From contig NZ_JAPZSK010000010.1 of NCBI RefSeq assembly GCF_027531815.1, positions 1 to 64,000 of the forward strand: 64,000 nt of DNA, in the 5' to 3' direction. Shown here piece by piece: positions 1-64,000 of this stretch. Within the stretch, counting starts at the first letter, position 1; each line of letters begins with the position of its first letter. This stretch comes from Gemmatimonas sp. (GTDB taxonomy: Bacteria; Gemmatimonadota; Gemmatimonadetes; Gemmatimonadales; Gemmatimonadaceae). Below the pieces are notes generated by a model that was not told where the DNA came from, searched no databases, and saw only the letters and a program-made list of their open reading frames with translations. The position numbers were made by a program, and so were the translations under genes.

Positions 1-36
1 CCGGCTGGCATCACGAAGAAGCCGCCCACGGAGTAA
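1..36 (+). CDS. 3' end of an upstream gene (partial, product unknown)
   Basis: Frame 1 is open from the window edge to a TAA at 34..36 and encodes only the last 11 residues, ending KKPPTE. The next start (lpxD, GTG at 44) follows after 7 nt, which suggests the same operon. In many diderms the gene before lpxD is the periplasmic chaperone skp/ompH, but so short a tail cannot identify it. Confidence 0.4.
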   Translation, partial: PAGITKKPPTE

Positions 37-43
37 GCGCCGC

Positions 44-1132
44 GTGAGCGGCGAGACGCACGCTCCGCGCAGTGGCGGCGGTGATGGGCAGACGCCCATC
101 ACCGCCGCTGACGTTGCGGCACAGGTGGGCGGACGCCTCATGGGCGACCCGACCGTGCTGGTGCGCGGGATCGCGCCGCTCGACCGGGCCGGCCCGCACG
201 ATCTGAGCATCTTGTCGCACCGCCGGTACAGCGGCTGGTTCGCCCAGTCGCGTGCCGGTGTGGTGCTGGTGGCGCTCGAGCTGGCTGACCAGCCCGGGCG
301 CCCCACGACTCGCATCGTGGTCGAGCGCCCAATGGATGCGCTGATCGGGCTGCTGGGGCACTTTCAACGGACCGAACCGCGTGCCGCTGGAGTCCACCCG
401 ACCGCGGTCATCGCGGCCACGGCGCGCCTGGGGGCAGGAGTGACCGTCGATCCCCACGCCGTGGTTGGCGACGGGGTGGTGATTGGCGATCGGTGCTGGA
501 TTGGCGCGGGCGCCACGGTGGGGGCGGGGAGTTCGCTGGGCGCTGACGTACGCCTGCATCCGCATGCCGTGGTCTATCCCTTCACCGAGCTTGGCGACCG
601 CGTCGTGCTGCACGCCGGTGCGCAGGTGGGGCGTGAAGGGTTCGGTTTCGTTCCGCGACCCACAGGCGTTGTGCGCATTCCCCATGTGGGACGCTGCGTG
701 CTCGAGCACGACGTCGAGGTGGGGGCCAACAGCTGTGTCGACCGCGGGAGCGTCGACGATACGATCATCGGCGCCGGTACGAAGATCGACAATCTGGTCC
801 AGATCGGGCACAACGTACGCATTGGGCGCTTCTGCTTCATTGCGTCGCAGGTCGGCATGGCCGGCTCGACACGCATTGAAGATGGCGCGCAGGTTGGCGG
901 GCAGGCGGGGCTTGGCGGGCACCTGACCATCGGCGTCAAGGCGTCCGTTGCGGCGCAGTCGGGGGTGTTCGGGGATGTTCCCGCTGGTGAGGTCTGGTCG
1001 GGCTATCCGGCCCGTCCGCACAAGGAACAGATGCGGACGCAGGCGGCCCTGGTGCGCCTGGCGCGCCTCGTGAGGCCGCTCGAGCGGTTGCTCGGTCGCT
1101 CGGACGCCTCGGTTGAAGGAGCGGGCACATGA
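44..1132 (+). CDS. lpxD: UDP-3-O-acylglucosamine N-acyltransferase LpxD
   Basis: Third acylation step of lipid A synthesis: transfers a 3-hydroxyacyl chain from ACP to the 2-amino group of UDP-3-O-acyl-GlcN, in the cytoplasm. The 362-residue protein has the LpxD N-terminal uridine-binding domain (about residues 20-115), then a long left-handed beta-helix of hexapeptide repeats (about 118-320) and a short helical tail. The IGHN motif carries the expected catalytic histidine at H256. The start is GTG, 7 nt after the upstream stop. The stop overlaps the lpxC start by 4 nt (ATGA), so the two are probably translationally coupled. Length and order fit the family. Confidence 0.95.
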   Translation: MSGETHAPRSGGGDGQTPITAADVAAQVGGRLMGDPTVLVRGIAPLDRAGPHDLSILSHRRYSGWFAQSRAGVVLVALELADQPGRPTTRIVVERPMDALIGLLGHFQRTEPRAAGVHPTAVIAATARLGAGVTVDPHAVVGDGVVIGDRCWIGAGATVGAGSSLGADVRLHPHAVVYPFTELGDRVVLHAGAQVGREGFGFVPRPTGVVRIPHVGRCVLEHDVEVGANSCVDRGSVDDTIIGAGTKIDNLVQIGHNVRIGRFCFIASQVGMAGSTRIEDGAQVGGQAGLGGHLTIGVKASVAAQSGVFGDVPAGEVWSGYPARPHKEQMRTQAALVRLARLVRPLERLLGRSDASVEGAGT

Positions 1133-2460
1133 TCGCGCGCGCTGGATCGAAGGCCCCGTCGGCCGACTCGGTATCGGCGAACGTCGGTCGTCTCGGGCGT
1201 CGCACGATCGGGGCGGACGCCAGGGTCGAGGGCGTGGGGCTGCACCTTGGCCGACCGTGCCGGCTGGTGTTCAGGCCGGCCTCGTCAGGCACAGGTATCG
1301 TGTTCCGCCGTGTTGACCTGCCGGGGAGCGACTCCATTCCGGCGCGCGTCGATCTGGCCGTGGAAGCGGAACGCCGGACCCAGCTGGGCGAGGGGGAGGC
1401 GGCGCTGCACACGGTGGAACACGTGCTGGCAGCCGTTGGCGGGCTGGCCATCGATGATCTGATCATCGAGATGGATGGCCCGGAGCCTCCCATCATGGAC
1501 GGCAGCGCGACGCCGTTCCTGGAGGCACTCACCGGCGCCGGGCTGGTCCTCACCGACGGGCGCCCGGATTGGCTCGTGCTGCGCAAGAGCATTCGCGTGG
1601 TTGATGGAGAGAGTGTCTACGAGGCACATCCGTGTTTCGGGCTGTCGCTCGATGTCTCCATCGACTTCCCGCATCCGCTGATCGGCGCGCAGCGGGGCAC
1701 CTACATGGTCACCCCGACCACCTTTCGCGAGGCGCTGGCGGGGGCGCGCACCTTCGGCTTCGTGCACGAAGTCGAGGCGCTGCGGGCGAAGGGACTCATT
1801 CAGGGGGCGTCCACGGCCAATGCGATCGTGTTGGACGCCAACGGGCTGGTGGACACGGCCCTGCGCTGGCCGGACGAATTCGTTCGGCACAAGGCCCTCG
1901 ACTGTGTCGGGGACCTCGTCCTGGCAGGCGCGCGCGTGCGCGCCCGCATCGTTGCTCACAAGCCCAGCCACCGCGGCACGGTGGCGTTGGTGCGAGCGCT
2001 CGTTCAACACGCCACCCGGGAACCGTCCGTGTACACCGTCGAAGACATTCTGCAGGTACTGCCGCATCGCTACCCGTTTCTGCTCGTCGATCGCATCCTC
2101 GAGCTTGAAGAAGGCAAGCGCATCGTAGGCCTCAAGAACGTCACCATCAACGAGCCGTTCTTCCAGGGGCACTTTCCAGGGCATCCGATCATGCCGGGAG
2201 TTCTCATCATCGAGGCGATGGCGCAGGTGGGAGGCATGCTGCTTATGCGCACCATCGAGGATCCTTCGTCGAAGGTGGTGTACTTCCTGTCGCTCGACAA
2301 CGTGAAGTTCCGGCGCCCTGTGAAGCCCGGGGATCAGCTGCGCCTCGAGCTCGATGTCGTTCAGATGCGTGGCACGATGTGCAAGATGAAGGGCACGGCC
2401 TACGTCGATGGACAGGTCGTGACCGAAGCAGACATGGCGGCCATGGTTCGCGATCGATGA
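1129..2460 (+). CDS. lpxC/fabZ: Bifunctional LpxC-FabZ: UDP-3-O-acyl-GlcNAc deacetylase / 3-hydroxyacyl-ACP dehydratase
   Basis: One 443-residue chain joins two enzymes. Residues about 18-295 are LpxC, the committed zinc deacetylase of lipid A synthesis: HTVEH supplies the catalytic Glu (E97) and a zinc His (H98), HKALD supplies H254 and D258, and H281 matches the general acid/base His. Residues about 303-443 are FabZ, the hot-dog dehydratase of fatty-acid elongation, with the HRYPF motif, H348 in GHFPGHP and E362 in IEAMAQ. Both active sites look intact. The fusion is known from Bacteroidetes and some other diderm phyla; it places two enzymes that compete for 3-hydroxyacyl-ACP on one polypeptide. 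It overlaps both neighbours by 4 nt. Confidence 0.95.
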
Positions 2461-3257
2461 GCACCATACCGGAGACGATTGGAGGGGCCCGCATCCATCC
2501 GAGTGCGCTCATCGATCCGACGGCGCAGATCGGCCTGGATGTCGAGATCGGCCCGTGGGCCATCGTGGGGCCGCATTGCACCATTGGCAACGGGTCGCGC
2601 GTGGGCGCGCGCGCCACGCTCGAACGCAACGTGACGCTGGGCGAACGCGTCGTGATCGGCGTGGGCTCCGTGCTCGGCGGAGATCCCCAGGACCTCAAGT
2701 TCCGCGGGGAAGAAACGTGGGTCGAGATCGGTGATGACACCACCGTGCGCGAGTATGCCACGATCAACCGAGGCACGGCGCACTCCATCACGACCCGCGT
2801 GGGGAAGCACTGCTTTCTCATGAGCTACGTGCACCTGGCGCACGACTGCCAGCTGGGCGATCACATCATCATCTCGAACGGGACGCAGCTCGCCGGCCAT
2901 GTGCAGGTCGAGGATCGCGCAATCATCTCCGGGTTGTGCGCCGTGCATCAGTTTGCGCGCATCGGACGGCATGCCTTCATTGGCGGCTGCTCCCGCGTCG
3001 CGCAGGACGTACCGCCCTACGTGCGCGCCGTCGGCAACCCCATCAAGCTGTTCGGGCTCAACTCCGTGGGGCTGCAGCGCAGCGGCTTTGACGAGCCGGT
3101 GGTACGCGAGCTCAAGAAGGCTTATCGCCACTGCTTCCGTTCCGATCTCAACTTGTCGCAGGGGGTGGAGAAGGCCCGCGGCGAGCTTGAGCTCATTCCC
3201 GAGGTGCAGCACTTCCTCGAGTTCATCGAAGCGAGCCAGCGTGGCGTCGGCTTCTGA
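2457..3257 (+). CDS. lpxA: UDP-N-acetylglucosamine O-acyltransferase LpxA
   Basis: First step of lipid A synthesis: acylates the 3-OH of UDP-GlcNAc from 3-hydroxyacyl-ACP. The ATG at 2457 overlaps the lpxC-fabZ stop (ATGA) and gives 266 residues, close to the usual 260-270. An upstream in-frame ATG (2379) lies deep inside fabZ and is not credible. Hexapeptide beta-helix repeats span about 10-190, followed by the C-terminal helical domain. The HLAHD motif contains the catalytic base at H129. If the downstream GnnA-like enzyme is a true GnnA, the natural acceptor could be the 3-amino sugar nucleotide. Confidence 0.95.
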   Translation: MSTIPETIGGARIHPSALIDPTAQIGLDVEIGPWAIVGPHCTIGNGSRVGARATLERNVTLGERVVIGVGSVLGGDPQDLKFRGEETWVEIGDDTTVREYATINRGTAHSITTRVGKHCFLMSYVHLAHDCQLGDHIIISNGTQLAGHVQVEDRAIISGLCAVHQFARIGRHAFIGGCSRVAQDVPPYVRAVGNPIKLFGLNSVGLQRSGFDEPVVRELKKAYRHCFRSDLNLSQGVEKARGELELIPEVQHFLEFIEASQRGVGF

Positions 3258-3281
3258 GCTCGTGACCTTCCGGAGCATCGC

Positions 3282-4349
3282 ATGACGGCGCTTGCCGACC
3301 AGCAGTGGTTCAGCCGTGCCAACGCTCCGCGGGTGGGCGTCGTGGGGGCGGGCGGACTGGGGGTGCATCATGTCCGCATCCTGCGTGACCTGTGCGGCGA
3401 CCGTTTCGCCGGCTTTGTCGACGAAAATCCCGCGCGGGCGGCGCAGGTGGCCGCGCAGTATCACGTCACGGCGTATCCATCGCTCGACCGGCTGCTCGAC
3501 GACGTCGAAGCCGTTTCAATCGTCGTGCCCACCACGGCGCACCACGCCGTGGCGTCGGCCGCACTGTCCCGCGGCAAGCATGTCTTCGTGGAGAAGCCGT
3601 TCACGGTAACCCTGGTCGAAGCCGACGACCTGCTGCAACAGGCCGCGCGCGCGGGGGTGATGCTGCAGGTTGGTCACGTCGAGCGCTTCAATCGGGCGGT
3701 GCGCGCGGCCGTGCCGTTCGTCGACGGGCCGCGCTTCATCGAGAGCGACCGTCTCGCCCCGTTCAACCCGCGCGGGTCGGATGTCGCGGTGGTGCTGGAT
3801 CTCATGATCCACGATCTGGATCTCGTGCACACGCTGGTCGGATCGCCCGTGGCCGATGTACAGGCTATGGGCATTCCGGTGCTGACGCCGCAGCTCGACA
3901 TCGCCAACGCGCGGCTCACCTTTGCCAACGGCGCCGTGGCGAACATCACGGCCAGTCGCGTGTCGCGGGAGCGGCTGCGCAAGTTGCGCATTTTCCAGCG
4001 AAGCGGCTACCTGTCGCTCGACCTGGCGGCCGGGACAGGAGAATTCTTCCGTCTTCGGGGCGACTTCGATCCCATGCAGCTTGCCCGTGCTCCGCGCGCG
4101 CTGGAGGAGTTCGTCGAACGTGTGGTGCTGGAGGCGCCGGAAGGTGAACCGCTGGTGCTGGAGCTGTCGCAGTTTCTCGGGGCCATTGCGGGCCGCAACC
4201 CGGTGGCGGTGACCGGCGCGGAAGGGCGCGAGGCGCTCGAAGCGGCGCTCCGCATCGTCTCCGCCATCGAACGGGCGCACGCGAGGATGCAGGTCGACGA
4301 GGCGGCGGTCGCGTCCGCGGCGGCGCATGACGGGGCAACGCGTGCGTGA
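3282..4349 (+). CDS. Gfo/Idh/MocA-family NAD(P)-dependent oxidoreductase (GnnA-like)
   Basis: The 355-residue protein has an N-terminal Rossmann fold (GAGGLGVHH at about residues 23-31), the family EKP motif (VFVEKPFTV, about 103-111) and a C-terminal alpha/beta domain containing a histidine in the motif MIHDLDLVH. It sits between lpxA and lpxB and overlaps lpxB by 23 nt. In Acidithiobacillus the corresponding gene is gnnA, which oxidises the 3-position of UDP-GlcNAc before the aminotransferase GnnB makes the diamino sugar of amide-linked lipid A. No gnnB-like gene is in this window, so the function is inferred from family and position. Confidence 0.75.
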   Translation: MTALADQQWFSRANAPRVGVVGAGGLGVHHVRILRDLCGDRFAGFVDENPARAAQVAAQYHVTAYPSLDRLLDDVEAVSIVVPTTAHHAVASAALSRGKHVFVEKPFTVTLVEADDLLQQAARAGVMLQVGHVERFNRAVRAAVPFVDGPRFIESDRLAPFNPRGSDVAVVLDLMIHDLDLVHTLVGSPVADVQAMGIPVLTPQLDIANARLTFANGAVANITASRVSRERLRKLRIFQRSGYLSLDLAAGTGEFFRLRGDFDPMQLARAPRALEEFVERVVLEAPEGEPLVLELSQFLGAIAGRNPVAVTGAEGREALEAALRIVSAIERAHARMQVDEAAVASAAAHDGATRA

Positions 4350-5457
4350 GGTGCTGTTCGTCGTCGGCGAAGCGTCCGGCGATCTGCATGCAGGCAAGGT
4401 CGCCGAGGTGCTGCGCCAGGTGGCACCTGCCGTGCCGCTCGTTGGTGTGGGGGGCGGGCATATGCGACGCGCCGGGGTGGAGATCATCGAGGACGTCGAG
4501 CAGCTCGCCGTAATGGGGTTCGTGGAGGTGCTGCAGCACATCCCAAGGCACTGGGCCCTGCTGCGGCGGCTGCGCGCGCGCATGGCAAGCGGCCGGGTCG
4601 GGCTGGTGGTGCTGCTCGATTATCCCGGATTCAATCTCAAGGTGGCCGAAGCGGCCCGCGCGGCCGGTATTCCAGTGCTCTACTACATCACGCCACAGGT
4701 GTGGGCGTGGGGGGCCAAGCGCCTGCCGAAGATCGCGCGTCTGGTCACCAAGGCCGCGTCGATCCTCCCCTTCGAGGAAGCGCTGCTGCGGCAGCATGGG
4801 GTGGACGCCACGTTCGTGGGGCATCCGCTGCTCGATCGCGCCCAGGACCTGCCGTCCACGATGGAGGCACGCGCCGAGCTTGGGCTCGATGTACACCGGC
4901 CGGTGCTTGCCCTCTTCCCCGGGAGCCGTCGCGCGGAGATCGCGCGGCATCTCGATCTCTTCGTGGCGACCGCCCAGGCCGTCCAGCGTCGCCGACCTCA
5001 AGTGCAGGTGGTGGTGGGGGTGGCCCCCACGGTGTCCATCAATGCCGCCGACTGTCCGTTTCCACTGGTGCAGGGCGCCTCGTTCGTGGTGCAGCGCGCT
5101 GCCACGGCAGGGCTGCTCAAGAGTGGCACCAACACGCTGGAGGCGGCCGTGGCCGGGCTGCCGCATGTGATCGGGTATCGCACGAGTGGGATCACGTACG
5201 CGATTGCGAAGCGGGTGGTGACGATTCCCCATATCGGCCTCGTCAACGTCGTGGCCGGGCGAGAGGTCTCGCCCGAGTTCGTGCAGGAGCGATTCGTTCC
5301 GGAACGTGTGGCCGCGACACTGCTGCCGCTGCTCGAGGCGGAATCCCCCGCGCGTTCCGCGGCGCTGGCGGGACTCGCCGAAGTCCGCGCGCGTCTGGGC
5401 ACGCCGGGTGCCTCGCGCCGGGTAGCCGAGATGATTGCGCAGCTGCTGGTCGCATGA
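4327..5457 (+). CDS. lpxB: Lipid-A-disaccharide synthase LpxB
   Basis: GT19 glycosyltransferase that joins lipid X to UDP-2,3-diacyl-GlcN to form the beta-1,6 disaccharide of lipid A at the cytoplasmic membrane. The 376-residue length is typical. It starts with the family's EASGDLHAG segment (about residues 12-20) and contains the PQVWAWG motif (about 124-130), the FPGSR loop (about 197-201) and a C-terminal nucleotide-binding part with KSGTNTLEAA (about 263-272). It is placed between the GnnA-like gene (overlap 23 nt) and the acyltransferase gene (overlap 4 nt). Confidence 0.95.
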   Translation: MTGQRVREVLFVVGEASGDLHAGKVAEVLRQVAPAVPLVGVGGGHMRRAGVEIIEDVEQLAVMGFVEVLQHIPRHWALLRRLRARMASGRVGLVVLLDYPGFNLKVAEAARAAGIPVLYYITPQVWAWGAKRLPKIARLVTKAASILPFEEALLRQHGVDATFVGHPLLDRAQDLPSTMEARAELGLDVHRPVLALFPGSRRAEIARHLDLFVATAQAVQRRRPQVQVVVGVAPTVSINAADCPFPLVQGASFVVQRAATAGLLKSGTNTLEAAVAGLPHVIGYRTSGITYAIAKRVVTIPHIGLVNVVAGREVSPEFVQERFVPERVAATLLPLLEAESPARSAALAGLAEVRARLGTPGASRRVAEMIAQLLVA

Positions 5458-6182
5458 GCACCGCACCGGTGGCGCCTGCTGCCGAACGTCGCCCCGTCGC
5501 ACTCGACGGGCGTACACGTGCTGCGATTGTGCTGGGCGGATGGTTGCTGCGCCTGCTCGGCGTCACGTGGCGCGTTCGGGTACACGGTCGCGAATGGCTT
5601 CTCGCCCGCCCAGCGGGGGAGACACCCGTGGTGTATGCCCTCTGGCACGGACAGATGCTGCCGCTCCTGTGGGCGCACAAGGCGCCGACCGGCGTGATCG
5701 TGAGCGAGCATCGCGACGGCGAAATCATCGCGCGCATCATTGCGCTGTTCGGCCTGTTTGGCGTGCGCGGCTCCAGCTCCCGTGGTGGAACGCGCGCCCT
5801 GCTCGAGTCCGTGCAGGTGGTGCGGCGCGGTACCGACATGGCGTTTACTCCCGACGGTCCGCGTGGGCCGCGGCATTCGTTTGCCCCCGGGGCGCTGATG
5901 CTGGCGAGTCGGGCACAGGTGCCGCTCGTCACGATTACCGGACATGTCGATCGCAAGTGGCAACTCCGCAGCTGGGACGGTTTCGAGATTCCCAAACCGT
6001 TTGCGCGGGTGACGGTGCTCTACGGCACTCCCCGCGCGGTTGAGGGCGAAGACATCCGCGCCGTTGCCGAGCGGGCGCCGGAGTTTGCCGAGTACATGCA
6101 GCAGGATCTCGCCTTGGTCGAAGCCCTGGCGCGCGGCGAGACAAGCCAGGTACCACCGCGCGGCGAGGCACCGGCGCCGTGA
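5454..6182 (+). CDS. DUF374 lysophospholipid-acyltransferase-family protein, candidate LpxJ
   Basis: A 242-residue DUF374 protein. The frame is open from 4701, but the ATG at 5454 overlaps the lpxB stop (ATGA) and gives the family length. Features are a hydrophobic N-terminal segment (about 22-36), a histidine in ALWHGQ, the block SRGGTRALLE and the conserved FTPDGPRGP segment. DUF374 includes LpxJ of Campylobacter and Helicobacter, a late lipid A acyltransferase that replaces LpxL/LpxM. Its place between lpxB and lpxK, and the absence of an lpxL-type gene here, make that role likely. The substrate cannot be read from the sequence. Confidence 0.75.
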   Translation: MSTAPVAPAAERRPVALDGRTRAAIVLGGWLLRLLGVTWRVRVHGREWLLARPAGETPVVYALWHGQMLPLLWAHKAPTGVIVSEHRDGEIIARIIALFGLFGVRGSSSRGGTRALLESVQVVRRGTDMAFTPDGPRGPRHSFAPGALMLASRAQVPLVTITGHVDRKWQLRSWDGFEIPKPFARVTVLYGTPRAVEGEDIRAVAERAPEFAEYMQQDLALVEALARGETSQVPPRGEAPAP

Positions 6183-7255
6183 ATGGGCGCGCCGTGGCGG
6201 AGTGGGTGTGGTATGGCACCAGTACGCTGGCGGCGCTTGCCCGCGCCACCCTGGCACCGGCATCCGCGCTCTTCGGAGCGGCCGTAGCCCGCCGGAACCG
6301 GCAGTTCGACGGTGTGCCGGCGGCGACCGTTCTCCCGGCGCTGTCGGTCGGGAATCTCACGGTTGGGGGAACCGGCAAGACCCCCGTTGCCTCCTGGTTC
6401 GCCAGGCAGCTGGCGGCCCGCGGCGCACGTCCGGCAATCATCCTGCGCGGTTACGGGGATGACGAGTGGCGCGTTCACCAGCTGCTCACGCCGCGCGTAC
6501 CGGTCGTGGTCGGTGCGGATCGGCTACACGCCATGGCCGAAGCGCAGCAGCAGGGCGCCGATTGTGCGGTGCTGGACGATGCCTTTCAGCATCGCCGCGC
6601 GCACCGGGTGGCTGATGTCGTTCTCGTGAACGTGGATCGCTTTTGCGCGCCCGCCCGCCTGCTGCCTGCGGGGCCGTATCGCGAGCGGCTGTCGGCGCTG
6701 CGCCGCGCCACCGCCGTGGTCCTTACGCGAAAGGCGGCCGATGACGAAGCCGTGGCGCGCGTCGAGGCGGTGATTCGCGAGCAGACGCCGGAGGCAGCCG
6801 TCGCCATCGTTCGCCTGCTGCCGCAGGGCGTGCAGCGTGTGCCGTCTGCTGCCGGTGAGGCAATCCCCGTTTCTGAAAATGCGCACACCGCGGAGCCGCT
6901 CAGTTGGCTTCGCGATCGCCGTCTGCTGCTCACGTCGGCCATTGCCGATCCGGATGCGTTCGAGCGCCAACTGATCGCCACCGGGATGCGGCTCGTCCGT
7001 CACGTGCGCTTTCCGGATCATCATGCGTTCACTGACGCGGAGATCGCGCGGTTGGTGGAGGAGGCGCGACGGGGCGACGGGGCGCTCTGCACACTCAAGG
7101 ACGCGGTGAAGCTGGGGCCACGTTGGCCTCGCGAAGCGCCGCCGCTTTGGTATGTTTCTCAGACACTCGTGGTGGATCGAGGCGCCGAGGTCCTGGAGCG
7201 CGAATGCGACCGGGTTCTGGCGGCGCGCGACGCCACGGTTCCCACCGTCGGCTGA
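6179..7255 (+). CDS. lpxK: Tetraacyldisaccharide 4'-kinase LpxK
   Basis: Membrane-associated P-loop kinase that phosphorylates the 4' position of the lipid A disaccharide. The 358-residue protein begins with a short hydrophobic/amphipathic stretch and has the LpxK Walker A segment ([11 protein letters not shown], about residues 59-69) and the DDAFQHRR block (about 138-145). The start is GTG at 6179, overlapping the previous stop as GTGA. It is the last clear gene of the lipid A operon; gdhA follows 26 nt later. Confidence 0.93.
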
Positions 7256-7281
7256 CGCCGGCACACCAAACTCCCCGCGAA

Positions 7282-8592
<1,311 letters not shown>

Positions 8593-8604
8593 ACGGACCG
8601 CGCT

Positions 8605-9069
8605 GTGCGCGTGTCGGTGGTGGTCATCGGCCGGCCTCGTCATGCGGGGCTGGCCGATGCCATTCGTGACTACGAGACTCGGGCGGGCCGCTACTGGCCG
8701 CTGGAGGTGGTCGAGGTCAAGGAGGAGCCCGGGCGCGGGCTGTCCGCCGAGCTCGTTCGTGACCGCGAAGGTGAGCGTCAGGCGGAGCGCCTCCCCGGTG
8801 ATGCCATCGTGGTCGCCTGTGATCCAGGGGGCGCGGTCATGGAGTCCGAGCCCTTTGCCCGCTGGCTGCAGGAGCAGCGCGACGCGGCCCGCAGCGTCTG
8901 CTTCGTGGTGGGCGGGGCCCACGGACTGGGCGAGCCGGTCCGTCGCCGGGCCAATCGGCGGCTCTCACTGGCGCCATGGACGCTTCCGCATGAGGTTGCA
9001 CGCCTGGTGCTGGCCGAGCAGCTCTATCGTGCTGGCACCATTGCGCGCGGCGAGCCATATCACAAATGA
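8605..9069 (+). CDS. rlmH: 23S rRNA (pseudouridine(1915)-N3)-methyltransferase RlmH
   Basis: SPOUT-class methyltransferase that modifies pseudouridine 1915 in helix 69 of 23S rRNA. The 154-residue length matches the family. The knotted C-terminal half has the VGGAHGLGE loop (about residues 102-110), the segment LSLAPWTLPHE, and the tail EQLYRAG..GEPYHK that marks RlmH. The start is GTG at 8605, 12 nt after gdhA. Confidence 0.93.
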   Translation: MRVSVVVIGRPRHAGLADAIRDYETRAGRYWPLEVVEVKEEPGRGLSAELVRDREGERQAERLPGDAIVVACDPGGAVMESEPFARWLQEQRDAARSVCFVVGGAHGLGEPVRRRANRRLSLAPWTLPHEVARLVLAEQLYRAGTIARGEPYHK

Positions 9070-9090
9070 TGGCCCTGACGTTCACACCCT

Positions 9091-10746
9091 GTGTCCCCTC
9101 GCGATGAGCTGTCCGTGACCAGCAGCCCCGTGGCTTCCGAAACCGCCCCCGCGGCCGAAACCGCTGCCGTGCTCATTCGGCCTGTGCCGCTCGGAGGGAG
9201 TGCGCTGTCGCAAGCGCTGCAGCGCGCCGAAACGGGGCGCGAATGGCTGGCTGCACCCCCGGAGACCGCCGACGGTTGGCGTGCACGCGCGCAGGCCGTG
9301 CGCACCAGCCTGCAGGGGCGGGATTGGCTGGCACCGCTGGCTCCCGCCTTTGCCGCGACGGGGGCTGCCGGGGAGCGCCTCAGCCGCGCCGCCGCGTCGG
9401 GCGTCGTGATCACGACAGGGCAGCAGCCGGGACTCTTTGGCGGGCCCACGTACACGTGGACCAAGGCGCTCGGAGCGCTCGCACTCGCCGACGAGTTGGA
9501 GTCAGCCACGGGCATGCCCGTGGCACCGGTGTTCTGGGCTGCCAGCGATGACGCCGACTGGCTGGAAGCCGCCGTCACCCATTTTGCGACAGCCCGCGGC
9601 CTGCTGTCGGTGTCGCTTCCCGGACCAGCCACCGAGGGTGTGGCCATGGCCGATGTCCCGCTGGGCGATCTCCGCGAGGCCCGACAGGCGCTGTCTACGG
9701 CCGCAGGGTCGGCGGCGCACCAGTCGGTGCTTGCCGCACTCGATGCGGCCTACGTGCCGCACGCGACCATCGGCGCGGCGTACGTCCAGTTGCTGCGCGC
9801 GCTCCTTGAGCCGCTTGGCATTGCCGTGCTGGATGCGGCCCACCCCGCGCTCCGTGTGGCGGCCGACCCCTTCCTGCGTCTGGCACTGAAGCAGGCGGCG
9901 CCCGTGCAGGAGGCGCTGCAGCGGCGCACTCACGAGATCGAATCGCACGGCTATCGCGCGCAGGTCGATGTGGTGGACGGCCTGTCACTGGTGTTTCGCT
10001 TGCGCCTCGAAGATCATGGCGGCCAGATGCGCCCGGTGCGCGAACGCGTGCCGCTGGCGCACGCTGCTGCCGTGGCGCGCGAGGCCGAACCGGGGACGCT
10101 GGGGGCCAATGTCCTGCTGCGTCCGGTATTGGAGCGCGCACTGCTTCCCACGCTCACCTATATGGCGGGGCCTGGGGAATACGCGTATTTCGCGCAGGTG
10201 GCGCCGGTCGCGGCTGCGCTGCAGGCAGAGGTTCCGGTGGTGACACCACGGTTCGCCTGCGAGCTTGTCGAACGCGAACGGTTGGCGCGTCAGGAGGCGC
10301 TGGGTATCGACGATGCCATGCTGCGCGATCCGCATGCGGCAGAAACGCATCGCGCGCGCGCGCAGCTGCCCGAGGCGCTGGCCGACTCCATGGAGCGGTT
10401 GCGACTGGCGCTGGAAACGCAGGTGCGTGGCCTGCAGGAGACGCTGGCCGGGCAGGGCGGGCCCGTGGCTGACGAGGTGGTGCAAGGACTGGCGCGCGAC
10501 GTGACGCACCGGATCGACCGTTTCGAGCGTCGCGTTCTTGCCGGCATGAAACGCGTGGAGCAGGACGCGCAATTGGAGGTCGCGGCTCTTCGCGCCGCCT
10601 TGCGACCGCAGGGTCGGTCCCCCGAACGGGTGCTCAACCTGATGCCGATGCTTGCCCGGTACGGTCCGGCGCTCCTGGCTGACATTGCCGACGCGGCGCG
10701 CCCGTACGCGCGCTCGCTCGTCACGGGCGCCCCCGCGTCGTCGTGA
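9091..10746 (+). CDS. bshC: Bacillithiol biosynthesis cysteine-adding enzyme BshC
   Basis: BshC adds cysteine to GlcN-malate in the last step of bacillithiol synthesis, so the cell probably uses bacillithiol as its low-molecular-weight thiol. The family hallmark TTGQQPGLFGGP is at about residues 108-119, followed by PVFWAASDDADW. A C-terminal coiled-coil region (about 425-500) and a full length of 551 residues agree with BshC. The start may be GTG at 9091 or GTG at 9115; the first residues are not conserved. bshA and bshB are not in this window. Confidence 0.9.
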   Translation: MSPRDELSVTSSPVASETAPAAETAAVLIRPVPLGGSALSQALQRAETGREWLAAPPETADGWRARAQAVRTSLQGRDWLAPLAPAFAATGAAGERLSRAAASGVVITTGQQPGLFGGPTYTWTKALGALALADELESATGMPVAPVFWAASDDADWLEAAVTHFATARGLLSVSLPGPATEGVAMADVPLGDLREARQALSTAAGSAAHQSVLAALDAAYVPHATIGAAYVQLLRALLEPLGIAVLDAAHPALRVAADPFLRLALKQAAPVQEALQRRTHEIESHGYRAQVDVVDGLSLVFRLRLEDHGGQMRPVRERVPLAHAAAVAREAEPGTLGANVLLRPVLERALLPTLTYMAGPGEYAYFAQVAPVAAALQAEVPVVTPRFACELVERERLARQEALGIDDAMLRDPHAAETHRARAQLPEALADSMERLRLALETQVRGLQETLAGQGGPVADEVVQGLARDVTHRIDRFERRVLAGMKRVEQDAQLEVAALRAALRPQGRSPERVLNLMPMLARYGPALLADIADAARPYARSLVTGAPASS

Positions 10747-10756
10747 GCACGCGGGC

Positions 10757-12346
10757 ATGAGCGAGGGCACGGGCGGACGCGCAGCGTTCGTCGTCGGGGC
10801 CGGCATCCTCATCAGCCGCGTCGTCGGTCTCCTGCGCAATACGGCGTTTGCCTATTTCTTCGGAGCGGGCGCCGCGTCCGACGCCTACAACGCCGCGTTC
10901 CGCATACCGAATGCGGTGCGCAATCTGCTGGGCGAAGGGACCCTGTCGGCGGCCTTCGTCCCTGTCTACAGCAGGCTGCTCGGCTCCGGTGATGAGGCGG
11001 CTGCTCGCGCACTGGCCAACGCCGTGCTCGGTCTGCTCTTCGTTGCCGTCAGTGCCCTCACCCTCATCGGTGTGGCCGCCGCACCATGGCTTACCGCCGC
11101 GCTGGCAGCGGGTTTCGACGAGCCTACGCGGCAACTCGCCACGCAGCTGACCCGTGTGTTGTTCCCAATGACCGGAGTCATGGTGCTCAGCGGGTGGTGC
11201 CTCGGCATCCAGAATTCGCATCGGCGGTTCTTCTGGAGCTACGCGAGTGCCGCCATGTGGTCCGTGGCACAGATCGCGCTGCTGCTCGTGGGAGGGCCGC
11301 GTGCGGCCGATGCGGCCCAACTGGCGGTGTGGCTGGCGTGGGCAACGCTCGCTGGTGCGCTGCTGCAGGTGGCGGTGCAAATGCCGGAGGTCCTGCGTCT
11401 GATGGGAGCCGTGCGGCCGTCGCTCGATGCGACCAACGCGAGCGTCCGTCAGGTGCTGCGCAATCTGGTGCCCGTGATAACGGCGCTGGGAGTCGTGCAG
11501 ATCTCGGGGTTCGTCGATCTGCAGATCGCCTCCTTCCTGCCAACCGGCGCCACGACCACCATCACCTACGCCAACACGCTCGCCCTGCTGCCTGTCTCCC
11601 TCTTCGGCGTGTCCGTGGCCGCTGCCTCCCTACCGGAGTTCTCCCGTGACACCGCGAGCGCGGCGCAGGAGGCACTCCGCGAACGACTCCGGGGCGGGTG
11701 GCAGCGCATCCTCTTCTACGTGGTCCCCAGCGCCGCGCTGTTCCTTGCCCTGGGTGACTATTGCGTGGGGGTGCTGTACCGCGCCGGGCGCTTTGGTGCG
11801 GCCGAGCAACAGGCGGTGTATGCCGTCCTCGCTGGCTACGCGCTGGGGCTGGTGAGCTTTGGCTCCGTCAAGCTGTTCGGCTCGGCGTACTATGCGCTGC
11901 AGGACTATCGGACACCGTTACGGGCGTCGGTGATCAGCATCGTGGTGTCGGCGATTGCCGCCATCAGCATGACGCTTCCGCTGCGCAGTTCGTCGCTCGC
12001 CGCGGCCGGCATTGCCGTGGGATCGGCGCTCGGATCGTACGTGAACCTCGGGCTGCTGGCGCGCGGGTTGCGGCGCCGCCTGGGCCCGCTGTACACCCCG
12101 GCCATGTGGAAGGGTACCCGGCGCATCATGCTGGCTTCCCTCGTGGCAGTCGTGGCCGGTAGTGGGGCACGGCTGCTGCATCAGCACTTCGCGCCCGAGT
12201 GGCATGTGCGCGTGGCCGCGTTCCCGGTACTCGGTGTATTCGGCGCGTCCTATCTCCTCGCCGCATGGTGGATGGGATCGGCCGAAGCCGCGCGATGGTT
12301 GCGTCGTCGCCCGCGGCACGCGGACTCACCCTCGGCGGGAGCATGA
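10757..12346 (+). CDS. murJ: Lipid II flippase MurJ
   Basis: MOP-superfamily integral membrane protein that moves lipid II across the cytoplasmic membrane for peptidoglycan synthesis. The ATG at 10757 (10 nt after the bshC stop) gives 529 residues with about 13-14 hydrophobic helices. Family segments near the N-terminus include SRVVGLLRNT, GAASDAYNAAFRIPN and LLGEGTLSAAFVPVY. The tail is short and basic. The stop overlaps the uvrC start by 4 nt (ATGA). Confidence 0.93.
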   Translation: MSEGTGGRAAFVVGAGILISRVVGLLRNTAFAYFFGAGAASDAYNAAFRIPNAVRNLLGEGTLSAAFVPVYSRLLGSGDEAAARALANAVLGLLFVAVSALTLIGVAAAPWLTAALAAGFDEPTRQLATQLTRVLFPMTGVMVLSGWCLGIQNSHRRFFWSYASAAMWSVAQIALLLVGGPRAADAAQLAVWLAWATLAGALLQVAVQMPEVLRLMGAVRPSLDATNASVRQVLRNLVPVITALGVVQISGFVDLQIASFLPTGATTTITYANTLALLPVSLFGVSVAAASLPEFSRDTASAAQEALRERLRGGWQRILFYVVPSAALFLALGDYCVGVLYRAGRFGAAEQQAVYAVLAGYALGLVSFGSVKLFGSAYYALQDYRTPLRASVISIVVSAIAAISMTLPLRSSSLAAAGIAVGSALGSYVNLGLLARGLRRRLGPLYTPAMWKGTRRIMLASLVAVVAGSGARLLHQHFAPEWHVRVAAFPVLGVFGASYLLAAWWMGSAEAARWLRRRPRHADSPSAGA

Positions 12347-14370
12347 GCGCGTCTGCCATGCACGACGACGATCGAAGCGGATCGTCGCTGGAGCAGCTGC
12401 CTGTTCCCGACGACGACTGGACCAGGGCGGCACTGGCCCGTGGCATGCCGCTGGCGGTCGCGCGTCGGTTGCCGCACCTGCCGGAATCACCGGGCGTGTA
12501 TCTCTGGAAGGACGAACAGGGTGGCGTGCTGTATGTGGGCAAGGCCAAGCGGCTTCGGTCCCGGGTGCGCAGCTACTGGGCGCAGGAGCACGAGGCGAGC
12601 CCCAAGACCCGCGGGCTGCTGCGCAAGGTACGCGACCTGGACACGATCGTGGTGCCGAGCGAGGCGCACTCGCTCATCCTCGAAGCCACGCTGATCAAGG
12701 AGTATCGTCCGCGGTTCAACATCGCCCTGCGCGACGACAAGTCGTATCCGTACATCAAGGTCACGGTACAGGAGCCGTTTCCTCGGGTCATCGTCACCCG
12801 GCGGTTGCAGGACGACGGGGCGCGCTACTTCGGACCGTACACCGACGTTGGATCGATGCGCCGGGCGTTGAACGTCGTGAAGCGCATCTTCACCGTGCGC
12901 TCATGTCACTACGCGCTGCCTGGCGAGGCGCCGGAGCGCCCCTGCCTCGACTACTTCATCAAGCGCTGCAAGGCGCCGTGCGTCGGCTATCAGGATACCG
13001 CCGAATACCGCGCGATGATCGACGAAGTCGTCTGGTTTCTCGAGGGGCGTACCAGCGACGTGGTGCGGCACGTGCGCGAACGCATGCTCGAGGCCTCGGA
13101 ACGACTCGACTTCGAGCGTGCCGGCGAGTTGCGCGATGCGCTGCGACATCTCGAGAAGATGGAGGAGCCCACGGTCGTGCTCGAGGTGGAGGGCGGCGAT
13201 CGGGATGTGGTGGGCTATGCGCGCGATGGCGAGGACGCCTGTGTGGTGATCATGCGCATACGCGGTGGCAAGCTGCTGGCGCGTGACCACCGCCTGCTCG
13301 AGCAGGCCGAAGGCGAAGAGGACGGCGCCGTACTGGGTGCCTCGCTCGCCCAGTGGTACCGTACGGCCGATGCCCGTGCCGCCGACCTCCTCGTCCCATT
13401 CGATTTTGACGATCGGGAGACGCTCGAGGCCTCGCTGGGCGGCACGCGCATCCGCATTCCGCAGCGCGGTCCCCGGCGGGCTCTCGTCGACCTTGCCGAC
13501 AAGAACGCCCAGCACCTGCTCGAGGAGTTCAAGCTGGCCGCACTCGAAGCCGAGGAGCGCGCCGCCGACCCGGTCTACGAACTGCAGCGGGAGCTCGGGC
13601 TGGCGCGGTTGCCGCGCTCGCTCGTCTGTTTCGATATCTCGCATGCCCAGGGGACCGACGTGGTGGCCAGTGCGGTCTGGTTCGAGAATGCCCGCGCAAA
13701 GCGCAGCGAGTACCGCAAATTCAAGATTCAGGGATTCGAAGGCAACGACGACTTCCGCTCGATGCACGAAGTGGTGACGCGGTTCTTCCGTCGACGCATC
13801 GACGAAGAGAAACCGTTGCCCGACCTCGTGGTGATCGATGGCGGCAAGGGGCAGCTGGGCGCCGCCAGGGAGGCGCTGGAGGCGCTTGGGGTGCAGCAGC
13901 CGGGGCTCATCAGCCTGGCCAAGAAGGACGAGGAAATCTTCCTGCCTGGCCGCAGTGATTCGGTGCGCCTGCCGCGTCGCTCGCCGGCGCTGCGCATGCT
14001 GCAGCAGGCTCGCGACGAGGCGCACCGATTCGCGGTGACCTTCCAGCGGCAGAAGCGGGCTGCGCGTACGATCACATCGGAGCTGCTCAGGATTCCCGGT
14101 ATCGGACCAAACAAGCGGCGCGCCCTGCTTCACGTCTTCGGCAGCGTGCAGGGCGTGAAGGACGCGGCGGTGGAGGACATCGCCCGGGTCCCCGGGTTCG
14201 GAGTCGCATCGGCGCGCAAGGTGTTGCAGGCGTTGGGCGTGCCGCTTCCAATCGAGCTGTCCTCCAACGCCACCGCCAACGATTCTGCATTGTCGGAGTC
14301 GGCCCCTCCCGCGGGCGATCCGGGCGATGCGTCACCCGACGTCTACTCCCCTCCACCCCCTCGTGCATGA
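12343..14370 (+). CDS. uvrC: Excinuclease ABC subunit UvrC
   Basis: Nuclease of nucleotide excision repair that makes both incisions around a UvrB-bound lesion. The 675-residue protein has, in order, an N-terminal GIY-YIG nuclease domain (PGVYLW..GVLYVGKA, from about residue 49), a UVR/UvrB-binding helix pair (about 230-270), the UvrC RNase-H-like endonuclease domain (FDISHAQGTDVV, from about 426) and C-terminal helix-hairpin-helix motifs (about 580-640). A Pro/Ser-rich tail follows. The ATG at 12343 overlaps the murJ stop; the frame is open further upstream but only as an overlap with murJ. Confidence 0.95.
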   Translation: MSASAMHDDDRSGSSLEQLPVPDDDWTRAALARGMPLAVARRLPHLPESPGVYLWKDEQGGVLYVGKAKRLRSRVRSYWAQEHEASPKTRGLLRKVRDLDTIVVPSEAHSLILEATLIKEYRPRFNIALRDDKSYPYIKVTVQEPFPRVIVTRRLQDDGARYFGPYTDVGSMRRALNVVKRIFTVRSCHYALPGEAPERPCLDYFIKRCKAPCVGYQDTAEYRAMIDEVVWFLEGRTSDVVRHVRERMLEASERLDFERAGELRDALRHLEKMEEPTVVLEVEGGDRDVVGYARDGEDACVVIMRIRGGKLLARDHRLLEQAEGEEDGAVLGASLAQWYRTADARAADLLVPFDFDDRETLEASLGGTRIRIPQRGPRRALVDLADKNAQHLLEEFKLAALEAEERAADPVYELQRELGLARLPRSLVCFDISHAQGTDVVASAVWFENARAKRSEYRKFKIQGFEGNDDFRSMHEVVTRFFRRRIDEEKPLPDLVVIDGGKGQLGAAREALEALGVQQPGLISLAKKDEEIFLPGRSDSVRLPRRSPALRMLQQARDEAHRFAVTFQRQKRAARTITSELLRIPGIGPNKRRALLHVFGSVQGVKDAAVEDIARVPGFGVASARKVLQALGVPLPIELSSNATANDSALSESAPPAGDPGDASPDVYSPPPPRA

Positions 14371-15512
14371 CCACCGCCTCCTGGACACTGCGCTGTTCGG
14401 CATGTGACACGCCCGCGCCGCTCGAGCGCGCCTCCCTGTGTGGCAGCTGCGGACAGCCGCTCTTCGCCCGGTACGCCCCAGTGGCCCGACACACGCCGCT
14501 GGCCGATCGCTGGGACATGTGGCGGTACGCCCCCTTCATGCCCCTGCTGGCAGGGGAATCGCCGGTCACACTCGGTGAGGGGCTGACGCCCCTGATCGAC
14601 GCGCCGGCACTCGCCCAGGCGGTGGGCGTGCGGAAACTGTGGATCAAGGACGAGGCGCAGAACCCTACCGGATCGTTCAAGGCGCGCGGTATGAGCGCCG
14701 CCGTTACCCGCGCCCGCGCGGCCGGGGTGCCGGGGCTGGTGGTGCCGACCGCCGGGAACGCTGGCGCCGCCCTCGCCGCGTACGCTGCCGCGGCCGAAAT
14801 GAAGGTGCGGGTGATTGCCCCACGCACCACGCCGCGCCCCATTCTCGATACCATCGACGCCATGGGCGCCGAGCTCGTTCGCATCGATGGGCATATCGGT
14901 GACGCCGGCAAGATGGCGCTGGCCTACGCCGCCGAGTCCGGCTACTTCGCCATCTCCACGCTGCGTGAGCCGTATCGGGTGGAAGGGATGAAGACGATGG
15001 GGTTCGAGCTGGCCGAACAGTTGGGCTGGCGTGTGCCCGACGTGGTGGTCTATCCCACCGGTGGCGGTGAGGGGACGGTAGGAATCTGGAAGGCGCTGCA
15101 GGAGCTGGCCGCCGGTGGCTGGATCGCCGCTGATCGCGTGCAGCCCCAGTACGTGGTGGCGCAGGCCGCAGGGTGTGCGCCCATTGCACGGGCGTTCGAC
15201 GCTGGTGCCGACAAGGCGGAACCGTGGGTAGACCCGGTCACCCACGCGAGCGGTTTGCGGGTGCCGTCGCCACTCGGCGATCGGCTGGTGCTGCGCATCA
15301 TGCGGGAAACCGGCGGGTTTGCCGCCACGGCCACCGAAGAGGCGATCCGCGAATGGACGCGGGTCCTGGCCACCGCCACGGGCATCGACGCGGCACCGGA
15401 GGACGGATGCGCCTTGTCGGTCCTGCGCGACGGTGTCAACGCCGGCCGCATTCAGCGCGATGCCGAGGTCGTGGTGTTCAATACGGGCAGCGGGGCCTCC
15501 TATCGGGCGTGA
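14367..15512 (+). CDS. thrC: Threonine synthase
   Basis: PLP enzyme converting O-phosphohomoserine to threonine. The 381-residue protein begins with a small Cys-rich, zinc-ribbon-like segment (CSACD..CGSCG, about residues 10-30), as in the archaeal/plant-type short class. The PLP lysine is in GSFKARG (about residue 104) and the phosphate-binding loop is PTGGGEG (about 230). The ATG overlaps the uvrC stop by 4 nt (ATGA). The gene appears to end this transcription block, because a good promoter follows. Confidence 0.88.
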   Translation: MTTASWTLRCSACDTPAPLERASLCGSCGQPLFARYAPVARHTPLADRWDMWRYAPFMPLLAGESPVTLGEGLTPLIDAPALAQAVGVRKLWIKDEAQNPTGSFKARGMSAAVTRARAAGVPGLVVPTAGNAGAALAAYAAAAEMKVRVIAPRTTPRPILDTIDAMGAELVRIDGHIGDAGKMALAYAAESGYFAISTLREPYRVEGMKTMGFELAEQLGWRVPDVVVYPTGGGEGTVGIWKALQELAAGGWIAADRVQPQYVVAQAAGCAPIARAFDAGADKAEPWVDPVTHASGLRVPSPLGDRLVLRIMRETGGFAATATEEAIREWTRVLATATGIDAAPEDGCALSVLRDGVNAGRIQRDAEVVVFNTGSGASYRA

Positions 15513-15563
15513 ACCGCACGCCGTGTCGGCCGGTGCTCAAGCGACCGAAGTCCATGGAATTGA

Positions 15564-15592
15564 TTGACTTCGGGCCTCACGCCTCGTATTAT
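15564..15592 (+). promoter_or_regulatory. Sigma70-type promoter for the DUF512-der block
   Basis: A -35 box TTGACT (15564..15569) and a -10 box TATTAT (15587..15592) are separated by exactly 17 bp. This AT-rich stretch stands out in a high-GC intergenic region and predicts transcription starting near 15599/15600, at the base of the stem-loop that follows. It is the best housekeeping promoter I can see in the window. Confidence 0.7.
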
Positions 15593-15599
15593 TTCTCAA

Positions 15600-15629
15600 G
15601 TCGGCGGCAACCCTTCCGTTGCCGCCGAC
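15600..15629 (+). other. Perfect 12-bp stem-loop at the predicted 5' end of the DUF512 mRNA
   Basis: GTCGGCGGCAAC (15600..15611) and its exact complement GTTGCCGCCGAC (15618..15629) enclose the 6-nt loop CCTTCC. No U-run follows, so it is unlikely to be an intrinsic terminator for thrC. It begins at the predicted transcription start, as mRNA-stabilising 5' hairpins do. A smaller stem (15663..15667 with 15675..15679) lies just before the ATG at 15682, while the only SD-like G-rich run (15639..15647) is upstream of that stem. Confidence 0.6.
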
Positions 15630-15681
15630 CTGATTTCTGGGGGAGGGCCATCGGGCTGCTTCCCCGGTTTCGTCCCGGGCT

Positions 15682-16989
15682 ATGGTTCGCGTTACGCACG
15701 TCGAGCCGGGGAGTATTGCCGATCAGGTCGGCATCGTTCCCGGCACTGAACTCCTTGCCATCAACGAACGGCCGCTGGAGGACTTCCTCGATTGGGAGTT
15801 CCTGACGGCCGACGAGGCGTTCGTGGTGTCGGCTCGTCTCCCGGATGGTGCCCCGGTCGAGTACGAGATCGAGCGGGAAGATGGCGACTCGATGGGGGTG
15901 GAGCTGGCGCCGCCCACCGTGCGTCGCTGCGCGAACCGGTGCGAGTTCTGTTTCATCGAAGGGCTCCCGAAGGGGCTCCGCAAGGGGCTCTACATTCGCG
16001 ACGACGATTATCGGCTGTCCTTCGCATACGGCAACTTCGCGACGCTCTCCAACGTGAAGGAGCGCGACATCGCGCGCATTCTGGAGTACCGCCTCTCGCC
16101 CTTGTACGTGTCGGTGCATGCGACGCCCTGGGAGGCACGCAAGGTGCTGCTCAACAACCCGCGCGTGCCCAACATTCTCGAGCAGCTGACGCGTCTGGCG
16201 GAGGGAGGTATTCAGTTCCATTGCCAGATGGTCATCGTGCCGGGGCTCAATGACGGCGACGTGCTCGAGCAGTCGCTGGCCGACCTCTGGGCGCTCGAGG
16301 AGGCCGTGCTCTCCGTGGCGCTGGTGCCGGTGGGGGTCACCCAGTTCTCGCATCTGTACACCGGCAAGTCCATGGACGCGCGACAGGCCGTCGTGCTGCT
16401 CGACGCGGTGCATCGGTGGGAAGAACGGGCGTTGTCGGAGCGCGACGATCGCTGGGTGTTCGGCTCGGACGAGCTGTACCTGCTGGCGGGGGTCGATCTG
16501 CCGGGGGTCGAGCATTACGGCGAGTTCTCACAGATCGAGAACGGCGTGGGGGCCGTGACGTCGCTGCGCGCGCGCGTGCGCGACGGTCTGTCGCAGCTGC
16601 CCCGTCTCGACGGCAAGCGCATCGGCGTGGTGACCGGCACCTCCATGGCACCGCTCATGCCGGAACTGCTCGAGCAGCTTGCCGACGTGACCGGGGCGGC
16701 CTTCGTCCTCATTCCCACCGAGAATTCGCTGTTCGGGCCCACCACCACCACGGCGGGGCTCCTCGTGGGGGCCGATATCCGCCGGGCGCTCGCCGACCGG
16801 ACCGATCTCGACCTGGCGCTCATTCCCGCCGAATGCATCAACGACAACGGCCTGTTCCTCGACGAGGAGCAGTTCATTGCCGTGCGCGAGTCGTTGCCCA
16901 TGCCGGTGTTTCCCTCGTACGACTTCATTGACGCGCTCGTGCCCGAAGGGGATGCGGCGGTCGTTCCCGCTGCCCGATCTCACGCATGA
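15682..16989 (+). CDS. PDZ-DUF512 putative radical SAM / Fe-S oxidoreductase
   Basis: A 435-residue protein of the DUF512 family (TIGR03279-type), function unknown. Residues about 2-70 form a PDZ-like domain (VEPGSIADQVGIVPG). A CX3CX2C cluster follows (C83, C87, C90, in CANRCEFCF), the spacing that binds a radical-SAM [4Fe-4S] cluster. The DUF512 C-terminal region covers about 220-420. The ATG begins exactly at the conserved PDZ start. The gene is coupled to der by a 4-nt overlap (ATGA), so a link to ribosome biogenesis or envelope synthesis is possible but unproven. Confidence 0.8.
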   Translation: MVRVTHVEPGSIADQVGIVPGTELLAINERPLEDFLDWEFLTADEAFVVSARLPDGAPVEYEIEREDGDSMGVELAPPTVRRCANRCEFCFIEGLPKGLRKGLYIRDDDYRLSFAYGNFATLSNVKERDIARILEYRLSPLYVSVHATPWEARKVLLNNPRVPNILEQLTRLAEGGIQFHCQMVIVPGLNDGDVLEQSLADLWALEEAVLSVALVPVGVTQFSHLYTGKSMDARQAVVLLDAVHRWEERALSERDDRWVFGSDELYLLAGVDLPGVEHYGEFSQIENGVGAVTSLRARVRDGLSQLPRLDGKRIGVVTGTSMAPLMPELLEQLADVTGAAFVLIPTENSLFGPTTTTAGLLVGADIRRALADRTDLDLALIPAECINDNGLFLDEEQFIAVRESLPMPVFPSYDFIDALVPEGDAAVVPAARSHA

Positions 16990-18296
16990 GTCTCCCTGTC
17001 GTTGCCATTGTCGGTCGCCCCAACGTGGGCAAGTCGCATCTCTTCAACCGCATCATCGGTGAGGCCACCGCCATCGTCAGTGACGAGGCGGGCACCACGC
17101 GCGATCGGCACTTCGGCGAGGCCGAATGGGCGGGGCACCACTTCTGGCTCGTCGATACCGGCGGGCTCGTCGAGGATTCCGATCTGCCCATGGATCTCGC
17201 CATTCGTCACCAGGTCATGGAGGCGATTGAAGAGGCGGACCTCATGCTCTTCGTGTGCGACGCCAAGGTGGGGGTGCACCCCAGTGATGCCCGCATCATG
17301 GACCTGCTGCGGAATGCGCAGAAGCCGTGGCTGCTGGTGGCCAACAAGGTCGACAACCCCGAGAGCACCGACTTCTACGAGTTCTATCGACTCGGGGTGC
17401 CCGATGTGTACCCGGTCTCCGCATCGAACGGCAAGGGCTCGGGCGATCTGCTCGATGCCGTGGTCAATGCCATTCCCGAAACCAGCGAAGAACGCCCCGA
17501 GGCCATTCGTGTGGCGGTCATCGGACGGCCGAATGTGGGGAAGTCGAGCTTCGTGAACCGCCTCCTTGGTGAAGAACGGCTGGTGGTGAGCGATGAGTCC
17601 GGGACGACCCGCGATGCCATCGATGCTCCCATGCGCTACAAGGAGACCGATCTCATCTTCGTGGACACGGCCGGTCTGCGTCGTCAGGCGCGAATCGACG
17701 ATGGCGTGGAGTTCTATTCGTCGTTGCGTACGCGCCGCGCCATCGACTCGGCCGATGTGTGCGTGCTCATGATCGACAGCACCGAGGGATTGCAGAACCA
17801 GGATCTCAAGATCGCCACCATGGCGTGGGAGGCGGGACGTGGCCTCATCCTGGTGCTCAACAAGTGGGACCTCTACGAGGACAAGACCGACAAGAGCGCC
17901 GACAAGTTCCGCAAGGAGTGCATCGAGAAGGCGCCCTATCTGGGCTTCGTGCCGTTTCTCTTTACGAGTGCCCTCACCGGCCAACGCGTCACCAAGGCGC
18001 TCGATCTGGTGCTCGAGGTGCAGACGCAGCGCACGCGCCGCATCAGCACCTCGCAGGTCAACGATGCGCTCGGTGAGATGATTGCACGGCGCCAGCCGCC
18101 GCAGGCGGCGGGCCGTGAAGTCAAGCTGAACTACGCAACGCAGGTGGAAGTCGAACCGCCCACCATCGCGGTGTTCGGCAATCATCCCGAACTCATCCCC
18201 GAACATTACATCCGGTTTCTGCACAACGGCTTCCGTGAGAAGTGGGGATTCACGGGCTCACCGCTGCGCATCATCATGCGGAGAAAGAACAGTTGA
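16986..18296 (+). CDS. der: Ribosome-assembly GTPase Der (EngA)
   Basis: Essential GTPase of 50S subunit maturation with two tandem G domains and a C-terminal KH-like domain. The 436-residue protein has G1 P-loops at about residues 10-17 (GRPNVGKS) and about 180-187 (GRPNVGKS), G3 motifs DTGG and DTAG, and G4 motifs NKVD and NKWD. In the first domain the residue after GKS is His, where most family members have Thr; the lysine and serine themselves are kept. It overlaps the DUF512 gene by 4 nt and plsY by a TTGA junction. Confidence 0.95.
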   Translation: MSLPVVAIVGRPNVGKSHLFNRIIGEATAIVSDEAGTTRDRHFGEAEWAGHHFWLVDTGGLVEDSDLPMDLAIRHQVMEAIEEADLMLFVCDAKVGVHPSDARIMDLLRNAQKPWLLVANKVDNPESTDFYEFYRLGVPDVYPVSASNGKGSGDLLDAVVNAIPETSEERPEAIRVAVIGRPNVGKSSFVNRLLGEERLVVSDESGTTRDAIDAPMRYKETDLIFVDTAGLRRQARIDDGVEFYSSLRTRRAIDSADVCVLMIDSTEGLQNQDLKIATMAWEAGRGLILVLNKWDLYEDKTDKSADKFRKECIEKAPYLGFVPFLFTSALTGQRVTKALDLVLEVQTQRTRRISTSQVNDALGEMIARRQPPQAAGREVKLNYATQVEVEPPTIAVFGNHPELIPEHYIRFLHNGFREKWGFTGSPLRIIMRRKNS

Positions 18297-18931
18297 CCGG
18301 CGTCGCCATGCCGCTCTGGGCGCTCGGGGCGGCGTATCTCGCCGGATCGTTTCCCACGGCGTACCTCGTGGGCAAGGCCAACGGTGTGGATCTGCGAACC
18401 GTCGGCTCCGGCAACCTCGGGGCGACGAACGTCTTTCGTACGCTTGGATGGAAGTGGGGGGCCCTGGTCTACGTGGTCGATGGCTTGAAGGGTCTGCTTC
18501 CCACGTTGCTGTTGCCCGCGGCGGTCGGGGTGGCTGCGGGGTGGCCGTGGGGCGTGCTCATTGGCGTGCTCACCATCGTCGGGCATGTGAAACCCATCTT
18601 CCTGTTGGGGCGCGGAGGCGGGAAGGGGGTGGCGACGGCGAGCGGCGTCTTCTTTGCGCTGGCCCCGGTGGCCGGCGCGTGGGCGCTGGGGGCGTTCGTG
18701 GTCACCGTGGCATTCACGCGGTACGTCTCCCTCGGCTCACTGGTCGGCGCCGTCGTGCTTCCACTCACCATGCTGCTGCAGGCGCGCGCGGTAACGCCGC
18801 TGACCATGGTGGCGGTGACCATTGGCGCGTTTGTCTTTTGGACGCACCGCGACAACATCCGCCGGCTTCTGCGGGGAGAGGAGCCGCGCATTCGCAATGG
18901 CAAGGCCGCCACGGCGGGAGGCTCGGCGTAA
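18293..18931 (+). CDS. plsY: Glycerol-3-phosphate acyltransferase PlsY
   Basis: Integral membrane enzyme that acylates glycerol-3-phosphate from acyl-phosphate, starting phospholipid synthesis together with PlsX. It has about five hydrophobic helices and the family motifs SGNLGATNVFR, GHVKPIFL and GGGKGVAT. Two starts are possible: TTG at 18293, overlapping the der stop as TTGA and preceded by a GGAG Shine-Dalgarno-like run (212 residues), or ATG at 18308 (207 residues), which matches the usual N-terminus. I favour TTG on coupling, with modest certainty. The stop touches the gpsA start. Confidence 0.9.
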   Translation: MTGVAMPLWALGAAYLAGSFPTAYLVGKANGVDLRTVGSGNLGATNVFRTLGWKWGALVYVVDGLKGLLPTLLLPAAVGVAAGWPWGVLIGVLTIVGHVKPIFLLGRGGGKGVATASGVFFALAPVAGAWALGAFVVTVAFTRYVSLGSLVGAVVLPLTMLLQARAVTPLTMVAVTIGAFVFWTHRDNIRRLLRGEEPRIRNGKAATAGGSA

Positions 18932-19989
18932 TGCCTGCCGCCGGGCCATTCACCCCACTGCCCATGCCGGCGCCAGGCGAGCGACTCATCACGCCGCGCC
19001 GCTGTGCGGTCATTGGAGGCGGGGCGTGGGGCACCGCGATCGCCGACCGACTCGCCCGCAATGGACACCACACGGTACTGTGGGCGCGTGAGGACGACGT
19101 CGTGACCGCGGTGAATAGCCGACACGAAAACCCGCGGTTTCTGGCCGGTATTCCACTGGCGCCGTCGCTCGTGGCGCGTGGTGCCCTCGACGAGGCGCTG
19201 TGTGACGCGGACCTCGTGGTTTATGCGGCACCCTCGCATGTGCTGCGCGTGGTGGTAGCGAACTGCGCGGCGCATACACCACGGCATGCCGTGCTCTCGG
19301 TGGCCACCAAGGGGATCGAGCGGGAGACGCTCGCCCTCATGACCGACGTGGTGGCCGAGGCGTCGCCGGGGCATCCGGTGGTGGCGGTGAGCGGTCCGAG
19401 CTTTGCTGCCGAGGTGGCCATGGGGCAGCCGACCGCGGTGGTGGCCGCGAGCGCCGATCATGCGGCGGCGACGCTGGTGCAGGGGGCCTTGAGCGCCGCC
19501 GCGTTCCGGGTGTACACGAGCGACGATGTGGTGGGGGTCGAATTGGGTGGGGCCCTCAAGAACGTCATGGCGGTCGCGACAGGCATCCTCGACGGACTGG
19601 GGCTGGGGTTCAACCCGCGCGCGGCGCTGATGACGCGCGGCCTCGCCGAAATGACCCGCCTCGGCGTGGCGTTGGGCGCAAAGCCGGACACGTTTGCCGG
19701 ATTGGCCGGACTCGGCGATCTCGTGCTCACCTGCACGGGCGCCCTGTCGCGGAATCGTGCCGTCGGTGTCGCCATTGGCCAAGGACAGACGCTCGACCAG
19801 GCGCTGGCCGGCAAGGACAGCGTGGCCGAAGGGGTGCTCAATACGCAGAGCGCACGCGCGCTCGCGGCGAAGACCGGCGTGGAGATGCCGATCATCGAGG
19901 CCACGCATCGGATCCTGTTCGAGGGGTGCGCACCTCGGGACGCGGTCGCCGAACTCATGGCGCGCGAACTGCGCCCGGAGCGCGACTGA
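18931..19989 (+). CDS. gpsA: NAD(P)-dependent glycerol-3-phosphate dehydrogenase GpsA
   Basis: Makes sn-glycerol-3-phosphate from dihydroxyacetone phosphate, the substrate of PlsY encoded immediately upstream. The 352-residue protein has a short Pro-rich N-terminal extension (about 20 residues), a Rossmann motif GGGAWGTAIA (about 29-38), the catalytic Lys in GGALKNVMAVATG and the C-terminal block AGLGDLVLTCTG..SRNR. The ATG shares one base with the plsY stop (TAATG). The plsY-gpsA pair forms a phosphatidic-acid supply module. Confidence 0.95.
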   Translation: MPAAGPFTPLPMPAPGERLITPRRCAVIGGGAWGTAIADRLARNGHHTVLWAREDDVVTAVNSRHENPRFLAGIPLAPSLVARGALDEALCDADLVVYAAPSHVLRVVVANCAAHTPRHAVLSVATKGIERETLALMTDVVAEASPGHPVVAVSGPSFAAEVAMGQPTAVVAASADHAAATLVQGALSAAAFRVYTSDDVVGVELGGALKNVMAVATGILDGLGLGFNPRAALMTRGLAEMTRLGVALGAKPDTFAGLAGLGDLVLTCTGALSRNRAVGVAIGQGQTLDQALAGKDSVAEGVLNTQSARALAAKTGVEMPIIEATHRILFEGCAPRDAVAELMARELRPERD

Positions 19990-19991
19990 CC

Positions 19992-20357
19992 ATGGCGGCG
20001 CCGCGCGGCGAACTCGTGCAGGAGTTCTACTCCATTGGCGACGTGTGCACGCTCACCGAGCTCAAACCACACGTGCTGCGCTATTGGGAGAGCCAGTTCA
20101 AGTTGCTCAACCCGGCGAAAAACCGGAGTGGCAATCGGGTGTACTCGCGTCGCGAGGTGGAACTGATCCTGCTCGTGAAGCATCTGTTGTACACCGAGAA
20201 GTACACCATCGATGGGGCACGCCAGAAGCTCGACGAGCATCGCAAGGGCGGCTCGCTGCGCCCGGCCGCCCGCGCGGCCCTTGAGGTGGAGGCGCTGGAA
20301 AGCATCGAACGCGAACTCGCCGAACTGCAGGCCCTGCTCGACGACGGCCCGCGCTGA
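19992..20357 (+). CDS. MerR-family transcriptional regulator
   Basis: A 121-residue protein with an N-terminal MerR winged helix-turn-helix (YSIGDVCTLTELKPHVLRYW, about residues 14-33, then the NRVYSRREVE wing) and a short C-terminal helical, Glu-rich dimerisation segment. There is no obvious effector or metal-binding Cys cluster. It starts 2 nt after gpsA and lies 14 nt before surE, inside the operon. The target is unknown; a local role in lipid or stress genes is only a guess. Confidence 0.85.
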   Translation: MAAPRGELVQEFYSIGDVCTLTELKPHVLRYWESQFKLLNPAKNRSGNRVYSRREVELILLVKHLLYTEKYTIDGARQKLDEHRKGGSLRPAARAALEVEALESIERELAELQALLDDGPR

Positions 20358-20371
20358 CTTCAACTCACGCC

Positions 20372-21130
20372 ATGCGCATTCTCCTCAGTAACGACGACGG
20401 TATTCTCGCCAAGGGACTTGGCGTTCTCGAGCAGGCGGTGGCGCCGCTCGGCGACATTCACGTCGTCGCTCCCGATCGTGAGCAGAGTGCCACCAGCCAC
20501 TCGCTCACGTTGCATCACCCGCTGCGTCCCGTACGGCTGGGCGAGCATCGGTGGCAGGTCGATGGGACGCCCACCGACTGCGTCATGCTGGCGTGCGAGG
20601 CGCTGCTCGATGCGCGCCCCGATTTCGTGCTGAGCGGAATCAATCACGGGCCGAACATGGGCGAGGATGTGCTCTACAGCGGCACCGTCGCCGCGGCCAT
20701 GGAGGGCCTTGCACTGGGCATCCCCGCCATCGCGCTGTCGTTCGCCGGCAGCGTCCTGCGCGCCGACGCGCTGCTCGACACCCAGATCGCCCAGATCCGG
20801 TCGCTCGTTGACCACCTCATGCGCCTGCCGAGTTTCCCTCCGCACACCCTGCTCAACGTGAACCTGCCCGCCGTGCCCGGCGAGGAGATCAAGGGGGTAC
20901 GGCTGACGCGACTGGGGAGGCGGGTATTCAGCGACTCCATCACGCGTATGAAGGATCCATGGGGACGCGAGATCCTCTGGATCGGCGGCGGCAGCGTGGA
21001 ATGGAGCGGTCCAGACGATTCAGACTTCCGTGCCGTGCACGACGGGTTCATCTCGGTCACCCCGCTGCACCTCGACCTCACGCACCGGGATATCCTCGAG
21101 ACGGCGACGGACTGGTGGCAGGCGCCATAG
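20372..21130 (+). CDS. surE: 5'/3'-nucleotidase SurE
   Basis: Metal-dependent nucleoside monophosphate phosphatase linked to survival in stationary phase. The 252-residue protein begins with ILLSNDDGI, whose D8 and D9 bind the metal, followed by APDREQSATSHSLT (about 33-46) and the SGINHGPNMGEDVLYSGTVA block (about 89-108). As in proteobacteria, surE is followed by pcm; here the genes overlap by 16 nt. Confidence 0.95.
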   Translation: MRILLSNDDGILAKGLGVLEQAVAPLGDIHVVAPDREQSATSHSLTLHHPLRPVRLGEHRWQVDGTPTDCVMLACEALLDARPDFVLSGINHGPNMGEDVLYSGTVAAAMEGLALGIPAIALSFAGSVLRADALLDTQIAQIRSLVDHLMRLPSFPPHTLLNVNLPAVPGEEIKGVRLTRLGRRVFSDSITRMKDPWGREILWIGGGSVEWSGPDDSDFRAVHDGFISVTPLHLDLTHRDILETATDWWQAP

Positions 21131-21771
21131 AGCCGGAGTTCCGCGGCGCACGCCGCCGGCTGGTTGAAGCGTTGCAGGACAAGGGCATCAAGGATCTGGC
21201 CCTCTTGCGCGCCATCGACGCCGTGCCGCGTCACCTCTTCGTACCGCCAACGGTGCGGCATCGGGCCTACGAAGACTCGGCCTTGCCCATTGGTAACGGG
21301 CAGACGATCTCCCAACCGTACGTGCATGCCCGAGCGGTCGAGCAGCTGATGCTCACGGGGAAGGAGCGCGTGCTGGAGATCGGCACGGGCTCGGCGTACC
21401 AGACGGCGCTGCTCTCCGAGCTGGCTGCCCAGGTGTTCTCCGTCGAGCGATACCGCGAACTGCTCGATCGCGCCCGTGGCGTGCTGCAGCAGGCGGGCGT
21501 GCGCAATGTGTCGCTCTCGCTTGGGGATGGCTCGCTGGGATGGCGGGAGTATGCCCCGTACGACGGTATCGTGGTGAGCGCTGGGGCCCCGCATGTCCCG
21601 GCCGCCCTCGAGGAGCAACTGGCCGAGGGAGGACGGTTGCTCATTCCGGTCGGGGACAAGGACGAACAGATGCTCACGCTGTTCATCAAGCGGGGCGGGC
21701 GACTCGAGCGCCGTGACATCACCCCGGTCCGCTTCGTCCCCTTGATTGGAGCGCAGGGCTGGCCGAGCTGA
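21115..21771 (+). CDS. pcm: Protein-L-isoaspartate O-methyltransferase
   Basis: Repairs isomerised Asp/Asn residues using SAM. The best start is GTG at 21115, inside the end of surE, which gives 218 residues; the longer open frame upstream matches nothing and overlaps surE heavily. Motifs are QTISQPYVHA (substrate and SAM entry), VLEIGTGSAYQTALLSEL (SAM-binding motif I, about residues 85-102) and the C-terminal region GGRLLIPVG. Confidence 0.92.
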   Translation: MAGAIEPEFRGARRRLVEALQDKGIKDLALLRAIDAVPRHLFVPPTVRHRAYEDSALPIGNGQTISQPYVHARAVEQLMLTGKERVLEIGTGSAYQTALLSELAAQVFSVERYRELLDRARGVLQQAGVRNVSLSLGDGSLGWREYAPYDGIVVSAGAPHVPAALEEQLAEGGRLLIPVGDKDEQMLTLFIKRGGRLERRDITPVRFVPLIGAQGWPS

Positions 21772-21821
21772 TTTCCACCGGCCGGGTTTGCCTTCCGTCT
21801 GGCGGTCGTTCAATTTCGCTC

Positions 21822-21843
21822 CTCGAGGCACGGCTGCCTCGGG
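21822..21843. other. Stem-loop between pcm and the 443-residue protein gene
   Basis: CGAGGCA (21824..21830) pairs with TGCCTCG (21835..21841) across a CGGC tetraloop, extended by two further pairs including a G-T. It lies in the 102-bp gap after pcm. No T-run follows, so a factor-independent terminator is not supported; it could mark the end of the surE-pcm transcript or fold in the leader of the next gene. Confidence 0.35.
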
Positions 21844-21873
21844 CGGCGCCCCGCGCACACCGTCCCAACCACC

Positions 21874-23205
21874 ATGTCCGCATTCCTCTCGCCTCACACC
21901 CCGTTGGCTGGGCATGACCGGCCTCGCACGCTCGTGCCCCCGTATGCGGCGCCAGTGGCAAGCGCCGGCGAACAGGGGCGTGCTGGCCGGGTTCGCCCAT
22001 TCGTACCCGCCGAGTGGCGAAGCGAGGGGATGAAGGCCGTGGCGGACGCAACGCCTCCGCAGAACACCGCGGCCATGTACCAGCTGTCCGACGTAGAGCA
22101 GGGGACCGCCGCGGCAACCCCGATAACCGCATCGACAGGCGCCGAAGTGCCTGCGCTTGCGGCCCCGCTCGTTCCGGCGGGCATTCCGCCGTATCGGCCG
22201 CTGCGCCCCACCCCCATCGTCTCACCGGCGATTCGCACTCCATTGTACATCCCGCCCATTCCCACCCCATCGGTCGAGGCGGCGGTGGAGGACGAAGGGA
22301 TCATCGACCCCATGTTGGTCGACACGGCGGAGTTCCCGATTCCCTCGGGCACGTGGCAATCCCTGACACCGCTGGACACCCCGGCTGTGGCCCCCCAGGA
22401 GAGCGCCGCGGCAGACGTCGAGGAACCGGCTGCCAGTGATGAGGCGCCGCTGCCGTGGATTGACGCTTTCCTTGCGGCGACCCCACCGCTCCCGATGGGT
22501 GCTGTAGAGGAGCCGGCTCCCCTGGGGGAGGCGTGGGGCATGGAGTCCGCAACGGCGGAGGAGTTGCTCGCGGAAGCGCTCGCCGTCTCCGCCGATGACG
22601 CGACCGCCGATTTCGGCGCGGACGAGGTGAGCATCGAGCAGGAGGGGGCAACCGCGCTGGACGCGGTGCAGATGGAAGACGGGTGGCCGCTGGACGAAGC
22701 GGTCGCGGAGTTCCGCAGCCTTGGAGCCCGATTGGAACCGCTGCCGTCGCCGGTGGGCGACGAGACGGACAGCACGGCATTCAGCGACCCGCACGTCACC
22801 GCTGGCAGCGGCGACGCCGACGGATCGTCGATGTCACCGCCCATGTCTGCCTGGAGCGATGACGACCTGCTCGACATCATGCCCATCCGTCACTCCGGGC
22901 GCACGCCGCTTTCCGGTGCCGCGTTGCCTGCCGATGGCGAGCTGTGGGCCGAGCGGGCGCTCAAGGCGCAGGAGGATGCCCTGTCATTCGGCGCAACCCC
23001 CCCCTCTGGTCTGGCGGGGGCCGCACGTGAGGAACTGCCGTTGGCTGAAGAGGCCACGGCCGAGCAGGCGGCGCATGCCCTCGAACTGCTCGCCCAACGG
23101 GTGAGAGCTGGTGAGCTGCTGCTCCCCGGCTACGATCCGCGCATGGGCGAACCGGCCGCACTGGTGGCGGCGCTGGCGGCGGTGCTCGGGGTCCGGCTCC
23201 GCTGA
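21874..23205 (+). CDS. Hypothetical acidic Ala/Pro/Glu-rich, mostly disordered protein
   Basis: I do not recognise this 443-residue protein. The N-terminal third is Pro/Arg-rich (segments such as LVPAGIPPYRPLRPTP and YIPPIPTP), and the middle is very acidic and Ala-rich with no clear domain. Only the last about 45 residues look folded: an amphipathic helix pair of the form AAHALELLAQRVRAGELLLPG, then a hydrophobic Ala/Val/Leu helix. There is no signal peptide or membrane segment. Codon use resembles the neighbours and the frame is uninterrupted over 1.3 kb. It lies between pcm and apt. A scaffold or adaptor with a C-terminal docking helix would fit, but this is speculation. Confidence 0.65.
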   Translation: MSAFLSPHTPLAGHDRPRTLVPPYAAPVASAGEQGRAGRVRPFVPAEWRSEGMKAVADATPPQNTAAMYQLSDVEQGTAAATPITASTGAEVPALAAPLVPAGIPPYRPLRPTPIVSPAIRTPLYIPPIPTPSVEAAVEDEGIIDPMLVDTAEFPIPSGTWQSLTPLDTPAVAPQESAAADVEEPAASDEAPLPWIDAFLAATPPLPMGAVEEPAPLGEAWGMESATAEELLAEALAVSADDATADFGADEVSIEQEGATALDAVQMEDGWPLDEAVAEFRSLGARLEPLPSPVGDETDSTAFSDPHVTAGSGDADGSSMSPPMSAWSDDDLLDIMPIRHSGRTPLSGAALPADGELWAERALKAQEDALSFGATPPSGLAGAAREELPLAEEATAEQAAHALELLAQRVRAGELLLPGYDPRMGEPAALVAALAAVLGVRLR

Positions 23206-23250
23206 CCGCCGAGGGGTGAGCATTGCTGCCGGGTACGATAACTTGGCAGC

Positions 23251-23823
23251 ATGCCGACCACCCTCGACCTTCCTGAACTGCACGCGCGCCTGACGCGTGC
23301 GCTGCGTGATGTGCCCGACTTTCCGAAGCCGGGCATCCTGTTCAAGGACATCACGCCGGTTCTCGCCGATCCGCTGCTCATGCAGGATGCCGTGGCAGCC
23401 ATGTGCGCGCCGCATGCCGCGGCCGGCATCACGCATGTCGTGGCGGTCGAGAGCCGCGGATTCCTGTTCGGCATGCCCATGGCTCTGCAATTGGGCGCCG
23501 CGTTCGCGCCGGCCCGAAAGCCCGGGAAGCTTCCGTGGCGGACGACGCGCGAGGAGTACGTGCTGGAGTACCGCAGTGATGTACTCGAAATGCACGACGA
23601 TGCGCTGTCCGTGGGCGGGGCGGGGGGCGACACGCGTCCAACGCCTCGGGTGCTGGTCGTTGACGATGTGTTGGCTACGGGCGGCACGGCCGCTGCGGCG
23701 AGCCGCATTGTTGAACGACTTGGCGGTACGGTGGTCGGCGTGTCCGTCCTGGTCGAGCTCGCGTTCCTCGGCGGCCGTGAGCGCCTTGCGGAGCGTCCCG
23801 TGTACAGCGTGCTGACGTTCTGA
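23251..23823 (+). CDS. apt: Adenine phosphoribosyltransferase
   Basis: Purine-salvage enzyme that makes AMP from adenine and PRPP. The 190-residue protein has FPKPGILFKDITPVL near the N-terminus (about 25-39), the VESRGFLFG segment (about 67-75) and the PRPP-binding motif VLVVDDVLATGGTAAAA (about 133-149). It is followed by the tRNA-Arg gene. Confidence 0.95.
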   Translation: MPTTLDLPELHARLTRALRDVPDFPKPGILFKDITPVLADPLLMQDAVAAMCAPHAAAGITHVVAVESRGFLFGMPMALQLGAAFAPARKPGKLPWRTTREEYVLEYRSDVLEMHDDALSVGGAGGDTRPTPRVLVVDDVLATGGTAAAASRIVERLGGTVVGVSVLVELAFLGGRERLAERPVYSVLTF

Positions 23824-23840
23824 ACCGACCCGATTATCAT
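23812..23840 (+). promoter_or_regulatory. Putative sigma70 promoter of tRNA-Arg
   Basis: CTGACG (23812..23817) and TATCAT (23835..23840) are separated by 17 bp and overlap the end of apt. Initiation would be near 23847, about 30 bp before the mature tRNA. The match is fair rather than perfect. Confidence 0.45.
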
Positions 23841-23876
23841 TAGGCGCGCGCCGTCGTACAGGGCGCCGCGCGTTTC

Positions 23877-23951
<75 letters not shown>

Positions 23952-24070
23952 TCTTGGCTGGGGCGGCCGAGGACTGGCGGGTGCCTTGCTGCGCGCAAAT
24001 GCGCTATGTTACGAGGCTGACCCCCGGCTGCTGATTCCGGGCCCCATCCCTTTACCGTTGGCATATTCGC

Positions 24071-24745
24071 ATGGCGCAGGCGACCCGTAACCCACGCACC
24101 TCGACCGGGGCTTCGGCTCCGTTGAGCGACGACCCGATCGAGTCGGCGACCACTTGGCTCCAGCTCAACAGCAAGCCGATCCTGCTGGCGGTGGGCGGGG
24201 CGGCCGTTGCCGCCGCCGCGGTCCTGATCTACCGGAGCAGTGCGGCGTCGACGCGCGAAAAGGCATCCATCGCGCTGTACGAGGCGCAGGCGCCGTTCGT
24301 TCAGGGCAAGTTGCCCGAAGCGCAGCGCGAGCTCGAAAAGGTGGCCACGCGGTTCGGCGGCACAGCCTCCGGTCAGCAGGCAGCGATCCTGCTCGGGCAG
24401 GCGCTGTACGGGCAGAACAAGGTGGACGAAGGCATCAAGTCGCTGGAGAAGGCGCTTGGCAGCGCGTCGCCCGAGTTCAAGTCGAATATCGAATCGCTGA
24501 TCGCCGCCGGCTACGAGCAGAAGAACGAGATGGTCAAGGCCGCCGAGCATTACGGTAAGGCGGCGGCGCTGGCCCCGTACAAGTCGGAGAAGTACAACCA
24601 TCAGGCCAGCCAGGCCCGCAGCCTCATGGCCGCCGGAAAGAACGCCGACGCCAAGAAGATCTGGGAGGAGCTCTCGAAGCTGGAGGGGGAGCCGGTGCAG
24701 CAGGAGGCGACGGTCCGCCTCGGTGAGTTGGCGGCGAAGGGCTGA
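24071..24745 (+). CDS. Membrane-anchored tetratricopeptide-repeat protein (YfgM-like)
   Basis: The 224-residue protein has a short cytoplasmic N-terminus, one transmembrane helix (about residues 35-53, PILLAVGGAAVAAAAVLIY) and a C-terminal region of TPR-like helical repeats rich in Ala, Lys and Glu (about 60-224). The layout resembles YfgM/tol-pal-linked TPR proteins that sit at the periplasmic face of the membrane; the exact role is unknown. It is the last gene of the left arm, and its transcript ends at the terminator 38 bp downstream. Confidence 0.8.
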   Translation: MAQATRNPRTSTGASAPLSDDPIESATTWLQLNSKPILLAVGGAAVAAAAVLIYRSSAASTREKASIALYEAQAPFVQGKLPEAQRELEKVATRFGGTASGQQAAILLGQALYGQNKVDEGIKSLEKALGSASPEFKSNIESLIAAGYEQKNEMVKAAEHYGKAAALAPYKSEKYNHQASQARSLMAAGKNADAKKIWEELSKLEGEPVQQEATVRLGELAAKG

Positions 24746-24783
24746 GCCAACCCAACAGTCCTCGGTCAGTCAGCAGGGGAATC

Positions 24784-24819
24784 AGGCGGGCGACGGGGTG
24801 GTCGCCCGCCTCGTTTTTT
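24784..24819 (+). terminator. Rho-independent terminator
   Basis: An 11-bp GC-rich stem (AGGCGGGCGAC at 24784..24794 with GTCGCCCGCCT at 24801..24811), a 6-nt loop and then CG plus six T residues (24814..24819). It works in the + direction only, since the other flank has no A-run. It ends 10 bp before the dif-like site and so would shield that site from transcription arriving from the left arm. Confidence 0.92.
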
Positions 24820-24829
24820 GAGGGTTATT

Positions 24830-24857
24830 AGTGCGTATAATACATGTTATGTAAACT
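24830..24857. other. dif: dif-like chromosome-dimer-resolution site (XerC/XerD target)
   Basis: A 28-bp site with the XerCD layout: left 11-bp arm AGTGCGTATAA, 6-bp centre TACATG, right 11-bp arm TTATGTAAACT. Against E. coli dif (arms GGTGCGCATAA and TTATGTTAAAT, centre TGTATA), each arm matches at 9 of 11 positions with no gap, and the inner ATAA/TTAT palindrome is exact. It lies in the 296-bp gap where the + and - strand arms converge. dif sites lie at replication termini and are bound by XerC (left arm) and XerD (right arm); a XerD-like gene is at 42022..42960. Function is inferred. Confidence 0.85.
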
Positions 24858-25041
24858 AGAGTCGGTGGATAAGTGTGGGAAAATCCGCGCGTGGAAATCC
24901 CCTGTGCTGTGGGAAGATTGCGTAAGCCGTTGCTGTACAAGCAGATGAAATGTCGCCGCGGCGTTCCTTCGTGCCGGGCGCGTCACGAACACCTGAACTG
25001 TCCACCTGTCCACATCGTGGAACCGCACGAATGACAATCGC
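24858..25041. other. Intergenic DNA between dif and dapF, no gene seen
   Basis: This 184-bp stretch contains no credible coding frame. It holds several TGTGG/GTGGATAA-like words (for example 24870..24883) and inverted TGTCCAC words (about 24998..25017). I see no terminator for dapF with a T-run. Nothing further can be supported. Confidence 0.5.
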
Positions 25042-25953
25042 TTAGAGCGCGGCAATAACCCCTCGGAATACCACGCGCCCTTCACCTCGCAGCGAAGGCT
25101 GTCCGCGGCCTTGTTCCTCCGCGTTTTCCCCACCAGCGGTGGGAAGCCGGACCTGCAGCTCTCGGCCGGAACTGGTCAGGATGGTGACCACCGGGCCAGC
25201 GGCCAGCCCCCAGGCCGAGAGCAAGACGGCCGTGGCCACTGCCCCCGTGCCGCACGCCAGCGTCTCTCCCTCCACCCCGCGCTCGAAGGTGCGGTAGCGC
25301 CAGCGGCCGTCGAGTTGCCGGCTCACCCAGTTCACATTGGCGCCCGCGGCACCCAGGCTTGGGTGATGGCGGAGGACTGGTCCGCGCTCGCGCAGCGGGA
25401 CCGCTTCGGCGTCATCGCAGAGTACCACGAGATGCGGAATGCCTGCCATGGCGAAACCGACCGCCTGCTCACCGGGCGCCCGTTCGATGTCCACCGTTGG
25501 ACGCACGTCCATGACCGGCTGCAGGTCGATCTCCGGCAATTGGCCGGGGCCGTGTCCGGTGAGGCGGCTCGAAATGACACCCGCCCCGGTGGTCAGCCGC
25601 ATACCCGCTGGCGATGCCATATCCAACTGCGCGGCCAGCGCGGTTGAGCACAACGTGGCATTGCCGCAGAGATCCGCCGGCGACCCATCGCTGTTGAAGT
25701 AATGGATCGTGACAGCGGCGCCATCGCCTGCTGGCTCGAGTACGACAAGGCCGTCTGCGCCTATCCCATTGTTCCTGTTGCAGATGCGACGTATCACCTC
25801 AGGTGATGTGACACGTGCCAATGGAGTAAGGCGACCGTCGAAGAACACGAAGTCGTTCCCCGACCCGGTCATCTTGGTGAACGGGAGGCCGGCCAGCGAG
25901 GTGAGATCGACCGGTGGTACGGGGGGCGTTGGCTCCACTGCTTGGGAGCCCAT
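25042..25953 (-). CDS. dapF: Diaminopimelate epimerase
   Basis: Converts LL- to meso-diaminopimelate for lysine and peptidoglycan. The start at 25953 overlaps the stop of the upstream gene by one base, giving 303 residues including a Pro-rich N-terminal extension of about 18. The two catalytic cysteines are C96 (in DLCGNATLC) and C234 (ETLACGTGA), both present. The first motif deviates from the usual CGNGxRC (Gly to Ala, Arg to Leu) while keeping the cysteine. It is the first gene right of the dif site and the last of its operon. Confidence 0.92.
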   Translation of the reverse strand: MGSQAVEPTPPVPPVDLTSLAGLPFTKMTGSGNDFVFFDGRLTPLARVTSPEVIRRICNRNNGIGADGLVVLEPAGDGAAVTIHYFNSDGSPADLCGNATLCSTALAAQLDMASPAGMRLTTGAGVISSRLTGHGPGQLPEIDLQPVMDVRPTVDIERAPGEQAVGFAMAGIPHLVVLCDDAEAVPLRERGPVLRHHPSLGAAGANVNWVSRQLDGRWRYRTFERGVEGETLACGTGAVATAVLLSAWGLAAGPVVTILTSSGRELQVRLPTAGGENAEEQGRGQPSLRGEGRVVFRGVIAAL

Positions 25954-26714
25954 CAGTACTTGCCAGTCATGCCCCACCAACGGAGGCGCCACACCATCCA
26001 GATGGCTTCGCGTACGATCCGCTTGGACATCTTGGATTCCCCTTCGGTGCGGTCGTGGAACACGATGGGGATTTCGGCAATGCGGAAGCCGCGCTTCCAC
26101 GCGCGGAAGCTCATCTCGATCTGGAAGGCATACCCGTTCGAGCGCACGGCGTCGAGCGGAATGGCTTCCAGGACCTCGCGGCGAAAGCACTTGAAGCCTC
26201 CCGTCGCATCGCCGAGCCGAAGTCCAGTAATGGCACGCGCATAGATGTTGGCGCCGTAGGACAACATGAGGCGCGTGATCGGCCAGTTGACCACCGTGAC
26301 CTTGCCGTCACGGTACCGGGAGCCGAGCACCAGGTCGGCATCGCGGACGCTGGCAAGGAACTCGGGGAGGTGCGCCGGGTCATGCGAGAAATCGGCGTCC
26401 ATTTCGAAGACATAGCCGTAGTCGCGAGCCAGGGCCCAGCGGAACCCTGCCAGATACGCCCGCCCCAGTCCCTCCTTCCCCGGCCGGTGGAGCACGTGGA
26501 CCCGGGGGTCCGCCGCGGCCAGTTCATCGGCAAGCCGACCGGTACCATCCGGGGAGTTGTCGTCGACGATCAGCACGTCGAGCCGCGGATCCTGTTCGAG
26601 AATCCGCGGGACGATGCGCGTGACGTTCTCACTTTCGTTGTAGGTCGGCACGATCACGACGCCTCGCTCATCGATGCGGAGCACGCCACGTGCCGGAGTC
26701 TTGATACGGGTCAT
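25953..26714 (-). CDS. Polyprenol-phosphate mannosyltransferase-like GT2 (DPM1-type)
   Basis: The 253-residue GT2 enzyme resembles soluble DPM1-type polyprenol monophosphomannose synthases: GVVIVPTYNESENV at the N-terminus, IVDDNSPDGTG (nucleotide binding), DADFSHDP (catalytic DXD-like motif) and SRYRDG. It lacks the C-terminal membrane domain of other types. It would load a sugar from a GDP- or UDP-donor onto a polyprenyl phosphate at the inner membrane face. It leads into dapF (1-nt overlap) and follows a 148-bp gap after the membrane protein gene. Confidence 0.85.
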   Translation of the reverse strand: MTRIKTPARGVLRIDERGVVIVPTYNESENVTRIVPRILEQDPRLDVLIVDDNSPDGTGRLADELAAADPRVHVLHRPGKEGLGRAYLAGFRWALARDYGYVFEMDADFSHDPAHLPEFLASVRDADLVLGSRYRDGKVTVVNWPITRLMLSYGANIYARAITGLRLGDATGGFKCFRREVLEAIPLDAVRSNGYAFQIEMSFRAWKRGFRIAEIPIVFHDRTEGESKMSKRIVREAIWMVWRLRWWGMTGKY

Positions 26715-26742
26715 CTTGCGGCAGAGGTAAAGCGGACTGGCG

Positions 26743-26772
26743 GCGAGTCACCGTGCAGGCACGGCGACTCGC
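26743..26772. other. Stem-loop in the gap between the GT2 and UPF0104 genes
   Basis: GCGAGTC (26743..26749) pairs with GACTCGC (26766..26772) and CCGTG with CACGG inside it, interrupted by one A/C mismatch, around a CAGG loop. It lies in the 148-bp gap 26715..26862. No T-run follows on either strand. It could be a processing or termination hairpin, or a copy of a dispersed palindrome. Confidence 0.4.
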
Positions 26773-26862
26773 GTGGTGTCCGTTCAACTCCGAGAATGGG
26801 AAGAAAGGCACGGGGAGGGACGGCACGGCCGCCGAGCCTGCACCGTGGATGCTGGAGCAAAA

Positions 26863-27840
26863 CTAGTGGAACGGAGGCGAACTGGCCTGTGGCGACCGCA
26901 ATGTGCCTCGCTCCTGCGGCGACATGCAGAAGAGCCCGATGACCCCCGGCAGGATCTCGAGCACGGTCAGCCAGACGCGCGATGTCGCGCCGAGCAGCGC
27001 CGCGTCCCCCTGCCCCGCCGCGCCTCCTGCCACGAGCAGGGCACTCAGCGCCACCTCGCGAAAGCCTATCCCGCCCGGCGCAAAGAGCACCAGAAAGCCC
27101 ACCAGATAGGACGCGGCGAAGACGGCAATGAAGAGCGGCGCTGAGGCGGAAATGACCGGAGTCACCCCGCGGGCGAAACAGGCGAACGCCAGCCCGTACC
27201 CGAGCCATGAGCCCGTATTGATAACCGCCGCCGTCCAGAGGTCGCGCTTGGAAAGCTGCCGCTCGGCGGCGGCCACGCCTCGCCAGCGTGCGACCCGACG
27301 GAGGAGGAGCGGCAGCACGGCCGGCAGTAGCGCGACCGCCACGACGAACAGCAAGCCCGCGACGATGGACACGCGGCTGAGACCAGGGGATATGGCGTCG
27401 AGTAGATCGGCACCGAAAATGGCCGCCACGCCGAAGCCAGCGCCCAGATTGAGGACGGTGCCCAGCACGGCAGCGCCGGCCGCGGCCACCCCCGAGACGC
27501 CCTCGCGGGCCGCGAGCACACCGAGTGCGCCCACCGACCAGAGCTTGCCGGGGATGTAGCGACCCAGATTGGCCACGGTCCAGATTTGGGCGGCCTTGGC
27601 GTACGGCAGCGTGCCCCCCCATCCGCGGAGGAGCATGCGCCAGCTCTGAATGAGCATGGCGTAGGTGAGCAGCACGAGCACACTCGCCGCGATGATCCAC
27701 CCCCACTTCACCTCGATGCTGCGGGCGGCGCGCTCGACCTCCGCCCACTGGCGGGATAGCACCCAGGCGATGCACCCGAACGTGATGAGCAGCAGCAGCG
27801 ATCGCAGCCGCGGCGATCGCAGATACGGCGCGATGGTCAC
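26863..27840 (-). CDS. UPF0104 / lysylphosphatidylglycerol-synthase-like membrane protein
   Basis: A 325-residue integral membrane protein with about eight hydrophobic helices and the family's FAPGGIGFREVALSALL segment (PGG-G-RE motif). It corresponds to the flippase-like membrane domain (LPG_synthase_TM / UPF0104) without the catalytic tRNA-dependent part. Such stand-alone domains often sit with glycosyltransferases and are thought to move lipids or glycolipids. The GTG at 27840 overlaps the GT4 stop as GTGA; upstream in-frame DNA is GT4 coding sequence. Confidence 0.8.
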   Translation of the reverse strand: MTIAPYLRSPRLRSLLLLITFGCIAWVLSRQWAEVERAARSIEVKWGWIIAASVLVLLTYAMLIQSWRMLLRGWGGTLPYAKAAQIWTVANLGRYIPGKLWSVGALGVLAAREGVSGVAAAGAAVLGTVLNLGAGFGVAAIFGADLLDAISPGLSRVSIVAGLLFVVAVALLPAVLPLLLRRVARWRGVAAAERQLSKRDLWTAAVINTGSWLGYGLAFACFARGVTPVISASAPLFIAVFAASYLVGFLVLFAPGGIGFREVALSALLVAGGAAGQGDAALLGATSRVWLTVLEILPGVIGLFCMSPQERGTLRSPQASSPPFH

Positions 27841-29087
27841 GCGGACGGGCCTCGGGTCCCGGCGGCAGACGACGGGGCCGCCAAAGCGCTCGCGTGCGCG
27901 CCTCCACGGGCCTGTCGATACAATGCCTGATACGTGGAGGCCACGGCCTCCGGAGAGAATCGCGCGAGCATGTCGGCGCGGGCCAGCTGCCCCAACTGTC
28001 GTTGGGTCTCGTGGGAGCCGATCACGCGGGCAAGGCCATTGGCGAGCTCCGCGATGTTGCCCACAGGAACGAGGGTCCCGCCGTGCTCCGGGCGGACCGC
28101 ATCGACCAGCCCGCCATCGGCATAGGCGATGACCGGAGTGCCGCACAATTGTGCCTCGACCGCGACCAGCCCCAGCCCTTCGCCGCGGGATGGAACGGCC
28201 ACCGCCTGCGCCGTGGCGTAGTACGACGCGAGCATGTCCTGTGAGACCGTGCCCCCCCAGACGACCCGGTCGGCTACCCCGAGCGACACCGCACGCGCCG
28301 CCAGCGCGGCGCGATCCGGACCGTCCCCCAGGACGTGCAGCGACGTGCCCGCCAACACCGGCAGCGCCAGCGCCTCGAGCAGGTCATGCAGCCCTTTTTG
28401 CGCGTTGAGCCGACCCACAAAGAGCACGCCGCGCCGCTCCGGTGCCGCGTCCGCCAGCGCGAACCGGCGGGTATCCACGGGCATCGGTGCCACCGTGATG
28501 TTCGCGGATGGGGCGATTGCGCGGGCCTCACTGGCCAGCCAGGAGGAGACGGCCGTGCACACCACCGCCTGTCCAAGGACGGCGCGCATGACGGGGTGTA
28601 CCGCCGGTTTCTGGCTGGCGAGCCGGACATCCGAGCCATGCATGGTGACCATCAGGGGCGGATCGTCGGGACCGAGCGCCTTCCACAGCGCGAGTCCCGC
28701 GGGAAACCACCAGTGCGCATGAACGATGTCGAATGGATCACCTGCCTGTCTGGCGACTTGGAGGCAGCGCTGCACGTGCCGGCGCATGTTGGCGAGCAGT
28801 TGCAGCAGGGCCACCTTGCCTCCCCAGGAGCCGCGCACCGTTTCCGCCATGGTCCCGGTATAGGCCAGCGTCATGCGCGCATCGCTGGCGTACCGAACAC
28901 GATCGATGGCCACGCCCTCGAGGGTGGTCTCGGGGGGAAGGCCCGCCGCCCCCGGCGCCACGATATGTACGCGAGTCCCTTGGGCCTGCAGCGCCGTCGC
29001 CAGGCGCAGCACGAACGATCCCGCTGCGTCACCGGCAAAGCGCGGCGCATTGTGCGTGACGAAGAGCACCCGGCGGGGGCCAATCAC
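27837..29087 (-). CDS. Glycosyltransferase family 4 (GT-B) enzyme
   Basis: A 416-residue retaining GT-B transferase. The N-terminal half has a Gly-rich loop (FAGDAAGSF) and HAHWWFPAG; the C-terminal half has VGRLNAQKGLHDLLEAL, LHVLGDGP and the GT4 donor motif SRGEGLGLVAVEAQLCGTPVIA. The most likely start is GTG at 29087 (VIGPRRVLFVTHN), 22 nt after the GT2 stop; the frame is open upstream but there it is antisense to nothing and parallel to GT2. The sugar and acceptor are unknown. Confidence 0.85.
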   Translation of the reverse strand: MIGPRRVLFVTHNAPRFAGDAAGSFVLRLATALQAQGTRVHIVAPGAAGLPPETTLEGVAIDRVRYASDARMTLAYTGTMAETVRGSWGGKVALLQLLANMRRHVQRCLQVARQAGDPFDIVHAHWWFPAGLALWKALGPDDPPLMVTMHGSDVRLASQKPAVHPVMRAVLGQAVVCTAVSSWLASEARAIAPSANITVAPMPVDTRRFALADAAPERRGVLFVGRLNAQKGLHDLLEALALPVLAGTSLHVLGDGPDRAALAARAVSLGVADRVVWGGTVSQDMLASYYATAQAVAVPSRGEGLGLVAVEAQLCGTPVIAYADGGLVDAVRPEHGGTLVPVGNIAELANGLARVIGSHETQRQLGQLARADMLARFSPEAVASTYQALYRQARGGAHASALAAPSSAAGTRGPSA

Positions 29088-29109
29088 GGCCGCGGCCTGC
29101 GGGTCGGGC

Positions 29110-30141
29110 TCAGCGGGCGTCGCGTGCGGCGTCGCGCACGGCGCCGGAATCGTCCTGCTCGAATTGGTTGGCCGCCAACTCGCTGAGCTCCCGCCGCATT
29201 TCTCGCACTTCGCTGCGCTGCTGAGCGATCTGCTCGCCCAGCAGGCCGGTGGCGAAGAAGACAGAGCCCAGCACCAGGCATGTCTGGATGACGGTCCACG
29301 CCCAGCGCTGGCCCTGCCCCGTGACAAGCAGCCAGCCCAGCGCCGCGCAACCGGCCAGGACCCCGAGCGCAAAGAGCGCGGCGCCCAGCATGCCGAAGGC
29401 AAGCAGCGGCTTCTGGCCAAAGCGCAGCTCGAACCACACCGCCAGCATGTCGAGCACGCCCACGGGAATGCGGGACAGGCCGAACTTGGAGCGCCCCGCG
29501 TGCCGAGGGTAAAGCGGGATAGGCACTTCGGTGACCGTGAAGCCCTGCGCCGCCGCCATCACGATCATGTACCGATGAAAGTCGGGGCGCATGGGAAGCG
29601 CCGCCATGATCTCGCGCCGATACGCCTTCACGTTGTTGAGGTCGCGCACGGGGACGTGAAACAGGGTGCGGCTCAGCTTGTTGTAGATCCCCGACACGAA
29701 CGCCTTCTCGTACTTCCCCTGCTTGAACCCCGTCACCATGTCGCTTTCGTTGGCGAGAATGGGTCCCACCAGGCTCGGGATGTCCTCGGGCTTGAACTGC
29801 AGGTCGGCCGGATAGAACACCAGCACCTGCCCCCGCGCGTGCAGGTACCCCGTGCGAAGCGCTTCTGCGATCCCCCGCTGGGCCCGATGGCGCACTGGAT
29901 GGAGGAAGCCGTACTGCTCGCGCAGCTCCTGCAGCAGCGCCCAGCTGCCGTCGGTCGAGCCGTCGTCCACCACGATGACCTCATACCGCGCCTGCTGGCC
30001 GCGGATCATCGCGTCGCAGAGCTCCAGGAACAGCGGCAGGTTCGCGGCTTCGTCCTTGGCCGGCACGAGTACGCTCACGTCCACCTCCGACCTGGTGGCC
30101 GGGGGCGGCATCGTGCGGAGGGGGCGAAAACTCACAGCCAT
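29110..30141 (-). CDS. Membrane GT2 glycosyltransferase (polyprenyl-phosphate type)
   Basis: The 343-residue protein has a GT2 catalytic domain (VSVLVPAKDEAANLPLF, VVDDGSTDGSW, FYPADLQF as the DXD-like site, about residues 22-235) and two C-terminal transmembrane helices (about 250-305), then a charged coiled-coil-like tail. This is the ArnC/GtrB layout, enzymes that charge undecaprenyl phosphate with a sugar. The start is probably ATG at 30141 (ATG at 30111 is the alternative); neither has a clear Shine-Dalgarno. It heads the four-gene glycan cluster, 58 nt after rpoN. Confidence 0.82.
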   Translation of the reverse strand: MAVSFRPLRTMPPPATRSEVDVSVLVPAKDEAANLPLFLELCDAMIRGQQARYEVIVVDDGSTDGSWALLQELREQYGFLHPVRHRAQRGIAEALRTGYLHARGQVLVFYPADLQFKPEDIPSLVGPILANESDMVTGFKQGKYEKAFVSGIYNKLSRTLFHVPVRDLNNVKAYRREIMAALPMRPDFHRYMIVMAAAQGFTVTEVPIPLYPRHAGRSKFGLSRIPVGVLDMLAVWFELRFGQKPLLAFGMLGAALFALGVLAGCAALGWLLVTGQGQRWAWTVIQTCLVLGSVFFATGLLGEQIAQQRSEVREMRRELSELAANQFEQDDSGAVRDAARDAR

Positions 30142-30199
30142 GCGAGAGGAGGAAGGATCAACATGCCTGACGGCACGAGGGGTCGGGACGGTGAGGGGG

Positions 30200-31699
30200 C
30201 TAGACGCGCTTGCGCATGCGCGCGGGGAGCACGCCCAGCTGGTCACGGTACTTGGCCACCGTGCGTCGCGCAATCTGCACCCCGGTCTGCTGCAGGATTT
30301 CCACGATCGCCTGGTCGGTCAGGGGATTCTTGGGATCCTCCCCACCCACCAGTTTCTCGATCTGGTCCTTGATCCCGCGCGCCGAGACGTCGTCGCCGTC
30401 GGCCGTCGCCAACCCGGACGAGAAGAAGAACTTCAGCGGGAGCACCCCACGAGGGGTCTGCACGAACTTCTCGTTGGTCACCCGGCTGACCGTCGACTCG
30501 TGCATGCCCACGGCCTCGGCCACCTCGCGCAGGGTGAGCGGCTTGAGCGCCTGCACGCCACGCTCGAAGAAGTCCCGCTGCCGGTCGACGATGTAGTGCA
30601 TGACCTTGAGCATCGTCTGGCGGCGCTGCTCGATGGCCTGAATCATCCAGTTCGCCGAATTCAGCTTGCTGGCAATGAAGTCCTTGCTCTCGGTATCGAA
30701 CCGCTTCTTGTCGCGCGCGATCTCCTGGTACGTACGCGACAGCTTGAGCCGCGGCAGGTTGCCGTCGTTCAGGAAGATGTGGTAATGCCCATCGATCTTC
30801 TCGACCACCAGATCGGGAATGATGTAGTTGTCGTTACCGGCACTGAACCGAAGCCCCGGCTTGGGGTCCAGCTTGGCGATTTCATCAGCGGCCCCCTGCA
30901 CATCCTGCGCGCTGATGCCGAATCGCTTTGACAGTTCGCTCCACCGGTGCGCGATGAGCTCCTCGAACGACTCCTCGACCAGGCGGTAGGCGAGCGCATC
31001 CCGCCTGCCGGCGGCGCGCAGTTGCAGCAGCAGACACTCACGCAGGTCGCGGGCGCCAACTCCCGCGGGATCGAGATCCTGGATGATCTGTAGCATCCGC
31101 AGCATTTCGGTGTCGGTGAAGACCGGCACCTCGCCGTCGATATCGCGCTCCTCGGCTTCCTTCAGCAGCCATTCGTTGACGCCGCGCTGGATTTCCTCCA
31201 GCGGACACGCCAGCCACCCATCGTCGTTGATGTTTCCGACAAACTCCTCGGCCAGAATCGCCTGCCGCGGCGTGAGTTCCAGCAGCGACAGTTGCTCCGT
31301 GAGGTGATCGGCCAGGTCGCGCGTGTCGACCGTGACCGGCTCGTACCATTCGCGCTGCTCGTGCTCTTCGCGCTGCCCCCCGGTCTCGAACCCGTCGAGC
31401 AGCACCGCTTCCCAGTCGACATCGTCGTCACCGGTCTTTTCCGGTTCCGGTTCGGCCGTCGCTTCCGGTTCGGTGAGATCCTGCGCTTCGGTGGCCGGTT
31501 CGTCGGCGTCGGGCGCCTCATCGTCTTCCTCATCGGGCTCAACGAGCTCGAGGAAGGGGTTCGTCAGCAACTCCTGCTTGAGGTGCTGCTGCAGATCGAG
31601 CAGCGGCATGTACAGCAGATCCATCGCCTGGTAGAGGCGTGGATTGACCTTGAGTTCCTGCCGGAGTCCGGCGTTCTGTTGCAGTCCCGTTTTCATCAA
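30200..31699 (-). CDS. rpoN: RNA polymerase sigma-54 factor RpoN
   Basis: Sigma factor for -24/-12 promoters that need AAA+ activators. The 499-residue protein shows region I (Gln/Leu-rich, 1-50), a very acidic region II (about 53-125), the core-binding region, the helix-turn-helix [19 protein letters not shown] and the RpoN box [10 protein letters not shown] (about 477-486) near the C-terminus. The ATG overlaps the lptB stop by 4 nt. lptB-rpoN adjacency is the common order in proteobacteria and other diderms. Confidence 0.96.
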
Positions 31700-32898
31700 G
31701 CCCGCACTCCTTCATCGGCTTCGGCGAAGCGTGCACGGAGTCGGGCCGACAGCGTCGGGCCGAGGTAGATCTCCGCCACCGTGTCATCGAACACGAGTTC
31801 ACGAACTGTACCGGAGACTTTGACCACGCCGTCGTACATGATGTAGGCGCGATCGACGATGTCGAGGGTCTGCTCGACGTTGTGGTCACTGATGAGTACG
31901 CCTATGCCACGATGGCGGAGTCCCGCCACGATCTGCTGAATGTCGTGCACCGCGATCGGGTCCACGCCGGCAAACGGCTCATCGAGCATCATGAACTTGG
32001 GCTGAGTCACGAGCGCACGCGTGATCTCCAACCGCCGCCGCTCCCCGCCGGACAACTGAAACGCGCGGCTGTTTCGCAAATGCTTGATGCTCAACTCATC
32101 GAGCAGCATTTCCAATCGGTCCTTCCGTTCGCCGGCGGAGAGATCGAGCGTTTCCAGGATGGCCAGAATGTTCTGTTCGACGGTGAGCTTTCGAAAGATG
32201 GAAGGCTCTTGCGAAAGATAACCGATTCCCTGGCGCGCCCGCTCGTACATGGGCATGCGCGTGATGTCCGTGCCGTCAAGACGGATCGCGCCCGTCTGCG
32301 GGGCAATGAGGCCCACCAGCATGTAGAACGTGGTGGTCTTGCCGGCGCCGTTGGGGCCCAGCAGACCGACGATCTCTCCCTGGGAAACACGCACCGACAC
32401 GTCGTTCACGACCCGCCGACCGCGGTACACCTTGACCAGTCCATCGGCCGAGAGCACCGCAGCGCTGTCCGGTTCCGTCGCCGCCGGTGTTGTCCCCGCG
32501 GCAGCGCGATGCTCACCGGTGGCACGCAGCACACGTGCCAGTTCGGCACGATGCGCCTGCACCGCCACCCAGAGATCCGGCGTCACGCGCACCTCGGCGT
32601 CCGGTTCGGCCACCCCACTGGCGAATGGTTCGATGACACCACTGGCAGCCAGTCGGGGCAGCAGCGCTGCCACCAGATGGCTGCGGACTTCGTCGGGGGC
32701 GAGGGCGCGGCCCTCCCGGTGCTCCTCGATGTACCGTCGCGTGATGGCATGCAGCGGCACCCGGCCCGTCATGTCCGCGCCGTCGACAATCGCGCCCAGC
32801 ACCATCGCCAGTGACCGGTCTCCGTGCACGGCACGCTCGACGACCGACACGATGTCGGTCGCGGAGGTTGGTGTGTGGGGACGTGAGGAATCGCTCAT
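31696..32898 (-). CDS. lptB: LPS export ABC transporter ATPase LptB with a 150-residue N-terminal extension
   Basis: ATPase that powers LPS extraction from the inner membrane with LptFG. The C-terminal 250 residues are a normal LptB: Walker A GPNGAGKT (181-188), signature [11 protein letters not shown], Walker [13 protein letters not shown] and the switch His in ISDHNV. The first about 150 residues are extra; usual LptB is about 240 long. The extension is mostly helical (about 12-130), with [27 protein letters not shown] resembling a small winged-helix-type fold, and then a Pro/Thr linker. The ATG overlaps the lptA stop (ATGA). No in-frame ATG separates the parts at the expected LptB start. 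Confidence 0.9.
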
Positions 32899-34652
32899 GG
32901 ACGGCGGCGGGTAGCGGAAGCAAGTGGTGGCAATGCGGCGGGAGCAGCTCTGTCGTCTTCCCCTGGGGGACGGCGCGGCGGCGCCCCCGGAGCGCCGCCC
33001 GGACGCCCAGGAGGCCTGCGCGGGCGGGTGCCCGGCGCCGTCGCCGTGTCTGCTAGACTGTCCGACGCCGGTTCGAGATACACCCCGGAGGCCGCCGAGT
33101 CCACCCGCACGTCGCGCACGGTCCCCGTATCGAAGTTCACGAAGATGCGGAGCCCGCGCACATAGTTGATGGCGGGCGGTGCCGTGGGCCCCTTGGAGGT
33201 GGCCATGTGAAAGAGGGAACTGGCGTTCCCCAGGGCACGGATCTCCTTGATGTTCACCCGGTTGCCCGTATCGCGCGGCGCCGTCGCGCCGGGAGCCGGT
33301 GCGGCGACCGGGAGGCGAACGGCGATGCTGTCGAAAAAGGCGAAGATGCTGTCGCCGCGGAGCAGATCCTTCTCGGTCGTCCGGATCTTGAGCGTATCCG
33401 GCGTGCCCACCGCCACGGCACTGCCGACCGCGCGTACCTCGCGCACCTGCTTGTCCACCAGACGAATGCGAAGCGAATCGGCAATGACATCCTGCTGCGG
33501 GGTGGTGGCTTTCGCCCGCCCCGCCCCGAAGGCAAACGCCTCCTCCAGCTGCTGCGCCTTCAGCCGCACGTCGATGATCTCGGCATTCAGTACGAGGTCA
33601 TCGCTGGTGGCCGTGGATTTGTGGCGGGCCACCACGCGATCGAGTGTGCGCGCGGTACTGTACATATCGATCGTGTCGCCGACCAACGTGAACTGCTGCG
33701 CGGTGTCCCGGTTTACGATACGCGCGCCGCGCACGAGTCGCGACTTCTCCGTGATCTTGTCGAAGGAGGCGGAGTCCGCCTGGGCATTCAGTTGCTCGCG
33801 ATCGATCCGCACGTCGCCCCACGCCATGAGCAGTGAATCGCCCGCATCCTCGAAGCGATTCGCGATGACCGTGGTGGGGGGCTGCAGCCGGCCCGTACTG
33901 TCCTTTTCGATCAACCGTGCCGTGGACCGGCTGGGCGCAATGAGGCGAGAGGCGGGACGTTCCGGGGTGGCCCGGAAGTACTCGATGCTCGGCCCCGCAA
34001 AGGTGCTGCCGGTGGCCAACTGCGTCGCTACGACGTTGCCATCGGCATACAACCGCCCTTCGCGTGTGAAATACGTGGCATGCATGGCCGTGATCTGCAC
34101 CTTGTTGGGCTCTTCGTAGACCACGTTGCCGTACAGGTTCACGATCCCCGCCGCCTGAAACTGCTCCGCGCTGTCGGCCCGCAGCCGGTTGTTCTCCCCT
34201 TGGCACCGTCCCACGAAGCCGCCGCCAACAAAGGTGTTGGATACCGTCTCGCTCATGCGGCTGTACAGGAGTCGCGTCTCCGGCGGCGACTCGGTCATGT
34301 CGAGTACGCAGGGGCGCGACGGCGGTGGCGCCTTCTTGGCGGGCTTCTTTGGCACACTGTCGGTCTTCGGGGGACGGGGCCCCGTACTGTCGGACGGCGT
34401 TGGCGCCTTGGCCGTGTCGCGCCCGGGGCGCGCCGCGCTGTCCACCGGGGCTACCGCAACCGGTGGGCGCGCCGCGACACGCTCAGGTGTCACCGGGCGA
34501 CCGGCTGAGTCGGACGGTGACACGACCGGCGGTGTGGGGGCCGCCCGTCCGGCGCCGCGACATCCTGCGTTCACGACGGTTGATACCACCGCCAGCAGGA
34601 AAAAGGCGCGGGAGGAGGGCACGCGCCAACGGCGGCCGGCCGGCATGGTCAC
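32895..34652 (-). CDS. lptA: OstA/LptA-family LPS transport protein, predicted lipoprotein
   Basis: A 585-residue protein, about three times the length of E. coli LptA. A lipoprotein signal (hydrophobic [11 protein letters not shown] then the lipobox NAGC) is followed by a Pro/Ser/Thr/Lys-rich linker (about 35-110) and a long OstA-like region (about 130-530) rich in short beta-strands such as [24 protein letters not shown] and [10 protein letters not shown]. The tail is Pro/Arg-rich. The GTG at 34652 overlaps the lptC stop (GTGA); ATG at 34646 is the alternative. From order lptC-lptA-lptB it should form the periplasmic LPS bridge, probably as one long protein rather than an oligomer. Confidence 0.8.
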
Positions 34653-35242
34653 CGCGTGGGCACCTGAACCGTCGCGATGATCTTGCAGCCGCGCAAGCAT
34701 CGGAAGTTATTCAGCTTGGGGTCGGACTCGAAGCCGATCCCCGAGTGCTCACGCTTCGGCTCGTTCAATACGAACGCCGAATCGGAAAAGAACTGGTTGC
34801 GAACCTGATCGAATACCAACTGCTGCGAGGTGAACCGCTTCCCGTCCTCACGCACCACCACCACGTCGCCGCGCGCTTCGAGGCGCTGCAGGCGCGAGTT
34901 GTAGGTGCCGGTCTTGGAGGTGAGCACCCCGTCCTTCACACCCTGCGCGGTGTAGAACGTGAGATTCACACGCCGCATTTCTATGCGGGTGCCGTCGTCG
35001 TAGAGGTACGCCGTATCGGAGAGGAGCTCACCGTTGTTCACGCCCTTGTTCGTGAGGACGTGGCGAACCCCGAACCCCATCTGGTCGGCCGAATCAGGCA
35101 TGGTGGACGTGGCCACGCGCTTGACGGCCGGGGTCGTCGGCTTCTTCGGGCATCCCGCGCCACTCAGCAGGCCCCACCCGGCGACCGCCGCCACCACCAG
35201 CCGCCCGGTGCTCGGCGCGGCTCCATTCCATGGGCGCATCAA
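34649..35242 (-). CDS. lptC: LptC-like LPS export protein, predicted lipoprotein
   Basis: A 197-residue protein with a signal segment (LVVAAVAGWGLLS) and a lipobox GAGC, then an LptC/OstA-type beta-jellyroll (about 50-185; for example DDGTRIEMRRVNLTFY and RLEARGDVVVV). Classical LptC has an uncleaved transmembrane anchor; here a lipid anchor is predicted. It lies upstream of lptA and overlaps it by 4 nt, and overlaps kdsD by 4 nt. Assignment rests on fold pattern and order. Confidence 0.8.
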   Translation of the reverse strand: MMRPWNGAAPSTGRLVVAAVAGWGLLSGAGCPKKPTTPAVKRVATSTMPDSADQMGFGVRHVLTNKGVNNGELLSDTAYLYDDGTRIEMRRVNLTFYTAQGVKDGVLTSKTGTYNSRLQRLEARGDVVVVREDGKRFTSQQLVFDQVRNQFFSDSAFVLNEPKREHSGIGFESDPKLNNFRCLRGCKIIATVQVPTR

Positions 35243-36231
35243 ACCGCCCCCGCCCTCATGAGATCGTGCAGGTGCACGACACCCACCAGGCGTTGCGCGC
35301 CATCGACGACAGGCATGGCCATGATCCCATGCGTTTCCATGCGGTGCACGACAGCACTCCCCAGTTCAGTATCCTCCGCCATCCGTGGCGCCGTCGTCAT
35401 GACCGAGGCCACGGAAATGGTCAGCACATCGTCCTGCCGCTCGAGCAGGCGAGTGAGATCTCCTGCGGTGACGACCCCGGACACCCGGTCCTGTTCCACC
35501 ACGATGGCAATGCCGCGTCGCGCGGCGAGCAGAACCACCGCCTCGCGCATCGTGGCGCCGAGTGGGAGCGTGGGGAGCTGCTCTCGTACCATGACGTCGG
35601 CGACACGGGTGAGCAGGCGCCGGCCGAGCGCACCTCCCGGATGCAGTCTGGCGAAATCCTCGGCGCGGAACCCCTTGGCCTGCAGCAGGGCCACGGCCAG
35701 CGCGTCACCAAGGGCCAGGGTGACCGTTGTACTGGTGGTGGGGGCGAGGTCGTGTGGGCACGCCTCCTCCTTCACCAGCAGGTCGAGCGTGACATCGCAG
35801 AGACGGCCGAGGCGCGATCCGGCCACAGCGGTCATGGCGATGCGCTTCACACCGAGGCGCGCCAGCGCCTCGATCAGTCCGAGCAGTTCGTCGCTTTCCC
35901 CACTCTTCGAGATGAGAATGGCGACATCGTCGGGGCCGACGATGCCGAGGTCGCCATGCACACTCTCGACGGGATGGAGAAACGTTGCCGGGGTGCCGGT
36001 GCTTGTGAAGGTGGCCGCGATCTTCCGCCCCACCAGCCCCGACTTGCCGACACCGGCCACGATGATGCGACCGGTGCACGAGGTCAGCAGCCGCACCGCT
36101 TCGGCGAAGGGTTCTCCCAACGCCCGTTCGCTCCGCTGAAGCGCCTCCGCTTCGAGGGCCAGCACGCGTCGCCCACGTTCAATGATCGTCGTCGAGTCGA
36201 GCGCGGCCCCTGTCGTCTGCGTGCGAGTCAC
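35239..36231 (-). CDS. kdsD: Arabinose-5-phosphate isomerase (KpsF/GutQ/KdsD family)
   Basis: Makes D-arabinose-5-phosphate from ribulose-5-phosphate, the first step of Kdo synthesis. The 330-residue protein has an N-terminal SIS sugar-isomerase domain (GVGKSGLVGRKIAATF, HGDLGIV, SKSGESDEL, about 35-185) and two C-terminal CBS domains (about 205-325). It starts 4 nt inside kdsC, in a run of Kdo genes. Confidence 0.94.
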   Translation of the reverse strand: MTRTQTTGAALDSTTIIERGRRVLALEAEALQRSERALGEPFAEAVRLLTSCTGRIIVAGVGKSGLVGRKIAATFTSTGTPATFLHPVESVHGDLGIVGPDDVAILISKSGESDELLGLIEALARLGVKRIAMTAVAGSRLGRLCDVTLDLLVKEEACPHDLAPTTSTTVTLALGDALAVALLQAKGFRAEDFARLHPGGALGRRLLTRVADVMVREQLPTLPLGATMREAVVLLAARRGIAIVVEQDRVSGVVTAGDLTRLLERQDDVLTISVASVMTTAPRMAEDTELGSAVVHRMETHGIMAMPVVDGAQRLVGVVHLHDLMRAGAV

Positions 36232-36877
36232 TGCGTCACCTCGGTTGCATGCGGCCGGCCTGCGGCGCCGACCGCCAGTTCACTGCGGGAGGCCACGTAC
36301 CGCTCCACCGCGTCGCTCCATTCGCCGCGCGCGTAGAGCAAGGCCTCGGCGAATTCGCGCACCGCACCATGTCCGCCACGCGCCTGCAGCTGCAGCACCG
36401 CCGCCCGACGCGCTTCCGGGACGGCATTCGCCACGGCGACCGGCAGGCCCACGACGCGCAGAACGGCAAGATCGGGAAGGTCGTCACCCACGAAGGCCAC
36501 CTCGTCGAGGCTGATCCCCAGCGAGCTGCACAGCTCGCTGAGCGCCGGGAGTTTTCGGGCCTGCGGATCCTGAATGCAGGCATCGACCCGCAATTCGCGC
36601 GCGCGCACGGCCACGCTTTCCGAGACGCGTCCGGTCACGAGGGCCACCTTGAGGCCGCACTCCCGCAGCATGGCCATTCCCAGCCCATCCTGCACGTCGT
36701 AGCGCTTGAATTCAAACGGGGCCGGCACGCCCTCATGCAGCGCGCTCCCCAAGTAAAGGCCGCCGTCGGTGAGCACCCCATCGACATCGAACGCCACCAG
36801 GCGCACGCGACGGGCCAGCGCCGCCTCGATGCGCGGCGTCTGGACCACGAGTGGCGGGAGCGAGGAACCGTGGCTGG

Positions 36878-36881
<4 letters not shown>
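36228..36881 (-). CDS. kdsC: 3-deoxy-D-manno-octulosonate 8-phosphate phosphatase KdsC
   Basis: HAD-family phosphatase that dephosphorylates Kdo-8-phosphate. The 217-residue protein has the nucleophile motif FDVDGVLTDG (D32 nucleophile, D34), the GRVSESV loop and FVGDDLPDL (Mg-binding). It is longer than typical KdsC (about 180) because of an N-terminal extension of about 20 residues and a C-terminal tail. It overlaps kdsD and kdsA by 4 nt each. Confidence 0.93.
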
Positions 36882-39441
<2,560 letters not shown>

Positions 39442-40203
39442 CTATGGCGCGACACGGAGCGTGGGCTCCGACCAGCGCCGATTCGCGCGGAGCAAATCGT
39501 CTTCGGTGTCGATGCCGCCCTCTGCGAAGGGCACGTGTGCTACGCCGATCGGGATATCGTGCGCGAGTGGCCGCAGCTGCTCCAGCCGCTCGACGAGCTC
39601 GAGCGGATGCGGCGCCAACGTTACCCACTGCCGCAGCGCTTCGCGGGTATAGGCGTACACCCCCACGTGCTGGCGAACGAGCGGCGCCAGGATCGGCTCG
39701 TCAGACGCGTCACGCAGAAACGGAATGGGTGCCCGTGAAAAATAGAGGGCCCGACCGCTCTCGGTGCACACGACCTTCACCACGTCGGCACGCTGCTGTG
39801 CGGAAGCCGCCACGGAGACCGCTGCCGTCCCGATGGGCGCGCGGCCGCTGGCGACGATCCCGACGGCTCCTTCGAGCGCCTCGCGTGACACAAATGGCTC
39901 GTCCCCCTGTACATTGAGCACGACCTGCCAGGTCGAGAACTCGGGACGCGACGCCACCTCGGCCACGCGATCCGTGCCGCTCGGGTGGTCCGCTCGCGTC
40001 ATCACTGCGTGAATGCCATGGGCGGCGCAGACGGCGGCAATGTCCGGGTGGTCGGTTGCCACCACCACGCGGTCCGCCACCTGCAAGGCTTCGACACGCT
40101 GGTGCACCCGGACGACGAGTGGTTCGCCTCCCAGGAGGCGAAGCGGTTTGCGGGGGAGCCGGGTCGCGCCAAGGCGCGCCGGAATCACCGCGAGGACAGC
40201 CAT
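39442..40203 (-). CDS. kdsB: 3-deoxy-manno-octulosonate cytidylyltransferase KdsB
   Basis: Activates Kdo as CMP-Kdo for transfer to lipid A. From the ATG at 40203 the protein is 253 residues, the family size. Motifs are VIPARLGATRLPRKPL (nucleotide-binding loop, about 7-22), VVATDHPDI, SGTDRVAE and VQGDEPF. The start is divergent from terC across a 125-bp gap, so transcription of the kdsB-pyrG-kdsACD-lpt-rpoN run probably begins there. Confidence 0.95.
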   Translation of the reverse strand: MAVLAVIPARLGATRLPRKPLRLLGGEPLVVRVHQRVEALQVADRVVVATDHPDIAAVCAAHGIHAVMTRADHPSGTDRVAEVASRPEFSTWQVVLNVQGDEPFVSREALEGAVGIVASGRAPIGTAAVSVAASAQQRADVVKVVCTESGRALYFSRAPIPFLRDASDEPILAPLVRQHVGVYAYTREALRQWVTLAPHPLELVERLEQLRPLAHDIPIGVAHVPFAEGGIDTEDDLLRANRRWSEPTLRVAP

Positions 40204-40225
40204 GGTCCAGTGCGCTGGGGCGTGG

Positions 40226-40253
40226 TTGCAGCAAAATTCACGCCAGTTAAGAT
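40226..40253 (+). promoter_or_regulatory. Weak candidate promoter for terC
   Basis: TTGCAG (40226..40231) and TAAGAT (40248..40253) are 16 bp apart in the 125-bp gap between divergent kdsB and terC. The match is moderate. I found no riboswitch-like fold of the kind that controls some terC/alx genes. Confidence 0.35.
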
Positions 40254-40328
40254 ACCCGGTTCGGCTCGGCAAGGCAAACGTGTCCTGCCCGTCGGACGCG
40301 TCACCATTTGCATCTCCAGCTTTCCGTC

Positions 40329-41273
40329 ATGCCCACGTCTTGGTGGATCGGCTTCAACGTCATGGTGCTGTTCCTGTTGGCCCTCGATCTCGGGGTGTTC
40401 AACCGGAAGGCGCACGCGGTTTCGGTCAAGGAAGCGCTCGGCTGGAGCGCCCTCTGGGTGTCGCTGGCGATCGGGTTCGGCCTCTGGATCGGGCAGTCCA
40501 TGGGACGCCAATCCATGCTCGAGTTCTATGCCGGCTATCTGGTGGAACAGGCATTGTCCGTCGACAACCTGTTCGTCTTCATCCTGATCTTCGGCTACTT
40601 CCGCGTTCCGCAGGAACTCCAGCACCGGGTGCTCTTCTGGGGCATTCTTGGCGCGCTGCTCATGCGTGGCGCCATGATCGGCGCGGGCGCCATCCTGCTC
40701 GCGCAATTCCATTGGATCATCTACCTGTTCGGCGCCTTTCTCGTCTACACCGGCTTCAAGATGGCCTTCGGTGGGGGGAGCGACATCGAGCCGGAGCAGA
40801 ACCCCGTCATTCGGATGGTGCGCCGGTTCGTTCCCCTCACCACCAAGTTCCACGGCGAGCAGTTCTTCGTACGGGAGGCGATCGAGCCGGGGGGAGCGCT
40901 ACGCCGCGTCGCCACGCCCCTCTTCGTCGTGCTCGTGCTCGTGGAGACCACCGACGTGGTGTTCGCTGTCGACTCCATTCCTGCCATTTTCGGCGTGACG
41001 CGCAACCCGTTCCTCGTGTACACGTCGAACGTGTTCGCCATCCTCGGGCTCCGATCGCTCTATTTCGTGCTCGCCAACATCATCGGCAAGTTCCACCTGC
41101 TCAAGTACGGCTTGTCGGTCGTGCTGGCATTCGTGGGGGTGAAGATGCTGCTCAGTGAAGTGCGCCCCATCGGCATCGGGGTGTCGCTGGGTGTGGTGGC
41201 CGGTGTCCTGGTGGGGAGCGTGCTGCTGTCGCTGGTGATTCCGCCGCGCAAGGAAAGCAAAGCGGACGACTGA
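40329..41273 (+). CDS. TerC-family integral membrane protein
   Basis: A 314-residue membrane protein with about nine hydrophobic helices and the TerC motifs SVDNLFVFILIFGYFRVP and FAVDSIPAIFGVTRNPF, each with conserved Asp residues. Relatives (Alx, MeeY/MeeF, TerC) export or handle metals such as Mn2+, or act in tellurite resistance; the closest role here is unknown. The ATG at 40329 gives the normal N-terminus. It is the only + strand gene in the right arm, flanked by a divergent gap and by a long palindrome. Confidence 0.88.
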   Translation: MPTSWWIGFNVMVLFLLALDLGVFNRKAHAVSVKEALGWSALWVSLAIGFGLWIGQSMGRQSMLEFYAGYLVEQALSVDNLFVFILIFGYFRVPQELQHRVLFWGILGALLMRGAMIGAGAILLAQFHWIIYLFGAFLVYTGFKMAFGGGSDIEPEQNPVIRMVRRFVPLTTKFHGEQFFVREAIEPGGALRRVATPLFVVLVLVETTDVVFAVDSIPAIFGVTRNPFLVYTSNVFAILGLRSLYFVLANIIGKFHLLKYGLSVVLAFVGVKMLLSEVRPIGIGVSLGVVAGVLVGSVLLSLVIPPRKESKADD

Positions 41274-41299
41274 TGCGCCGTCCGGCAGCTGGTTGGGAA

Positions 41300-41398
41300 A
41301 CGCGTCAACACGGAGTTCACGGAGGAAGGTGAGAGCGCGGAGAACGGTACAAGTTGGCGCTCTTCTCCGTGCCCTCACCTGACTCGGTGAACTCCGTG

Positions 41399-41407
<9 letters not shown>
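41300..41407. repeat. About 108-bp imperfect palindrome between terC and trpG
   Basis: Nested inverted arms: ACGCG (41300..41304) with CGCGT (41403..41407); ACACGGAGTTCAC (41308..41320) with GTGAACTCCGTGT (41387..41399); AGGTGAG (41327..41333) with CTCACCT (41374..41380); CGGAGAA (41338..41344) with TTCTCCG (41363..41369). The left arm also contains a direct repeat of CACGGAG. The right arm touches the trpG stop. It could be a bidirectional terminator between convergent genes (no T-run) or a small dispersed repeat. Confidence 0.75.
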
Positions 41408-42007
<600 letters not shown>

Positions 42008-42021
42008 GGTGAAGCTAGAGG

Positions 42022-42960
42022 TCAGGCGCGCGGGTGGAACTGCTTGTGCACACTCCGAAGATACTCGCGGTCCACGTGCGTGTAGATCTGCGTGGTGGCA
42101 ATGTCGGCGTGGCCCAGCATCTCCTGCACCGCACGCAGGTCCGCGCCTCCCTCCAGCAGGTGGGTCGCAAAGGAGTGGCGCAGTGTGTGCGGGGACACGG
42201 CTTTCTCGAGTCCCGCTTGTTCCACATACTTGCGCAGAATTTTCCAGGCCCCCATGCGCGTCAACGGCGCGCCGCGTCCGTTGAGAAACAGCAGCCCCTT
42301 CCCCTGCCCCCGCTCCAGCACTGGCCGGAGTTCGCGCACATAGACCGCGACGGCGCCGATCGCCGAGCGCCCGATCGGGACGAGGCGTTCCTTGCTGCCC
42401 TTGCCGAACACGCGCACGAGCCCCTCCTCAAGCAGCACGTCCTTGACCGCCAGGCCGATCCATTCCGACACCCGGAGTCCGGCGCCGTAGGCCAGTTCGA
42501 GCATGGCACGGTCACGAAACGCCAGACGTTCTTCGAGCTGCGGCGCCGCGAGCAGTCGCGTCACTTCCTCCACGCTCAGGACCTCGGGCAAGGTCCGCCA
42601 CCGTTGAGGGGAGTCGAGCCGCTCCGTGGGATCGGTCGTGACCACCCCTTCGGCAAGCAGGATCCGATACCATGTGCGGAGCGCCGAGATGTTGCGACGG
42701 ATCGAGCTGCCGGCCAGGCCGAGATCCTTGAGGTGGTAGATGAACTCCCGGAGCGCCGCGGCGGTGATGGCACCGACCGTCGTGATCCCCTGCGCGCGCA
42801 TGAACACCGCACAGCGCAGCACATCGCGCCGATACGCGTCGATGGTCCGGGGTGAGGCCCCCGCCTCGAGCGCCAAGGCATCCTCGAACAGCTGCAGGGC
42901 GAACCCCTGCTGCAGACGGCGCCAGTCGTCGCCACGGTCAGGCAACGCCGGAGATGTCAC
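42022..42960 (-). CDS. xerD: Site-specific tyrosine recombinase XerD-like
   Basis: A 312-residue Xer recombinase: N-terminal SAM-like core-binding domain (about 15-105) and C-terminal catalytic domain. All catalytic residues are present: R163 (GAGLRVSE), K187 (GKGSK), H258 and R261 ([12 protein letters not shown]), H284 (LGHADIATT) and the nucleophile Y293 (QIYTHV). Length and motifs match XerD/XerC, not a phage integrase. The GTG at 42960 overlaps the dedA stop (GTGA); the longer open frame upstream is antiparallel-free but lies within dedA. Its partner XerC is outside the window. The natural target should be the dif-like site at 24830..24857. Confidence 0.92.
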
Positions 42961-43583
42961 TGGTGGGGCCCGCCGCCCGCGCGCGACGAGCGCATCCGCC
43001 ACGCGACAATCGCCACCACCATCATGGCAAGCACACCGGCGCCGATCGCCAGCAGGCGTTGCTGCTCCCCGATGCGCGCCAGCAACTGATCTGCGTTCGC
43101 GCCGGCCCGAAACGCCAGGACACACACGATCCCGTACCACACGCCGGATGCCAGTGTCATGGCAATGGCGGCACGCACGGCGCCGATGCCCAACGCTCCC
43201 GCCATGGGCGGCACCAGCGCGCGCACGCCCGGCAGGAAGCGACTCGCCATCACCGCGAACAGCCCCTGCGTCTGGAATCGCTCCGCAAAGCGGTCGGCTG
43301 CGGACGGTGAGACCATGGCAGGAAAGCGCCGCATCATCCACGGGAGACCGTAGCGGTGACCCAACCCATACATGAGCATGGCGCCTCCCACGTTACCCAC
43401 CATGGTCGCCAGCCACACGCCCCATTCGGTCCCGTTGCCGCGCGCAGCCACGAACGCGCCGAGCGCAATCACCGTGTCGGCAGGGAGCGGCGGAAAGACA
43501 TTCTCGAGAAAAGCCGCCGCGATGATGGCCCCGTACAACAGGGCCTCGGGAAGCGACGTCAACCACGCCATGAGCTCAGTCAT
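42957..43583 (-). CDS. DedA-family membrane protein
   Basis: A 208-residue membrane protein of the DedA/SNARE-associated family, whose members scramble or flip phospholipids such as undecaprenyl phosphate and keep the proton gradient. Motifs are AFLENVFPPLPADTVIALGAF (re-entrant loop), GNVGGAMLMYGLGHRYG and SRFLPGVRALVPPMAG, with two C-terminal helices. The specific lipid is unknown. It overlaps xerD by 4 nt. Confidence 0.88.
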   Translation of the reverse strand: MTELMAWLTSLPEALLYGAIIAAAFLENVFPPLPADTVIALGAFVAARGNGTEWGVWLATMVGNVGGAMLMYGLGHRYGLPWMMRRFPAMVSPSAADRFAERFQTQGLFAVMASRFLPGVRALVPPMAGALGIGAVRAAIAMTLASGVWYGIVCVLAFRAGANADQLLARIGEQQRLLAIGAGVLAMMVVAIVAWRMRSSRAGGGPHQ

Positions 43584-43652
43584 GTTGCCTCCCGGTGCCG
43601 GGGGGACGGCTGGGCGATCGGCGCGTGCACGGCGCGGGATCGCCGCACATCA

Positions 43653-44147
43653 TCAGTCGCGTCGGATGACGGACGCCGTCGCCATGACGGCCAATCCCTC
43701 ACCTCGACCAATCCAGCCCAGGCCCTCGTTCGTCTTGCCCTTTACGAACACCTCCGCCACCTCGATCTCGAGCACCGCGGCCAGCCGTTCCCGCATCGCC
43801 GCCCGATGCGGGCCGATCTTGGGCTGTTGCGTGATCACGGTGACATCCACGTTGCCCACCCGCCATCCCGCCTGGTGCAGGCGCGCGACGGCCGCGGCGA
43901 GCATCACGACGGAGTCCTTCCCCTTGTTGGCGGCGTCCGTATCGGGGAACATCTCGCCGATATCGCCCAGGCCGGCGGCGCCCAGCACGGCATCGGTGAT
44001 GGCATGACACACGGCATCGCCGTCGGAATGTCCCGCACAGTGCATGGACGCTGGAACGTCGATGCCGCCCAGTCGCATGGGCCCGCCCTCACCGAACCGA
44101 TGGGAGTCATAGCCGATCCCCACGCGCAGTCCCATCGACGTCGTCAC
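43653..44147 (-). CDS. ispF: 2-C-methyl-D-erythritol 2,4-cyclodiphosphate synthase
   Basis: MEP-pathway enzyme of isoprenoid synthesis, feeding undecaprenol and menaquinone side chains. The zinc ligands D14 and H16 (GYDSHRF) and H40 (GHSDGD) are present, as are LGDIGEMFPDTD and the C-terminal KGKTNEGLGWIGRGEG. The GTG at 44147 overlaps the mqnC stop (GTGA) and gives 164 residues; ATG at 44135 would also give a normal protein. Confidence 0.93.
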   Translation of the reverse strand: MTTSMGLRVGIGYDSHRFGEGGPMRLGGIDVPASMHCAGHSDGDAVCHAITDAVLGAAGLGDIGEMFPDTDAANKGKDSVVMLAAAVARLHQAGWRVGNVDVTVITQQPKIGPHRAAMRERLAAVLEIEVAEVFVKGKTNEGLGWIGRGEGLAVMATASVIRRD

Positions 44148-45220
44148 GCCGCCGCCGTGGCCGCCACAACGGGAGCAGCCATCGACACCCCGTCGTCGCT
44201 GCTGATGATGGAGTAATCCTGCCGCCGCCGCGCCGGCGTGAAGCCCGCGTCGACAATGAGCCGGTCGAGCTCGTCGGTGGTCGTACGATGCGTCGTGTTC
44301 GCGGCCGACACCACGTTCTCCTCGATCATGAGCGACCCGAAGTCGTTGCAGCCGTAGCGCAGGGCCATCTGTCCCACCTTCATCCCCATGGTAACCCAGC
44401 TCGACTGCAGGTTGGGAATGTTGTCGAGCACAATGCGGGACATGGCAACCGTGCGCAGGTACGTCACGGCATCGGTCTTGGGCATGTGCGACATCGTGGG
44501 CGTGTTCTCCGGCTGCAACGGCCACGTGATGAACGCCGTGAAGCCATGCGTGCGCGCCTGCAGTTCACGCACGCGCTGCAGGTGCTCGATGCGTTCGGCC
44601 AGCGTCTCGCCAATGCCGTACATCATAGTCACCGATGTCTTCATGCCGGCATTGTGCGCCAGTTCCATGATCTCGAGCCAGCGATCGGCACCCGCCTTCT
44701 TGGGAGCCGCGATGTCCCGCACCCGCTGCACGAGAATTTCGCCACCGCCACCGGGAATGGAGTCGAGCCCCGCGGCCTTCAGTTCGCGGATGACATCGGT
44801 GGCGTCCATGCGGAAGCGCGTGGCGAAGAAATCCACCTCGCTCGGGGAGAAGCCGTGGATGTGAATCGGGTGATACATCTTGATGTAGCGCAGCAGATCG
44901 AGGTACCACTCGAACGGGATGTACGGATTGTGGCCGCCCTGAATCAGGATCTGCACACCGCCGAGCGCCTTCGTTTCCTCGATCTTCTCGCCGATCTGCT
45001 CGTATGAGAGGGTATACCCCTCCCCATGCTTCGGCCGTCGATAAAACGCGCAGAAGCCGCAATCGGCTACACACACGTTCGTATAGTTGATGTTCCGATC
45101 GACGATGTACGTCACGACGCCAAGCGGATGCTTCTGCTCGCGAATGCGATCGGCTTCGAGGCCCAGTTCGAGCAGCGGCGCGTTGGTGTAGAAATCGAGA
45201 AGATCACGCATGACGGTCAC
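44144..45220 (-). CDS. mqnC: Cyclic dehypoxanthinyl futalosine synthase MqnC
   Basis: Radical SAM enzyme of the futalosine route to menaquinone; cyclises dehypoxanthinyl futalosine. The 358-residue protein has CX3CX2C at C50, C54 and C57 (CVADCGFC), the QGGHNP segment (about residues 94-99) and the SIPGGGGEIL block. mqnA and mqnE follow upstream in the same orientation; mqnB and mqnD are outside the window. Confidence 0.93.
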   Translation of the reverse strand: MTVMRDLLDFYTNAPLLELGLEADRIREQKHPLGVVTYIVDRNINYTNVCVADCGFCAFYRRPKHGEGYTLSYEQIGEKIEETKALGGVQILIQGGHNPYIPFEWYLDLLRYIKMYHPIHIHGFSPSEVDFFATRFRMDATDVIRELKAAGLDSIPGGGGEILVQRVRDIAAPKKAGADRWLEIMELAHNAGMKTSVTMMYGIGETLAERIEHLQRVRELQARTHGFTAFITWPLQPENTPTMSHMPKTDAVTYLRTVAMSRIVLDNIPNLQSSWVTMGMKVGQMALRYGCNDFGSLMIEENVVSAANTTHRTTTDELDRLIVDAGFTPARRRQDYSIISSDDGVSMAAPVVAATAAA

Positions 45221-45241
45221 GAGTATGGAGCGGGAATGCGG

Positions 45242-46111
45242 TCAGGCAGCGGGCAGGAATGCCAACGTCCCATCAGGAACACGACCCGCCAATACGAGCC
45301 GACGGAAGAACTCGGTGAGTCCCGCGAGGTGCGGATACGACAAACGGTAATCGAGTCCGGCGAAGTACTCGCGGCAGGTCTCCACGGGCACCCCGCTGGC
45401 CAGAGCGGCCTGGGCAGACAGCTGGTCGAGATGGGCCAGTCCCCAGTCGCGCGAAGCGATGAGCGAGGCGTGTGCCCCCAGCGCCGCGTGCACCGGAGTG
45501 CGCCGCTGCGCCACCCAGACGGCAAAGACGAACGGGAGCCCCGTCCACCGCTTCCACACCGCCCCGAGGTCCTCGATGAACGGATAGCGCTCGGCCCAAA
45601 GTCCCCCGCGACGCGCAGCATCGAACAACGTGAGGGCGGCGTCGCCGATGACAAGGCGCGCGTCGTGTGCCTCGTCGCCGAAACGCGAAATGTCACCCAT
45701 TTCGGCGTCGCCAGGCACGAACTCGGGGCGGCACTTCCAGACATGCTCGAACAGGAGTTCGAGCAGGTGCACCGACGTCATGCTGCTGCGACTCACGACC
45801 ACCCGGCGGCCACCGAGATCGCGTGCATCACGCGTGCTGAAGAGCATCACGCTGCGGACTGGTCCGTCACTCGTGATCCCCAGCTCCGGCAACAGCAGGA
45901 ACTGGTGCGCGTCCCGCGCGTACTCCACAGCCGAGACCACGCTGATGTCGATGTCACCCGTGGCCATGAGGCGGTTGAGCTGCGTCGGCACCCCGTCCAC
46001 CAACGTCCCATCGAGTGGCACGATGCCGCGCTCGATGGCCCCGTACACCGGGTAGCAGTTGATGTACCGGATGCGTCCTACCCGCAGCGCGGCGCGCCCC
46101 GTGTCGCTCAT
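45242..46111 (-). CDS. mqnA: Chorismate dehydratase MqnA
   Basis: First enzyme of the futalosine pathway: turns chorismate into 3-enolpyruvylbenzoate. The 289-residue protein has a periplasmic-binding-protein-like fold with the MqnA segments RVGRIRYINCYPVY (about 10-23), SAVEYARD and LPFVFAVWVA. It lies between mqnC and mqnE with gaps of 21 and 2 nt. Confidence 0.92.
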   Translation of the reverse strand: MSDTGRAALRVGRIRYINCYPVYGAIERGIVPLDGTLVDGVPTQLNRLMATGDIDISVVSAVEYARDAHQFLLLPELGITSDGPVRSVMLFSTRDARDLGGRRVVVSRSSMTSVHLLELLFEHVWKCRPEFVPGDAEMGDISRFGDEAHDARLVIGDAALTLFDAARRGGLWAERYPFIEDLGAVWKRWTGLPFVFAVWVAQRRTPVHAALGAHASLIASRDWGLAHLDQLSAQAALASGVPVETCREYFAGLDYRLSYPHLAGLTEFFRRLVLAGRVPDGTLAFLPAA

Positions 46112-46113
46112 CG

Positions 46114-47337
46114 TCAGGTCACCGCGGGGACGAGCGCGTCGCCGGGAGCGGTGACGTCCTCGCCCACGTCGTCCACCGCAAACTCACGGATGACCCGGTA
46201 GAACGAATCCCGCTCCGCCGGCTGCTTGCCGGCGCCACGAATGAGCTGCAGCAGCTGGGGCAGCGTCATGCCCTGCGGCGTGCTCGCTCCCACGGCATGG
46301 TAGATCTTCTCGCGCACGACGGTGCCTTCGATGTCGTTCACGCCGAAGTGCAACGCGATTTGTGAAACGGGGGTGCCCACCATGATCCAGTGGGTCTTGA
46401 TGTGTTCGAAATTGTCGAGAAAGAGACGCCCCACCGCCAAGTTGCGAAGGTCATCGAAGCCAGTCGTGCTGGTCCCCTGCCGGCCCAGCGTCACCCCGAG
46501 TTCGTTGTCGTCGGGGTGATAGGCCAGCGGGATGAACGCGAGAAAGCCGCCGGTCTCATCCTGCAGGGTGCGCAACATGTCGAGGTGCTGCATGCGATCG
46601 TCAATCGTCTCCACGTGACCGTAGAGCATCGTGCAGTTGGACCGGATGCCGAGGCGATGCGCCGTGCGGTGCACGTCAATGTACTCGGCCCCGCCCAGCT
46701 TCTTGTCGGCAATCTGCTCGCGCACGGCTGCACTGAACGTCTCCGCCCCGCCGCCGGGGAGCGTGTCGAGCCCTGCCTCGCGCAAGGCGAGGAGCACCTC
46801 ATCCCGGCCCATCTTCTCGATCCGCGCAATGTGCGCAATCTCGACGGCGGTCAACGCCTTGATGTGCACTTGCGGATGACGCGCCTTGAGCGCGCGGAAC
46901 ATCGTGGTGTAGTACGCCAACCCGGCCTGCATGTCGAGGCCGCCGACGATATGGAACTCGCGCGTGATCGTGCCGTCCGCGCGGTCGGATTCCGCAAGGA
47001 CTTGCTCGAGGGAATACCGGTAGGCGCCCTCTTCTTTCGGCAGGCGCGCATAGCCACAGAAGACGCACGTCTTCCGCAGCACGCAGATGTTGGTGGGGTT
47101 GATGTGCTGGTTGGCCGCGAAGGTCACCCGGTCGCCGTGGCGCGCGCGGTTGGCGGCATTGGCCATGGCCCCCACCCCGAGGATGTCGGGGCTGGTGTAC
47201 AGGGTATGGCCGTCGGCAATCGTGAGGCGCTCGCCGCGCACCAGCTTTTCGCCGATGGGGCGCAGCGCCGGATCGCGCAGCGTGTCGAGGTCGAACGGTA
47301 CTGCGAGCGGCATCAGGACATATCCAGGCGTCGGCAC
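46114..47337 (-). CDS. mqnE: Aminofutalosine synthase MqnE
   Basis: Radical SAM enzyme that joins 3-enolpyruvylbenzoate to adenosine. The 407-residue protein carries HINPTNIC, the GYARLPKEEGAYRYS block, HIVGGLD and LPGGGAETF. The cluster cysteines read C85-X5-C91-X2-C94 (CVLRKTCVFC), not the usual CX3CX2C; the DNA was checked and no frame problem is visible. The start may be at 47337 or at the ATG at 47313. Confidence 0.9.
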   Translation of the reverse strand: MPTPGYVLMPLAVPFDLDTLRDPALRPIGEKLVRGERLTIADGHTLYTSPDILGVGAMANAANRARHGDRVTFAANQHINPTNICVLRKTCVFCGYARLPKEEGAYRYSLEQVLAESDRADGTITREFHIVGGLDMQAGLAYYTTMFRALKARHPQVHIKALTAVEIAHIARIEKMGRDEVLLALREAGLDTLPGGGAETFSAAVREQIADKKLGGAEYIDVHRTAHRLGIRSNCTMLYGHVETIDDRMQHLDMLRTLQDETGGFLAFIPLAYHPDDNELGVTLGRQGTSTTGFDDLRNLAVGRLFLDNFEHIKTHWIMVGTPVSQIALHFGVNDIEGTVVREKIYHAVGASTPQGMTLPQLLQLIRGAGKQPAERDSFYRVIREFAVDDVGEDVTAPGDALVPAVT

Positions 47338-47379
47338 GGCACCACGCCGCGCGTCATCTCGATATACGCCCCGACGGGC

Positions 47380-48621
47380 TTACCCGTGCCAGCGTCGGAG
47401 CGCGATCGAGACGTTGTGACCGCCGAAGCCGGAGCTGTTGGAGAGCGCGACCTCCACCGGACGCGCCCTAGGCGTGTTCGGCGTGATGTCGAGATCGCAG
47501 TCCGGATCGGGCGTGCTGTAGTTGATCGTGGGAGGAATCATACTGTCGCGCACGGCCAGCGCGCAGGCTATGAACTCCACGCCACCGGCCGCGCCGAGCA
47601 TATGCCCGGTGGCCGACTTGGTCGAACTGACGGAGAGCGCGGACGCATGATCGCCGAACACCGTCTTGATGGCCCGGATTTCGTTCGGATCATTGAGCGG
47701 CGTGGAGGTGCCGTGCGCATTGATGTACGTCACCTCGGTGGGTGGCACCCTGCCGTCGGCCATGGCCTTGCGCATGGCGCGCTGCAGCCCCTCGTGCGCT
47801 TCCGGCTGGCCGGTGAGGTGGTACGCGTCACCGGTGGCGCCGTACCCCACCACCTCGCCGTAGATGCGCGCCCCGCGCGCGAGCGCATGCTCGAGCACCT
47901 CGAGCACCACCACGCCTGCGCCCTCCCCTAGCACGAAGCCGTCGCGCGTGGCGTCGAATGGACGTGACGCGGTGGCCGGCGAATCGTTGCGCTCGGAGAG
48001 CGCCGTCATATTGCCGAAGCCACCGATGGCCATGGGCAACACCGACGCCTCCGTACCGCCGCACAGCATCACGTCGGCGTCGCCGTAGGAGATGGTACGG
48101 AACGCCTCGCCAATGGCGTGCGCGCTCGTGGCACACGCGGACATCGTGGCGAAATTGGGGCCCTTGGCGTTGAAGCGCATGGACACCACACCGGCCGCGA
48201 TGTCGGCGATATACATGGGGATAAAGAACGGCGAAATGCGCCGGTTCCCCGACTGCATGAGCACCGAGTGCTGGTCCTCCATCGTGGCCAGCCCACCGAT
48301 GCCGCTCCCGATGATCACGCCGAAGTCTTCGGGGACGTAGCCCCCCTCCTCTAACCCCGCATCGCGCATGGCCTGCACGGACGCCGCCATGGCGTACTGG
48401 GTGAAGAGGTCGGCGCGCTTGGCTTCCTTGCGGTCCATGTACAGCCCCACATCGAAGCCCTTCACCTCACAGGCAAACTTCACCTTGAAGTCCGACGCAT
48501 CGAACTTGGTGATGAGCGCGCCCCCCGATACTCCGCCCAGCAGCGACTGCCAGGTCGTCGCCACGTCGTTGCCGACGGGCGTGATCGCCCCAAGACCCGT
48601 GACGACGACCCGACGCCGCAT
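47380..48621 (-). CDS. fabF: 3-oxoacyl-ACP synthase II (FabF)
   Basis: Elongating beta-ketoacyl-ACP synthase of type II fatty-acid synthesis. The 413-residue thiolase-fold protein has the catalytic Cys in SACATSAHAIGE (about residue 164), His in INAHGTSTPLND (about 303) and His in SATGHMLGAAG (about 340). Its start touches the acpP stop (shared base at 48621). Confidence 0.96.
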   Translation of the reverse strand: MRRRVVVTGLGAITPVGNDVATTWQSLLGGVSGGALITKFDASDFKVKFACEVKGFDVGLYMDRKEAKRADLFTQYAMAASVQAMRDAGLEEGGYVPEDFGVIIGSGIGGLATMEDQHSVLMQSGNRRISPFFIPMYIADIAAGVVSMRFNAKGPNFATMSACATSAHAIGEAFRTISYGDADVMLCGGTEASVLPMAIGGFGNMTALSERNDSPATASRPFDATRDGFVLGEGAGVVVLEVLEHALARGARIYGEVVGYGATGDAYHLTGQPEAHEGLQRAMRKAMADGRVPPTEVTYINAHGTSTPLNDPNEIRAIKTVFGDHASALSVSSTKSATGHMLGAAGGVEFIACALAVRDSMIPPTINYSTPDPDCDLDITPNTPRARPVEVALSNSSGFGGHNVSIALRRWHG

Positions 48622-48860
48622 CAGCCCGCGACCTTCGCCTCGAGGTACGCGATGGCGTCGCCCACGGTACGCAGCTTCTCGGCATCCTCGTCGGGGATGT
48701 CGATGTTGAACTCCTTCTCGAACTCCATGACCAGTTCGACGATGTCGAGCGAGTCCGCGCCGAGGTCTTCGATGAAGCTCGCCTCGGGGGTGAGCTTCTC
48801 GCGCTCAACGCCGAGTTCCTTCTCGATGATGTCCTTGATCTTCGACGCGTTATCCGACAT
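48621..48860 (-). CDS. acpP: Acyl carrier protein
   Basis: A 79-residue acidic four-helix carrier. The phosphopantetheine serine is S37 in [11 protein letters not shown]. It has a good Shine-Dalgarno (AGAGGA about 9 nt before the ATG). It carries acyl chains for FabF, FabG, FabD, FabH, LpxA, LpxD and the FabZ domain, all encoded in this window. Confidence 0.97.
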
Positions 48861-48975
48861 GGGAACGGTTCCTCTGATGTTGTTGGAGTGAGAATGGAGA
48901 ACTTAGCCATGGCACGGCGTCTCAGGGAGGCCCTCCCGGGAGAATCCCGCAGGACGGAGCCACCCATGCGCCCGA

Positions 48976-49737
48976 CTACATCACCAGGCCGCCGTCCACC
49001 ACGAATACCTGCCCGGTGACATAGCCGGTCAGGTCCGACGCGAGCACGAGTACCATGCCCGCCACGTCCTCGGGGGTGCCGAGGCGTTCGAGGGGGATGC
49101 CGGCGCTCATGCCGGCCCGAGCCTCGGGGGTCATGGCAGCCGTCATGTCCGTCTCGATAAATCCGGGCGCCACAACGTTGGCCAGGATGTTCCGCGACGC
49201 CAGTTCCTTGGCGATCGACTTGGTGAGGCCGATGAGCCCTGCCTTGCTAGCCGCATAATTCGTCTGCCCCTTGTTGCCGATCAGCCCCACGACGCTGGCG
49301 ACGTTGATGATCCGGCCCCACCGCCGCTTCATCATCCCGCGCGTTGCGGCCCGACAGGTGGCAAAGGCCCCGCGCAGATTCGCGTCGATGACCGCGTTCC
49401 AGTCGTCGTCCTTGAGACGCATCAGCAGGTTGTCCCGTGTCAGCCCGGCATTGTTCACCAGAATGTCGAGCTGCCCGAAGTCCCGTTCGACCGCCTCGAT
49501 CAGCGCCGTGGCCTGGGCAACATCGGCGACATCAGCCGCATAGCCGCGAACCTCGGCACCCGTGGCCGCCGCGAGCTCAGCCGCTGCCGCCTCGGCCTTC
49601 GCCAGATCGCGTCCGGTCACCGCCACCCGGGCACCGGCGGCGGCAAGCGTGCTGGCAATGGCGCGCCCGATGCCTCGGGTGGACCCCGTCACGAGCGCCA
49701 CGCGGCCGCTCAGGTCAATCTTCCGACCAGTGGACAT
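48976..49737 (-). CDS. fabG: 3-oxoacyl-ACP reductase FabG
   Basis: NADPH-dependent short-chain dehydrogenase of fatty-acid elongation. From the ATG at 49737 it has 253 residues: TGSTRGIGRAIA (cofactor loop, about 17-28), NNAG, the catalytic Ser and the YAASK pair, and the C-terminal GGLVM. A 115-bp gap containing a small GC-rich palindrome (48925..48937) separates it from acpP. The open frame upstream of the ATG runs into fabD and is not used. Confidence 0.95.
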   Translation of the reverse strand: MSTGRKIDLSGRVALVTGSTRGIGRAIASTLAAAGARVAVTGRDLAKAEAAAAELAAATGAEVRGYAADVADVAQATALIEAVERDFGQLDILVNNAGLTRDNLLMRLKDDDWNAVIDANLRGAFATCRAATRGMMKRRWGRIINVASVVGLIGNKGQTNYAASKAGLIGLTKSIAKELASRNILANVVAPGFIETDMTAAMTPEARAGMSAGIPLERLGTPEDVAGMVLVLASDLTGYVTGQVFVVDGGLVM

Positions 49738-49751
49738 AACGTATTGACCTG

Positions 49752-50705
49752 TCAGGAGTTCTGTGAAATGAGCGCAACGAACTTCTCCACGTCGGCGACC
49801 GTGCCGACTGCCATGGTCTGCACCTCGGGCGCAATGCGACGCGCCAGGCCGGTGAGTACCGCCCCCGTCCCGACCTCCACGAACAGCGCGGACGGATACC
49901 GGTCCGCCAGGGTGCGCATGACACGGGTCCACTGCACCGGCGCCGTGAGCTGCAGCAGCAGCAGCTCACGCGCCGTGGCCGCCGTGGTGACCGCCGAGGC
50001 GTTGACGTTGGCGACCACCGGAATGACCGGGTCGTGCCACGTTTCGGCCTCGAGCGCACGAGCCAGACCGTCAACGGCCGGGGCCATGAGCGGCGAGTGG
50101 AAGGCACCACTGACCGGCAGCGGAAGACACCGCTTGGCGCCGGACTCCTTGGCCAGCTCCATGGCCCGCTCCACGCCGGCCACCTCCCCCGAGATGACCA
50201 CCTGCTCTTCGCTGTTGTAGTTGGCGGGCACCACCAGCCCGCGCTCCGCGGTCGCCCGGGCGCAGAGGTCATCGATGGGGATGCTCAGGACCCCGAGAAT
50301 GGCGGCCATGGCTCCGGGACGCGCAACGCCCTGCTCATACATGAGCGAGCCGCGGCGCCGTACGAGGCGCGCGGCGGCCGCCAGGTCGAGCGTGCCCGCA
50401 AGGTGATACGCCGAGAACTCACCGAGGGAGTGGCCCGCTGCCGCGACGGCCCGCGTACCGACGGCGTCGCGGACCACGGCCCAAACCGCCGCGCTGTGCG
50501 CCAGCAGCGCGGGCTGCGCATTCACGGTTCGCGTCAGCTCGTCGGCGGGTCCTTCGAAGGCGAGGGTCGACAGCGCCGCGCCCACGGCATCGTCGACCGC
50601 ATGAAAGGCGTCACGCGCCGCAGGGAACGCCTCGTAGAGATCCTTCCCCATGCCGACTTTCTGCGACCCCTGTCCAGGGAGCAGGAACACGAATTCCATG
50701 GCCAT
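49752..50705 (-). CDS. fabD: Malonyl-CoA:ACP transacylase FabD
   Basis: Loads malonyl groups onto ACP. The 317-residue protein begins LLPGQGSQKVGMG, has the nucleophile Ser in GHSLGEFSAYHLAG (about residue 92), the conserved Arg about 25 residues later and the His in SGAFHSPLM. It lies between fabH (57 nt) and fabG (14 nt). Confidence 0.95.
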   Translation of the reverse strand: MAMEFVFLLPGQGSQKVGMGKDLYEAFPAARDAFHAVDDAVGAALSTLAFEGPADELTRTVNAQPALLAHSAAVWAVVRDAVGTRAVAAAGHSLGEFSAYHLAGTLDLAAAARLVRRRGSLMYEQGVARPGAMAAILGVLSIPIDDLCARATAERGLVVPANYNSEEQVVISGEVAGVERAMELAKESGAKRCLPLPVSGAFHSPLMAPAVDGLARALEAETWHDPVIPVVANVNASAVTTAATARELLLLQLTAPVQWTRVMRTLADRYPSALFVEVGTGAVLTGLARRIAPEVQTMAVGTVADVEKFVALISQNS

Positions 50706-50762
50706 CGCGATACGAAAGGGCTGAAGTGAGGAGCGGCGCCGAGGCGTCCGCGCCTGACGCGT

Positions 50763-51755
50763 CTAGAAGCGGGCCACGACCGAGCCCCACGTGAATCCCG
50801 CACCGAAGGCCGCAAAGAGCACCGTGCTGCCTTCCCGGATGCGCCCCTGCTCCATGGCGTCGTTCAGCGCAATGGGAATGGACGCGGCGGAGGTGTTGCC
50901 GAAGCGATCGACGTTCACGAACACCTTGTCCATGGGGATGCCGGCGTGCTTGGCCGTTGCCTCAATGATGCGGATGTTCGCCTGGTGGGGAATGAGCAGG
51001 TCCACATCGGCGGCCGTGATGCGCGCGCTGTCGAGCGCACGATCGGTGGCCTCGGCCATGGAGCGCACCGCATGCTTGAAGACTTCACGACCCGCCATCT
51101 GGATGCAGGCGCGGCTCCCGGCTTCCGGTGAGTACGGTTCGGCGCCGCCACCGGCCGGCCGCCACAGCAGCTCGGCCAGAGCCCCATCCGAGCGCATGAA
51201 CGTGGACTGGATGCCCCTGTCCCGCTTTTCCCCCTTCGCGCGGCGCAGTACGGTGGCCCCTGCGCCGTCAGCAAAGAGAATGCACGTGTTCCGGTCGCTC
51301 CAGTCGACGATCGCGCTCAACTTCTCGGCGCCGATAACCAGGACCGTGTCGGCCGCACCGCTCGCGATCATGGAGTCACCAACGATGGCGCCATACAGCC
51401 ATCCCGAGCAGGCGGAGGCCACATCGAAGGCCGCGGCGCGCGATGCGCCAAGCGCCGTCTGGACTTCGACCGCCTGGGACGGCAGCAAGTGATCGGGCGA
51501 CGCGGTCCCCACGATGATCACGTCGATCTCGCCGGCGGTTACTCCCGCCTTGGCCATGGCCTGCTGCGACGCCTTGGCGCAGAGCGAGGCGAGGGACTCG
51601 TTGGGTTCGCAGATATGACGCTGGCGAATGCCCGTCCGCTCGACGATCCATTCGTCGTTGGTGTCGATGCCCATCGCCGCGATATCGGCGTTGGTGACCA
51701 CCTTGGCCGGCACGGCGTGCCCGGTCCCGGCAATGTACGAAAACGGTCGCTTCAT
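50763..51755 (-). CDS. fabH: 3-oxoacyl-ACP synthase III (FabH)
   Basis: Initiates fatty-acid synthesis by condensing acyl-CoA with malonyl-ACP. The 330-residue protein has Cys in ACSGWLYG (about 114), His in LIPHQANIRI (about 254) and Asn in FGNTSAAS (about 284). The ATG overlaps the plsX stop by 4 nt, the widespread plsX-fabH-fabD-fabG-acpP-fabF order. Confidence 0.96.
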   Translation of the reverse strand: MKRPFSYIAGTGHAVPAKVVTNADIAAMGIDTNDEWIVERTGIRQRHICEPNESLASLCAKASQQAMAKAGVTAGEIDVIIVGTASPDHLLPSQAVEVQTALGASRAAAFDVASACSGWLYGAIVGDSMIASGAADTVLVIGAEKLSAIVDWSDRNTCILFADGAGATVLRRAKGEKRDRGIQSTFMRSDGALAELLWRPAGGGAEPYSPEAGSRACIQMAGREVFKHAVRSMAEATDRALDSARITAADVDLLIPHQANIRIIEATAKHAGIPMDKVFVNVDRFGNTSAASIPIALNDAMEQGRIREGSTVLFAAFGAGFTWGSVVARF

Positions 51756-52792
51756 GAGGCAGTTCCGGAGGGGGACGCCTGCGGCATCGACTCGGCAAGC
51801 CGGCGACCGATCTCGTCGGTCATCCCCGACTCGTACGCCCGCAACGCCACCAGGATGGCGTTGCTGATGGCCCGGGGCGAGCTCTTGCCGTGGGAAATGA
51901 TCGAGACCCCACGTACGCCCAGCAGCGGCGCCCCGCCGTACTCATCGACATCGAGCTGCTTGAGAGAGCCGGCCACCTTGCGCGCGTCCAGGCCGGCCAC
52001 GTGGGATACCATGCCAATGAGCATGGGGCCAATGCTCTCGTAGAACTTGAGCAGGATGTTGCCGGTGAACCCATCGCAGACGACCACGTCGATGGGGCCG
52101 CGATCACAGACGCCGCGCGGCAGGTCTCGCCCCTCGACGTTGCCGAGGAAGTTGAGGCCGGCTCCCAGCAGGCGCTGATGGGCCTCTTTCACCGCCACGT
52201 TGCCCTTTTCCGGCTCCTCGCCAATGGACAGCAGGCCGACGGCCGGTTCACTGCGCCCAAGCAGGGCACGCGCGTAGACCGTACCAATGCGCGCAAACTG
52301 GACCAACTCCTCAGCGGCGCAATCGACATTGGCGCCAACGTCGAGCACGAGGATAGGGTCCTTGGCGGTTGGGAAGATCGTGCCGATGGCCGGCCGGGTG
52401 AGCCCGGCGTGCAGCTTGAGCAGCACAAGTGACGCGGCCATCTGCGCCCCGGTGTTGCCGGCGGAGACGAACGCGTGCGCATGCCCCTCGGCGACGCGCT
52501 TGATGCCGACCACCATGGAGCTGTTGGTCTTGCCACGCAACGCGACCGAGGGCTTGTCGGTCATGGTGATCACGTCGGGCGCCTCGACAATGGCAAGGCG
52601 CTCACGGACGTGCGACAGACCCTCGAGCTCACCGCCAAGGAGCGCGTCGAGCTCCGCTTCGATAACGGCGGTGGGGCCGACGAGGTCGATGTGGTGTTCG
52701 GGGGCGAGCGCGCCGAGCGCCTGCACGGCGCCCGCGATGGGGGCCCGGGGGGCAAAGTCGCCCCCCATGGCATCCACGGCGATGCGCGCCAA
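51752..52792 (-). CDS. plsX: Phosphate acyltransferase PlsX
   Basis: Makes acyl-phosphate from acyl-ACP, the substrate of PlsY in this same window. The conserved N-terminus (RIAVDAMGGDFAP) leaves TTG at 52792 as the only start that fits: the codon two places upstream is GTA and no ATG or GTG precedes the motif after the rpmF stop. A Shine-Dalgarno-like AGGA sits about 10 nt before it, inside the end of rpmF. The length is 346 residues, typical. Other motifs are SAGNTGA, DVGANVDC and VCDGFTGNILLK. Confidence 0.93.
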   Translation of the reverse strand: MARIAVDAMGGDFAPRAPIAGAVQALGALAPEHHIDLVGPTAVIEAELDALLGGELEGLSHVRERLAIVEAPDVITMTDKPSVALRGKTNSSMVVGIKRVAEGHAHAFVSAGNTGAQMAASLVLLKLHAGLTRPAIGTIFPTAKDPILVLDVGANVDCAAEELVQFARIGTVYARALLGRSEPAVGLLSIGEEPEKGNVAVKEAHQRLLGAGLNFLGNVEGRDLPRGVCDRGPIDVVVCDGFTGNILLKFYESIGPMLIGMVSHVAGLDARKVAGSLKQLDVDEYGGAPLLGVRGVSIISHGKSSPRAISNAILVALRAYESGMTDEIGRRLAESMPQASPSGTAS

Positions 52793-52794
52793 GC

Positions 52795-52977
52795 TTACGC
52801 TTCCTGCGCCGTTACCCGCTGCTCGCCCGCATAGTACCCGCATTCCGCGCAAACGCGGTGCGGGCGCTTCGCCGTGCCGCACTGCGGGCACGACTGGATC
52901 ACGATGGCGGGCGCGGTCTTGTGCGTGTTGCGGGCGCGCTTCCGCCGCTTCGAGGTACGGCGCTTCGGTACGGCCAT
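52795..52977 (-). CDS. rpmF: 50S ribosomal protein L32
   Basis: A 60-residue basic protein starting MAVPKRRTSKRRKRARN, with the zinc-binding form CPQC..CAEC (residues about 30-46), so it is the zinc-dependent L32 type. It lies between yceD and plsX, the classical arrangement. Confidence 0.97.
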   Translation of the reverse strand: MAVPKRRTSKRRKRARNTHKTAPAIVIQSCPQCGTAKRPHRVCAECGYYAGEQRVTAQEA

Positions 52978-53022
52978 GGGATGCTGACCTGAACTTTTCG
53001 AGACGTAAGGACCGGCAGGCGC

Positions 53023-53523
53023 TCAGCGCAGATCGCGCAGCGCATCCCACCGGGGATCAGAGGGTGGAGGACAGGTGCAGTCCCCCGCGTTTCGATCAGC
53101 GCCGCACGCCGGACAGAGCCCGCGGCAATCGTCACGGCACAGCGCGAATGACGGAACGGCCAGCAGCCACTCCTCGCGCATCGCCGGACGCAGATCGAGT
53201 TCTCGCACACCTGCAGGAATCACGACCACATCGTCTTCCCCCGCCTCGTCCACACCGGACTCGGCGAAGATCAACTGCACGTCGTCGGACACCGATACAC
53301 TCGCTTCGGCCAGACACCGCCGGCACTCCGCGAGTGCTGTACCTTCGAAATGGCCGCTGAAGTAAAAACGACCGTGTCCCGCAGCGGAGAGACGGCCTGT
53401 CACGTGCACCCCGGGATCGACCGGACGCGACTCACCTGCCTCCCACACGGAATCCCCGGCATCGAGCCAATCGTCGACGACCTCTGCACGGGCTTCCAGA
53501 CCGCGGATGTCAAAGCACAGCAT
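53023..53523 (-). CDS. DUF177 / YceD family protein
   Basis: A 166-residue YceD-type protein, conserved upstream of rpmF in most bacteria and thought to act in 23S rRNA/ribosome accumulation. The C-terminal half has the cysteine-rich segment ALCRDDCRGLCPACGADRN, the family mark. The ATG at 53523 starts at the usual family N-terminus; the frame is open to 53610 but contains no conserved residues. A 9-bp stem-loop precedes it. Confidence 0.85.
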   Translation of the reverse strand: MLCFDIRGLEARAEVVDDWLDAGDSVWEAGESRPVDPGVHVTGRLSAAGHGRFYFSGHFEGTALAECRRCLAEASVSVSDDVQLIFAESGVDEAGEDDVVVIPAGVRELDLRPAMREEWLLAVPSFALCRDDCRGLCPACGADRNAGDCTCPPPSDPRWDALRDLR

Positions 53524-53540
53524 AGCCGTGTAACGTAGAA

Positions 53541-53569
53541 CGCCAGCCCCCGACACACAAGGGCTGGCG
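53541..53569 (-). other. Stem-loop between ndk and yceD
   Basis: CGCCAGCCC (53541..53549) pairs with GGGCTGGCG (53561..53569) around an 11-nt loop, 17 nt before the yceD start and 100 nt after the ndk stop. In the - direction it is followed by TTCT only. It may be a weak terminator for ndk or a leader element of the yceD-rpmF-plsX-fab transcript. Confidence 0.5.
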
Positions 53570-53671
53570 CTACTTTTCGCTCCGCGTCCGGTGGAGACAA
53601 GTGTCGCCACCGTGCGGAGTTAGCTGGCAGCCACCGCGGTGGGCTCACGCCGACCGGTGGCGCCCGCCTCT

Positions 53672-54094
53672 TCAGGCGATGACGTCGGCTTCGGCGAAGA
53701 AGAACCGCGCTTCGCGCGCCGCGTTCTCGTCGGAGTCGGAGGCGTGGATGGCATTCTTCCCCTTCGATTCGGCGTACAGCTTCCGCACCGTCCCTTCCGC
53801 CGCTTCCGCCGGGTCCGTGGCACCGATCGCAGTGCGCAGGGCTGCCACCGCGTCGTCCTTCTCGAGGATCAGGGGCATGCACGGGCCACTGGTCATGAAC
53901 TCCACCAGTTCGCCGTAAAACGGACGGGCCGCGTGCACTTCGTAAAAGGCGCCTGCCTGCGCCGTGGTCAGGTGCATGACGCGAGCGGCCTTCACCTGAA
54001 AGCCCTGACGCTCGAGCAGCGCAATGATGTTGCCCGCGTTGCCGGCGGCAAAGGCGTCGGGCTTGACGATGGTAAGAGTGCGGCGACCAGCCAT
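53672..54094 (-). CDS. ndk: Nucleoside diphosphate kinase
   Basis: Transfers gamma-phosphates between nucleotides through a phosphohistidine. From the ATG at 54094 it has 140 residues: TIVKPDAF near the N-terminus and the active-site H117 in [10 protein letters not shown]. It lies just after sucD in transcription order, pairing GTP/ATP supply with succinyl-CoA synthetase. Confidence 0.96.
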
Positions 54095-54219
54095 GGTCCG
54101 GGAGGGGTCGAATGGTGAACACAGGCGCCAGAAGCACGGCGCGGCGGGAGCCAAAGCCCCCGCCGCGCGCAAGATAACCAGAGCGGACGCCGAAGAAAGC
54201 GGCGCCCGCCACAAGACCG

Positions 54220-55092
54220 TCACCCCAGACGGGCCTGGATCAGCTCCACGAAGTCGACCGGGCGCTGGGCCACGCCCATTCCGGCGGCCTTGAAGGCGTC
54301 GATCTTCTCGGCGGCCGTACCGGCCGAGCCCGAGATGATGGCGCCCGCGTGACCCATGCGGCGGCCCGGCGGGGCCGTCTGACCGGCGATGAACCCCACG
54401 ACCGGCTTGGTCATGTGGTTCTTCACGAAGTCGGCGGCTTCCTGTTCGTCGGTGCCACCAATTTCGCCCATCATGGCGACGGCCTTCGTCTTCGGATCCT
54501 TCTCGAACGCCGCAAGGCAGTCGATGAAGTTGGTGCCGTTGATCGGGTCACCACCGATGCCAACGCACGTGCTCTGGCCGATGCCAGCCTTGGTGAGCGC
54601 GTTCACGACTTCGTAGGTGAGCGTGCCGGAGCGGCTGACCACACCCACCGGACCGGGCGCGCAGATGCGGCCGGGGATGATCCCCACCTTGCTTTCCCCC
54701 GGCGTGATGAGCCCCGGGCAGTTGGGGCCAAGCAGACGCGCGCCATGCTCCTTCACGAAGGGATACACCTTCGTCATGTCGAGGACCGGCACGCCTTCAG
54801 TAATGCAGACGATGAACTTCACGCCCGCCGCCGCGGCTTCCATGATCGCATCGGCCGCGTACATGGGCGGGACGTAGATCACCGAGGTGTTGGCGCCGGT
54901 CGCCTGCACCGCATCGTGCACGGTGTCGAAAATGGGCGCGGTGCCTTCGAACGTCTGGCCACCCTTGCCCGGGGTCACGCCGGCCACGACCTGCGTCCCG
55001 TATTCGATCATCTGCTTGGCATGGAACGAACCGTCGCGGCCCGTGATGCCCTGCACCACCAGCTTGGTGCTCTTGTCGATGAAGATGCTCAC
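54220..55092 (-). CDS. sucD: Succinyl-CoA synthetase alpha subunit
   Basis: TCA-cycle enzyme, alpha chain. From the GTG at 55092 (overlapping the sucC stop as GTGA) it has 290 residues. It has the CoA-binding Rossmann domain ([13 protein letters not shown]), [12 protein letters not shown], and the phosphohistidine at about residue 246 in RMGHAGAI. The longer open frame upstream is within sucC. Confidence 0.96.
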
Positions 55093-56234
55093 GCCGCACC
55101 TCCCGTGGTGGCGAGTTCCACGGCGCGCTGCACGGCCGAGTCCATGTCGCTCGACGCCGAGAAGCCGTTCTCCTTCAGGATCTGCAACGCGAGCTCCTCG
55201 TTGGTGCCGGTGAGACGGATGACAATGGGCACCTTCAGCGGATTCTGCTTCGTCGCGGTCACGATGCCGTTGGCGACGTCGTCGGTGCGCGTGATGCCGC
55301 CGAAGATGTTGAACAGGATGCACTTCACGTTCGGATCCGACGTGATGATGCGCAGCGCGTTCACGACCTTCTCGGGGTTCGACGAACCGCCGATGTCGAG
55401 GAAGTTGGCGGGGTCGCCGCCGTAGTACTTCACGAGGTCCATCGTGGCCATCGCGAGGCCAGCGCCGTTCACCACGCACCCCACGTTGCCGTCAAGCTTG
55501 ATGAACGTAAGGTTCGCGTTGCGCGCCTCCACTTCACTCGGCGCTTCGCTGCTTTCGTCGCGCAGCGCGGCAATCTCGGGACGACGATCGAGTTCGTTGT
55601 CGTCGATCACCATCTTGCCGTCGACCGCGATGAGCTCACCCTGCGGCGTCATGACCAGCGGGTTGATCTCGGCGAGCGAGCAGCCGGCGTTCATGAACGC
55701 CGTGTACAGCTGCTGCATGATTTTCGCGGCCTGACGGGCCAGCTTCACATCCTTGTACAGGAAGAAGCCCATGCGCATGGCCTCGAAGGGCAGCAGCCCG
55801 TAGCGCGTGTCCACCGGGTGGTAGAGGATCTTCTCGGGCGTGGTCGCCGCCACTTCCTCAATGTCGATGCCGCCGGCGGCCGACACCATGAAGACGGGCT
55901 TCTTGGTGGCGCGGTCGACGATGATGCCCACATACGCCTCGGACCCGATGTCCGCGGCAACGGTGACGAGCACCTTCTCCACCGTGAGATCCTTGATCGT
56001 CATGCCCAGAATGGCGGTGGCCTTCTCCTTCGCCACGTCCGGGGTGGGGCAGAACTTCACGCCACCCGCCTTGCCGCGACCACCGGCATGCACCTGGGCC
56101 TTCACCATGACCGCGGTGCCGTACTTCGTGGCGATGGCTTCCGCCTGATCGGCGGTCGTGGCGACTTCGCCGGGCGGAATCGGCACACCGGCCGCCCGCA
56201 ACAGCTCTTTTGCCTGATACTCGTGTAGGTTCAC
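55089..56234 (-). CDS. sucC: Succinyl-CoA synthetase beta subunit
   Basis: ATP-grasp beta chain, 381 residues. It starts [12 protein letters not shown], the standard N-terminus, and has [34 protein letters not shown] and [14 protein letters not shown]. It is transcribed first in sucC-sucD-ndk, preceded by a 139-bp gap with two hairpins. Confidence 0.96.
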
Positions 56235-56283
56235 GCGCTCTCCAAGGACTGGGGAATGTCAGCGGTTCAATGCTAGGTGGTCG

Positions 56284-56322
56284 CACCGGTGGAGGGCAAT
56301 ACGAGCCTGCCCGCCACCGGTG
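56284..56322 (-). terminator. GC-rich hairpin downstream of the UPF0182 gene
   Basis: CACCGGTGG (56284..56292) pairs with CCACCGGTG (56314..56322), continued by GGGCA with TGCCC after one mismatch, around a 9-nt loop. With the hairpin at 56337..56360 it separates the UPF0182 gene from sucC. There is no T-run, so termination is only suggested by structure and place. Confidence 0.45.
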
Positions 56323-56336
56323 TGTCCTGACGGATC

Positions 56337-56360
56337 CACCGCCGTGAACCGCCGGCGGTG
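56337..56360 (-). terminator. Second hairpin downstream of the UPF0182 gene
   Basis: CACCGCCG (56337..56344) pairs with CGGCGGTG (56353..56360) around an 8-nt loop. It begins 13 nt after the UPF0182 stop in the direction of transcription. No T-run follows. Confidence 0.4.
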
Positions 56361-56373
56361 CGTCCGGCCGCAA

Positions 56374-58971
56374 TCACTGCGGCGGTCTGCCCAACGCGCG
56401 TCCGAGGCTGTCGAACGCCGCCCCGAAGGCACTCCAATCACCTTGTTTCATGGCTTGTCGCATGGTGTCGTACCATCGCGACGGGGCGCCCGCATCCGGC
56501 GTGGCAGCGCCGGCATCGGCGCGCCCTCCAGAGCGCGGCCGTTCGACCGTCTCCCCGAGCGAGGCCAGCGCATCGGCGAGGGTGGGCCCCACACCGATCT
56601 GCTCCCCGTCGCTCACCACCGATTCGCCCATCGACAATCGCCCGTCGCTGCGCGCGCCCTGCGCCGCCTGCACGTAGAGCACCCCACGCGAGGTGACCAT
56701 GGCTTCCGGTCGCGACAGCAGGGGCTTCGAGACCGGCCCGGCAGAATCGGCGCGGGAGCGCGCACGCACGCTGTCCACAGCCGCCGCCATGCGCGCCAGG
56801 GTCGCCGGCCAGAGCACCGCACGTGGGGACGTCGACCAATAGGTCGCCGGCACTGCCCCGCCCGTCACGGTCACCACGCCAGCCACCGCTTCCCGGGCGT
56901 CGAGCAGAGGCACACTCCATGACGCCACGACTCCGCCCTCCTGCTCCAGCATGACCGGTGCGGCGGGGCCATTGATGAAGGCGCTGTCCGGCAGGTGACG
57001 AAGGACCGGTCCCTCGAGACGGGAACCGAAGCGTGCGAAGGTGCGCACCTGCAACTCCGCCCCATCCGTTGGCGGTGGCAGCTGTACGGCGAGCGAGGCC
57101 GGCAGTTCGGTACGCCGCGAAAAAAGTCCGGGGAGTCGCGTCATCCACGTGCGTGCCAGCGCGTCGGGCTTCTCCGCCGGCATGAGCCGCACACGTCCGG
57201 TACCGGCATCCACGATGGCGGTAGCGGCCAACTTGAAGTAGGAATACACCCCGTCGCCCACCTGCCACCGCTGACTCAGGGGGTACCGGGCCGACGCGCT
57301 GTACAGATGCAGCACCCAATACAGCCGGTTCCCGTCGCGGATTGCATGCACCGTGGTGCTTTGCTCGAACACCGGCGCAATGCGTCGCACCCGTTCACGG
57401 ACGTCGCGATAGCTCACGAGCAATGGGGTGCCCGCCGTGGAATCGGCGCCGAGCAACGAGAGATCGCGCAACGCCCAGGCATGCGCCAGACGCGCCAACG
57501 GCGTATCGAGCAGCGCGCCCGGCACATCGGCCGCCGTGGCACCATCCAGCAGGCGGGCACCGCTGGCACCCGGAGCCACCAGTGGCGCATTTCCGCCGTA
57601 ACTTCCATCGGTACTCAATCCCGGCAACGGCACGAGACTGTCGGTCAGCCTAGCCCGCGAGGCATCCACCAGCGACAGCCGCCACGCGCCGGCCCCCGAC
57701 ACCGGGCGCTCGACGCGCAGCGCGGTCACGCGACCGTCGAGCAGGAACCAGCCAGGGGCAGCCACCGCCATGTACCCCGACGCGTCAGTCGCTGCGGGCC
57801 GTGGCTCACTCCCGGTCGTCGCCCGGTCATCGCCTCGATTGGAGGAGACCGGCGCAGCACCCCCCGGGTGCAGCCCCTCGGCGAGCGTCACGGCGTCCCA
57901 GAGACTGGCCCGGGTACCAAGTGTGGCGGTCGGTATGGGCAGGGGGAGCATGGCGGCGCCATCAGCACGATCCGCGCTGACACGCGGAAGCGGGCGCACC
58001 GCATCGGCGTCGAAGGCGCGCCGGCTGAACAGCGCACGTGCTGCCACGTAGTCGGCATCGCGGCGTGCCCGGTCACCCATCGTATCCCCCCGCGCTGCCA
58101 CAGCGGGGACGACATGCCGCAGCCCGACGGCTGCAACCAGGATTAGGGTAAGGGTGATGAAGGCGGCCCGCAGCTGTCCGGCCCAGCCCGTACGCAGGAC
58201 GATCAGGGCGGCCATTGCCGCGCCGTATGCCAGCACCGCATCCATCCTCAGGGTGACCCGATGATCGACTCGTAGGAACAGCCCGTCGGGACCGCTGCCC
58301 GCACGCAGCAGGTCGAACGCATCGAGTCGATAACTCCAGGCCAGCAGCAGCAGCACCAGTGCCCCCAGCACGCTCAGGTGCCGCCGGACATGGGTACTCG
58401 CCGCGATGCGTCGACCCTCGAGCCGGAGCGAACGGGTGAGGGCGTAGAGGACCAAAACCATGGCCGTCAGCGCTACGACACTGACCAAGGCCCAGAGGTA
58501 CATCGTCTCCTCGAAGGGCAACCAATACACGTAGTGGCCAAGGTCGCGATCGAAGATGCCTTCGATTTCACCGAACGGGATGCCGTGCCGCGCGAGGGCG
58601 AGGGTTTCCCAGTTGGTGAGCGGGACGGCCAGCACGCCCCCCACCAGCAGGGCGAGAATGATCGTGGCAGACAGCAACCGCCGTCCCGGCACCATGGCCG
58701 TGAGCTCGATGTTGGCCACGCGCGACGGGACCGCCACGGCGAGAATGGTGCGCCGAACCGCGTGCAGATTGGCAAATGCGAAGAGGGAGCCGACGATCCA
58801 TGCGCCGCCCTGCAGCAGCATCGTGTCGAGGACCCGTTCCCAGAACAGGGCGGGCACGCCCATGGCGTCGTACCACGCGTGATCCACGAACAACGCCGTC
58901 GCGGTGCGCCCCACGAGGAGCACCACGGCAGCCACGGCCACCAGGAGGAGGAGCCAGCTCCGGGTGCCCAC
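56374..58971 (-). CDS. UPF0182 family membrane protein
   Basis: An 865-residue protein of unknown function. The N-terminal third has about seven transmembrane helices (first at residues 5-25), with DHAWYDAMGVPALFWERV typical of the family; the remaining about 550 residues form a large extracytoplasmic region. A Gly/Arg/Ala-rich spacer near the C-terminus (about 805-835) precedes a last helix. Family members occur in actinobacteria, cyanobacteria and a few other phyla. It lies between the phosphohexomutase and sucC, oriented with both. Confidence 0.82.
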   Translation of the reverse strand: MGTRSWLLLLVAVAAVVLLVGRTATALFVDHAWYDAMGVPALFWERVLDTMLLQGGAWIVGSLFAFANLHAVRRTILAVAVPSRVANIELTAMVPGRRLLSATIILALLVGGVLAVPLTNWETLALARHGIPFGEIEGIFDRDLGHYVYWLPFEETMYLWALVSVVALTAMVLVLYALTRSLRLEGRRIAASTHVRRHLSVLGALVLLLLAWSYRLDAFDLLRAGSGPDGLFLRVDHRVTLRMDAVLAYGAAMAALIVLRTGWAGQLRAAFITLTLILVAAVGLRHVVPAVAARGDTMGDRARRDADYVAARALFSRRAFDADAVRPLPRVSADRADGAAMLPLPIPTATLGTRASLWDAVTLAEGLHPGGAAPVSSNRGDDRATTGSEPRPAATDASGYMAVAAPGWFLLDGRVTALRVERPVSGAGAWRLSLVDASRARLTDSLVPLPGLSTDGSYGGNAPLVAPGASGARLLDGATAADVPGALLDTPLARLAHAWALRDLSLLGADSTAGTPLLVSYRDVRERVRRIAPVFEQSTTVHAIRDGNRLYWVLHLYSASARYPLSQRWQVGDGVYSYFKLAATAIVDAGTGRVRLMPAEKPDALARTWMTRLPGLFSRRTELPASLAVQLPPPTDGAELQVRTFARFGSRLEGPVLRHLPDSAFINGPAAPVMLEQEGGVVASWSVPLLDAREAVAGVVTVTGGAVPATYWSTSPRAVLWPATLARMAAAVDSVRARSRADSAGPVSKPLLSRPEAMVTSRGVLYVQAAQGARSDGRLSMGESVVSDGEQIGVGPTLADALASLGETVERPRSGGRADAGAATPDAGAPSRWYDTMRQAMKQGDWSAFGAAFDSLGRALGRPPQ

Positions 58972-58992
58972 GTCAGTGTGCGCGGACGGAGG

Positions 58993-60372
58993 TCAGAGCG
59001 TTACACCCTGTTCGCGCACCCATGTCTCCATGATGGTGCGGATCTCGTGCAGACGCTGCTCGGTGCGTGCTTCGTACCGTGCAACGATCACCGGTTGAGT
59101 ATTGGAGGCGCGCAGCAGCCCCCAGCCATCGCCGAAGAGCACCCGCACGCCATCGACATCGATGACATCGTACCGGGCGGCAAAGTGCGGCACGGCCTTC
59201 GCCATGATGGCGAACTTCGTCTCGTCATCCGTGTCAATGCGGATCTCCGGTGTCGATACGAACAGTGGCACGTCGGCCAGCAGCTCGTCGATACGCTTGC
59301 CGCTGTCGGCCACGATGCGCAGGAGCCGCGCCGCGGCGTACAGCGCATCGTCATGGCCGTAAAACCCCTCCGAGAAGAACATGTGCCCCGACATCTCGCC
59401 GGCGAGCGGCGCGTGGAGGCTCCTCATTTTCTCCTTGATGAGCGAATGGCCGGTCTTCCACATCACAGGCGTGCCGCCAGCCGCTTCGATCCCGTCGGTG
59501 AGTGCCTGCGAGCACTTCACGTCGAAGATGATGGGCTGACCACGTCCGGTGCGCGCCAGCACGTCACGCGCGTAGAGGATGAGCAGATGGTCGCCCCAGA
59601 TGATGCGGCCGTGGGCATCGACCACGCCGATTCGATCGGCATCGCCATCGAACGCGACGCCCAGCTCCGCCCCGTGGGCCCGCACGGCGGCAATGCAGTC
59701 GGCAAGATTCTCGGGGACGGTGGGATCAGGGTGGTGATTCGGGAAGGTGCCATCGCTTTCCGTGAAGAGCCCGATGGCGTCGACGCCCAACGCGTCGAAG
59801 AGCTGGGGAGCCACGAGGGCGGCCGCGCCGTTCCCGCAGTCGTACACCACGCGCAGCCGGCTCCCATCGGCACGAGCGATGGGCCCCACCCGCGTGGCGA
59901 TGTCGTGCACGTAGCGATCAATGACTGCCGCGTGACGTACTGCCCCCTGCCCGCTTGGGAAGTGCCCCGCCACGATGCGCGCGTAGAGCGCCTGAATGTC
60001 GGCACCGTGCAGCGACGCCGTACCGAGGCACATCTTGAAGCCGTTGTACTCGGGCGGATTGTGCGATCCGGTGATCTGGATGCCCCCCCCCACAGCCTCG
60101 TGGTGCAGCGCCCAATAGAGGAGCGGCGTCGGCACGATGCCGATATCCACGACATCCACGCCGCTTTCCGTCAGCCCTCGCACGAGCGCGTCGCGCAGCG
60201 CCGTCCCGCTCGGCCGGTTGTCCCGTCCCACTGCCACTGCCCCGACAATCCCCCGCTCGGCCAGCAGGGAGGCGTACCCGCGTCCGATTCCGTACGCGAC
60301 CTCCTCGGTAAGATCGGTCCCCACCACACCGCGGACGTCATACTGCCGGAAGATCGCTCGATTGATGCTCAT
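58993..60372 (-). CDS. Phosphomannomutase / phosphoglucomutase (AlgC-type)
   Basis: Alpha-D-phosphohexomutase of 459 residues, supplying sugar-1-phosphates for LPS and glycans. The phosphoserine is S103 in TGSHNPP, the Mg-binding loop DGDADR is at about residue 245, the sugar-binding loop is GEMSGHMFF and the phosphate-binding loop RASNTQP is near the C-terminus. The ATG at 60372 fits the family start (SINRAIFRQYDVRG). Whether glucose or mannose is preferred cannot be read by eye. Confidence 0.9.
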   Translation of the reverse strand: MSINRAIFRQYDVRGVVGTDLTEEVAYGIGRGYASLLAERGIVGAVAVGRDNRPSGTALRDALVRGLTESGVDVVDIGIVPTPLLYWALHHEAVGGGIQITGSHNPPEYNGFKMCLGTASLHGADIQALYARIVAGHFPSGQGAVRHAAVIDRYVHDIATRVGPIARADGSRLRVVYDCGNGAAALVAPQLFDALGVDAIGLFTESDGTFPNHHPDPTVPENLADCIAAVRAHGAELGVAFDGDADRIGVVDAHGRIIWGDHLLILYARDVLARTGRGQPIIFDVKCSQALTDGIEAAGGTPVMWKTGHSLIKEKMRSLHAPLAGEMSGHMFFSEGFYGHDDALYAAARLLRIVADSGKRIDELLADVPLFVSTPEIRIDTDDETKFAIMAKAVPHFAARYDVIDVDGVRVLFGDGWGLLRASNTQPVIVARYEARTEQRLHEIRTIMETWVREQGVTL

Positions 60373-60447
60373 GCCAGACCGTGCGGAGGGGTCGCCAAGG
60401 GGAGGAAGTAAGCTATCACGCACCGATCGCGGGCGGGGTCGGCCCCA

Positions 60448-62064
60448 TCATCGGGGCGTCGTTGGCTGACGTGACATCGCCACACCCGCGTCCGTCGACG
60501 GGACCGTGAGGACGGCCGCCTGCAGACGTGGACCGCGCGGGGCCGGCTCGATGGGGGCGCTGCGGGTGATGGGACTGGTGAGCGCACGCTTGGCCATGCG
60601 GACGACGGGCGTCGGATACACTCCCAACACCAGCAGCACCGCGGCTGCAAATGCCACGAGCGACTGGCCCATGGGGAGCAACTGCGGTGTCGGCTGTCCC
60701 TCGGTGCGCGGACGCATGAACATGGCACCCACCACATTGAGGTAGTACGCCGCCGAGACCGCGCTGGTCAGCACCAGCACAACCGCCAGAATGGTCTGGG
60801 GGGCGTTGGCCTGCAGAGCGGCCTGCAGGACATACCACTTGGCGAAGAACCCCATGCCTCCCACCAGCGGCATGCCGAGAAACGCCAGAAGGAACACCGC
60901 CATGGCGCTGGCCAACCACGGGCGCACAAGCCAGAGACCTGCGATGTCGTCGATGGTGGGCGCCACATCACGACCGGCATTCACCGCGATCAGCACGCCG
61001 AACGTACCCATCGTGGCCAGCGTGTAGGACACCATGTAGAACACCAGCGCCGTCGTGGCGGCCGCTCCGCCCACCACGAGGGTCACGAGCAGATAGCCGG
61101 CATGCGCGATGCTCGAATAGGCGAGCATGCGCACGAGATTGCGCTGCGAAAGCGCGAACACGTTGCCCACGACCATCGTCGCCACGGCGAGCCACCACAG
61201 GCCGGTGTGCCATTGGGCCGAGGCACGCCCGAGCGCCTCGACCATGACGCGGGCAAAGACGGCAAACGCCGCGGTCTTGACCGTAGCCGACATGAACGCC
61301 GTGATCGGCAGCGGGGCGCCATCGTAGACGTCGGGCGTCCACAAGTGAAACGGGGCTGCGGCCACCTTGAAGGCGAGGCCCACGAGCAGCAAGGCGGCCC
61401 CCACGATGAACAAGGGGGAGAGGGGCGGATGCGCGGACACCCACTGCCCGATGTCCACCAGTCGTGTGCTGCCGGTTGCCCCGTACAGGAGTGCGATGCC
61501 GTACAGCAGGAACCCCGTGCTTACGGCACCAAGCAGGAAGTACTTCACGGCCGCCTCGGCGCCACGTCCGCTCCGGCGGTTGACGCCGGCCAGAACATAC
61601 ACGGCAAGCGACATCAGCTCGACGCCCAGAAACACGAACATGAGGTCTCGTGCCGCCGCAAGAATCATCATGCCCACGGCCGCGAACAGCACCAGCACGG
61701 GTACTTCCGGGCTGAATGCACCGCTGCGGTGCTGTTCGGCATCAATCAGCATCAGCGACATCCCCGTGCCCAGAAGAATCACCAGGTCGATCGCCCAACG
61801 GAAGCCGTCACCCGCCAATCGCTGATCGGCCGTGCCGGTCGCGCCGTCGCCCCAGGCAATGACGACGACCAGCCCGACCAGAAGGCAGAGCACCACCGCA
61901 AACCGTGACATGGTGGACGTCCGCTCTGCTCCCTCGGCTGCACCGGCGCGTTGCGACTGCGGCGACCATACGGTGCCCACCAGCATCGCGAGTGCGCCGC
62001 TCGTGAGCAGCAGTTCCGGGGCGAGGGCGCGCAGCAGCGCGCCACCTGACATGTACTCACTCAT
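60448..62064 (-). CDS. nuoN: NADH-quinone oxidoreductase subunit N
   Basis: Antiporter-like membrane subunit of complex I, 538 residues with about 14 transmembrane helices. Typical features are FFLGVELMSLAVYVLAG-like and KYFLLGAVSTGFLLYG segments with membrane-embedded Glu and Lys, HLWTPDVYDGAPLP and the later SSIAHAGYLL. A 40-residue C-terminal tail is extra. The ATG overlaps the nuoM stop by 4 nt; it ends the nuo transcript. Electrons probably go to menaquinone, made by the mqn genes nearby. Confidence 0.93.
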   Translation of the reverse strand: MSEYMSGGALLRALAPELLLTSGALAMLVGTVWSPQSQRAGAAEGAERTSTMSRFAVVLCLLVGLVVVIAWGDGATGTADQRLAGDGFRWAIDLVILLGTGMSLMLIDAEQHRSGAFSPEVPVLVLFAAVGMMILAAARDLMFVFLGVELMSLAVYVLAGVNRRSGRGAEAAVKYFLLGAVSTGFLLYGIALLYGATGSTRLVDIGQWVSAHPPLSPLFIVGAALLLVGLAFKVAAAPFHLWTPDVYDGAPLPITAFMSATVKTAAFAVFARVMVEALGRASAQWHTGLWWLAVATMVVGNVFALSQRNLVRMLAYSSIAHAGYLLVTLVVGGAAATTALVFYMVSYTLATMGTFGVLIAVNAGRDVAPTIDDIAGLWLVRPWLASAMAVFLLAFLGMPLVGGMGFFAKWYVLQAALQANAPQTILAVVLVLTSAVSAAYYLNVVGAMFMRPRTEGQPTPQLLPMGQSLVAFAAAVLLVLGVYPTPVVRMAKRALTSPITRSAPIEPAPRGPRLQAAVLTVPSTDAGVAMSRQPTTPR

Positions 62065-63635
62065 CGGTTCAGTGACACGGGAGGAAGCGCCGCCGGCGCG
62101 TTGGGGCCGAAGCGCACGATTTCCACCAGATCGCGCGACGGGCGGTCGCTACGACGCAGAACCGCACCGGGTACGAGGCCGAGGTAGATGATCGCCACGG
62201 CGAAGACCCCCATCACGAACTTCTCACGCGGGCTCAGGTCGGCCACGTGGGCCTGTCGGGGGGCGTCCATCGCGCCAAAGAGCAGCAACTGGAGGGCGCG
62301 CAACCCGTACGCCGCGGCGAAGATCACGCCGGTGGTAGCGACAACCGCCAAAGCGGGGAACTCGGCATAGCTACCGAGCAGCACGAGGAACTCCCCCACG
62401 AACCCGTTGGTCCCCGGAAGCGCGACCGTGGACAGCATCACCAGTGTCAGCATGACCGAGAACCAGGGTACCACCCGCGCGATGCCGCCGAACGCGGCAA
62501 GGTCGGTGGTGCCGGTGCGATCCTCCAGCATGCCGGCAAGCAGGAACAGGGCGCTCGTGCTGATGCCGCTGGCAACGATGCTCATCACCGCTCCCTGCAC
62601 GCTTTGCTGCGTCAGGGCGAAGCTCCCCAGCATGATAAAGCCGAGATGACTGATGGAGCTGTACGAGTTCACGCGCTTGAGGTCGCGCTGCGTCATGGCC
62701 AGCAGGGCGCCGTACACGACGGCGATGACCGACAGCACGAGAATCGTGCCACGCACCAGTTCGTGCGTGGCCGCCGCAGGAAACAGCGGAATCGCGAAGC
62801 GCAGGATGCCGTAGGCGCCCACCTTGAGCCCGAGCGTGACGGCCGCGAAGGTCGGGGCGGCGCTTTGCGCATCGGGAAGCCAGGTGTGGAAGGGCACCAG
62901 CGCCGACTTCACGGCAAACGCCGAGAAGAAGGCGGCAAAGAGGAACAGCTGCGCGCGCGGCGACAGCGCCACGGCGCGCAGGGCATCGACGTCGAGCGTG
63001 GTACCGCCACCCAGATTCCACAGCGCAATGATGGCGACCAGCATGAGCAGCGAGCCGACCAACGTGAAGAGCACGTAGCGCAAGCTGGCCCGCGAGGTCC
63101 CCTCGCGTCCCCACACCCCGACCAGCAGATAGGTGGGGATGAGCATCAGCTCCCACGCCAGATAGAAGAGCAGCAGATCGCGCGTGACGAATACGCCAAT
63201 CAGGCCACACAGCAGCAGCAGCGCCAATGCACCGAACGCCGGCGTACGCACGCGCACGTTGTCCCACGACCCCAGCAGCGCCAGCGGCACCACACACGCC
63301 GTGAGCACGACCATGGGCAACGACAGCCCATCCACTCCGAGGCTGATCGTGGCGCCAAGGTCTGTCAGCCAGGGCAGTTCCACCCCGGCCTGCCAGCCCC
63401 GCTGCGCGGGGTCGAACGACAGCCAGAGCAGCAGGGCGAGCAGCGCCTCCACCACCATGGCCGCGAGCGTCAGCACACGGGCATCCGGGCCACCTGCCGG
63501 GGCGGCGCTACCGGTCGCATCGGCATCGACATCGCGCCCCCAAAGACGCACCAGCAGGGCGGCGACGAGCGGCCACAGCAACATGGCCGGCAGGATCCAC
63601 CGATCGACATTCATGGAGAGTATCACGTCGCGCAT
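62061..63635 (-). CDS. nuoM: NADH-quinone oxidoreductase subunit M
   Basis: Proton-pumping antiporter-like subunit of complex I, 524 residues with about 14 helices. Signature segments are FYLAWELMLIPTYLLVGVWG (membrane Glu), SALVPFHTWLPDAQSAAP (with Lys and His) and SSISHLGFIMLG. The start is ATG at 63635, or possibly ATG at 63614. It lies 1 nt after nuoL and overlaps nuoN. Confidence 0.94.
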   Translation of the reverse strand: MRDVILSMNVDRWILPAMLLWPLVAALLVRLWGRDVDADATGSAAPAGGPDARVLTLAAMVVEALLALLLWLSFDPAQRGWQAGVELPWLTDLGATISLGVDGLSLPMVVLTACVVPLALLGSWDNVRVRTPAFGALALLLLCGLIGVFVTRDLLLFYLAWELMLIPTYLLVGVWGREGTSRASLRYVLFTLVGSLLMLVAIIALWNLGGGTTLDVDALRAVALSPRAQLFLFAAFFSAFAVKSALVPFHTWLPDAQSAAPTFAAVTLGLKVGAYGILRFAIPLFPAAATHELVRGTILVLSVIAVVYGALLAMTQRDLKRVNSYSSISHLGFIMLGSFALTQQSVQGAVMSIVASGISTSALFLLAGMLEDRTGTTDLAAFGGIARVVPWFSVMLTLVMLSTVALPGTNGFVGEFLVLLGSYAEFPALAVVATTGVIFAAAYGLRALQLLLFGAMDAPRQAHVADLSPREKFVMGVFAVAIIYLGLVPGAVLRRSDRPSRDLVEIVRFGPNAPAALPPVSLNR

Positions 63636-63636
63636 A

Positions 63637-64000
63637 TCAGGTCAGCGTCAGGGCGGCGATGAGCGCCAGCGCACCGGCGGCGAGCATCCAGGCGTATTTG
63701 CCCATATCCCCGTCCTGCAGGCGGGTTCCCATCAGGGAGGCCGTGCGACTCAACAGCGAGCCGCCAGCGCTGAAGCCCCGGTCTACGGTCCGATCGATGC
63801 CCCGGTCCAGCACCACACGTGCGAAGGCCTGAACGGGACGCACGATCAGCGCGTCCACCAACGCATCCACGCCGTAGGCGCGGGCGAGCAGGCTGGTGTC
63901 CTTGGTGGCGGCCGACTGCTCCGCACCGGGTTGGCGATAGCGCACCGCGGCAGTGGCCATGCCCAGCAACGCGACCCCAATGGCCACCCCCACCAGCACC
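63637..64000 (-). CDS. nuoL: NADH-quinone oxidoreductase subunit L, C-terminal part (partial)
   Basis: The frame runs off the right window edge, so only the last about 121 residues are seen. They show the C-terminal end of NuoL: a helix, the segment GVDALVDALIVRPVQAFARVV that corresponds to the amphipathic lateral-helix/DDLYDALIVRP region, and a final transmembrane helix (ending LALIAALTLT). Identity is supported by its place just upstream of nuoM and nuoN. Confidence 0.85.
   Translation of the reverse strand, partial: VLVGVAIGVALLGMATAAVRYRQPGAEQSAATKDTSLLARAYGVDALVDALIVRPVQAFARVVLDRGIDRTVDRGFSAGGSLLSRTASLMGTRLQDGDMGKYAWMLAAGALALIAALTLT

Follow-up and report, generated by a model that had tools for sequence, protein, structure and literature searches.

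Layout of the locus

The window analysed here, meaning the whole stretch of 64,000 nt, covers the opening 64 kb of contig C10 (316,875 bp) in a Gemmatimonas genome of 4.31 Mb assembled in 27 contigs. A gene-free gap of 296 bp (24746-25041) lies in it between convergent plus- and minus-strand genes, as the initial annotation had described, and contains a 28-bp dif-like site. The following features were assigned to the gap and its surroundings:

24071..24745, + strand: gene for a TPR-domain protein, left neighbour, kept across the order
24784..24811, + strand: terminator-like hairpin of the left (TPR) gene, followed by TTTTTT
24830..24840, + strand: left arm of dif, XerC side, AGTGCGTATAA, arm identity taken from E. 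coli dif by analogy
24841..24846, + strand: centre of dif, 6 bp, TACATG, the same in every genus match listed
24847..24857, + strand: right arm of dif, XerD side, TTATGTAAACT
25042..26190, - strand: dapF (diaminopimelate epimerase), right neighbour, kept across the order
42022..43341, - strand: gene for an xerD-type tyrosine recombinase, Xer homology over residues 148-439

Read directly from the window, positions 24830-24857 are AGTGCGTATAA-TACATG-TTATGTAAACT, with an 11-6-11 layout. The reported gapless alignment to the E. coli dif (GGTGCGCATAA-TGTATA-TTATGTTAAAT) was reproduced, with 9 of 11 positions matching in each arm and the inner ATAA/TTAT palindrome retained. The terminator-like hairpin ends 18 bp ahead of dif, and the true start of dapF may lie inside the annotated ORF.

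Uniqueness, terminus position, and conservation of the site

With up to three mismatches allowed, the window contained this single match (0.00 expected), and a search of the whole genome (4,307,374 bp, 27 contigs) at the same threshold returned one site only; the reversed pattern, used as the control, had 0 matches. Two closed relatives, G020 and G028, had one dif apiece.

The cumulative GC skew over the whole of contig C10 peaked at 24952, ~120 bp from dif. Because the genome itself is divided among 27 contigs, whole-chromosome skew was taken from relatives. In G020, the peak determined over 400 kb around dif was at 1,930,413, ~130 bp from dif at 1,930,285, and most skew samples taken elsewhere were above zero on the left arm and below zero on the right. 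The dnaA gene of G020 is located at ~450 bp of 4,636,964, and the skew minimum of the ori region was near dnaA (~10.7 kb in G028; less clean in G020). Copies of the E. coli KOPS, GGGNAGGG, converged on the site, with 85 directed toward dif and 9 away from it in 800 kb of G020 and 52 versus 12 on contig C10. The ratio of toward to away was 55:2 (G020) and 25:4 (C10) for GGGCAGGG. The switch in KOPS polarity was clear in G020; the short left arm of C10 has few sites. According to Kono et al. (2011, PMC3025954), dif corresponds to the skew switch and need not be the exact point at which forks meet.

The 28-mer was kept in the genus, the order, and the class: a strict pattern detected dif in 28 of 61 relatives, and with a looser pattern 85 of the 119 class genomes gave a match. 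Across the order, dif occupied the same gene gap in the same orientation, at a distance of 64 to >400 bp from dapF. Skew, uniqueness, and conservation all supported the earlier proposal that this is the chromosomal dif; each of the three possible contrary findings was looked for, and neither a skew turning point elsewhere, nor a better match at another switch, nor a loss of the 28-mer in relatives was observed.

Many metagenome contigs stop within ~180 bp of dif, including those of G011, G016, G024, G036, and G038 and likewise contigs of L094, L104, L112, L115, and L119; in G011, two contigs carry dif, and their left flanks differ slightly. These contig ends probably reflect strain variation around an invariant core that disrupts assembly. 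Mobile-element insertion was unsupported as the cause of the repeated ends, the two in G011 differing by small left-flank variants only and the neighbouring genes being in place.

Recombination machinery

Like E. coli, the organism encodes XerC, XerD, and the gamma domain of FtsK. The xerD-type gene is located 17 kb from dif in the same window, and its true start is probably inside the ORF, since Xer homology is found over residues 148-439. The XerC gene lies between trmFO and hslVU; its product scored 3 bits under the TIGR02224 cut-off, yet this was its best-scoring family. One FtsK gamma domain is encoded, on the same contig as dif, and its recognition helix, GYGRAARIIDQLE, is near-canonical. 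An integron integrase gene (TIGR02249, above the cut-off) was also observed at 391-1449 of contig C17 in G000, near the contig end.

KOPS lead FtsK to dif in E. coli, and FtsK activates XerD. By analogy, XerC would occupy the left arm of the site and XerD the right arm, and FtsK, steered by the converging GGGNAGGG-type KOPS, would join the two dif copies of a chromosome dimer at the septum, where activation of XerD by the gamma domain would lead to resolution of the dimer.

Conserved boxes beside the XerD arm

The initial annotation was right about the site itself and overlooked a conserved accessory element next to it. The boxes found on the XerD side were as follows:

24864..24872, + strand: accessory box 1, GGTGGATAA (complement TTATCCACC), +6 from dif, in 23 of 23 genus loci
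24874..24882, + strand: accessory box 2, TGTGGGAAA (complement TTTCCCACA), +16 from dif, a box of this type at +14 to +17 in 54 of 56 order loci
24890..24898, + strand: weaker box, CGTGGAAAT, +32, confined to some members of the genus
24908..24916, + strand: weaker box, TGTGGGAAG, +50, a spacing kept exactly in 9 of 23 genus loci

Loci were aligned on dif without use of the flanks. The consensus of the 23 genus loci to the right of dif, ungapped, consisted of 6 or 7 variable bases followed by GTGGATAA-n-TGTGGGAAA, of which 16 of 18 columns were invariant. The DNA to the right of the XerD arm is therefore conserved in the genus as strictly as dif itself; the left flank of dif and everything beyond ~+26 were unconserved at these 23 loci. 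The GTGGATAA-n-TGTGGGAAA element was single-copy in the genome, and its closest other match had 2 mismatches.

The box extended through the order. Among 56 order loci selected by dif only, 54 had a box at +14 to +17 with one mismatch allowed, against a background of 0.001 per position. An exact TGTGGNNAA was present at +15/16 in 48 of the 56 and elsewhere in the first 70 nt only at +6, and 37 of the 56 had a second copy one helical turn nearer dif. Outside the genus, the TGTGGANAA box was found with at most one mismatch at +15 or +16 in 32 of 33 order loci. Loci retrieved with the box pattern itself were left out of these counts, and no P value is drawn from them, the loci being related rather than independent. 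The exact composite pattern was present in 116 of 297 genomes of the phylum (reversed control, 0); nearly all of these belonged to the order, with four more from family f8 and one from f5. A right-side box accompanied 2 of 15 dif loci outside the order and was absent from five dif-like loci outside Gemmatimonadota (one E. coli dif and four others). Since most dif sites outside the order are without it, the box is unnecessary for Xer recombination in general. A separate box-like match in a relative (L203; G043:C1, ~931423) was located inside a CRISPR-like array with the repeat ATTTCCGCACTCACCTGAGTGCGGCCCCATTGAAGC.

These patterns suggest that the Gemmatimonadales dif exceeds the classical 28 bp and takes in one or two 9-bp TGTGGNNAA-type boxes on the XerD side. 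A box pair one helical turn apart, at +5/6 and +15/16, would constitute a fixed site for a sequence-specific protein, and it is very probable that some such accessory protein binds the boxes. From a position 15-16 bp off the XerD arm, in phase on the helix with the second box, this protein could contact or gate the XerD side of the complex. Alternatively, a box-bound protein might use the terminus as a regulatory landing site.

DnaA as a candidate binding protein

The complement of the boxes, TTN[TC]CCACA, is DnaA-box-like. Exact matches to the TTNTCCACA consensus were found at many order loci, and in the genus each box (TTATCCACC and TTTCCCACA) has one mismatch; judged by their sequence, the dif boxes of the genus are imperfect DnaA boxes. 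Exact TTNTCCACA was rare, with 16 occurrences in 1.1 Mb. A TTATCCACA box was present in the dnaA promoter of all five genus genomes (5/5), within the context TTGACTTATCCACA...GGTACCT. DnaA was considered the leading candidate because the complement, TTNTCCACA, agrees with the DnaA box as well as with the dnaA-promoter box; as the best single candidate, it has a little less than an even chance of being the protein on the dif boxes. The gap between dnaA and dnaN, which we take from general oriC anatomy to be oriC, contains CCACA repeats and a run, CTGCTGCTACTAC, resembling a DnaA-trio. The CCACA boxes there are more degenerate, and the exact motif is therefore not confirmed by oriC.

Bound DnaA could gate Xer recombination or couple the state of DnaA to the end of the chromosome cycle. 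A more specific and more tentative proposal is that Gemmatimonadales DnaA binds a dedicated box pair abutting dif and so makes the activation of XerCD chromosome resolution responsive to its own state, or to its occupancy as replication ends. If true, this would be a direct link of initiation control to the terminus. No description of DnaA boxes as part of a bacterial chromosomal dif was found in the open-access literature, judged largely by title.

A second cluster, of four DnaA-box-like 9-mers, was observed ~300 kb to the left of dif (G000, C6:233770-233895). Its distances to a small, conserved downstream gene (134 aa) are fixed in G000, G005, G003, and G028, and its boxes count in favour of DnaA as the candidate. 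This cluster is possibly a DnaA regulatory locus. It was rejected as oriC because of its position (~1.63-1.82 Mb in closed relatives) and the missing skew switch, and the dnaA-dnaN gap has the features of an oriC. In addition, a 579-aa protein with two tandem DnaA-type ATPase domains is encoded at G000 C6:174619-176199 (L128, 4475-6214, - strand); a Pfam search identified no DnaA DNA-binding domain in it. Its gene adjoins genes for an MglA-like GTPase and TPR proteins, is also present in G020 and G028, and is ~237 kb from dif in G020.

Alternative explanations

The locus could be a plain 28-bp dif whose conserved tail is part of something else in the gap, for example functionless inherited sequence or the dapF transcript at its 3' end. 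The accessory element is always downstream of dapF and all of the loci are related by descent, as this would predict, but the spacing between box and dif is fixed at 15/16 bp even though the distance to dapF varies severalfold, and the flanks immediately outside the boxes are unconserved. Fixed spacing next to unconserved flanks means that shared descent alone is insufficient, and we regard this explanation as unlikely. The boxes could instead be a signal for FtsK, such as a variant KOPS, a loader, or a stop site by dif. Such a signal would suit a G-rich motif directly at dif and the near-canonical helix of the gamma domain. However, the KOPS here is GGGNAGGG, directed toward dif, whereas GTGGATAA and TGTGGGAAA are rare, directed away from dif, and confined to one side. 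The boxes were rejected as KOPS because of this rarity and polarity, and a role as another kind of FtsK signal is included in our assessment that the explanation as a whole is quite improbable.

An Xer site of a phage or plasmid (attP- or pdif-like), rather than a chromosomal dif, was the remaining alternative. Elements that use Xer exist generally, but the site is a single copy at the skew switch, its gene gap does not change within the order, and no mobile element lies beside it; the conservation data already refute this reading, to which we attach a negligible probability. Among viral contigs, four matches to dif plus box were obtained, of which two shared an identical site; a Gemmatimonas-type dif core was absent from all four, and they were judged compatible with chance. 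A 50-kb viral contig, L243 (IMGVR_UViG_3300027759_004442), carries ACTACGTATAATACATGTTATGTAAACC at ~696-723 on the reverse strand, matching a Gemmatimonas dif at 26 of 28 positions. Its GC content is 38% in the 40 kb covered, its genes resemble those of a large lytic phage, and it gave no match to the PF00589 integrase family; its site could be an Xer-using phage site or chance.

The reading that we prefer, and hold with good confidence, is that positions 24830-24857 are the only chromosomal dif, enlarged in the order by a fixed accessory site for which DnaA is the leading candidate.

Relation to known systems and significance

The site has in common with the dif/XerCD-FtsK system of E. coli its 28-bp, 11-6-11 structure, arms matching at 9 of 11 positions, placement at the skew switch, and converging GGGNAGGG. 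It differs in that the E. coli dif locus examined has no adjacent box, whereas TGTGGNNAA keeps a constant spacing from dif on its XerD side in Gemmatimonadales. Plasmid Xer sites of the ColE1 cer type have accessory protein-binding DNA by the Xer core, as is proposed here, and their accessory proteins are ArgR and PepA; their accessory DNA is ~200 bp long and they are independent of FtsK, whereas the present site is chromosomal, of the FtsK type, and has one or two 9-bp boxes. The E. coli datA and DARS loci resemble the element in having clustered TTNTCCACA-like 9-mers at a fixed locus, with DnaA binding putative in the present case; to our knowledge, neither datA nor DARS is located at dif.

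The dif1 and dif2 sites of Vibrio are likewise XerCD-FtsK sites with KOPS, and the authors of that study sought flanking motifs for accessory proteins and found none (PMC2533119). In Thermococcales, dif is bordered by conserved AT-rich stretches of ~23 bp, for which an unknown protein partner was suggested (PMC2958812); these sites are archaeal, use the single recombinase XerA, and have AT-rich flanks rather than a TGTGGNNAA box on the XerD side. A dif was predicted in 1 of 1 Gemmatimonadetes genome in Table 1 of Kono et al. (2011, PMC3025954), a site of the same kind in the same phylum, and a flanking element is not mentioned in the excerpted text of that paper. Because this prediction dates from 2011, there is nothing unusual about the dif as such within its family; what sets it apart is the accessory site. 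In the open-access literature, judged largely by title, no description of dimer resolution in Gemmatimonas was found.

A fixed accessory box at dif throughout the order implies that a further protein takes part in resolving bacterial chromosome dimers; chromosomal dif is normally viewed as a bare 28-bp site under the control of FtsK. The fixed spacing also provides a precise signature for locating dif in Gemmatimonadales genomes. Should that protein prove to be DnaA, a single locus would connect the beginning of the chromosome cycle with its end.
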